Part shown: in pieces, positions 1 through 37,206 of the stretch
Position numbering within the stretch: position 1 is the first letter of the stretch
Layout: each line of letters opens with the position of its first letter
Source of the DNA: Salinisphaera sp.
GTDB lineage: Bacteria; Pseudomonadota; Gammaproteobacteria; Nevskiales; Salinisphaeraceae
NCBI GenBank assembly: GCA_027858915.1
Contig: JAQIBT010000079.1
Location: forward strand, 1-37,206
Reading direction: 5' to 3'
Length of the DNA stretch: 37,206 bases
The notes under the pieces: model-generated
Seen by the model: only the letters and a program-made list of their open reading frames with translations
Told to the model about the DNA's origin: nothing
The model's database searches: none
Position numbers and translations under genes: made by a program

Positions 1-363
1 CCGTTCTATGCCACCTACGGCGCCACGAAAGCCGGCATTGCGCATTTCGGCGAAGCCATGCGCCGGGAACTGGCCGAGGACGGCATCCATGTGATGACGG
101 TTTTCCCGGGGGCTACCGACACGCCGATGATGGAAAGTGCGGGTCTGGGCGACAAGGCCGGCTTTGAATACGACACCCCACAAGGGGTGGCCAAGGCCTT
201 GATCGAAGGCCTCGAAGCCGGTGAGTTGGCGGTCGTGCGGGCCGATGACAACAGCCAAGGCATGATCGACGCCAACCGTGATGCACCGCGTGATCTGGAC
301 GACCAGATTCGCGAGATGAAGCCCAGGCTGGCGGAAGCCGTCGCAACGCACCGCAGCATGTAA
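1..363 (+). CDS. Short-chain dehydrogenase/reductase (SDR), C-terminal part
   Basis: The reading frame is open from the first base, so the gene starts before the window; 120 residues are visible. The catalytic YxxxK motif is seen at the very start (Tyr-Gly-Ala-Thr-Lys, residues 6-10 of the visible part), followed by the helix after the active site and the segment FPGATDTPM, the usual SDR region after strand 6 that contacts the cofactor. The Rossmann nucleotide-binding GxxxGxG motif would lie upstream and is not seen. The family reduces or oxidises carbonyl/alcohol groups with NAD(P)H; the substrate cannot be told. It stops 29 bases before the TetR gene on the same strand, so it may belong to the same oxidant/electrophile module. 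Family assignment is secure, function is not. Confidence 0.88.
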   Translation, partial: PFYATYGATKAGIAHFGEAMRRELAEDGIHVMTVFPGATDTPMMESAGLGDKAGFEYDTPQGVAKALIEGLEAGELAVVRADDNSQGMIDANRDAPRDLDDQIREMKPRLAEAVATHRSM

Positions 364-392
364 TGCCATTTTCCACGGATTGATTTCGAGCA

Positions 393-992
393 ATGCCGCA
401 AGCCATCGAACGCGTACTTTCGGAACCTGTCCTGGATCAGACCATGCGTCTGTTCTGGGCCAAGGGCTATGCACAAACGCCGATCGAGGAAATCGTGGCG
501 GTCACCGGCTTCAACCGGGCCGCCATCTATAGTCGTTTCGGCGGCAAACGCGAGCTGTTTCTGGCGATGCTGGCGCGTTATCGCGAGCGCATCACCGAGC
601 GGCTGCTCGAGCCGTTGCGGACACATGACGATGGTCTTGCGGCGATCGAGGCCTTCTTTCGGCAACTGTCGACGTTGCCGGAGTTGACGCAACATTCGAT
701 GGGTTGCCTGTTGGTCACAACTGCCTCGGATCAAGCCAATCTGGACCCGGAGGCATCTGCCCTGGTTGCCGATTATCTGGATGAGCTGACGACATTGATG
801 CGGGCGGCACTGGGCCGCGCCCGCGATCAGGGCCAGCTGGACGCCGCCGTGGATATCCAGGCCAGTGCCGATTTTCTGGCCACCCATGTGCTGGGGCTGA
901 TGACGTTGTCCCGCTGGCCTGCGCCAGCCCGGACCTTGCATAGTCAGGTCGAAGAAATCCTGCATTACCTGCGCGGGCTGGAAAAAAATTGA
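393..992 (+). CDS. TetR/AcrR-family transcriptional regulator
   Basis: This 199-residue protein has the size and layout of TetR repressors. The N-terminal helix-turn-helix spans about residues 10-55, with the typical run TPIEEIVAVTGFNRAAIYSRFGG and then KRELF leading into the ligand-binding helices. The C-terminal all-helical domain contains one cysteine (in the segment MGCLLVTTA), which could matter if it senses electrophiles as NemR does, but that is inference. It lies directly upstream of an Old Yellow Enzyme gene in the same direction, the same pairing as nemR-nemA in enteric bacteria. A perfect palindrome 11 bases after its stop codon is a candidate operator for itself and the next gene. 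Ligand and targets are unknown. Confidence 0.9.
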   Translation: MPQAIERVLSEPVLDQTMRLFWAKGYAQTPIEEIVAVTGFNRAAIYSRFGGKRELFLAMLARYRERITERLLEPLRTHDDGLAAIEAFFRQLSTLPELTQHSMGCLLVTTASDQANLDPEASALVADYLDELTTLMRAALGRARDQGQLDAAVDIQASADFLATHVLGLMTLSRWPAPARTLHSQVEEILHYLRGLEKN

Positions 993-1002
993 CATGCCGC
1001 TC

Positions 1003-1019
1003 AGCAAGCGGTGCTTGCT
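1003..1019. promoter_or_regulatory. 17-bp palindrome, candidate TetR operator (or weak hairpin)
   Basis: AGCAAGC-GGT-GCTTGCT is a perfect inverted repeat with 7-base arms and a 3-base centre, in the 143-bp gap between the TetR gene and the Old Yellow Enzyme gene. Its size fits a TetR dimer site. It is followed by only two T residues, so a rho-independent terminator is less likely. A second, looser symmetry (ACCGA at 1072-1076 with TCGGT at 1094-1098) lies closer to the oxidoreductase start. Both are inferred from symmetry only. Confidence 0.4.
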
Positions 1020-1135
1020 TAAACGATGTCGCCAACGGCCACGCGCAGTGACGGCACTCACCCTCGTAACTACCGATCTACCGCTCAGATGGGTCGGTGA
1101 ACTATTTGACCTATCCCCTTTTATCAGGAGTTTCC

Positions 1136-2269
1136 ATGAGTTCTAGCCATCCCGAGGCCAACCGTATGGCCGACCCCTTGTTTGAGCCTATTCAGGTCGG
1201 CGACCTGTCCCTGCCCCATCGCGTAGCCATGGCGCCGCTGACGCGATCGCGTGCCGGTCAGCCGGGTGATGTGCCGACTGATATGAACGTCGAATATTAT
1301 CGCCAGCGCGCGGGTGCGGCGTTCATTATCAGCGAGGCAACCCAGGTGTCGCCCCAGGGCAAGGGTTATGCGTTCACGCCCGGCATCCACTCCCAGGCCC
1401 AGATCGATGGCTGGCGCAAGGTCACCGCGGCGGTGCACGAAGCCGGCGGCAAGATCGTGCTGCAGCTCTGGCACGTCGGACGTATTTCGCGGCCCGAACT
1501 GCAGCCGGACGGCGCGACGCCCGTGGCACCGTCGGCGATCAAGCCGGAAGGCGCCCAGACTTATATCAGCAACGAATCCGGGATGGTCGATGTGCTCGAA
1601 CCACGCGCCCTGGCGACCGACGAAATCCCCGGTATCGTTGAGCAGTTCCGGCGCGGCGCGGAAAATGCGCTTAAGGCCGGCTTTGACGGCGTCGAGATCC
1701 ATGCTGCCAATGGCTATCTGCTCGACCAGTTCATCCGCAGCAACAGCAACACCCGCACCGATGCCTACGGCGGCAGCGTGGAAAATCGCCTGCGACTGCC
1801 GTTGGAAGTAGTCAAGGCCGTCACCGATGTCTGGGGCACCGAGCGCACCGGCATCCGGGTCAGCCCCACTGGCAGCTTCAACGGGATGCACGACGACGAT
1901 CCGGTCACGACTTTCGGCCTCTTTGCCGAACGGCTCAATGAGACCGGCATCGCTTTTATCGAAGTAGTCGAGGATTCCTTCCAGGGTAACCATGCCAGCG
2001 GGCGGCCCGAGCCGGTGATCGATGCCATTCGCGCTGGCTTTACGCGGACCTACATCGGCAACGGTGCCTACACCGCAGACGAAGCGCGCGAGCGCATCGC
2101 AGCCGGGCGCTGCGATCTGGCCACCTTCGGCCGACCCATGATCGCCAATCCGGATCTGCCCGAACGCTTCAAGCGCCACGCCGCACTCAATGAGTGGGAT
2201 TCCAGCAGCTTCTACGGAGGTGACGAACACGGTTATATCGACTATCCCTTTCTTGCCGAGAGCGACTGA
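1136..2269 (+). CDS. Old Yellow Enzyme family flavin oxidoreductase (NemA-like alkene reductase)
   Basis: The 377-residue product is a FMN-dependent TIM-barrel ene-reductase that uses NAD(P)H to reduce activated C=C bonds or nitro compounds. Seen: N-terminal LFEPIQVGDLSLPHRVAMAPLTR, the LQLWHVGR segment, the FDGVEIHAANGYLLDQF motif with the His-Ala-Ala-Asn substrate pair, the SNTRTDAYGGS loop, and the C-terminal FGRPMIANPDLP phosphate-binding end. The start at 1136 is chosen because CAGGAG lies five bases upstream; an in-frame ATG at 1097 lacks such a site. It sits between a TetR regulator and a peroxiredoxin-like gene, which suggests an inducible electrophile detoxification unit. The exact substrate is not readable from the sequence. 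Confidence 0.94.
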   Translation: MSSSHPEANRMADPLFEPIQVGDLSLPHRVAMAPLTRSRAGQPGDVPTDMNVEYYRQRAGAAFIISEATQVSPQGKGYAFTPGIHSQAQIDGWRKVTAAVHEAGGKIVLQLWHVGRISRPELQPDGATPVAPSAIKPEGAQTYISNESGMVDVLEPRALATDEIPGIVEQFRRGAENALKAGFDGVEIHAANGYLLDQFIRSNSNTRTDAYGGSVENRLRLPLEVVKAVTDVWGTERTGIRVSPTGSFNGMHDDDPVTTFGLFAERLNETGIAFIEVVEDSFQGNHASGRPEPVIDAIRAGFTRTYIGNGAYTADEARERIAAGRCDLATFGRPMIANPDLPERFKRHAALNEWDSSSFYGGDEHGYIDYPFLAESD

Positions 2270-2353
2270 CGCCCCGCGTTAGCAAGTTCGCAGCTGGGCA
2301 AACCCTTTTTTACGGCCGCCGGCGTTGTCCGGCCGCTTTTCCAGGAGTCATCA

Positions 2354-2869
2354 ATGAATTTAAAACCCCGAGACCCCGTTCCCCAACTCGATGTCCCGCT
2401 GGTCGGCGGCGGCCAGTGGACACTGGGCGAACAGCAGCCGGAACATTTCACCCTGGTGGTGTTCTACCGCGGCCTGCATTGCCCGATCTGCAAGGGCTAT
2501 CTGAACGATTTGCAGAACCGGCTCGAGGATTTTCGTGCCAAGGGCGTCGAACCCATTGCGATCAGCAGCGACAACCAGGAGCGTGCCCAGCAGACCGCCG
2601 AAGAGTGGGGCATCGAAGCGCTGCCGCTAGGCTATGGCCTGTCGCTGGATTCGGCGCGTGAATGGGGCCTGTTCATTTCCGCGGGCATCGCCGACAAGGA
2701 GCCAGCGCTTTTTTCTGAACCGGGTCTGTTTCTGGTGCGCCCCGACGGCACGCTGTACGCGGCCTCGGTCCAGACCATGCCGTTCGCCCGACCGTCGTTC
2801 AAGGAACTGGCGGGCGCCCTGGATTTCGTGATCAAGCAAGATTACCCAGCGCGTGGCGAGGCAGGTTAA
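2354..2869 (+). CDS. Peroxiredoxin-like (AhpC/TSA) thioredoxin-fold protein
   Basis: The 171-residue protein has a thioredoxin fold of the AhpC/TSA superfamily. The likely redox centre is HCPICKGYL at about residues 38-46, a CxxC pair in the place where typical peroxiredoxins carry the peroxidatic cysteine; it is preceded by TLVVFYRG, matching the beta-strand and loop before that site. A cis-Pro-like end region (FLVRPDGTLY) is present. No signal peptide is seen, so it should be cytoplasmic. AGGAG at 2343-2347 sets the start. It follows the Old Yellow Enzyme by 84 bases on the same strand and may be co-transcribed. Whether it reduces peroxides or acts as a thiol oxidoreductase is not settled. 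Confidence 0.85.
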   Translation: MNLKPRDPVPQLDVPLVGGGQWTLGEQQPEHFTLVVFYRGLHCPICKGYLNDLQNRLEDFRAKGVEPIAISSDNQERAQQTAEEWGIEALPLGYGLSLDSAREWGLFISAGIADKEPALFSEPGLFLVRPDGTLYAASVQTMPFARPSFKELAGALDFVIKQDYPARGEAG

Positions 2870-2972
2870 CGCAAACCACCCTGACTCCGGCGGCGATTGC
2901 CCAGCGGCGGCGTCGCTGGAGCCTTGGGGTCGGTCTCGCTTTGAAGGTCTGCTGTGGGTCCTGACGCCTGCG

Positions 2973-3221
2973 CTATGTCCGTACGCGCTCGCGTAATACT
3001 TGCTGGATACATGCGCATTGTGACGCCGATAGCCGTGCGTTGGGCGCCCAGCCTATCGCGCGGACCAGATTACGCTGCAGCCATAGTAGATAGCGCCGAT
3101 AGCGCCGGCACCCGCCACAAATCATGAGGTGCAAGCGTATTTTGATACCGCGGCCCAATGGGCCGTCCTGATCGTACTCGCGCGAGAGGCTCACCATGCA
3201 GGTGTTACATCGCAGGTGCAT
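2973..3221 (-). CDS. Small zinc-finger (zf-HC2, anti-sigma-like) protein, orphan
   Basis: The 82-residue product resembles the short zinc-binding anti-sigma domain found beside ECF sigma factor genes. Seen: an N-terminal CNTCMVSLSREYD segment, where these proteins have a Cys and the S..LD helix, then a basic-hydrophobic helix and HLMICGGCRRYRRYL, the H-x3-C-x2-C zinc site. No sigma gene is adjacent, and no good ribosome binding site is visible. Its start codon lies only two bases from the proposed ATG of the divergent radical SAM pseudogene, so one of the two starts is probably wrong or the locus is decayed. Without this gene, the interval 2870-3223 would hold nothing I recognise. The pattern of spaced cysteines and histidine is why I call it real. 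Confidence 0.6.
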   Translation of the reverse strand: MHLRCNTCMVSLSREYDQDGPLGRGIKIRLHLMICGGCRRYRRYLLWLQRNLVRAIGWAPNARLSASQCACIQQVLRERVRT

Positions 3222-3223
3222 TT

Positions 3224-3772
3224 ATGGATTGCTCGACGTCCGCCCTCATCGACGGCGCGAAATTTCGCGACCCTGAAACCACCGCGTCTGGCGCCTCACG
3301 GGCATCGGTGGATCTCGGAAGACTGGAGACGTTGTGGATCAATACTGGCACGCTGTGCAATCTGGCCTGCGCAAACTACTATATCGAATCCTCTCCTCAA
3401 AACGATCGACTGGTCTATATCACCGCCGCGGAAACCGCCGCCTACCTGGATGAAATCGTCGATGATGGCTGAGGCACGGCCACTATCGGCTTCACCGGTG
3501 GCGAACCGTTCATGAACCGCGAATTGATACCCATGCTCGACGATGCGCTGGCGCGCGGCTTCGATGTCCTGGTGTTGACCAATGCCATGAAGCCGATGAT
3601 GAAATGCCGGCGGTCGCTGCTCGAACTGCGCGCACGTTATGCGGACCGGCTGGTGCTGCGGGTCTCCATCGACCACTACACGCGGGCGTGGCACGAAGCC
3701 GAGCGCGGCAAGCGCAGCTGGGGCCCGACCCTCGAAGGCCTGCAGTGGCTATCCGATAACGGGTTTTCGTTC
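3224..3772 (+). pseudogene. Broken radical SAM protein gene (5' part), fused to an MFS fragment
   Basis: Translation gives a radical SAM N-terminal domain: LWINTGTLCNLAC is followed by ANYYIESSP, where the third cysteine of the CxxxCxxC iron-sulfur motif should be. The codon at 3377-3379 is TAC (Tyr) instead of TGC. A TGA at 3470-3472 interrupts the frame, which then continues in register with GFTGGEPFMN (the GGEP motif) and VLVLTNAM. Homology ends near 3772 at LSDNGF and the frame runs straight into transporter sequence. There are thus three independent lesions: loss of a cluster ligand, a nonsense codon and loss of the 3' part. An ATG at 3224 or a GTG at 3308 could have been the start. The original substrate is unknown. 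Confidence 0.85.
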
Positions 3773-4691
3773 GGCGAGCTTATTCCGGCCCGCTATCGCG
3801 GCCGAGCGACCGCCGCAGTCATGAATTTCTGGCCGATCGGGGCGATCCTGGCCGGACTGATCACGCTGTATTTCATCCATCTTCTGCCGCCGTCGGTGGG
3901 CTGGCGGCTGGCGTTCGGGCTGGGTGCGGTGCTGGCGCTTTTCACCCTATGGGCACGGCGGGTGTTGCCAGAATCGCCGCGCTGGCTGGCACGCCAAGGG
4001 CGTACGGCCGAGGCCCGCCGTGTATCAGAGCAAATGGCTTCTGATACCTCCGACCTCGAAGCCGAACCGGACCTTGCCCAGACGGGCGACAGGCCGGTGA
4101 GTTTCATCGCGCAAATCCAGCAGCTCGCCCGCCGCTATCCGGGGCGCCTGGCGCCAGGGCGTGTTGCCGTTGGTCGTACTGCCGGCCCTGCACCTGCCGG
4201 CGGCCGACACCCCGTGGTTTTTCATCATCGGTAATCTAGGGGCGATCGTCGGCGGCCTGCTTGCCGCGTTTGGATTGGATCGTATCGGGCGCAAAAGCAC
4301 CGTCATGGGGTTCTATGGATTGGCGGCTTTTGCCATGATCTATATGGGCGTTGCCACGGTACAAGGACACACCGCCAGCGTGCTCGCGGCGTTCACGTTG
4401 GCCAATCTGTGTGCCACCGGCAGCTGGATTGCAGCCTACCCCACATTCGCGGAACTCTTTCCGACCAGCATGCGCGCCACCGGCATCGGATTTTCTGTTG
4501 CGGTAGGACGGATCGGCGCAGCGATCGCACCGCCGCTTTTGGTGGCAATCGCAGCCAATGCGTCGATAATTGCTGCGTTCGGACTTCTGGCGCTGTTTTA
4601 TGCGCTGGGTGCGGCGGCCATGCTGCCGTGGTCGATCTGGGGTCCAGAAGGCCGCGGCCGTCCTTTTGAATGGCTTGCGCCAGACAGTTGA
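3773..4691 (+). pseudogene. Broken MFS transporter (sugar/metabolite porter type), N-terminus lost
   Basis: From about 3773 the sequence encodes the later half of a major facilitator: GELIPARYRGR (the conserved loop after helix 4), two membrane helices, the PESPRWL motif before the central loop, then after a frame change near 4150 the second six-helix half with DRIGRKS at about 4279 and a hydrophobic end to LAPDS. Helices 1-4 are missing, replaced by the radical SAM fragment in the same frame. Around 4147-4161 the expected start of helix 7 is absent and the frame shifts, so a deletion is likely there too. It can no longer make a working transporter. It ends 47 bases before the convergent trkH. 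Confidence 0.85.
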
Positions 4692-4738
4692 ACGCCTGCG
4701 GGACAAGGCGAACTGCGCCATATTCCGCGTCCTGTTGT

Positions 4739-6223
4739 CTAGCGCCGCCAAAACTCGGGCGTAAAGATCACTAGAAGTGTAAATATTTCCAGTCGCCCGC
4801 CAATCATGGCAATGATCAGCAACCATTTCTCGGGAACCGACAACGGCGCGAAGTTGGCTGCGGCGGCGCCCAATGCCGGTCCCATATTGTTGATACAGGC
4901 AGCGACGGCGGAGAATGCCGTCAAACCATCTAGGCCGAGCGCCATGAGCATAAGCACCATGACGGCGTAGCCTGCGACGTACAGAAAGAAGAATGCCCAG
5001 ATACCGCGTATGACGGAATCGGAAAACACGCGGTTTTCCAGTTTGACCGCGAACGCCGCGTTCGGATGGATGATGCCCATCAGTTCTCGATATGTCTGTT
5101 TTATCAGCAACACGAGACGAATGATCTTAATGCCACCGGACGTCGATCCGGCGCAGCCACCGAGACAGGCCAGCAACATCAGCAGAATCGGGATGAAACT
5201 GGGCCACTGGGAGAAATTGGCGCTACCGAAGCCCGTGTCGGTCATCAACGAGACAACCTGAAAGGTGCTTTGGATGATCGCGTCCTTGAGCGAGTCGTAA
5301 GTGCCATGGACGTACAGCATGGCAGCAATCAGCGCGCTGGCGACCAGAATGATCACCGTATAGACCCGCAGCTCGACGTTGCGTAGATAGGGCACGGGGC
5401 TACCAGCGCGCCAACACAGGTAATGCAACGAGAAACTGGCGCCCGACAGAAACATAAATACGGTGGCGGCGATCAGAATCGCGTTGCTGTTGAAATGTGC
5501 CAGGCTCGCGTCGTAGTTGGAAAAGCCACCGGTTGCCAGCGTCCCGAACGCATGGGTCATCGCGTCGAAGACGCTCATGCCGAGCAGCCAATAGGTGGCC
5601 GCACAAGCAGCCGTGATGGCCGTATAAGTCCACCAGAGTGCGGCTGCGGTCTTCTTGATTCGTGGGGCGAGCTTGTCGTCCTTGATCGGGCCGGGCGTTT
5701 CGGCCCGGACCAGTTGCATGCCGCCGGCGCCCAGCATGGGCAGAATGGCAACGGCCAGCACGATGATGCCCATCCCGCCGATCCAGTGTAGCCACTCGCG
5801 CCAGAAGAGAATGGCGTGCGGCAGGGTATCCAAGCCGACGATCACGGTCGCGCCGGTCGTGGTCAGCCCCGATACGGCCTCGAATGCGGCGTTCGTGAAC
5901 GTCAGCTGCGGCCGGCTGACGAGTACCAGAGGAAGCGCGCCGAATAAGCCGATAACGGTCCAGAACAGACTGACGACCAGAAATCCGTCACGGATTTTCA
6001 GGTCGCGCTGTACGTACCGTACGGGAAACCACAGAAGCACGCCTACGGCGAAGACGATCGCGAACGATTCGGTGAAGGCGCGCAAGCCGCCGTCGCGATA
6101 CAACAGCGCGATCGACGCCGGTATGAGCATGGTAAGCGAGAAGAAGACCAGCAGTACGCCTACGATGCGTTGAACGACGGCCCAGTAATGGTTGACGACC
6201 AGAAAACGCTCGCGTTGCAACAC
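4739..6223 (-). CDS. trkH: TrkH-family potassium uptake channel subunit
   Basis: The 494-residue membrane protein matches TrkH in length and motifs. The four pore loops with their selectivity-filter glycines are seen as TTGATVIVG, ATGGFSNYD, TDTGFGSANF and NNMGPALGA, spaced along multiple membrane helices. TrkH lets K+ in across the inner membrane, with cytoplasmic TrkA gating it through nucleotide binding; no trkA is in this window. The start is a GTG at 6223 with GAGAG just upstream on the minus strand; a TTG follows at once. It is divergent from the kdpC remnant and kdpDE, occupying the place where the kdpFAB genes would be expected. Confidence 0.95.
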   Translation of the reverse strand: MLQRERFLVVNHYWAVVQRIVGVLLVFFSLTMLIPASIALLYRDGGLRAFTESFAIVFAVGVLLWFPVRYVQRDLKIRDGFLVVSLFWTVIGLFGALPLVLVSRPQLTFTNAAFEAVSGLTTTGATVIVGLDTLPHAILFWREWLHWIGGMGIIVLAVAILPMLGAGGMQLVRAETPGPIKDDKLAPRIKKTAAALWWTYTAITAACAATYWLLGMSVFDAMTHAFGTLATGGFSNYDASLAHFNSNAILIAATVFMFLSGASFSLHYLCWRAGSPVPYLRNVELRVYTVIILVASALIAAMLYVHGTYDSLKDAIIQSTFQVVSLMTDTGFGSANFSQWPSFIPILLMLLACLGGCAGSTSGGIKIIRLVLLIKQTYRELMGIIHPNAAFAVKLENRVFSDSVIRGIWAFFFLYVAGYAVMVLMLMALGLDGLTAFSAVAACINNMGPALGAAAANFAPLSVPEKWLLIIAMIGGRLEIFTLLVIFTPEFWRR

Positions 6224-6294
6224 ACGGCTCTCGCGGCTCGAAAGAGTGCGCTCAGTCTGGCGCGCACGAGTGTTTAAATGCCGCAGTCAAAACC

Positions 6295-6695
6295 GCTGTT
6301 GGGTATAAAAATTCCGTAAACGGCGCCCGCTGGGACAGTATATGGGCTCAGTCATGACGCCCGCGCCAGCGGGCCCCGCGCGGCATCGAGCGCATCACGG
6401 CCAGCTTGTATCGCTGGGTGGGTCACAGCTGCTAGCGGTACGCGGTGGCGCTGCTTCCCATCTGGTTACGGCATCGGGTCCGAGCCTGGATTCGGATATT
6501 TCAGTAGCCGCCGCCGTTTTTAGGCGCCACGCGTGACCAAGGCGTGCGGTACGTCGCAGTTGCGGGTCGCCCGCGTTGATTGCACGGCATATACGCCAGG
6601 CCTGGAGCAGGTCGATCGGCGGTGCACCGATCGTCAATGTGCTTCCGCTGGATCTGGCACTCGATCAGACCAACACCGGTGACAAACCGCGATAA
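6295..6695 (+). pseudogene. kdpC: kdpC remnant with several frameshifts
   Basis: The 481-bp gap between trkH and kdpD is not empty. Read across frames it holds KdpC-like segments in the right order: IERITASL near 6385 (frame 1), LVTASG followed by SLDSDIS at 6462-6510 (frame 3), RVTKACGTSQLRV from about 6530 (frame 2), and the C-terminal PIVNVLPLDLALD from 6627 (frame 3), ending with TAA at 6693-6695, nine bases before the kdpD start. E. coli KdpC has LVTAS..GLDNNI and VVNIVELNLALD at matching places. No single frame is open, so the gene is dead. The left edge is uncertain. KdpC is the chaperone-like subunit of the KdpFABC K+ ATPase. Confidence 0.82.
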
Positions 6696-6704
6696 ACTGG
6701 CGTT

Positions 6705-9380
6705 ATGTCGCCTGCCGATGCCAATCAACGTCCGAATCCCTATGCGCTGCTCGGCGAGACCAGCCGAGACACGGACGCAACCGGGCGCGGGCGGCTCAAG
6801 ATATTTCTTGGCGCCGCACCGGGCGTCGGCAAGACTTACGAAATGCTTTCCGAAGCGGGCGCGCTTGCCCGCGACGGCGTACGGGTTCTCGCGGGGCTGG
6901 TCGAAACACATGGCCGAAGCGAAACCGAGGCGCTGCTGCGGCCCATTTCGCGTTTGCCGCGCCGGCGTATTCGCTATCGTGGGCGTCACTTCGAAGAACT
7001 GGATCTCGATGGCGTATTGAGTGCGGCACCGGCCTTGGCGCTGATCGACGAATTGGCGCATGGCAATGTTCCGGGTTGCCGTCACGAAAAACGCTGGCAG
7101 GACGTCGAGGAACTGCTCGACGCGGGCATCAACGTGTTTACGACGCTGAACATCCAGCATCTGGCATCTCTGAACGATGTCGTTTTACAGATCAGCCGGA
7201 TTCGTGTGCGTGAAACCGTGCCCGATAACGTGCTCGATGACGCCCACAGTATCGAAGTGGTGGATCTGCCACCGGACGAACTCATTCAACGGCTGCACGA
7301 TGGCAAGGTGTACGTGCCCGAGCAGGCCGCGCGCGCTGTCGAGCATTTTTTTTCTCGCGGCAATCTGGCGGCACTGCGTGAGATGGCGCTGCGCGCAGCC
7401 GCCGAGCGGGTGGATGCCGATGTGCGCAATCATTTGCGGGCGCAGGTCGAATCATATATCTGGCCCGCGCACGAGCGGCTGCTGGTCGTGGTAGGTGAAG
7501 GCCCAGTAGCCGAATCGATGGTGCGCCTAGGCAAACGTCTGGCCGAACGGCGCCAGGCGTCCTGGATCACGGCCCACATAAAACGCGGCGCTGAACTGAC
7601 CGGGGAACAGCCCGGGGTGGGCGCGGCACTGCGCCTTGCCGAGAGTCTGGGTGGCGAAATAGCCACGATCGTAGGTTTCGATCTGGTACAGGAGATCAAG
7701 GCGTTTGCACGGAACGAGAACGTGACCGAGATCCTAGTCGGACGGTCCGGTCGTTTACTGCGCTGGTTCGCTTTCCGGCGCTCGCTGGCCGGTACGTTGC
7801 TGCGCGAGGCCGATGAATTCATTGTCACGCTGGCACCGCGTACCGCAGGCCGATCCAACGCACCGTTGTCGACGGTTCGCAAGCCAACGCGGCTGCGCTG
7901 GCTCAACGCCGGTGATTTCGGCTGGGTCATCGCCACCACCGGGATCGCGGCGCTCGTCGCGTGGCCGATGTCGCTGGTCGTTGATACGGGGTCGCTCTCG
8001 CTGATCTTCGTCTGTTCGGTGCTGCTGGTGGCGGTTCGGCGTGGTGTCGGCGCCGCGACGACCGCCAGCCTGGCCTGTTTCGTCGTATTCAATTTCCTGT
8101 TTACGAATCCGCGGCTGACGCTCACGGTCTACAGTTCGCACGATGTATTGACGCTGGTGTTCTTTCTCATCGTGTCGCTGCTCGCCGGCAACCAGGCCGC
8201 CCGCATCCGCAATCAGATGACGCTGATCCGGGCCTCCGGCGAGCGTAATGCTCGCCTGTACGATTTTTCGCGGCGTATCGCCGGCGCGGTCGGCCCAATT
8301 GATCTGGCGCTGACGATCACCGAATACCTGCATGCCGCGCTGGACCTGCAGGGCGTAGTTCTTTATCCGAGCGGCGACGAAGGGCTGGCGCAGGTCGCTG
8401 GCGAAGGCGGCAGCGAAGGGTTGATCGATCTCGATCATGCCGCGGCCCGATGGGTATACGAGCACAATGCACCGGCCGGGCGCGGCACCGGTACGCTATC
8501 GAATTCATGGTGGTTCTTCATGCCGCTGAGTGGCACCGAAGAAATGCTTGGCGTGATAGGGGTGGCCTGGCCCGATCGCAAGCGGCATCTCAGTTTAGAC
8601 GAACAACGTCTGCTGTTTGCCGTACGCGATCAATCGGCCGTTGCGCTCGGCCGCTCGAAATTAGCCGCCGAGATCGAATCGGCGCAGTTCGCGCACGAAA
8701 CATCGCGTCTGCGCGCCGCACTCCTGTCGTCTGTATCACACGATCTGCGGACTCCGTTATCGTCGATCATTGGCAGCACGACCTTGCTTCGCGATCGCTG
8801 CGATCAACTCGAAGCGGCTGAGCGTCTGGAACTTCTTGACGGCACGATCGATGAAGCAGGTCGGCTAGACCGCTTCGTCCAGAATCTTCTGGACATGACC
8901 CGTGTCGGCTATGGCGCGCTGACCCCGGAATTACGGCCGTGTCCAATCCGCCAAGAAGCCGAAGCCGCCTGGCAATCTCTGGGTTCGTCAATCACCCAGA
9001 CACTTGCCTTCGACATCGCTTACGATGCGCGGTTCGTCCTCGCCGATAGCACGCTTCTGCGACGCGTACTGGCCAATCTTCTTGACAACGCCGCCAAATA
9101 TTCCTCTATGGACAGCAATATCGTCGTCGAAACACGTCTTCATGGACACGAAGTGTGTATCGCCGTATGCGATGCGGGCCCAGGCATCTCAGCTACGGAA
9201 CGAGACAGCGTGTTCGATATGTTTTATCGTGTCGAAAAGGCGGATCACGCCGCACCGGGCACGGGCCTCGGGCTGGCAATCTGCAAGGAATTGACCGAGA
9301 TTATGTGTGGCCGGATTCGTGCGGTGTATCCGGGCCGCGGCCTCGGAACCCGTATCGAAGTGGTATTGCCGTTGCCATGA
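6705..9380 (+). CDS. kdpD: KdpD sensor histidine kinase (K+ / turgor)
   Basis: The 891-residue protein has the full KdpD layout. The N-terminal KdpD domain carries the Walker A-like GAAPGVGKT at residues 36-44 and the segment DELAHGNVPG; a universal-stress-like domain follows at about 255-380. Four membrane helices lie near 405-505, then a GAF-like region to about 645. The kinase core has the phospho-accepting His679 in SHDLRTPLS, the N box NLLDNAAKYS, and G boxes DAGPGIS and GTGLGLAI. All catalytic motifs are intact. It overlaps kdpE by four bases (ATGA), and lies nine bases after a dead kdpC. With no Kdp pump here, its output must serve genes elsewhere or trkH; that is inference. Confidence 0.97.
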   Translation: MSPADANQRPNPYALLGETSRDTDATGRGRLKIFLGAAPGVGKTYEMLSEAGALARDGVRVLAGLVETHGRSETEALLRPISRLPRRRIRYRGRHFEELDLDGVLSAAPALALIDELAHGNVPGCRHEKRWQDVEELLDAGINVFTTLNIQHLASLNDVVLQISRIRVRETVPDNVLDDAHSIEVVDLPPDELIQRLHDGKVYVPEQAARAVEHFFSRGNLAALREMALRAAAERVDADVRNHLRAQVESYIWPAHERLLVVVGEGPVAESMVRLGKRLAERRQASWITAHIKRGAELTGEQPGVGAALRLAESLGGEIATIVGFDLVQEIKAFARNENVTEILVGRSGRLLRWFAFRRSLAGTLLREADEFIVTLAPRTAGRSNAPLSTVRKPTRLRWLNAGDFGWVIATTGIAALVAWPMSLVVDTGSLSLIFVCSVLLVAVRRGVGAATTASLACFVVFNFLFTNPRLTLTVYSSHDVLTLVFFLIVSLLAGNQAARIRNQMTLIRASGERNARLYDFSRRIAGAVGPIDLALTITEYLHAALDLQGVVLYPSGDEGLAQVAGEGGSEGLIDLDHAAARWVYEHNAPAGRGTGTLSNSWWFFMPLSGTEEMLGVIGVAWPDRKRHLSLDEQRLLFAVRDQSAVALGRSKLAAEIESAQFAHETSRLRAALLSSVSHDLRTPLSSIIGSTTLLRDRCDQLEAAERLELLDGTIDEAGRLDRFVQNLLDMTRVGYGALTPELRPCPIRQEAEAAWQSLGSSITQTLAFDIAYDARFVLADSTLLRRVLANLLDNAAKYSSMDSNIVVETRLHGHEVCIAVCDAGPGISATERDSVFDMFYRVEKADHAAPGTGLGLAICKELTEIMCGRIRAVYPGRGLGTRIEVVLPLP

Positions 9381-10057
9381 AAGCGCTGATCGTCGACGAC
9401 GATGCCGGTATCCGTCGGTTTCTGAGGATTGGGTTGAAGACCGAAGGGTACGAGGTCTTTGAGGCCGCCTCCGGCAACGAAGCACTGCGATCGGTATCGG
9501 CGCGGCGCCCGGACGTCATCGTGCTCGATCTCGGCCTGCCGGATGCTGATGGCCAGGAACTCGTGCCGGCGATTCGTGGCATCAGCGATGCTGCGCTGAT
9601 CGTACTTTCGGTCCGCGACGCGCAACATGAAAAAATCGCGGCCCTTGACGCCGGCGCCGATGACTATCTCACCAAACCTTTTGATTTCGCTGAACTGGCC
9701 GCGCGTCTGCGTGCGAGTCGACGGAAAGTCCTTAATCATCCTAATCCAACGGTCCTGACGTTTGGCGGCCTAGTACTCGACGATGCCGCTCACCGCGTAA
9801 CCTGGGAGGATCGAAGCGTTCATTTAACGCCCAAAGAGTTCGATCTACTTCGTGAACTCATGCGCCATCCAGACAAAGTCGTCTCCCACAGTCATCTACT
9901 GGGCAAGGTCTGGGGCGCCTTCCATGGCGACGATACGGCATATCTTCGTGTCTACATCCAGAGACTGCGCCGCAAGTTCGTCGAGGCCGGGGCGGAAAAA
10001 TCGCCGATCGACAGCGAGCCGGGTGTAGGATATCGGCTGACTATGGACACCGAATAA
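9377..10057 (+). CDS. kdpE: KdpE response regulator
   Basis: The 226-residue protein is an OmpR-type response regulator. The receiver domain shows the acidic pocket Asp7-Asp8, the phosphorylation site Asp51 in VLDLGLPD, Ser78 and Lys100 in LTKPFD. The C-terminal winged-helix domain has the LTPKEFDLLREL and RVYIQRLRRK segments typical of OmpR/PhoB DNA-binding domains. The ATG at 9377 overlaps the kdpD stop, giving translational coupling; an in-frame upstream extension through kdpD is a shadow and was not used. Its classical target is the kdpF promoter, which is not present here. Confidence 0.96.
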   Translation: MKALIVDDDAGIRRFLRIGLKTEGYEVFEAASGNEALRSVSARRPDVIVLDLGLPDADGQELVPAIRGISDAALIVLSVRDAQHEKIAALDAGADDYLTKPFDFAELAARLRASRRKVLNHPNPTVLTFGGLVLDDAAHRVTWEDRSVHLTPKEFDLLRELMRHPDKVVSHSHLLGKVWGAFHGDDTAYLRVYIQRLRRKFVEAGAEKSPIDSEPGVGYRLTMDTE

Positions 10058-10279
10058 TCAATATTCAGTCCGTTTTAGGCCTATTCCGTTGAAAAACTCG
10101 TCACGGACAACGACCAAGGGTGAGGCTGTTTTCGTAAGCATCCGCCACCCCTTGGACGCTGATTTTGGATTGCCCATGATAAAGCCGTAGTTTTGAACCG
10201 GGCACGGTTTACCCGAGTTTAACACCCTGCAGAAAACCCTCTGTATGAACATACGGTTATAGACACAATTTCATCGGAG
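10058..10279. other. Spacer after kdpE, no gene seen
   Basis: These 222 bases separate kdpE from the insertion sequence. No open frame of meaning, no strong hairpin with T-tract and no recognisable promoter was found. If the 11-bp direct repeat is a target duplication, this spacer was continuous with 12191 onward before insertion. Confidence 0.5.
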
Positions 10280-10290
10280 TGGCACTACAT
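10280..10290 (+). repeat. Left copy of 11-bp direct repeat at the insertion sequence
   Basis: TGGCACTACAT is identical to the copy at 12180-12190 and in the same orientation. It lies 15 bases outside the transposase stop codon. It is the best candidate for a target-site duplication. Confidence 0.7.
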
Positions 10291-10305
10291 GCGTGCATTT
10301 TGTGT

Positions 10306-12126
10306 TCAGACGATGGTTTTGCTGATGCCGCCGGGGGCGGGATCGATGCCCAAGGCATCATAGAGCGCCTGCTGGTTGGGCTCGGCGCGGGTGCTTTTGC
10401 GGACATGCAAGGTTCGGCCATCCGGGCGCTTGAAGGTGGCGGTGACCCGACACTGGCCGGTCAGCGTGTCGCGTATTGACCGCCAGCTGTCGGCGATGCC
10501 CTGTTCGCGCAGATGCCAGCGGATGATCTGAACGAACTGATACGCCAGCACGCTGATGAACAGGTGGCCAGCGCTGCGTTCTTGTTTTTGATGATAGATG
10601 GGTCGCAGCCCCAGTTCGGATTTGAGCGTGCGGAATACCGCTTCCAGATCGGTGAGCATGATATAGGTGCGCCATAAGCGCTCGGCATCCCATTCGGTTT
10701 CGTTGGTGCGCAGGCAATACACCCCGGGATGGGTCAGGCGGCTGCCCGCGACGGGCTGGCGTTCATAACGCAAGGCCTTGGCGTTTTTGCCCGTGTCGTC
10801 GGCAATGAGTTCAATGGCGTAATGCTGACTCATGCCGCGGCTTTTTTCCTTGAGCCGGCCGATGCGCTCCCACAGCTTATCGATGCGCCTGGTAGTTCGC
10901 GGGCGGGCCAGTCCGTCGTGGATGCGGTCAAGCGCGGCCTCGAAGCGCTGGGCAAAGCGTTCGTTGATGCCGCGTTCTTTTTCGGCTCGTTGCTCGGAGT
11001 AGCAGTAGAGAGTGACTTCGGTGCCATTGTCCGAAGCCACCGATTGCAGATGCACCGTTTGCTCGGAGGCCGTTTCGATCGCGGTCGCACCGTCGACGTC
11101 AAACGTTCGGTGGCGCGCGCGGCTGACGACCAGATAGCGATAACCGTTGTCGGCCAGCCACGCCAGGTTGGCCTCGCTGGCGATACCGCGATCCATGACC
11201 ACCAGCGCGCCAGCCGGTGTATCCAGGCCTTCCAGCATGCCGGTCAGTGTGCCGGCTTCACCTGCATTGCCGGCAAAAACCTCGCTACGGCGGACAAAGC
11301 CGCTGCCATCGAGTACCAGGGCAAGGGTGAGCAGCGGACAGTCGCTGCGTTTTTCCTTCGAATGCCCGCGTTGCGCCTGGGCGTTGCCGGCGACTTCGCC
11401 CTCAAAATAGGTGTTGGTCAAATCATAGAGGGTGACCACGCAGTCCAGCCCAAACAAATCGTGGATCCGGTCGAACAACGCCGATTCGATCCGGGCGCGA
11501 TGCCGGTACAGCGCATCCGACGCCCGGTACAACGCCATGCCGTCGAGGGTCTCGTAATCGAAATCCATCAGCTCGCCCAGCGCGCTGCGGTGGCGTAGCC
11601 AGCGATAGGTCGCTTGCTCCGAGCCCGGCGCCGCCATGCGCGCAATGATCGAACCGATCGCTGCTGCCCGCTGTGCGCCGTTCAGACCACAGTCGGCCAG
11701 CAGCCCGTCGAAGTCGACCTGGTCCATCGCCCACAGCCCCAGTTGCTCCACGCCCAACGAGCGCGGGCGAATCAGTTCCAGCGATCGACATCGACCGATT
11801 GCACATCGCCGGTCGTCGACGCTTCGGGTTTGTCTTCCGGCGTGGCCTGTCGGGCCAATAACTGCGCCGTGATCTGCTGGGCCGCCTGCTCGACATCGGC
11901 CGGCACCGCATCAAGCAAGATCCAGACCGTACTGACCGGCCATCTGCTGGCGTATTCGAGTGCACAACAGCGGCCAATGGGCACGCTCAATCGAAAAGTG
12001 CCGTCCCAGATTGAGCAGCGTACGCTGACGCACCTTGCCGCCCACGCGTTCGGAGCACACCAGGCGATGGGTGGTGTAGCGCTCGCCGTCGGCCCGACGG
12101 CGGGTAGCAGTGCGGCGAATGAACAT
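10306..12126 (-). pseudogene. IS1634-family transposase, broken by two opposite frameshifts
   Basis: The gene starts at 12126 with MFIRRTATRRR and VRQRTLLNLG, the usual N-terminus of IS1634 transposases. It stops at TGA 11911-11913 after GLDLA, where one extra base (GATCTTGCTTGATG) seems inserted. The homologous reading continues in another frame (LDAVPADVEQAAQ to SVDVDR) and returns to the first frame near 11786 with LELIRPRSLG, consistent with loss of one base. The long remaining part to 10306 carries the DDE motifs LYDLTNTYFEG, VVMDRGIA and LEAVFRTLKSELG. Undisturbed it would be about 606 residues, the usual family length. No slippery heptamer is evident at either point, so decay is more likely than programmed frameshifting. 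Confidence 0.85.
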
Positions 12127-12179
12127 GCACCGAACCTACCGCAGAAATTTCGAATGACAAGGGGTTGTCAGAAATAATA

Positions 12180-12190
12180 TGGCACTACAT
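12180..12190 (+). repeat. Right copy of 11-bp direct repeat at the insertion sequence
   Basis: TGGCACTACAT matches 10280-10290 exactly. It lies 53 bases upstream of the transposase start on the minus strand. Confidence 0.7.
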
Positions 12191-12237
12191 CAGGATCTCA
12201 GCGCTTCGCATAAAAAAAACAAAGACTTAAAAACAAA

Positions 12238-12540
12238 ATGCTGGGAAATCCGCCTTGGGTTGTTAAACTGGGGCTAGGCGATGTCTATATTGATAGCCAA
12301 GGCCAGCCGGTCAATCCCGCGACCAGTCCGCTGGCGACCGCCAAGGTCAAGCAGAATCTAAATACAGGCGCATACGAATTCACGCTTGGGTTTGTCAAAG
12401 CCGGTACTTACACCCTCGCATTCACTTGCCAAGCGTTGGCCGATCAGCCCGAAACGGCTGATAGCATTTCATTGATTCAGCCTCAAACCGTAACGGTTAA
12501 AGCGAATGCTGTCGCGACGGCAGACTTCAGCGCACCTTGA
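12238..12540 (+). pseudogene. C-terminal remnant of a DUF4382-type secreted/lipoprotein
   Basis: The 100-residue frame begins at an ATG 47 bases after the insertion sequence, with a stop codon 27 bases upstream in the same frame. The part from about residue 14 resembles the end of DUF4382 proteins: DVYIDSQGQPVNP, then YEFTLGFVKAGTYTLAFTCQA and a final beta-rich PQTVTVKANAVATADF. Intact members are several hundred residues with a lipoprotein signal; none of that N-terminal part is found here or on the other side of the insertion sequence. I therefore read it as a 5'-truncated remnant. Assignment is from memory of family motifs and is moderate. Confidence 0.6.
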
Positions 12541-12604
12541 ATTGAAGCGCGTTGTAATGGAGTGGCCCAGACAGCAGTCTTGAAAGGCAGCCGTTTATTG
12601 CTCG

Positions 12605-12637
12605 TCAATAGCCCTGCGACGCGGGGCTATTGATTTT
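12605..12637 (+). terminator. Rho-independent terminator after the DUF4382 remnant
   Basis: A perfect 10-bp stem, TCAATAGCCC (12605-12614) pairing with GGGCTATTGA (12624-12633), with a 9-base loop, is followed directly by TTTT (12634-12637). On the plus strand this is a good intrinsic terminator. It also lies just beyond the convergent RND permease gene, but the minus strand lacks a T-tract there. Confidence 0.75.
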
Positions 12638-12656
12638 CCAAACTGCTCTCATTGCA

Positions 12657-15600
12657 TTAGGAAGAATAGGAAGACGACACGGTCTGGTCCTCGGAGCACT
12701 GCTGCCCAGTGTGGCGATCCGCGGCCAGGAGCATGTAGAACGCCGGCACCACAAACAGCGTAAACAGCGTGCCGATCGCCAGGCCGGACGAAATGACCAG
12801 GCCCATGTTGAATCGGCCGGCGGCACCTGCGCCGGTAGCGATAACCAGCGGGATGACGCCCAGCACCATGGCAGCGGTGGTCATCAGGATCGGGCGCAGA
12901 CGCACGCCGGCGGCATGTTCGATGGCGTCGCGTTTGGACAGGCCCAGCCGCTGTGATTCGTTGGCAAACTGGACGATCAGGATACCGTGCTTGCTGATCA
13001 GGCCCATCAGCGTGACCAGCCCGACCTCGGTATAGATATTCAGGCTGGTGAACAGGTTGACAAAAATCAGCGCGCCGAATAAGGCCAGCGGCACCGATAC
13101 CAGAATGACGATCGGATCGCGCAGGCTGTTGAACTGCGCGGCGAGCACCAGAAAAACAATGATCACGGCGAACAGCAAGGTGGTGACAAAACCACCCGAT
13201 TCCTGAATGAACTGGCGCGACTGGGCTGAGTAATCGACGCCGTAGTCACCGCCCGGCGCGACCTCGTTCACCGCAGTCCGCAGAAACTCCAGTGCCTGAC
13301 CCTGCGACATGCCCGACACGCCGGAAATAGTCGCCGAATTGAGCTGCTGAAAATGATTGAGCGATTGCGGCACGACTTCTGGTTTGAGGGTCGCGACCGT
13401 CGACAGCGGAATCATCGACCCGTCGGGCACGTGAATATAATAGTCGAGCAACTGGTCGGGATTGAGACGATCGACCTGGAGCACCTGCGGAATCACCTTG
13501 TAGGAACGCCCGTCGATCGAGAAATAATTGACATAGCCGCCGCCCAGGGCTGCGGATAGTGCTTCGCCCACGCCTTTCTGGGTCAGGCCAAGGGCGGTGA
13601 TCAAGTCGCGATTCAGCACGATCGTGCTTTGTGGCTTGTCGAGCTTGAGATCGGAATCGATGTAATAGAACTTGCCACTGGCCTGTGCTTTTTCCTTGAC
13701 TGCCTCGGCGACCTGGTAGAGGTTCTGGAACGGCTCGGTGGTGGTGATGACCATCTGGATAGGCAGGCCCGACGCGCCGGGCAACGGCGGGAACTGGAAC
13801 GCGGCGATACGCGCGCCGGCGATGCCGTTCCATTTTTCCTGCAGCACCTTTTGTAATTGATCTGCGCTGCGGCTGCGTTGGTCCCAGGGCTTGAACAACA
13901 CGCCTCCAATGCCCTGGTTAATCGTCGGCGTGCCGGTGATCTGGAACATCTGGTTGTATTCGGGCAGTCGGCTGGCCCGTTTGTACATCTGGTTCGCATA
14001 GACGTTCATTTGTTGCGCCGTGGCGTTCGGCGGCCCGCTGATGACCCCGATCACTACGCCCTGGTCTTCCTGTGGTGCCAGCTCGCTCTTGGCGGTCATG
14101 CCGAGCGCGATCGTGGCCAGCAACAGCAGCCCGCCCATCACCACGATTACCACCCACGTCGAAAGCGCCCCGTGCAGCCAGCGCTGATAACGCTGGCGCA
14201 GGCTCTCGAACCGGCGATCAACGAACGCAACGAAGCGGCCGGTTCTGGATTCCCGGCTATTTTCGTCGCTCTGATGAGTCTTGAAGAAACGGGCGCACAT
14301 CACTGGCGACAGCGTCAAGGCAACCACGGCCGATACGGTCACCGCACCCGCTAGCGTGAACGCGAACTCGGTGAACAGCGCACCGGTAAGGCCCTTCTGA
14401 AAACCGATCGGAACGTAGACCGCAATCAGCACCACGGTCATCGCCAGAATAGGACCGCCCAGCTCGCGCGCTGCCAGTATTGCCGCCTGCGGCGCGGTCT
14501 TGCCCTCTTCCTTGATATGGCGGTCGACGTTCTCCACTACTATGATCGCGTCGTCTACCACCAGCCCGATTGCCAGCACTAGTGCCAGCAGCGTGAGCAG
14601 GTTGATCGAGTAGCCCAGCGCCAGCATCACGAAAAACGTGCCGATCAGCGACAACGGCATGGCGACCAACGGGATGATCACCGCGCGCGGGCTGCCAAGG
14701 AACAGAAAAATCACCAGGGTGACGATCAGCAATGCCTCGATCAGGGTCTTGATGACTTCGTGGATAGACGTGTTCACGAAGGTCGTGGCGTCGTAGACGA
14801 TGGCCCCGGTGATCCCGGTAGGCAGCTGGCTGCGAATATCAGGGAACGCCTTGTGCACACGCCCGGCCACCGAGAGGATATTGGCGTCCGGCGCTACCTT
14901 GACGCCGATGAATACCGAGCGCTTGCCGCTGAATGCGACATTGGTGTTGTAGTCGTCGGACCCAAGCGTCACGTTGGCGACATCCTTGAGCCGAACGATA
15001 GTGCCGTTCTCGCGCTTGACGGCGAGCTGCTTGAACTGTGCGACCGTATGCAGATCGGTGTCGGCAGTCAGGGGTACCGTCACTGCCTGATTCTTGGTCG
15101 CGCCGACGGCGGCCAGATAATTGTTGGCAGCCAGTGCGGCAGACACATCGCTGGCGGTGACGCCGTGTGCGGCCATACGCGCCGGGTCCAGCCAGGCACG
15201 CAGTGCAAAATTGCGCGCGCCCAGAATTTCGGCGGTCTGTACACCGGCGATTGAATCGAGTTTGGGCTTGACGACACGCGCCAGATAATCGGTGATCTTG
15301 TTGGTGGCCAGCACATCGCTGTAAAAGCCCATGTACATGGCGTCGATGGTCTCTCCGGTCTGGACCTTGAGCACCGGTTGCTGGGCCTGCGGCGGCAACT
15401 GGTTGCGCACCGAATTGATCTGGGTGGTGATATCGGTCAACGCGCGGTTGGCGTCGTAGTTCAGACGCAACGTCGCGGTAATCGTCGAGACCCCAGCCAC
15501 GCTGGACGACGACAGATAATCGATGCCCTGCGCCTGTGCGATCGCCTGTTCCAGCGGCTGGGTGACAAAGCCAGCCATGGTCTGGGCGTCGGCGCCGTAG

Positions 15601-15752
15601 TAGGCCGTGGTGACCGTTACGGTGGCGTTTTCAGTTTCCGGATACTGGCGCACGGTCAGGCTGGTCACCGCGCGCAGGCCAAGCACCAGAATCAACAGGC
15701 TGACGACGATCGCCAGCACCGGCCTGTTGATGAACGCATCGGTGAATTTCAT
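12657..15752 (-). CDS. RND multidrug efflux permease (AcrB/MexF-like, HAE1)
   Basis: The 1031-residue protein has the two-fold repeated layout of HAE1 permeases: N-terminal helix MKFTDAFINRPVLA, a large porter domain, helices 2-6, and a second half with the same order. The proton-relay acidic pair is seen in GLVVDDAIIVVENVDRHI (helix 4), and the GFQKGLTGALF loop is typical. It would pump drugs or other amphiphiles from inner membrane and periplasm through an outer-membrane channel. The start at 15752 is chosen for GAGGA seven bases upstream; a longer frame to 15842 would overlap the adaptor gene. It lies 19 bases after the adaptor gene, so the two form an operon. No TolC-type gene is nearby. 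Confidence 0.95.
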   Translation of the reverse strand: MKFTDAFINRPVLAIVVSLLILVLGLRAVTSLTVRQYPETENATVTVTTAYYGADAQTMAGFVTQPLEQAIAQAQGIDYLSSSSVAGVSTITATLRLNYDANRALTDITTQINSVRNQLPPQAQQPVLKVQTGETIDAMYMGFYSDVLATNKITDYLARVVKPKLDSIAGVQTAEILGARNFALRAWLDPARMAAHGVTASDVSAALAANNYLAAVGATKNQAVTVPLTADTDLHTVAQFKQLAVKRENGTIVRLKDVANVTLGSDDYNTNVAFSGKRSVFIGVKVAPDANILSVAGRVHKAFPDIRSQLPTGITGAIVYDATTFVNTSIHEVIKTLIEALLIVTLVIFLFLGSPRAVIIPLVAMPLSLIGTFFVMLALGYSINLLTLLALVLAIGLVVDDAIIVVENVDRHIKEEGKTAPQAAILAARELGGPILAMTVVLIAVYVPIGFQKGLTGALFTEFAFTLAGAVTVSAVVALTLSPVMCARFFKTHQSDENSRESRTGRFVAFVDRRFESLRQRYQRWLHGALSTWVVIVVMGGLLLLATIALGMTAKSELAPQEDQGVVIGVISGPPNATAQQMNVYANQMYKRASRLPEYNQMFQITGTPTINQGIGGVLFKPWDQRSRSADQLQKVLQEKWNGIAGARIAAFQFPPLPGASGLPIQMVITTTEPFQNLYQVAEAVKEKAQASGKFYYIDSDLKLDKPQSTIVLNRDLITALGLTQKGVGEALSAALGGGYVNYFSIDGRSYKVIPQVLQVDRLNPDQLLDYYIHVPDGSMIPLSTVATLKPEVVPQSLNHFQQLNSATISGVSGMSQGQALEFLRTAVNEVAPGGDYGVDYSAQSRQFIQESGGFVTTLLFAVIIVFLVLAAQFNSLRDPIVILVSVPLALFGALIFVNLFTSLNIYTEVGLVTLMGLISKHGILIVQFANESQRLGLSKRDAIEHAAGVRLRPILMTTAAMVLGVIPLVIATGAGAAGRFNMGLVISSGLAIGTLFTLFVVPAFYMLLAADRHTGQQCSEDQTVSSSYSS

Positions 15753-15771
15753 GCCCGTTTCCTCGCCTGCC

Positions 15772-16950
15772 TCAGTGTTCCTGAGGCGTCGGATTCGGAC
15801 TGTCGGCCGGCTGCACGCTGTTGTCGATCTTGATCGCCGCACCGTTCTTCAGTTTGATCTGGCCGCTGGTCACTACCACCGTGCCCGGCTGGAGACCCTT
15901 GAGCACCACCACCTGATCACCGCGCGTATCGCCGGTGGTTATCAATTTCTGCTGCACGGTCGGCGAGGCGCGCTCGCCCCGGCCCTTGTCGTCCTTCGGC
16001 GCGTTTTCTGTCTGCGGTTTTTGGACCACATACACGGTATCGCCGTAGGGGTTGTAGACAACGGCCGCCTGCGGCAGCGTCAAATACCGCTTCTTGTCGC
16101 CGAGGTCGACGCCAACGTGAGCGAACATACCGGGAACGAGCTTTCCGTTGCTGTTCGGCACCGTGGCTTCAACCGTGACGTTGCGGGTGGCCGCATCGAC
16201 CTTGGCGTTGATGGCAGTCACCTTGCCGACAAAGCGGCGGCCCGGATAGGCATCCACGGTCAAATGCACGGTCTGCCCGATCTTTACACGACCCAGTTGG
16301 CGTTGCGGCACATCGAAATCTGCATATAGCGAAGCCGTCTGCTGCAACGTCACGATGGTCGTGCCAGCACTCAGATAATCGCCCGGATTCACCGTGATGA
16401 TGCCAGCCCGGCCTGCAAACGGCGCGCGCAGCTGCTTCTTGGCCACCAGCACGTTCTGGCGCGCGACTGCAGCCTGTTTGGCCTGCATGTCTGAGGCGGC
16501 GCTTTGAAAATCGGCCGTGCTGATTGCATGTGATCCGCGCTGTTGCTCGGCGCGGCGGAAATTCAGCCGTGCCAGTTGGGCAGCGGCTTCCAGCTGCTGC
16601 AGCTGGGCGACATCGTCGCCGTCGCGTAATTGCAGCAGAATCTGCCCCTGCTTGACCTGTTCGCCGGATCTGAGCAGAACCTCGTCGACTACACCGCCAA
16701 GGTCAAGTGCCAGATCCGCACCACGAACCGCGCGCAGGGTGCCGATGGCGCCCAGCGTAGGCTGCCAGGACTGGTACCCGGCCACGGTGGTGCTGACGGT
16801 CGCCGGCACCGGCTTGGGCAGGTTTGCAATCGTGCGCATGACTACCAGCACCTTGACGCCGACAATCGCGGCAACCAGCAGCAAAACGCCGACGATCATC
16901 CAGATCATCCGTTTGCTCGTGCTGGGTTTGCGATCAAATCGCTTGGACAT
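15772..16950 (-). CDS. RND efflux periplasmic adaptor (membrane fusion protein)
   Basis: The 392-residue protein is an HlyD/AcrA-type adaptor. A single N-terminal membrane anchor (about residues 14-36, no lipobox) is followed by a lipoyl half GGVVDEVLLRSGEQVKQGQILLQL, a coiled-coil hairpin (about 110-170, rich in Ala, Gln and Leu), the second lipoyl half LRAPFAGRAGIITVNPGDY, then a beta-barrel and membrane-proximal domain. It bridges the permease encoded next to it and an outer-membrane channel not present here. A charged insertion (about residues 310-330, Lys/Asp/Glu/Arg rich) interrupts the last domain. GAGGG lies nine bases before the ATG. No regulator gene adjoins. Confidence 0.94.
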   Translation of the reverse strand: MSKRFDRKPSTSKRMIWMIVGVLLLVAAIVGVKVLVVMRTIANLPKPVPATVSTTVAGYQSWQPTLGAIGTLRAVRGADLALDLGGVVDEVLLRSGEQVKQGQILLQLRDGDDVAQLQQLEAAAQLARLNFRRAEQQRGSHAISTADFQSAASDMQAKQAAVARQNVLVAKKQLRAPFAGRAGIITVNPGDYLSAGTTIVTLQQTASLYADFDVPQRQLGRVKIGQTVHLTVDAYPGRRFVGKVTAINAKVDAATRNVTVEATVPNSNGKLVPGMFAHVGVDLGDKKRYLTLPQAAVVYNPYGDTVYVVQKPQTENAPKDDKGRGERASPTVQQKLITTGDTRGDQVVVLKGLQPGTVVVTSGQIKLKNGAAIKIDNSVQPADSPNPTPQEH

Positions 16951-17061
16951 TCCCCAAAGCCCTCAATCCAGGTCGACACACAATCGCCACATGTCGGCGG
17001 CCCATGAAAGCAACGCTTTTACCAAGTCTGGGTAAACGGCCTTGCAACCCCTCGATTCACC

Positions 17062-17086
17062 CAGCGCCGATAACGGCCCGGCGCTG
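17062..17086. other. Hairpin in the spacer between epmA and the efflux operon
   Basis: CAGCGCCG (17062-17069) pairs with CGGCGCTG (17079-17086) around a 9-base loop. It lies between the end of epmA and the start of the efflux adaptor, both minus strand. There is no T-tract on either strand, so it is at most a weak terminator or an attenuating structure. Confidence 0.3.
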
Positions 17087-17158
17087 TCGATCATATCCGA
17101 TCGACGCGCTTGATTTCATATGAAGCAGACAATGTCACGCAGCGATTCGCCGCAGGCC

Positions 17159-18121
17159 CTACCGGCGCGGCCAGGCGAACGGCAGTACCTGATCCAGATT
17201 GGATGCGCCAACAAGCAGCGCCAGCAGCCGGTCGACCCCCAGGGCGACGCCGGCACACGGCGGCAGACCCGCGGCCAAGGCAGATAGCAACCGTGTATCG
17301 ATAGGCGGCGGCTGGACACCGCGCAACTGCTTGATGGCGAACTCGCGTTGCATTCGCTGTTCGGCGACTTGTGCATCGCGCAGCTCGACCGCGCCGTTGG
17401 CCAGTTCAACACCCTGCCAATAACACTCGAAGCGCAAACCCAGGCGCTCGTCGTCTGGATCGCTGGCGATGAGTACGGCATCGTCGATCGGGAAATGCGT
17501 GATCATGACCGGCGCTTCGAGCCCAAGCGTCGGTTGTACGGCGAGGCTCATGATCAGGTCGAGCCAGAACATCCGGTTGTGCTCGTCATCGGCATGATTC
17601 ACCGGCGCAATCCCGGTCGTCGTGGCATAAGCGGCAAGCTCTTCGAGGGTCGCGATCAGCGGATCGAGTCCGGTGATTTTGCCGAAAGCCTCGCGGTAGC
17701 GCTGTGGCGCCGACGCGGTCGGCACGCCCACAGCCTGCAGGAGCTCGTCCGTCTCGACCAGCATGGCCGCCAGATCGGCGTGTTCGCGATACCATTCAAG
17801 CATGGTGAATTCAGGGTTGTGCCAGCGCCCTATCTCACCGGCTCGAAACACGTGCCCCAGTTGATAAAGCGATCCGTGCCCGGCGGCCAGCAGGCGCTTG
17901 AGAGCGTGTTCGGGCGACGGCACGAGATAGCCGCCGTCGACCACTGTCAGACAGTCCAGCGCCCGCTCGGCCGGCGCGGCGCTGGAAATGACGGGAGTAT
18001 CAACTTCCACTCGAGAACGTTCGGCCATGAAACGACGCAGCGCGGCCAACAGCTGCGCTCGCCAGATCAGCGTCGCGCGGTCGGCGCCTGGCCGCCAGTC
18101 ATCGACTGCCGCCGGCGCCAT
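17159..18121 (-). CDS. epmA: EF-P-(R)-beta-lysine ligase EpmA (PoxA/GenX/YjeA)
   Basis: The 320-residue protein is a class II lysyl-tRNA synthetase paralogue lacking the anticodon-binding N-terminal domain. Motif 2 is seen as FRAGEIGRWHNPEFTMLEWY, and motif 3 as GVALGVDRLLALLVG near the C-terminus. The enzyme activates (R)-beta-lysine with ATP and attaches it to the conserved lysine of EF-P. It starts six bases after the efp stop codon, so the two genes are co-transcribed. EpmB, which makes the beta-lysine, is encoded just beyond efp on the other strand. Length and motifs match the family. Confidence 0.96.
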   Translation of the reverse strand: MAPAAVDDWRPGADRATLIWRAQLLAALRRFMAERSRVEVDTPVISSAAPAERALDCLTVVDGGYLVPSPEHALKRLLAAGHGSLYQLGHVFRAGEIGRWHNPEFTMLEWYREHADLAAMLVETDELLQAVGVPTASAPQRYREAFGKITGLDPLIATLEELAAYATTTGIAPVNHADDEHNRMFWLDLIMSLAVQPTLGLEAPVMITHFPIDDAVLIASDPDDERLGLRFECYWQGVELANGAVELRDAQVAEQRMQREFAIKQLRGVQPPPIDTRLLSALAAGLPPCAGVALGVDRLLALLVGASNLDQVLPFAWPRR

Positions 18122-18127
18122 GTCGAA

Positions 18128-18700
18128 TCAACCCTCGTTCGCGCGCGACACGTATTCGCTCTTGCGCGTATCGACTTTCAGCACTTCACCTTCCTCGATG
18201 AACAATGGCACCTGCACCACTGCGCCGGTCTCCAGCGTCGCCGGCTTGGTGCCGCCGCCGGAGGTATTGCCGCGCAGACCGGGGTCAGTCTCGGTCACGG
18301 TGAGTGTGACGAAATTCGGTGGATCGATCTGCAGCGGGGTACCGTCCCAGAGCGTGACGCGGCAGTTGTCCTGCGGCTTGAGCCATTTCGCGGCATCGCC
18401 AACGGCCGCTTCGCTGGCCTGATACTGCTCGAAGGAGTTGGGCTCCATGAAGTGCCAGAACTCGCCGTCGGCATACAGAAACTGCAGATCGACATCGAGC
18501 ACGTCTGCGGCTTCTACGCTGTCGCCCGACTTGAACGTGCGCTCGATCGTGCGGTTGGTCTTGAGGTTGCGTATCTTCACGCGGCTGAAGGCCTGGCCCT
18601 TGCCGGGCTTGACGAACTCGTTCTCGACAATGGCGTACGGATCGCCGTCGAGAATGATCTTGAGTCCGCCCTTGAACTGATTGGTATTGAACTGCGCCAT
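18128..18700 (-). CDS. efp: Translation elongation factor P
   Basis: The 190-residue protein has the three beta-barrel domains of EF-P. The modified residue is Lys34 in [10 protein letters not shown], at the tip of domain I, the same position as in E. coli; the C-terminal signature region is seen as [18 protein letters not shown] binds ribosomes stalled on consecutive prolines and promotes peptide bond formation. A lysine at this site agrees with the presence of EpmA and EpmB rather than the arginine/rhamnose type. AGGGG lies about nine bases upstream of the ATG. It is divergent from epmB, with 83 bases between them. Confidence 0.97.
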
Positions 18701-18783
18701 AGTGAGAAGCCCCTGCCTTGTATCTGCAACAATCGATGCGCCGGCGGCTGGCGTGAGTGGTCTCGGGCTTCTAGACTGGCGCC

Positions 18784-19842
18784 ATGCTCCAATCCCCTGC
18801 CGTCACGTCCACCGCAAAGCGCGCCAGTCTATCGCATGACGACATCGGGTGGCAGCAAGCCATGCGCGAGGCAGTCACCGATGTCGATACATTGTTCGCC
18901 GAACTGGCCCTGCCGGAGGCTTATCGCGCAGCCGCCCATCGCGCGGCCGCTATATTCGGACTGCGCGTGCCGCGCAGCTATCTCCATCGCATGACGCCGG
19001 GTGATATCGACGATCCATTGTTGCGCCAAGTGTTGCCCATCGATGCCGAGACCCAGACCCACGCGGGATTTGTGAAGGATGCCGTCGATGATATGGCCAG
19101 TGCGGCGGGCAACGGCGTGCTGCACAAGTATCACGGCCGCGCGCTGCTGATCACCACCGGCGCCTGTGCGGTGCATTGCCGTTATTGTTTTCGGCGTCAC
19201 TTCGATTATGCCGCACAACATTCCGGCGGCTCGCATGCGTCTGCCGCGCTGGATTATGTCGCCGGCGACCGCAGCATCGAGGAAGTCATTCTGTCCGGCG
19301 GCGATCCGTTATCGCTGGCCAATGACCGGCTCGAACAGCTGGGCCGTTCGCTGGACGCGATCGCTCATGTCCAGCGAATTCGTATTCATACGCGTACCGC
19401 AGTGGTATTGCCGGAACGCATTGACGCGGGCTTCATCGATTGGATCAAAGCCCGCCGAGCACGTGTCATCGTGGTTATTCATGCCAATCATGCACGTGAA
19501 ATCGATGACTCTGTTGCCGAAGCGCTCGCCAGGATACGCGATGCCGGGGCACTGCTACTTAACCAAGCCGTGCTGTTGGCCGATATCAATGATACGCCCG
19601 ACCGCCAGGCCGCACTCAGCCGCGCGCTCTTTGCTGCGGGCGTGATGCCATACTATCTGCATCTGCTGGACCGGGTAGAAGGTACACAACATTTTGAAGT
19701 TGACGAACAGGATGCGCAGCATCTGATGCAAGCCCTGGCGGCACAGTTACCGGGCTATCTCGTGCCCAAGCTCGCGCGTGAGGAGGCCGGCGGTTCCGCG
19801 AAAAGCGTCCGTGCGCTGATCGCTGGCAGACAGCAGGAATGA
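18784..19842 (+). CDS. epmB: EF-P lysine 2,3-aminomutase EpmB (radical SAM)
   Basis: The 352-residue protein is a KamA-family radical SAM enzyme. The [4Fe-4S] ligands are Cys128, Cys132 and Cys135 in CAVHCRYCF, and the GGDPL motif that contacts S-adenosylmethionine follows in [10 protein letters not shown]. The C-terminal part has [17 protein letters not shown] and [18 protein letters not shown], where the pyridoxal phosphate lysine region of the family lies. It converts (S)-lysine to (R)-beta-lysine for EpmA. The short length fits EpmB rather than the catabolic lysine aminomutase, and the neighbours efp and epmA confirm the role. Confidence 0.95.
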
Positions 19843-19888
19843 GCCAACGCCGATGTAGCGTTATGCTCGATACAGGGGAGCAAATCTT

Positions 19889-21991
19889 TTGATTTCCACG
19901 GATGACGCCACACCGGAACCCGCGCCCAGCGCGACCAGGCCCATGCTGACAGTCTGGCTCGCAGGGGAAGAGCCTGGCGAGCTGCAATCTCTTGGCGATA
20001 CGATCAAGGCGATCGATCCAAGTCTGGATGTCGTGCCTATCGGCAATCCAGCGCAGGCCATCCACGACGCTGGCACGCTACCGCCAGAGCTGTGCCTGTT
20101 GGCGTGGTCGTCAGGCCACGAGGCCGGTCGCCGTGGGTTGGACCTGCTGCGCAGCCTGGTCACGGATATGGCTGTGATATTGGTAGGCGAAGAGGCAACG
20201 CTGCCAACGCTCGGTGACGCGCTGGCTGCCGGTGCCTGGGACCGCATTGCCACGGACCAGGGCGATGAAGTGATCTGGACCCAGACGCAGCGTGCGCTCC
20301 AGATGGCGCAGCGCCAGCATCGGCTCGCAGAGGCCGATCGACGGCTTCTGAGTCTGCAACGGCGTCTCGAAGTCCTCACCAGCGACGGCAGCGATGCGTC
20401 GGCGAAGATCAACGCCGGTTTGATCGAACAGGCCAGACCCGGATTTGCCCGCCTGCTGGGGGCGGAATCCGTGGATGCGGTCAACGGCACGGCCTTTGAG
20501 ACATGGCTGCAATCTGAAGACCGCGCGGCCTACGCCGGCGCGCTCGAACAGGTCGCGAACCCAGCCAGCGAAACCGACACCAATATCGTATTTCGCCCAC
20601 CCTCGGGGTCACGCTCGCATGCCGTACGAGCGTTGCTGCGCGCCACGGCCACGTCGGGTTCGCTTGTCGATATTGTTCTGCACGAGGCCGAACGACGCCA
20701 GCCGCATTTGAGCGGCGCATCGAAACGCGTGCCCGTTGATGGCCGCATGGCGCTGCATCGAGTTCTTGCGCAGGCGTCGGTACGCGCCAAGACATACGTG
20801 CTGGGGCTGTTGTTCTTCGCGGTCGACGACGTTGCAGGCCTGCAGGCGAAATACGGCCTGTCGGGCAGTGACGTATTGTTGCAGGAGACTGGGCTGTTCC
20901 TGCTGGAAACCCTGCGTGGCAATGATCGCTGCTTTCGTTTTGCCGCAGGCGAATACGCGCTGGTGCTGGAACGCGAGTCGCAGGAGCAGGTCGCCTCTGC
21001 CGCTCAGCGCGCGCTGAATGCATTTCGCGACGAGCGCTTCGGTGACGATCAGCAGGCAATCCATCTCAGCGCCACCGTCGCGTATACGATACTCAGCCAT
21101 GATGCCACTGAAAACGACGGTCGCCTGCATCGCCTGGTTCAGGCAGCCTATAATCTGAGCGCCCGGGGGGGTAACGATCTGGTGAATTGCACTCAGGTTG
21201 CAGTCAGCGCTGATGTTGCGAAGGCCAGCGATGACTGGGGCACGAGATTACGCCAGGCGTTGGTGCATGATCGATTCAGCCTCGCCTACCAGAACATCAC
21301 CAGTCTGGCCGGCGACACCCAGTCGTATTTCGATGTCCTGCTGCGCTATATCGATGATCGCGGGGCATTGATCCGTCCCGGAGAGTTTCTGCCCGCGGCA
21401 AGTCAGACGGGCCTGTTGCCGGAGATCGATCGCTGGGTGGTGAGCCGTGCCGTCAAAGTCATTGAGCAGCAGATGGCGCGGGACGTGCACATCAGCCTGT
21501 TCATCAAGCTATCGGGCGATACGCTGGTCGACTGTCGCGACTTCCTGGCCTGGGTGCGCAGCGACCTTGCCGATATCAGCGCACCGCACACGAGCCTGAT
21601 CTTCAGCGTGCGTGACGAAGACATGCGCAAACACGCGGCCGAAACAAAACACCTGTTCACCTCCCTGACAGCGCTGGGCTTTCGGACCGCGCTCACGCAT
21701 TTCGGCAATGCCGCAGCAACCGGCCAGCTGATCGACAGTCTGTCGGTGTCGTTCATCAAGCTCTCACCCGAATTAGCCCGCAAAGTGGCGGGCAAAAGTG
21801 CCGATGACAGCCAGCTGATACATGCTATCGATAGCGCACGTAACCGCGATATTCCGCTGATTGCCGAGCAGATCGAAGACGCCAGCAGCATGGCCCGTCT
21901 ATGGCAGGCCGGCGTCAACTATGTACAGGGCCATTTCATCCAGGAACCCGACACCGAAGCCCTTACCCACAGCGAATTGGGCCGCCGCTGA
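19889..21991 (+). CDS. FimX-like protein with degenerate REC, GGDEF and EAL domains
   Basis: The 700-residue protein has a response-regulator-like N-terminus (about 20-140) without a clear phospho-accepting Asp, a coiled and PAS-like section (150-275), a GGDEF-like domain (about 290-440) and an EAL-like domain (about 455-690). The GGDEF site reads AAGEY at 352-356, and the EAL site reads DVLLRY at 482-487; the later DDF motif is replaced by THFG at 603-606. Catalysis of c-di-GMP synthesis or breakdown is therefore unlikely. This arrangement resembles FimX, a c-di-GMP receptor that acts on type IV pili. The start is a TTG at 19889, supported by AGGGGAG eight bases upstream; the next in-frame ATG is residue 19. 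Confidence 0.82.
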   Translation: MISTDDATPEPAPSATRPMLTVWLAGEEPGELQSLGDTIKAIDPSLDVVPIGNPAQAIHDAGTLPPELCLLAWSSGHEAGRRGLDLLRSLVTDMAVILVGEEATLPTLGDALAAGAWDRIATDQGDEVIWTQTQRALQMAQRQHRLAEADRRLLSLQRRLEVLTSDGSDASAKINAGLIEQARPGFARLLGAESVDAVNGTAFETWLQSEDRAAYAGALEQVANPASETDTNIVFRPPSGSRSHAVRALLRATATSGSLVDIVLHEAERRQPHLSGASKRVPVDGRMALHRVLAQASVRAKTYVLGLLFFAVDDVAGLQAKYGLSGSDVLLQETGLFLLETLRGNDRCFRFAAGEYALVLERESQEQVASAAQRALNAFRDERFGDDQQAIHLSATVAYTILSHDATENDGRLHRLVQAAYNLSARGGNDLVNCTQVAVSADVAKASDDWGTRLRQALVHDRFSLAYQNITSLAGDTQSYFDVLLRYIDDRGALIRPGEFLPAASQTGLLPEIDRWVVSRAVKVIEQQMARDVHISLFIKLSGDTLVDCRDFLAWVRSDLADISAPHTSLIFSVRDEDMRKHAAETKHLFTSLTALGFRTALTHFGNAAATGQLIDSLSVSFIKLSPELARKVAGKSADDSQLIHAIDSARNRDIPLIAEQIEDASSMARLWQAGVNYVQGHFIQEPDTEALTHSELGRR

Positions 21992-22034
21992 TGAAAAACA
22001 GCACGCGCGTTTGCGGACGCGCGTAGCCGTGCTA

Positions 22035-22313
22035 GTGTCCCGTCACGGGTATTTTGTCGCATTCAGCGAGGCTGCGCGTGTCTGTGGCAAGGCGCGTCGC
22101 GCCGGCAAGGGTCATTCCCTTGCCAAGCGACGCAACGCAGACCACGGGCGCGCACAGCCTCGCCCCACAGGCCACGTTATTCGACGGGAGCGCCTGTGTG
22201 TCCCAATCACCGCGTTGCGCTCCTTTGCCATGGCGGGCCATGACGCAGTCGCACGCCTTGTGCTTGGAACACACAGGCGCTCTGAATACGGCAAAATACC
22301 CGTGACAGGACAC
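22035..22313. repeat. Nested inverted-repeat element (MITE-like or structured RNA)
   Basis: The spacer between the FimX-like gene and mlaD is almost filled by one symmetrical element. Outer arms of 32 bases (22035-22066 and 22282-22313) match as inverted repeats with three mismatches, and share GTCACGGGTATTTTG. Inside are two stem-loops: 22067-22162, with CGAGGCTG/CAGCCTCG at the base and GGCAAGGG-TCATT-CCCTTGCC at the tip; and 22188-22282, with a perfect 13-bp base stem GAGCGCCTGTGTG/CACACAGGCGCTC and CATGGC-GG-GCCATG at the tip. No protein of meaning is encoded. It could be a miniature transposable element, a repeat of the BIME type or a transcribed structure; the sequence does not decide. 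Confidence 0.75.
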
Positions 22314-22319
22314 CAGGAC

Positions 22320-22913
22320 TTACTGAGCGTTGCTGCTGGTGGCCGCTCCGGCAGGCGATTGATTGCCATTGCTGTGACTGTCGCCGGAATGGCCGAACAG
22401 ATCGTTGCTGCCAGATGAGCTACCACCACCGCCGCCGCCGCTGCTGCCGCTGTCAGACGAGCCGCTGTTCATACTCGTCATGAACTGGCCGATCAGATTC
22501 TCCAATACAACAGCGCTTTGTGTGATGACGAATTTGTCGCCGTTCTTCATGTTCTTGAGCGAGCCGCCCGGCCCAATGCCGACATATTGATCGCCGAGCA
22601 GGCCGGAGGTAAGAATCGAGGCGTCGGAGTCCTTCGGAATCTTGTACTGATCGCTGATACGGATGCTGGCCACCGCCTGGTAGGTCTGTTGGTCGAGCTT
22701 GATATCGGTCACCCGACCGATGCGCACGCCAGCGAGATCCACTGGCGCGCCCACTTTCAGGCCGCCGATATCGTTGAAGGCAGCGGTCACTGTATAGCCC
22801 TGCACATCGCTGGTATTGGCCAGATCGCTCACCCGCATGGTGAGGATGAAGATGGCGGCGATGCCCAGACATACGAAAAGACCGACCAGAAGTTCGACTG
22901 CTCTAGATTGCAT
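22320..22913 (-). CDS. mlaD: MlaD, MCE-domain substrate-binding subunit of the Mla lipid transporter
   Basis: The 197-residue protein has one N-terminal membrane helix (residues 6-26, VELLVGLFVCLGIAAIFIL), then a single MCE domain (about 38-115) with FNDIGGLKVGAPVDLAGVRIG and GLLGDQYVGIGPG. MlaD forms a periplasm-facing hexamer attached to MlaFE and passes phospholipid between membranes. The C-terminal 45 residues are a Gly/Ser/Asn tail without clear fold. It lies 19 bases after mlaE on the same strand. MlaC and MlaB, which follow in E. coli, are not found after it; the nested repeat element comes next. Confidence 0.93.
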   Translation of the reverse strand: MQSRAVELLVGLFVCLGIAAIFILTMRVSDLANTSDVQGYTVTAAFNDIGGLKVGAPVDLAGVRIGRVTDIKLDQQTYQAVASIRISDQYKIPKDSDASILTSGLLGDQYVGIGPGGSLKNMKNGDKFVITQSAVVLENLIGQFMTSMNSGSSDSGSSGGGGGGSSSGSNDLFGHSGDSHSNGNQSPAGAATSSNAQ

Positions 22914-22932
22914 AGGCTGTAATTGGCTTCGA

Positions 22933-23718
22933 TTAGTGGCCGCTGAAAAGCACGGCGGTAAGCATGAGATTCGCGCCCAGAATCGCCAGGGAAGCGATCA
23001 CGACCGTATTGGTGGTCGCACGCGACACACCTTCCGACGTCGGTGGCGCATGATAGCCCTGATAAACGGCCACCCATGTGATGATTGCGCCGAACACGCC
23101 GCTCTTGAGAAAGATATTGAGGATGTCGCGGCTGAATTCTATGTTGGACTGAATACCGTTCCAGTAGGCCGCTGCGTCCACCCCCAGGACGTCGACGCCA
23201 ATGAAATAGCCGCCGCCTGCACCTATGGCCATGACGCAGAATATGCTGGTCAGCAGCGGCATGGCGATCAGGCCCGCGAGGAACCGAGGGGCAATGATGC
23301 GTTTGATCGGGTCGACTGCCATCATCTCCATCCCCGCTAGCTGGTCGGTCGCCTTCATCAGGCCGATCTCGGCTGCCAATGCGCTGCCGGCTCGTCCGGC
23401 AAACAGCAGGCCAGTGATGACCGGGCCCAGTTCGCGCACTACCACCAGGGCGACCGATGTGCCAAGCGCGTTTTCGGCACCGAAGTCGGCCAGCGCACGA
23501 TAGCCCGACAGAGCCAGTACCATGCCGACGAACAAACCGGCGACGACAACAATCAACAACGACAATACGCCCACCGAGTAGATCTGCTCGACTACCAGGC
23601 GCGGCTTGAGGAATAGCCGCGGCAGGTTGGCCAGGATACGCAGCAGGAACAACGTGCTCCGCCCGAGTTCTCCTAGCCAGCCGGTCGATATATTGAATAT
23701 CCGGAGCACACGGCTCAT
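22933..23718 (-). CDS. mlaE: MlaE, permease of the Mla phospholipid ABC transporter
   Basis: The 261-residue product is an MlaE/YrbE-type inner-membrane permease. The conserved core is seen: FVGMVLALSGY, the run RELGPVITGLLFAGRAGSALAAEIG with the cytoplasmic coupling segment, LMKATDQLAGMEMM, and several membrane helices to the C-terminus. The ATG at 23718 overlaps the mlaF stop by four bases, which is why this start is preferred to a longer frame reaching 23817. It pairs with MlaF ATPase and MlaD to maintain outer-membrane lipid asymmetry. Confidence 0.95.
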   Translation of the reverse strand: MSRVLRIFNISTGWLGELGRSTLFLLRILANLPRLFLKPRLVVEQIYSVGVLSLLIVVVAGLFVGMVLALSGYRALADFGAENALGTSVALVVVRELGPVITGLLFAGRAGSALAAEIGLMKATDQLAGMEMMAVDPIKRIIAPRFLAGLIAMPLLTSIFCVMAIGAGGGYFIGVDVLGVDAAAYWNGIQSNIEFSRDILNIFLKSGVFGAIITWVAVYQGYHAPPTSEGVSRATTNTVVIASLAILGANLMLTAVLFSGH

Positions 23719-24572
23719 TGTCGACCCTCGCCCAACAGATCCGCGTCGTACGGCGTGTCGGCATAGTGGAAAGGCACCGGCCCGTCGGCCGACGCGGTGA
23801 TGAACTGCTGCACCCATTCCGAGGCCGAATGACGGATGTCGTCCGGCGTGCCGTGATCGACGACTTCGCCGTCCGATATCACATAGACGTAATCGGCAAT
23901 GCCCAGCGTTTCCTTGACGTCATGCGAGACCACGATCGAGGTCAGACCGAGGATGTCGTTGAGCCGGCGGATCAGGCGCAACAACACTCCCATCGAGATC
24001 GGATCCTGGCCGGCGAAGGGCTCGTCGTACATGATCATCTCCGGATCCAGCGCAATCGCGCGGGCCAGTGCCACGCGTCTTGCCATGCCTCCGGACAGCT
24101 GCGCCGGGGCCAGATCACGCGCACCGCGCAGACCTACCGCTTCCAGTTTCATCAACACGATATCGCGGATCAGCTGTTCGGGCAGCTTGGTATGTTCACG
24201 CAGCGGAAACGCCACGTTGTCGTATACCGACAGATCGGTGAGCAGGGCGCCGGATTGGAACAACATGCCCATGCGCTTGCGTTCGGCGAACAGCCTGCGC
24301 TGCGACAGTTTCGCTACGTTGTGGCCGTCGAAGAGCACAGTACCGGACTTGGCGCGCCATTGGCCGCTGATCAGTCGCAGCAACGTGGTCTTCCCGGTGC
24401 CGCTCGGACCCATGATGGCCGTAATCCGGCCGCGGGCAATATCGATATCGACGCCGCTGTAGATGGTGCGCGTACCCAGTCGGAAATGCAGGTTACGGAC
24501 TTCCACGAGGTTGCCGGTCGGCGCGGCAGCCGCAGTGGTCCGCGAATCGCACGAGGCGTTGTGTTCAGTCAT
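23715..24572 (-). CDS. mlaF: MlaF, ATPase of the Mla phospholipid ABC transporter
   Basis: The 285-residue protein has all ABC ATPase motifs: Walker A GPSGTGKTTLL, signature LSGGMARRVALARA, Walker B MIMYDEPF and the H-loop VVSHD. LSGGM in place of LSGGQ is common in MlaF. The start at 24572 gives about 20 extra residues before the core; a GTG at 24620 is possible but overlaps the end of lipB. It follows lipB by 34 bases and overlaps mlaE by four, so the mla genes may be read with the upstream cell-envelope genes. Confidence 0.95.
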   Translation of the reverse strand: MTEHNASCDSRTTAAAAPTGNLVEVRNLHFRLGTRTIYSGVDIDIARGRITAIMGPSGTGKTTLLRLISGQWRAKSGTVLFDGHNVAKLSQRRLFAERKRMGMLFQSGALLTDLSVYDNVAFPLREHTKLPEQLIRDIVLMKLEAVGLRGARDLAPAQLSGGMARRVALARAIALDPEMIMYDEPFAGQDPISMGVLLRLIRRLNDILGLTSIVVSHDVKETLGIADYVYVISDGEVVDHGTPDDIRHSASEWVQQFITASADGPVPFHYADTPYDADLLGEGRQ

Positions 24573-24606
24573 GAGGCCTGTCGAGCGTGAGCTGCGCGCT
24601 AGCCTA

Positions 24607-25287
24607 TCAGATGGCGACACCAGTAGCGTTTCCCGTGGGTTCCAGGTTCAACTGCGTGCAGAGCGCGCGGCTCAGATCGTCCGCGACACGGTCGAGGTTG
24701 CCGGGCCCGCCCAGGTCGGCGACCTGGGTCATGGTCAGTCCGTGGTAGCCGCAGGGGTCGATGCGCGAGAAAGGCTCGAGGTCCATGTCCACGTTCAGCG
24801 CCAGGCCGTGAAAGCTGGTGCCGCGCGTGATCCGCAGGCCGATCGAGCCGATCTTGCATGTCTGCTCGGCGGTGATGGCGCCGGCCTTCACATAGACGCC
24901 CGGCGCATCCGGCTTCGCAAAGGCGTCGATATCATAATCGGCGAGGGTGTCGATCATGGCATTCTCCAGCGCGGTGACGAGGCTGCGAATACCGATACCC
25001 AGGCGTCGCAGATCCACCATGACATAGGCCATGATCTGGCCGGGACCGTGATAGGTCACCTGTCCGCCCCGATCGATCGGTACGATCTCGATATCGCCGG
25101 GCGCCAACACATGTTCAGCGCGTCCGTTTCTGCCCTGGGTGAAGACCGGCGTGTGATTCAACAGCCAGATGCGGTCGTTGTCATCGGACTCGCGGCTGGC
25201 AGCGAAATCGCGCATAGCCTGCCACACCGGTTGATAAGACATCGGCTGCCAGCCGAAACGGCGGATATCGACAGGTAATCCGCTCAT
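24607..25287 (-). CDS. lipB: Octanoyltransferase LipB
   Basis: The 226-residue protein transfers octanoyl from acyl carrier protein to lipoyl domains of 2-oxoacid dehydrogenases and the glycine cleavage H protein. Seen: DRGGQVTYHGPGQIMAY, the catalytic Lys145 in KIGSIGLRI, and the acyl-accepting Cys179 in IDPCGYHGL. Its ATG overlaps the stop of the upstream DUF493 gene by one base (TAATG), a very common gammaproteobacterial pair. lipA, often next to it, is not in the window. Length is within the family range. Confidence 0.96.
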   Translation of the reverse strand: MSGLPVDIRRFGWQPMSYQPVWQAMRDFAASRESDDNDRIWLLNHTPVFTQGRNGRAEHVLAPGDIEIVPIDRGGQVTYHGPGQIMAYVMVDLRRLGIGIRSLVTALENAMIDTLADYDIDAFAKPDAPGVYVKAGAITAEQTCKIGSIGLRITRGTSFHGLALNVDMDLEPFSRIDPCGYHGLTMTQVADLGGPGNLDRVADDLSRALCTQLNLEPTGNATGVAI

Positions 25288-25562
25288 TACAACGACATCA
25301 GCACCTGACCGCTGTCGGTCAGCGCCTGGTAGATCGCATCCAGCTGTGCCTTGCTCTTGGCGTTGATCGAGGCGGTCACCGAAAGATAGCGTCCGCCGCT
25401 GGACTCGCGCACCGACAGATCATTGGGTGTCAGCTCGGGCGCGTGCGCCTTGACCAGCGTATAGACGGTTTGTTCGAAATCGGTATCTCTGCTGCCAAAT
25501 GCCTTGATATCAAACGCGCAGGGGAATTCCAGCAGGGTGTCTTTGGATTCGGTCATGCCCAT
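25287..25562 (-). CDS. ybeD: DUF493 (YbeD-like) small protein
   Basis: The 91-residue protein has the DUF493 ferredoxin-like alpha/beta fold pattern: LLEFPCAFDIKAFG at the start, ESSGGRYLSVTASI in the middle and the C-terminal AIYQALTDSGQVLMSL. E. coli YbeD is 87 residues and of unclear role, perhaps allosteric. Two ATGs (25562 and 25556) and a GTG (25586) are possible starts; the first ATG is used. It sits between dacA and lipB, the usual place in gammaproteobacteria. Confidence 0.9.
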   Translation of the reverse strand: MGMTESKDTLLEFPCAFDIKAFGSRDTDFEQTVYTLVKAHAPELTPNDLSVRESSGGRYLSVTASINAKSKAQLDAIYQALTDSGQVLMSL

Positions 25563-25653
25563 AGCTTGCGACCTGTGATCGATCACGTCCAGCCGTACCG
25601 GGTAGCAGGCGGTACGACTGGGCGCGCCAACAGGCCTAACGCGCAGGCCCTTG

Positions 25654-26820
25654 TTAAAACATCATGCGGACTTCGTCGATTGCCTGGCGGATATAGCCGC
25701 CCTTGGCGATCGACTTGCCGGCATACAAGGGCACTTCCTTGAGCACCTTGTCGTTGTACTTGATGGCCAGCGTACCCAGACGTTCGCCTTTCTTGACAGG
25801 GGCCGTCAGGTTCGAGGGCAGCTCTGCGCTGGTGGCCAGCGAATCCTTCTGGCCCCGCGGGTAGGCGACCCAGACCGGGCCATGGGCTACCACCGGCAGC
25901 TCGGTTTCGGACCCCTTCCAGACGTGGATCTGCGAAATCTCCTTGCCGGCATCGAACAGCTTGCCGTCTTGATAGAAGCGGAAGCCGTAACTGATCAGTG
26001 CCTCTGCCTGGTTCTTGCGCGCATTCTCCGAATCGGTGCCGGTGACAACCGATATCACGCGCATGCCATCGGCCTTGGCCGAGACGGCCAGGTTGTAACC
26101 AGCCGCGTCGGTATGGCCGGTCTTGCCGCCGTCCACGCGTGGGTCCGACCACAGCAGGGTATTGCGGTTGTACTGGCGTATTCCTGCGTAGGTGAATTCC
26201 TTCTGATGGAAGTACTGATCGTAGAGCTTGGGGAAGTTGCGAATGGTCGCGCTCAGTACCGTGGCAATGTCACGCGCGCTCATATGATGATCAGGTGCCG
26301 GCAGGCCGTTGACATCGGTAAAGTGGCTGTTGGTCATGCCCAGTTGCTTGGCATACTGATTCATGTATTGCGCAAACGTGGACTCGGTCCCGGCGATGTA
26401 TTCGGCCAGTGCTACCGCAGCGTCGTTGCCCGATTGCGTGATCAGACCCTGGATCAGTTCGTTGACCGAGACCTTGTTGCCCACCTTGAGAAACATCTGA
26501 GAGCCGTGCATCTCCCAGGCTTTCTTGCTCACCGTGACCATATCCTTCTCAGACAGGTTGCCCTTCTTGAGTTCGTCGAACACGATATAGCAGGTCATCA
26601 GCTTGGTAATGCTGGCCGGTGCGATCTGCTTGTCGGGGTTCTTGGCTGCCAGGGTCTGGCCGGAGTTGAAATCCAAAAGCATATAGCTTTTGGCCCCCAG
26701 TGACGGTGGACCGGGAATCGGCAGGCTGGCGGCAACGACTGGAACGCTGACGAACAGCAGCACGAGGGAAAACAACAGGCGGCGGGCTTGGTTCATCAGA
26801 CTCGGACTCTTGGCAGGCAT
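25654..26820 (-). CDS. dacA: D-alanyl-D-alanine carboxypeptidase (PBP5/6, DacA type)
   Basis: The 388-residue protein is a class C low-molecular-mass penicillin-binding protein. A signal peptide ends near residue 31 (VVAAS). The active site is Ser70-x-x-Lys73 in APASITKL, then SGN in ITQSGNDAAVAL, and the KTG triad in DGGKTGHTDAAG. The C-terminal region holds the beta-rich PBP5_C domain, ending with IRQAIDEVRMMF, which may be the amphipathic membrane anchor. It removes the terminal D-Ala of peptidoglycan pentapeptides in the periplasm. An in-frame ATG eight residues downstream could also be the start; neither has a strong ribosome binding site. Confidence 0.95.
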   Translation of the reverse strand: MPAKSPSLMNQARRLLFSLVLLFVSVPVVAASLPIPGPPSLGAKSYMLLDFNSGQTLAAKNPDKQIAPASITKLMTCYIVFDELKKGNLSEKDMVTVSKKAWEMHGSQMFLKVGNKVSVNELIQGLITQSGNDAAVALAEYIAGTESTFAQYMNQYAKQLGMTNSHFTDVNGLPAPDHHMSARDIATVLSATIRNFPKLYDQYFHQKEFTYAGIRQYNRNTLLWSDPRVDGGKTGHTDAAGYNLAVSAKADGMRVISVVTGTDSENARKNQAEALISYGFRFYQDGKLFDAGKEISQIHVWKGSETELPVVAHGPVWVAYPRGQKDSLATSAELPSNLTAPVKKGERLGTLAIKYNDKVLKEVPLYAGKSIAKGGYIRQAIDEVRMMF

Positions 26821-26867
26821 GAATTGGGCCGGAAGGGACGCAGTTTAGCGGTTTGGGATCGGGGCGG

Positions 26868-27860
26868 CTAACGGGGTTGATCGCGCACGGAAAACCCGTT
26901 CGCGGCCAACTGGCGACCCGTTCGGCTGCGCTGGCTGGCGGTGGCGAACGGACCGATATGAACCCGATACAGCGGTGTCGATGGGTCGGGCGGCACGATG
27001 GTCACGTGATTGGCGCCGGCTCTGGACAGGCGTTGCACTTGGCGGCGGGCATTATCCGGATTGCCGAACGCGCCTGCCTGCAGGTACAGCCGCTCATCCG
27101 TTTTGGCCCGAGGCGTCGCACTCGCCAGCGAACCGCCGGCCGAGTCGGTATGGCCTGGCCTGTGGCCGGCGCCGGCTGTTGACGATGGGGCGGTCTGTTC
27201 ATCGTCGGGGTTCTGCGCGCTGCGCAGGGGCGCGCGCGGCACAGCTGGCGACTTCGGGGCTTGATCCATGGTCGCCGGGGTGACGGTCTCAATACGAACC
27301 GGCGCGCTGCCGTTGCTGACGATACCCAGCCGGCGGGCGGCCACATACGATAGATCAATGATACGCCCGTCGTGAAATGGCCCGCGATCATTGACCTTGA
27401 CGATGCAATGCTTGCCGTTGTCGAGGTTGGTCACCCGTACCCAGGTCGGCAGTGGCAGCCGCTTGTGGGCCGCGGTCATACGAAACATACTGTAGGGCTC
27501 GCCCGACGATGTTCGCTCACCGTTGAACTGGCGTCCGTACCAGCTGGCACGCCCGGTTTGGGTGAAGCCGGCGGCGCTCTTGAGCACATCGTAGGTATGG
27601 CCAAGGGCGGTGTAGCTGGTGGGATTGCCGTAAGGGGAGTGCGGCACATTGCGCGGCACGGCATCTGGGATCTTGCTCAGATCGATGTTCTGATCCTTGG
27701 GCGGGCCGTCGTTCTGGTAGTAACCGCCCCCGTGGCTTGCCCCGCTTCCAGCGGGATGGCTGGCGCAGCCGGACAGCACAATCAGCCCGATCATCGCCGC
27801 GCCTGCTGCGGCGTATGTCAGACACGGCAGGATCCGCGTCAGGGCGTGTTGCCGTTTCAT
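26868..27860 (-). CDS. rlpA: Septal lytic transglycosylase/lipoprotein RlpA
   Basis: The 330-residue protein is a lipoprotein with lipobox LSGC. A double-psi beta-barrel domain follows (GRASWYGRQFNGERTSSG to VNDRGPFHDGRIIDLS, including the catalytic Asp of the family), then a Pro/Ala/Thr linker and a C-terminal SPOR domain (YLQAGAFGNPDNA to the end) that binds denuded septal glycan. The ATG at 27860 gives a normal signal peptide. A GTG at 27890, eleven bases after a GGAGG, and an ATG at 27872 are alternatives. The start region lies inside an inverted repeat that belongs to a dispersed family, so repeat sequence contributes the first codons. Confidence 0.93.
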   Translation of the reverse strand: MKRQHALTRILPCLTYAAAGAAMIGLIVLSGCASHPAGSGASHGGGYYQNDGPPKDQNIDLSKIPDAVPRNVPHSPYGNPTSYTALGHTYDVLKSAAGFTQTGRASWYGRQFNGERTSSGEPYSMFRMTAAHKRLPLPTWVRVTNLDNGKHCIVKVNDRGPFHDGRIIDLSYVAARRLGIVSNGSAPVRIETVTPATMDQAPKSPAVPRAPLRSAQNPDDEQTAPSSTAGAGHRPGHTDSAGGSLASATPRAKTDERLYLQAGAFGNPDNARRQVQRLSRAGANHVTIVPPDPSTPLYRVHIGPFATASQRSRTGRQLAANGFSVRDQPR

Positions 27861-27890
27861 GCGGCGCGGCATCGTATGAAGCGGCAACAC
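27846..27890. repeat. Dispersed repeat, two facing copies forming a hairpin at the rlpA start
   Basis: GTGTTGCCGTTTCATGCG on the left faces CGTATGAAGCGGCAACAC on the right, giving an imperfect inverted repeat of about 18-base arms. The left arm with its flank (27841-27865) matches 24 of 25 bases at 36688-36712, and the right arm is close to 31991-32013. The hairpin covers the rlpA start codons and reaches almost to the mltB stop codon. Confidence 0.75.
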
Positions 27891-27893
27891 CCG

Positions 27894-28916
27894 CTAGTCC
27901 GCCTCCGGGCGGGTATACGCTTCAATCTCGCGTCCTAGCTGATAGACTGCCATCGCATACAGCGGGCTGGTGTTGTAGCGCATGATGACGAAAAAATTGT
28001 TCTCCGCGAGCCAGTATTCGGTGCCGTGGGCGCCTTCGAAGCTCAGCAGGCCGACGCGCGTCTGGGTCGGCGGCGGCTGGGCCACTTTCACGCCGTCGTT
28101 GGCCAACTCCTGCCAGCTGTACGCGGTCCTGCCTGTGTTCAGAGCGATGCCGTCGAGACGTGACAGCGACGGTATCTCGGCCGGATAGGCAACCGGTGCC
28201 CCACGCTGCCAGCCGTGCCTGGCCAGGTAGTTGGCCACCGAGTCGATGATATCGGCTGGTTCGTGCCAGAGATCGCGCCGGCCGTCGTGATTGCCATCCA
28301 CCGCGTAGGCGGCATAGCTGGATGGCATGAACTGCGGCACGCCCATGGCGCCGGCATAGGAGCCAATATCCTTGCGACAGTCGAGCTGCTCGCCGACACA
28401 GAGGCTGATGAACGTTTCCAGTTCGCGGGTGAAGAACGGCGAACGTTCAGGGTAATCGAACGCCAGCGTCGAGAGTGCGTCCAGCACGCGATCGCGGCCA
28501 ATGAATGCGCCGTAGCGTGTTTCCACCCCAAGTATCGCGGCAATGATCCACGCCGGCACCCCGTATTTGGCCTGAGCGCTAGCGAACAGGGAACGGTGGG
28601 CTTCGATATAAGCCGCACCCTGACGCGCGCGCTTGGGCTGTACGAAGATCGGCCGATAGCCGGCCCAGGTCAGCGTCTTCTCGGCGGGCCTGCGCATCTT
28701 GGCGATGATGTCGGGCCGGTATTTCGCATCGGCGAGCAGCGCCCGGGAGGTCGCCGGAGCCACCCCATGCTCTTTCTGCAAGGCCTTGATCAGCGCTTTG
28801 CCAGCCGCCGAATCCTGATAATCGCCGCGGGGACCATCGTCGCCGGCGATCGCTTGCAGGCTGACGACAAGCAGGACGATGGCCGGCAGCGCTGCGGCGA
28901 TGAATCGAATAGTCAT
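27894..28916 (-). CDS. mltB: Membrane-bound lytic murein transglycosylase B
   Basis: The 340-residue protein has a signal peptide ending near AIAG at residue 25, then the MltB domain with the catalytic Glu in ILGVETRYGAFIG, the QFMPSSYAAYAVDGNHDGRRDLW segment and ANYLARHGW. The C-terminal LAENNFFVIMRYNTSPLYAMAVYQLG is typical. No lipobox cysteine is seen, so it resembles soluble SltB forms more than lipidated MltB. It cleaves glycan strands to anhydromuropeptides in the periplasm. The ATG at 28916 overlaps the rodA stop by four bases; a longer frame to 29423 runs through rodA and is a shadow. Confidence 0.94.
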   Translation of the reverse strand: MTIRFIAAALPAIVLLVVSLQAIAGDDGPRGDYQDSAAGKALIKALQKEHGVAPATSRALLADAKYRPDIIAKMRRPAEKTLTWAGYRPIFVQPKRARQGAAYIEAHRSLFASAQAKYGVPAWIIAAILGVETRYGAFIGRDRVLDALSTLAFDYPERSPFFTRELETFISLCVGEQLDCRKDIGSYAGAMGVPQFMPSSYAAYAVDGNHDGRRDLWHEPADIIDSVANYLARHGWQRGAPVAYPAEIPSLSRLDGIALNTGRTAYSWQELANDGVKVAQPPPTQTRVGLLSFEGAHGTEYWLAENNFFVIMRYNTSPLYAMAVYQLGREIEAYTRPEAD

Positions 28917-30037
28917 GTCGCGAGCAATTTCCGGTGGGTATGAATAGACATCAGGATGCCAAACGAGGCCAGCAGCATCACCATCGAGGTGCCACCATAG
29001 GAAAACAGCGGCAACGGCACGCCCACGACCGGCAGCAGGCCGGCGACCATGCCCATATTGACGAAGGCATAGAAGAAGAAGGTCATGCTCAGACTGGCCG
29101 CTGCCAGACGCTGAAAGGTGTCCTGGCTCTTGACCGCAATGAACAGCCCGCGAGCGACGATGAAACAATAGATCGCCATCAGCCCCAGAACCCCGAACAA
29201 ACCGTTTTCCTCGGAGAAGACCGCGAATATGAAATCGGTATCGGCTTCGGGCAGAAAATTCAGATGGGCCTGGGTGCCGTTGAGCCAACCTTTGCCGAAT
29301 AGCCCGCCGGAGCCGATGGCGATCTTGGACTGCGTGATGTGGTAGCCCGCGCCCAGGGGATCGCTGGCCGGATTGAGAAAAGTCAGGACGCGTTGCTGTT
29401 GATATGCGTGCATATTGAACCACAGCAGCGGGGCAGCCGCGGCGGCAAGCACGATCAACAGGATGATGACGCGCCAGCGCAGACCGGCAAAGAACAGCGC
29501 AAAGCCGCCGCCGGCGATGATCAGAATCGCGGTGCCCAGGTCAGGCTGTTTCACCACCAGCGCCACCGGCACACCGATGATGAGGGCTGCGACCAGAACC
29601 TGCGGCAGCCGCGGTGGCAGTGCTCGCTCGTGAAAATACGCCGCAACCGTCAACGGCACGACCAGCTTGATGATTTCCGATGGCTGGAACCGGACCACGC
29701 CGATATCCAGCCAGCGCCGTGCGCCCATCGCGGCGTCGCCCAGCACCAGCGTGGCGATCAGCAATACCAGGCCGATCACATAGATCCACGGGGCTGCTGT
29801 TCGAAACCAGTGCGGTGGAATCTGTGCAACCACGATCATTCCCACCAGGCCGATACCGAGACGGATCGCCTGATTGATCACCAAGGTATCTGATTGTCCG
29901 GACGCGCTGTAGAGTACGAACAGGCCCAGCAACGTGCAGGAACACAGCGCGGCCAGCAGCTGGATATCGATCCGCCAATGAATCAGCCATCCCGAGAGCG
30001 TGGACGGAGTGTCGCGGGCCGTCGTTGTCATGCTCAT
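28913..30037 (-). CDS. rodA: Peptidoglycan glycosyltransferase RodA (SEDS family)
   Basis: The 374-residue protein has about ten membrane helices and SEDS signatures: WLDIGVVRFQPSEIIKL, a large loop with the conserved acidic residue near LPEADTDFIFAVFSEE, and the C-terminal VVGVPLPLFSYGGTSM. It polymerises lipid II for side-wall growth together with PBP2. The ATG at 30037 overlaps the stop of mrdA by four bases, and its own stop overlaps mltB by four, so the three are translationally coupled. Confidence 0.96.
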   Translation of the reverse strand: MSMTTTARDTPSTLSGWLIHWRIDIQLLAALCSCTLLGLFVLYSASGQSDTLVINQAIRLGIGLVGMIVVAQIPPHWFRTAAPWIYVIGLVLLIATLVLGDAAMGARRWLDIGVVRFQPSEIIKLVVPLTVAAYFHERALPPRLPQVLVAALIIGVPVALVVKQPDLGTAILIIAGGGFALFFAGLRWRVIILLIVLAAAAAPLLWFNMHAYQQQRVLTFLNPASDPLGAGYHITQSKIAIGSGGLFGKGWLNGTQAHLNFLPEADTDFIFAVFSEENGLFGVLGLMAIYCFIVARGLFIAVKSQDTFQRLAAASLSMTFFFYAFVNMGMVAGLLPVVGVPLPLFSYGGTSMVMLLASFGILMSIHTHRKLLAT

Positions 30038-31935
30038 GGCGGGCTCTGGTTGGATGCCTGCAGGGTGGCGGACGCACGATTCGCGGCCTGTTCGTCGAGA
30101 TAGGCATCGATCACTCGGCGCGCGATCGGGCCGGCCACGCTGGAACCGCCACCACCGTGTTCGACCACGACCGCTACCGCGATCTTCGGATCGTCGATCG
30201 GCGCAAAGGCGATGAATAGCGCGTGCTCTCGTAATCGCCAGGGAATACTGTCGAGATCGGGGGCGACTTCGTTCTGTGCGAGCCCGGCCACCTGGGCGCT
30301 GCCCGACTTGCCGGCGATCGGGTATTTGAGATTATGTCCGACATAGCGATGCGCGGTGCCGTGTGGATTGTTCACCACGCCTTTCATGGCGTTGATCACG
30401 ATATCCCAGTGGCGCTTGTCCTTGAGCTCGATCGGCGGCAGCGGCTCGGGTTTTTCGGCTGTGACGAGGCCGGTTTTCGGGTCCCTGCGAGCCTTGAGAA
30501 TATGCGGCCGATAAGCATGGCCGCGTTCAGCCAACTCGCTGGCCATCAGTGCCAGCTGCAGCGGCGTAGTGCTCATGTAGCCCTGGCCGATGACGGTGAT
30601 CAGCGTCTCGCCCGGATACCAGGGCCGATGGCGGTGGGCATGCTTCCAGGCTCGCGAGGGCAGGATGCCGGCGTTCTCACGTGGCAGATCGACGCCGGTC
30701 TTTTTGCCGAGGCCGAACATGGTTCCGTAGCTGTGGATATTGTCGATGCCCAGTTTCATGCCAAGCTTGTAGAAATACACGTCCGACGATCGCTCGATGG
30801 CCTGGGTCAGATCGATCCAGCCCTGGCCGGAGCGCTTCCAGTCGCGATAGCGATGGTCGCTGCCGGGCAGCGTGATATAACCGGGGCACCAGACTTTCTT
30901 GTCGGGCTGGATCGCTCCGGTTTCCAGTGCGCCGATGGCCATCACGGGTTTGATCGTCGAACCAGGCGGGTATTGACCTTGCAAGGCTCGATTGAAGAGC
31001 GGATTGTGCGGATCGTTCAGAAGGCGCGAATAATTGGCTTGGCTGATGCCATCCACGAACAGGTTCGGGTTGTAACTGGGCGTGCTGGCCATCGCCAGAA
31101 TACCGCCATTTTTCGGATTCAGTGCCACCACCGCGCCGTCCTTGTCGCCGAGTGCCTGGAACGCCGTTTTCTGGAGTTTGGAATCCAGTGTGAGATACAG
31201 GCTGTCGCCGGCCTGGGGCGGATGCACTTCCAGCTGTCGCAGGGCACGACCGCTGGCGTTGGTCTCGACCACGCGCGAGCCCGGATAGCCGTGCAGTAGG
31301 GACTCATACGACAGTTCGACTCCGGCTTTTCCGATATGCGACGAGCCGCGATAGCGCTTGTTATCCACCTCGCGAAGATCGCGTTCGGTTATGCCGCCGA
31401 CGTAGCCCACGACATGCGCCGCGTATCGGCCTTCCGGATAGGTGCGGGTCAGGCCGGCCCGGATATCCACGCCGGGAAACTGTTCCCGGTTGACTTCGAA
31501 GCGCGCCACTTCCGGCTGGGTAAGGCTCAGACGGATCGGCGTGCCGCGAAAAGACGGCGTCTGCCGTTCGCGGCTGTAGAAACGGCTTTTGTCCGCGTCG
31601 CTGATCGAAACGATTTGGCCTAGACGCTTTATGGTATCGGCCAGATTGGCGATCTGCTCCGGCACGATATCCAGCCGATAGGCCGGCTGGTTGTTGGCCA
31701 GCAGCACGCCGTCGCGATCAAAGATCAGTCCGCGCACCGGCGGCACGACCTCTGCGCGCATTCGATTGTCTTTCGACTGCGTCTCATAGTAGCCGTGCTG
31801 GAATACCTGGAGATACATGACGCGTGCAATCAGCAACCCGATCAGTATCAGCAGCACCAGGCTTGCGGCGATCGTTCGAGCCAGGAACAGTCGCCGTTCG
31901 GCCGCGTGATTCTTGAGTGCGTCGTCTACCGCCAT
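30034..31935 (-). CDS. mrdA: Penicillin-binding protein 2 (transpeptidase)
   Basis: The 633-residue protein is a class B PBP. One N-terminal membrane helix (residues 20-42), a dimerisation domain with VRGLIFDRDGVLLA, and the transpeptidase domain with the active-site Ser326 and Lys329 in PPGSTIKP, the second motif S383-S384-D385 and the KSG triad at 543-545 in AGKSGSAQV. It cross-links new glycan made by RodA during elongation. About 100 bases separate it from mreD, and that gap holds a copy of the dispersed repeat. Length is normal for the family. Confidence 0.97.
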   Translation of the reverse strand: MAVDDALKNHAAERRLFLARTIAASLVLLILIGLLIARVMYLQVFQHGYYETQSKDNRMRAEVVPPVRGLIFDRDGVLLANNQPAYRLDIVPEQIANLADTIKRLGQIVSISDADKSRFYSRERQTPSFRGTPIRLSLTQPEVARFEVNREQFPGVDIRAGLTRTYPEGRYAAHVVGYVGGITERDLREVDNKRYRGSSHIGKAGVELSYESLLHGYPGSRVVETNASGRALRQLEVHPPQAGDSLYLTLDSKLQKTAFQALGDKDGAVVALNPKNGGILAMASTPSYNPNLFVDGISQANYSRLLNDPHNPLFNRALQGQYPPGSTIKPVMAIGALETGAIQPDKKVWCPGYITLPGSDHRYRDWKRSGQGWIDLTQAIERSSDVYFYKLGMKLGIDNIHSYGTMFGLGKKTGVDLPRENAGILPSRAWKHAHRHRPWYPGETLITVIGQGYMSTTPLQLALMASELAERGHAYRPHILKARRDPKTGLVTAEKPEPLPPIELKDKRHWDIVINAMKGVVNNPHGTAHRYVGHNLKYPIAGKSGSAQVAGLAQNEVAPDLDSIPWRLREHALFIAFAPIDDPKIAVAVVVEHGGGGSSVAGPIARRVIDAYLDEQAANRASATLQASNQSPP

Positions 31936-31990
31936 TTCGGCTCAGGTTCACTATTTAAAACAACAGACACGGCATGATCACGCCGCCGGC

Positions 31991-32013
31991 GCGGCGTCGT
32001 ATGAAATGGCAAC
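31991..32013 (+). repeat. Dispersed repeat copy between mreD and mrdA
   Basis: GCGGCGTCGTATGAAATGGCAAC resembles the right arm at the rlpA start (GCGGCATCGTATGAAGCGGCAAC) with three mismatches. It lies in the 102-base gap between the end of mreD and the start of mrdA. A short GC-rich palindrome (CGCCGCCGGCGCGGCG) adjoins it on the left, overlapping its first bases. Confidence 0.6.
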
Positions 32014-32037
32014 ATGACCTAATTCATCCCCGATGGG

Positions 32038-32523
32038 CTATCCGACCTCAAACTCGGCAATACGTTCCAGCAGGAAGGCCCAGGCTGGCCAGACGAGGCT
32101 CGAGGACAGTACTGGCAACCAGCGCCACCAGAGATCGACGTCAGCGCCAGCCACGCCGTCGATCCAGAACAGCACGAACTCATAAATTGCAAATATCGGC
32201 AGCATGACCGCTGCCTGTTGGATCACTGGAAAGGTCCATAGCAGCGGGCGCAGCTTGATGACGACATAGGCTGCGACCGCCATCGCCAAACCATGCTCCG
32301 ACAAGGGAGTGCCATAAAGCACATCGATCATCACGCCAGCACACCAAGCCGCGACCAGCCCAAACCGCTGCGGTTGCATGAGAACCCAGAAAAGCACGGT
32401 GGCGGTATAGAACGCAGGACGCAGCGCACCCAGCGTGGCCGGCAATGGCAGCAGAATCAACAGCAGGCTGATGATCAGCGTGAAACCAATCATCAGAGCG
32501 CCGACCTGCCGGTGGATGATCAT
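32038..32523 (-). CDS. mreD: Rod shape-determining protein MreD
   Basis: The 161-residue protein is a small membrane protein with about five hydrophobic helices, typical of MreD; motifs include PLPATLGALRPAFYTATVLFWVLMQP and GVMIDVLYGTPLSEHGLA, the most conserved part of gammaproteobacterial MreD. It links the MreB cytoskeleton and the cell wall synthases. The ATG at 32523 overlaps the mreC stop by four bases. Confidence 0.94.
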   Translation of the reverse strand: MIIHRQVGALMIGFTLIISLLLILLPLPATLGALRPAFYTATVLFWVLMQPQRFGLVAAWCAGVMIDVLYGTPLSEHGLAMAVAAYVVIKLRPLLWTFPVIQQAAVMLPIFAIYEFVLFWIDGVAGADVDLWWRWLPVLSSSLVWPAWAFLLERIAEFEVG

Positions 32524-33464
32524 GGCGCGGGATCGCTAGGCGTCGAGTCGGCATCGGATGAATGGCTGAGCGGGGGGGCATGCGGTGCACCGGGCCCTGA
32601 GCTCTGTGTGCTGGCGTTCCAGACCAGCAGAGCCTCGCGGCCACGGCCCAGATCGGCGGTCGGCTGTGCCTGTACGTCGAGAAACTCTTCCCCCGGATTA
32701 TGCGCAACGTGAGTGACCCGGGCGACCGGGTAATTTGCAGGGTAGCGTCCGCCAAGTCCGGACGAAACCAGCAGGTCGCCGACTTTCACGTCGGCATTAT
32801 TGGCCAGGAACGGCAACTGCAAGGTGTCTCTGCGGCCAGTGCCCTGAACGATCGTCTGCAGGCCAGTACGATTGATTTCAACCGGGATCCCGTTATTGGC
32901 GTCGCTGATCAGCAGCGCCCGCGAATCGAGCGGGGTGACGTTGGTCACCTGGCCCATGATGCCATGGGCATCGATCAGTGCCTGGCCGACGAACACGCCG
33001 TCTGCCGAGCCCTTGTTAAGCTTGACGTACTGACGATACGGATCCGGACTAACCGACAGAATACGTGCGATCAGTACGTTCTGATCGAGCGAGCTGGCCG
33101 ATGCCAGCAAGGCGCGGATACGCTCGTTTTCGGCTTGCAGTGCGGCCAGCTTCTGGAGTCGGCCCTGAAGCAAGAGCACCTTCTGGCTCAGCTGCTGGTT
33201 CTCGCTGATCAGCGCGCCGCGATTGAAGTATTGCTGCAGGTAATCGATCGTATCACCAGGTATCTCGGCGGCGACCTGTAGCGGTTCCAGCGCCACGGCC
33301 AGGCTGCCGCGCACGGCTGACAGACTCTTGTGCGCGTTATCCACCATCATCAGGGTGATCGAGACCACGATGATGATAACCAGCGTAATACCGGGCGCCA
33401 CTCGGCGTCCAAGCAGTGCAGGCTTGTCGTCGTCTAGACCGCGCATCAGCGTCTGCGCGAACAA
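32520..33464 (-). CDS. mreC: Rod shape-determining protein MreC
   Basis: The protein (up to 314 residues) has a membrane helix near 25-45, a coiled coil with SENQQLSQKVLLLQGRLQKLAAL, and the periplasmic double beta-barrel domain (VSPDPYRQYVKLNKGSADGVFVGQ, GLGGRYPANYPVARVTHV). A Pro/Ser-rich tail of about 30 residues ends it. The start is unsure: the frame is open to a stop at 33546-33548, with a TTG at 33464 and the first ATG at 33446; neither shows a clear ribosome binding site. It is 184 bases after mreB, and that gap holds nothing I recognise. Confidence 0.93.
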   Translation of the reverse strand: MFAQTLMRGLDDDKPALLGRRVAPGITLVIIIVVSITLMMVDNAHKSLSAVRGSLAVALEPLQVAAEIPGDTIDYLQQYFNRGALISENQQLSQKVLLLQGRLQKLAALQAENERIRALLASASSLDQNVLIARILSVSPDPYRQYVKLNKGSADGVFVGQALIDAHGIMGQVTNVTPLDSRALLISDANNGIPVEINRTGLQTIVQGTGRRDTLQLPFLANNADVKVGDLLVSSGLGGRYPANYPVARVTHVAHNPGEEFLDVQAQPTADLGRGREALLVWNASTQSSGPGAPHAPPLSHSSDADSTPSDPAP

Positions 33465-33648
33465 CCAGCTGAGCTGATTGTCCAGTCGCCGCTGCGCCCG
33501 ATCACCTGACGATCGGAACAGACAGGCGGCCGCCTTCTGTTCTCGCTAAGCCCGTCTTGGGTCGTAAGACGCATCACCCGAATCTGATCCACCGAAATCG
33601 TATTGACGGCCGGCATCGTAGTCGCCGGTGTTCGATCACAGTTCAGCG

Positions 33649-34758
<1,110 letters not shown>

Positions 34759-34880
34759 CTAGCAACGGGCGCCGTTGTCGGCAACGCCGGCTTCAAGTCA
34801 ACCTAAACTATGATAATTTTGCTGGCCTCCTGTGCCTTCGGGCGGCTGCAATCAACGTAACAAAGCGAGGGACCGAGCCT

Positions 34881-35168
34881 GTGAGTCTGACTGCCGACGA
34901 CGTTCGTAATGTCGCCCGTCTGGCGCGTCTGGGTGCCGACGACGCCAGGATCGCCGAGTATGCGGGCGAGCTGTCCAATATTCTCGACGTGGTGGCCGCG
35001 CTCGAGAAAGCGGACACTGACGGCGTGTTGCCGATGTCGCATCCGTTGGATCTGACGGCACGCCTGCGCGCGGATGAAGCGCTGCCCGTGACCGAGCGCG
35101 ATCTCTTTCAGTCAATTGCGCCGGCTACCGCCGACGGTGTTTATCTTGTGCCGAAGGTGATCGAATGA
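34881..35168 (+). CDS. gatC: Glutamyl-tRNA(Gln)/aspartyl-tRNA(Asn) amidotransferase subunit C
   Basis: The 95-residue protein matches GatC in length and sequence: [17 protein letters not shown] at the start, [19 protein letters not shown] in the middle and [22 protein letters not shown] at the end. It wraps around GatA and stabilises the GatCAB complex that amidates mischarged Glu-tRNAGln or Asp-tRNAAsn. The GTG at 34881 is chosen because it gives the family's normal length and has GAGG ten bases upstream; an open frame extends further up but has no family similarity. The stop overlaps the gatA start by four bases. Confidence 0.95.
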
Positions 35169-36610
35169 TCCACGAAAAAAGCATCGCGGAAATTGTGGCG
35201 GCCCGTGGCACAGGCGATCTGTCAGCAGCCGAGGTGACTGCGCACTTCCAGCGTCGCATCGAGCAGTTCGCGGGCGGTCTGAACAGCCTGATTACCCGCT
35301 GTGATGAAGCAGCGCGTCATCAGGCTGGGTCGATCGGCAGCGATGCGCCCGGCGCGTTGGCCGGCATTCCGATCGTCCACAAGGACATCTTCTGCACCAA
35401 AGGTGTGAAGACCAGCTGTGGTTCACGCATGCTGGACAACTTCATTGCCCCCTACGATGCGACCGCCGTGGAAAAACTCGCTGCGGCTGGAACGGTCATG
35501 CTCGGCAAGGCCAATATGGACGAGTTCGCCATGGGCTCGTCGAACGAGAACAGTTTTTACGGGCCGGTGAAAAACCCTTGGAATACCGCTTATGTCCCGG
35601 GTGGCTCCTCCGGTGGCTCGGCTGCTGCGGTAGCAGCCGGCCTGGCACCGGCGGCTACTGGCACCGACACCGGCGGCTCGATCCGCCAGCCTGCCGCGCT
35701 GTGCGGCGTGACCGGCATCAAGCCGACGTATGGCCGGGTGTCGCGCTACGGCATGATTGCGTTTGCCTCCAGCCTCGATCAGGGCGGATGTTTCGCGCGC
35801 TCTGCCGAAGACTGTGCCGCAGTGCTGGGTGCGATGGCCGGCTTCGATCCGCGGGATTCCACCAGCGTCAATCGCGAGGTGCCCGATTATTCGGCCGCAC
35901 TGACCGGTGATATCAAAGGCTTGAAGATTGGCCTGCCGGCGGAGTATTTCGCGGCGGGTCTGCAACCGGCCAGCCGCGCGGTCATCGACAAGGCCATTGC
36001 CGAATTGGAAGCGCTGGGCGCCGAGATCGTCGAAATCGGCTTGCCGCATACCGATCTGGCAGTGTCGACTTATTACGTGGTGGCGCCGGCCGAGGCATCC
36101 TCCAATCTCGCCCGCTTCGATGGCGTGCGTTACGGCTATCGCTGCGACAATCCCGTCAACCTCGAAGATCTGTATACCCGCTCGCGCGGCGAGGGTTTTG
36201 GCAAGGAAGTCCAGCGCCGCATCATGATCGGGGCTTATGTGCTGTCGGCCGGCTACTACGACGCTTACTATCTCAAGGCACAGAAGACTCGCCGGCTGAT
36301 TGCCCGCGACTTCGGCCAGGCGTTCGAGCAGGTGGATCTGATCGCAGCGCCGGTGACCCAGGCACCGGCGTTCAAGCTGGGCGAGATGGGTGACGATCCG
36401 GTGTCGATGTATCTCAACGATGTCTATACGCTGCCGGCGAGCCTGGCCGGTATTCCGGGCATGTCGGTGCCGGCTGGCTTTGTCGACGGGCTGCCGGTCG
36501 GCTTGCAGCTGTTGGCGCCGTGGTTCGAGGAAGCGCGCCTGCTCAACGCCGGTCATGCGTTTCAGCAGGTGACAGACTGGCACCGGCAGCGGCCTGAGGG
36601 ATTTGAATGA
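35165..36610 (+). CDS. gatA: Glutamyl-tRNA(Gln)/aspartyl-tRNA(Asn) amidotransferase subunit A
   Basis: The 481-residue protein is an amidase-signature enzyme that frees ammonia from glutamine for GatB. The catalytic triad is seen as Lys73 (PIVHKDIF), Ser148 (PGGSSGGS) and Ser172 ([11 protein letters not shown]). It starts inside the end of gatC. The third subunit, gatB, normally follows at once, but the next 392 bases carry no gene and then an addiction-module gene starts. The protein itself shows no damage. Confidence 0.97.
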
Positions 36611-36687
36611 TTATGAAACGGGACTCGGCACTTGGGATTCGGGACTGCTGTGATCGGGGCCTGGTGGGCGAACTTTACCCAGTCCCT

Positions 36688-36712
36688 AGGGCCTGTTGCC
36701 GTTTCATGCGGC
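36688..36712 (-). repeat. Dispersed repeat copy downstream of gatA
   Basis: The 25 bases match 27841-27865 (at the rlpA start) in all but one position, including an identical 19-base core TGTTGCCGTTTCATGCGGC. The orientation on the plus strand is the same as that of the rlpA left arm. It lies in non-coding DNA here. Confidence 0.8.
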
Positions 36713-36724
36713 CCCGCGTTGTGA

Positions 36725-36810
36725 CCCAAAATCGCGTCAGACAAGACGTAGAGCGCCGGCCGCAGCCCTCTGCGGTCAAGCTCTGCAACGCCGGATGGCG
36801 CGATTTTGGG
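36725..36810. repeat. Inverted repeat in the gatA downstream spacer
   Basis: CCCAAAATCGCG (36725-36736) is exactly inverted at 36799-36810 (CGCGATTTTGGG). The 62 bases between hold a small CCGCAG...CTGCGG hairpin. It follows the dispersed repeat by 12 bases, and the two may be parts of one composite repeat element. Confidence 0.65.
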
Positions 36811-37002
36811 CCGCAACCCGAAGGGACGGCGGTAGAGTCGCCCCTTTCTTCCGCGTGTCGTCACGGGAATCGCAGGTCCGTAATTCCAACGCCCTATTCC
36901 TGAAGCGAAGTCAAGAGCGGAAGCTTGCGGATAGCGGTCTCAGATGCTGCCTACACTCCACGTTGCTAAGATATGTGTTGAGACAACACCACAGAGCACT
37001 CC

Positions 37003-37206
37003 ATGTCACAAACCCTTGTTGATATCGAAGCGGAGGCGTTGAAGCTCCCGCGGAATGAACGCGCCAAGGTTGCTCTGCATTTACTGAATAGCCTGGAGCA
37101 AGAAAAATCCGCCACCTCTCCCGAGGCCATTGAAAAAGCCTGGGTCGAAGAGTCCGTCAGACGCCTCGAGGCCTATCATCGTGGCGAAATGAAGTCGTAT
37201 TCAGTG
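37003..37206 (+). CDS. Putative addiction-module antitoxin-like protein, 5' part
   Basis: The first 68 residues are visible and the frame is still open at the window end. The sequence MSQTLVDIEAEALKLP, then ERAKVALHLLNSLE and IEKAWVEESVRRLEAY, matches the small family named putative addiction module component, whose members are about 75 residues and often precede a RelE/ParE-type toxin gene. A toxin would be expected just beyond the window. The gene interrupts the usual gatA-gatB order and is less GC-rich than its neighbours, which suggests transfer. Confidence 0.78.
   Translation, partial: MSQTLVDIEAEALKLPRNERAKVALHLLNSLEQEKSATSPEAIEKAWVEESVRRLEAYHRGEMKSYSV

Follow-up and report, generated by a model that had tools for sequence, protein, structure and literature searches.

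A 279-nt nested palindrome of Salinisphaera, likely an IS630-group MITE, carries a hairpin core recognisable in many gammaproteobacteria

Introduction

The interior of MITEs is usually taken as free to drift. MITEs of the IS630 group are already known. RUP of Streptococcus pneumoniae, a MITE of IS630-Spn1, is described as non-coding, with terminal inverted repeats (TIRs) matching IS630 and insertion at TA, and the Correia or NEMIS element of Neisseria is likewise a TIR element with TA at its ends (both in the account of PMC2229807). Correia transcripts are cut by RNase III, as stated in section 4.1 of PMC10969869 and in PMC2229807. ISY100 belongs to IS630; according to the report of PMC2170065, it moves by cut and paste and duplicates the TA at which it inserts.

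We analysed a nested palindrome in a Salinisphaera genome, lying in a stretch of 37,206 nt called hereafter the window. A reading of the sequence alone had held MITE and selected RNA to be equally open. Multiple copies, CTAG at the ends, patchy occurrence, an empty site and IS630-like ends speak for the MITE, and no RNA role emerged as its identity. The palindrome is likely one copy of a non-autonomous MITE of the IS630 (Tc1/mariner-like) group, moved in trans, which we take as a new family; by titles and abstracts, no description of its hairpin core or of a Salinisphaera MITE was recognised in the open-licence literature.

Results

A nested palindrome between two convergent genes

The element consists of two outer arms enclosing two inner hairpins (Table 1). 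Its extent, 279 nt, had been placed to the base by the sequence-only reading, and comparison of the arms confirmed that 29 of the 32 outer bases pair. Agreement within the inner inverted repeats was 82% for hairpin 1 and 91% for hairpin 2, which opens with 14 perfect pairs; a perfect inner stem had been proposed before, at 13 bp. The suggestion that the arm mismatches preserve G-U pairing held in part: read on the + strand, the three comprise one T-G and two C-A mismatches, the latter becoming G-U on the other strand. Folding of positions 22020–22330 gave −188.5 kcal/mol, versus −123.4 (sd 5.6) for shuffled sequences (z −11.7; none of 100 shuffles as low). Two mechanical open reading frames (185 aa on the + strand, 105 aa on the − strand) overlap the element and extend beyond its ends.

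Table 1. Features of the element and its neighbours, in window coordinates; R1 and R2 are covariance models of the hairpin core
Feature	Position	Strand	Evidence
GGDEF/EAL protein gene, neighbour	19889–21991	+	PF00563 E 1.8e-42, PF00990 E 3.5e-8
TA of left target site (C-TA-G)	22033–22034		CTAG before TGTCC at most of 37 ends read in own genome
Left terminal inverted repeat, GTGTCCCGTCACGGGTATTTTGTCGCATTCAG	22035–22066	+	29/32 agreement with right arm
Hairpin 1 (arms 22066–22087, 22142–22163)	22066–22163	+	Fold, inverted repeats, compensatory changes
Hairpin core, loops AAGGC/AAC and CGCC/AAG	22087–22138	+	69.4 bits R1, 69.8 R2; sequence itself in training set
Variable linker between hairpins	22164–22187		Identity 0.35–0.62 between subfamilies; other regions 0.73–0.94
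Hairpin 2 (arms 22188–22210, 22260–22282)	22188–22282	+	Fold, inverted repeats, compensatory changes
Second hairpin core, opposite orientation	22212–22261	−	34.9 bits R1, 35.1 R2
Right terminal inverted repeat	22282–22313	−	29/32 agreement with left arm
Right target duplication, probably decayed: CA (TA in most other copies)	22314–22315		End comparison
mlaD, neighbour, convergent with GGDEF/EAL gene	22320–22913	−	PF02470 E 1.7e-24

As the sequence-only reading had it, the element fills the gap between a c-di-GMP-type gene and the mla operon; Pfam supports both neighbours, and they are convergent. From the stop codon of the GGDEF/EAL gene to the element there are 43 bases, and from the element to the stop codon of mlaD only 6. 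An Rfam search of 21000–23500 (E up to 1) returned a miRNA family as its sole match, at 24.2 bits against a gathering score of 128. Between 21900 and 22400 no sigma-70-like promoter was found, and the one terminator-like site (22025–22002, − strand) is no more than chance would give, the mean in shuffles being 0.6. This hairpin has its T-run on the − strand and lies beyond the element as seen from mlaD.

Copies in the genome and an empty site

The best relatives of mlaD belong to Salinisphaera, to which the host was assigned on this basis. In its own genome (4.3 Mb in 169 contigs) the element gave 56 matches, which were merged by eye to about 28 places; the existence of second copies, on which the earlier reading had made its case depend, was thereby established. 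Twelve of these places are no more than 40 bases from a contig end; the assembly apparently breaks at copies, which makes the true copy number uncertain. Some copies are nearly whole and 94–95% identical, a second subfamily is 75–79% identical, and further copies lack one or both hairpins. The terminal pattern matched 36 times in this genome and its reversed control not once. The family was present in two of 14 Salinisphaera genomes, the same two being found by a second search, and the exact TIR patterns had no match in genome_contigs or viral_contigs, collections from which records close to the element's own genome may be excluded.

One copy separates trkA from trkH (TrkA_N/TrkA_C and TrkH by Pfam), two genes in tandem. 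All 13 relatives of the genus have trkA-trkH without the element: the junction was read in eight, and in five there were two aligned pieces 7–65 bases apart. About five of nine sites with joined flanks went into this search for empty sites. In the element's own genome the trkA stop codon stands in a CTAG context and is followed first by another repeat (GGCGCCTGTCGGG...CCGGCAGGCGCC) and next by the element, TA standing at each junction; because of this second repeat, the empty site is not base-precise. In the same genome a dispersed repeat whose ends resemble CCAGGAGGCTGTCGGACTC or CTAGGCGCCTGTCGGG occurs in flanks of four loci (L002, L005, L007 and L011) and abuts the MITE at trkA. For the window copy, the orthologous site was not located in relatives, since the flanks of 13 mlaD loci showed no EAL gene; two of these loci (L103 and L105) had almost no downstream flank.

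At two loci of this genome the first G of the element completes a TAG stop codon, in a RelA/SpoT-like gene with ACT and TGS domains (L015) and in a gene for a Cys/Met PLP enzyme (L017). If G is the first base, an element landing in a stop codon within C-TA-G would restore TAG. Insertions of this kind would leave the protein unharmed. Targeting of CTAG may favour stop codons. The window contains 28 CTAG sites, many fewer than the 132 expected from base composition and slightly fewer than the 35 expected from trinucleotides.

Element ends and candidate IS630 partners

Together with its target, the element reads C-TA, then GTGTCCTGT...ACAGGACAC, then TA-G. Two IS630 elements of the genus look complete, L199 spanning 1177 bp and L193 spanning 1147 bp, and each carries CTAGTGTCCTGT at either end. 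Their proteins, of 362 residues, match NF033545 transpos_IS630 (8.1e-81 and 9.5e-85, respectively) and also DDE_3. The window family shares GTGTCCTGT with these elements, and apart from the CTAG context the likeness stops after about ten bases.

The element's own genome yielded no complete IS630 element bearing exactly this TIR; it holds four IS630 fragments, one of them with the right kind of end: 84% identical to residues 225–362 of the L193 protein, it lies beside an end of the CTAGTGTCCTGT type. In G020, though rich in related elements, there was no DDE_3 match. This search for partners covered the IS630 family. A candidate for the end of an autonomous partner (C16) turned out to be an internally deleted copy. 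Another IS630 element, with ends CTAATCCGTTC or ACTAATCCGTTC, is present in five copies of equal score on C1 of G007 (L188, L197, L202, L204 and L206). Also on C1, at 2818990 (L138), a single-hairpin relative with GTGTCCTGTAAC ends sits inside an IS630 transposase gene that looks broken by eye.

The family shows several traits of IS630-group MITEs: it is short and non-coding, with TIRs, dispersed copies, an end matching IS630 and an empty orthologous site. By analogy with what has been shown for ISY100, it would be moved by a transposase of IS630 type, by cut and paste. Acting in trans, this enzyme would recognise GTGTCCTGT...ACAGGACAC, excise the element and insert it at CTAG, duplicating TA. 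The window copy is probably an old one.

TA or four-base duplication

Since CTAG is palindromic, duplication of TA and of the four bases CTAG look alike at most sites. The element could accordingly be TGTCC...GGACA between two CTAG copies, a MITE of a transposase that duplicates four bases YTAR, of IS5 or IS481 type. IS5-type elements make a 4-base YTAR duplication, and those of IS481 type have TG...CA ends. Formally, CTAG at both ends is a perfect 4-base repeat. A precedent would be MITEPsy1, which duplicates CTAG or YTAA and is thought to derive from ISPsy2, being marked 'IS5?' in the description given in PMC3189936. A copy in G261 (L268) moreover has TTAA on both sides, but it belongs to a family with other ends.

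The two readings differ in what should vary: with G as the first base of the element, variation is expected outside TA, and the inner G should be constant. Among 44 ends from G007 and G020, the outer base was not C at 9 and the inner base not G at none (P = 0.0025). In G007, however, the T of TA varies as much (6/16) as the outer base (5/16), which marks those ends as decayed, and the two L074 ends are doubtful. In the element's own genome, where T is kept at 33 and A at 34 of 37 ends, deviations of the outer and inner base did not differ (2/37 versus 3/37; L012 is truncated and L009 out of register), and the pooled test gave P = 0.047. The autonomous elements that share these ends are IS630, in a search confined to that family. 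An IS630 element duplicating TA is therefore more likely than a 4-base duplication, and we regard a YTAR transposase as an unlikely source.

Structure inside the family

In ten near-whole copies from the two genomes, 97.5% of cells pair, and 16 pairs change on both sides. The covariation score was 0.169; shuffles gave 0.091, and sliding the alignment gave no more than 0.062. The number of pair types (31, versus 32.7 in shuffles) was not in excess. Compensated change can reflect selection on the fold or, in a DNA palindrome, repair between its arms, two causes that the covariation test does not separate. Across the family, identity is 0.73–0.89 in the core, 0.85–0.94 in the termini and 0.35–0.62 in the linker, so that the core is no better kept than the termini.

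A hairpin core shared beyond the family

Both hairpins hold a core of 50–52 bases whose stems covary and which contains two asymmetric internal loops; its form is GC-AAGGC-GCGnnn-CGCM-stem-loop-stem-AAG-nnnCGC-AAC-GC. Beyond the two genomes of the family, nearly all DNA matches, in G020, G015 and an Azotobacter plasmid, cover about 50–60 bases inside a hairpin; the exception is one longer, weak match in G020. A pattern made of the core ends led, among the matches listed, to similar hairpins in many gammaproteobacteria. Their lengths peak at 51–52 bases (among the matches listed), at the upper edge of the gap allowed, which leaves a constant length unproved.

Covariation was examined in 33 sequences, chosen after matches unlike the hairpin had been dropped. 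Because the core ends of alignments A1 and A3 are mostly imposed by the search pattern, only the inner stems count as evidence. In these stems 84.1% of cells were paired, versus 34–47% when slid, and the covariation score was 0.391, versus 0.132 in shuffles, none of 500 reaching that value. Neither the pairs changed on both sides (9 versus 9.0) nor the pair types (30 versus 26.9; 59 of 500 shuffles as high) were in clear excess. The structural constraint sensed by the sequence-only reading is borne out by compensatory changes, within the family and in a core shared far beyond it.

At E <=1e-4 the covariance model R1 had matches in 69 of 274 gammaproteobacterial genomes, and the matching genomes fell into 54 of the 221 genera; by our own count, 22 of the 69 had given training sequences and 47 had not. 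In a sample of the phylum, 30 of 299 genomes matched at 1e-5, 16 of them of the class and 14 of one family outside it. These R1 counts come from a training alignment with one erroneous row, and the corrected model R2 scored almost the same on the loci compared. Where two cores are neighbours, they nearly always point in opposite directions: in 19 of 20 such loci the left one is on the + and the right one on the − strand, both being on the − strand in L007, where the second lies outside the element. The core match just outside the element in L007 (1692–1744, 22.2 bits) is probably in the neighbouring repeat.

When two to four copies per genome were compared in 19 genomes, 12 genomes showed a clear CTAG boundary, and the elements so bounded differ in their ends (for example CTAGTGTACTGCG, CTAGTACTCTTTC, CTAGGGAGACGC and CTAGGGGGCGTTC). 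Other boundaries were TAG (G170), TATA (G234 and G287) and, for one pair in G103, TA followed by CTAAGACAAACG; they were fuzzy in G307 and G002, and none was seen in G197 and G298. A TIR scan of 31 hairpin loci (at least 13 of 16 matches) was discarded: it returned TA 16 times, versus 13 for AT, 9 for CG and 14 for GC, and did not discriminate because the hairpin arms are themselves inverted repeats. Of 25 loci with IS630 genes, 18 were searched with R2, and no core match was found at 0.05; the core therefore belongs to the MITEs, not to the IS630 elements seen here.

Other repeats with the core were noticed close by. In the window itself, a core match (36741–36791, 25.4 bits) lies beside CTAGGGCCTGTTGCC at 36686, in a region spanning 36686–36830; its right end was not found by eye in 36550–37206. 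Ends similar to CTAGGGCCTGTTGCC recur in the flanks of L004, L006 and L140. The same genome holds, at L134 (1125–1405; C14), a further family, CTAGTACCTTATTTCACC...GGTGAAATAAGGTACTA, with both hairpin cores.

Discussion

The very stable fold, the compensatory changes in the family and the 6 bases that separate the element from the mlaD stop codon would also suit a structure domesticated by the host, either a regulatory RNA or a fold in a 3' UTR, that is retained at mlaD or at the EAL gene. At the window site, mlaD mRNA would carry the element at its 3' end, or transcription from the EAL gene would cover it. Yet its copies are dispersed at unrelated genes and carry internal deletions, the end pattern is missing from 12 of 14 genomes of the genus, no Rfam family was recovered, and the EAL gene did not turn up beside mlaD in the 13 relatives, including the two with almost no downstream flank (L103, L105). 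Such a host function is very improbable, and the dispersed, patchy and deletion-prone copies, with the lack of an Rfam match, lead us to reject a selected RNA as the primary identity. A role at the 3' ends of convergent genes, a position that the sequence-only reading had proposed to check, fits the window copy and fails at trkA-trkH, where the genes are in tandem. Still more remote is a REP/BIME-like palindrome moved by a RAYT (Y1) transposase on single-stranded hairpins. BIMEs have asymmetric, mismatched hairpins in inverted pairs, which the two cores recall; the element, however, has long TIRs and TA/CTAG flanks, which to our knowledge are not REP features.

As an IS630-group MITE, the element is an ordinary kind of genomic parasite; what sets it apart is one folded core recognisable in 54 of the 221 genera sampled, though ends and stem sequences differ. 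From these comparisons of sequence we infer that selection may act on the folded hairpin, as read-through RNA or as single-stranded DNA, to the benefit of the element itself; the core might, for instance, reduce the damage done to flanking transcripts or assist transposition. If so, these MITEs would rely on a folded signal that they have in common, and a covariance model would provide a means to find and classify them where sequence search fails. More tentatively, and with some doubt, the core of about 52 bases could be a mobile structural module in its own right, acting as folded RNA or as single-stranded DNA and requiring both of its internal loops. A widely conserved factor would bind it, MITEs belonging to several transposase families would have taken it up across Gammaproteobacteria and in one family outside the class, and the Correia elements of Neisseria would carry a shortened form.

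Comparison with known systems

CIR of Caulobacter resembles the element in its two hairpin arms with a linker and in TA at the termini; in the account of PMC2229807 it differs in being without TIR and in carrying a GANTC motif. MITEPsy1 of Pseudomonas syringae is also a small MITE at CTAG targets, but its description (PMC3189936) gives it 100 nt, a 4-base duplication and ends GGAAGGTCTG. QMITE1 and QMITE2 of Coxiella are gammaproteobacterial MITEs of 150–400 bp with very stable folds; their description in PMC5896051, with direct repeats of 2–4 or 7–11 nt, sets them apart. RUP measures 107 bp, whereas the Salinisphaera element measures 279 bp and has two internal hairpins with the shared core.

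The Correia TIR is TATAGTGGATTAAATTTAAA, whereas the window element begins with GTGTCC and does not carry it. R1, run over eight loci fetched by the Correia TIR, which we take to be from Neisseria, gave one local match (E 0.031), and a larger R2 search gave no match at 0.05 over four of the Correia-TIR contigs. The Correia hairpin GTACGGCAAGGCGAGGCAACGCCGTAC, read from a copy in a contig of the viral collection, has the same outer motif as the core, GGCAAGGC...GCAACGCC, with the inner stems almost absent. This connection is a lead, and the core makes it a testable link between the Correia elements and the MITEs described here.
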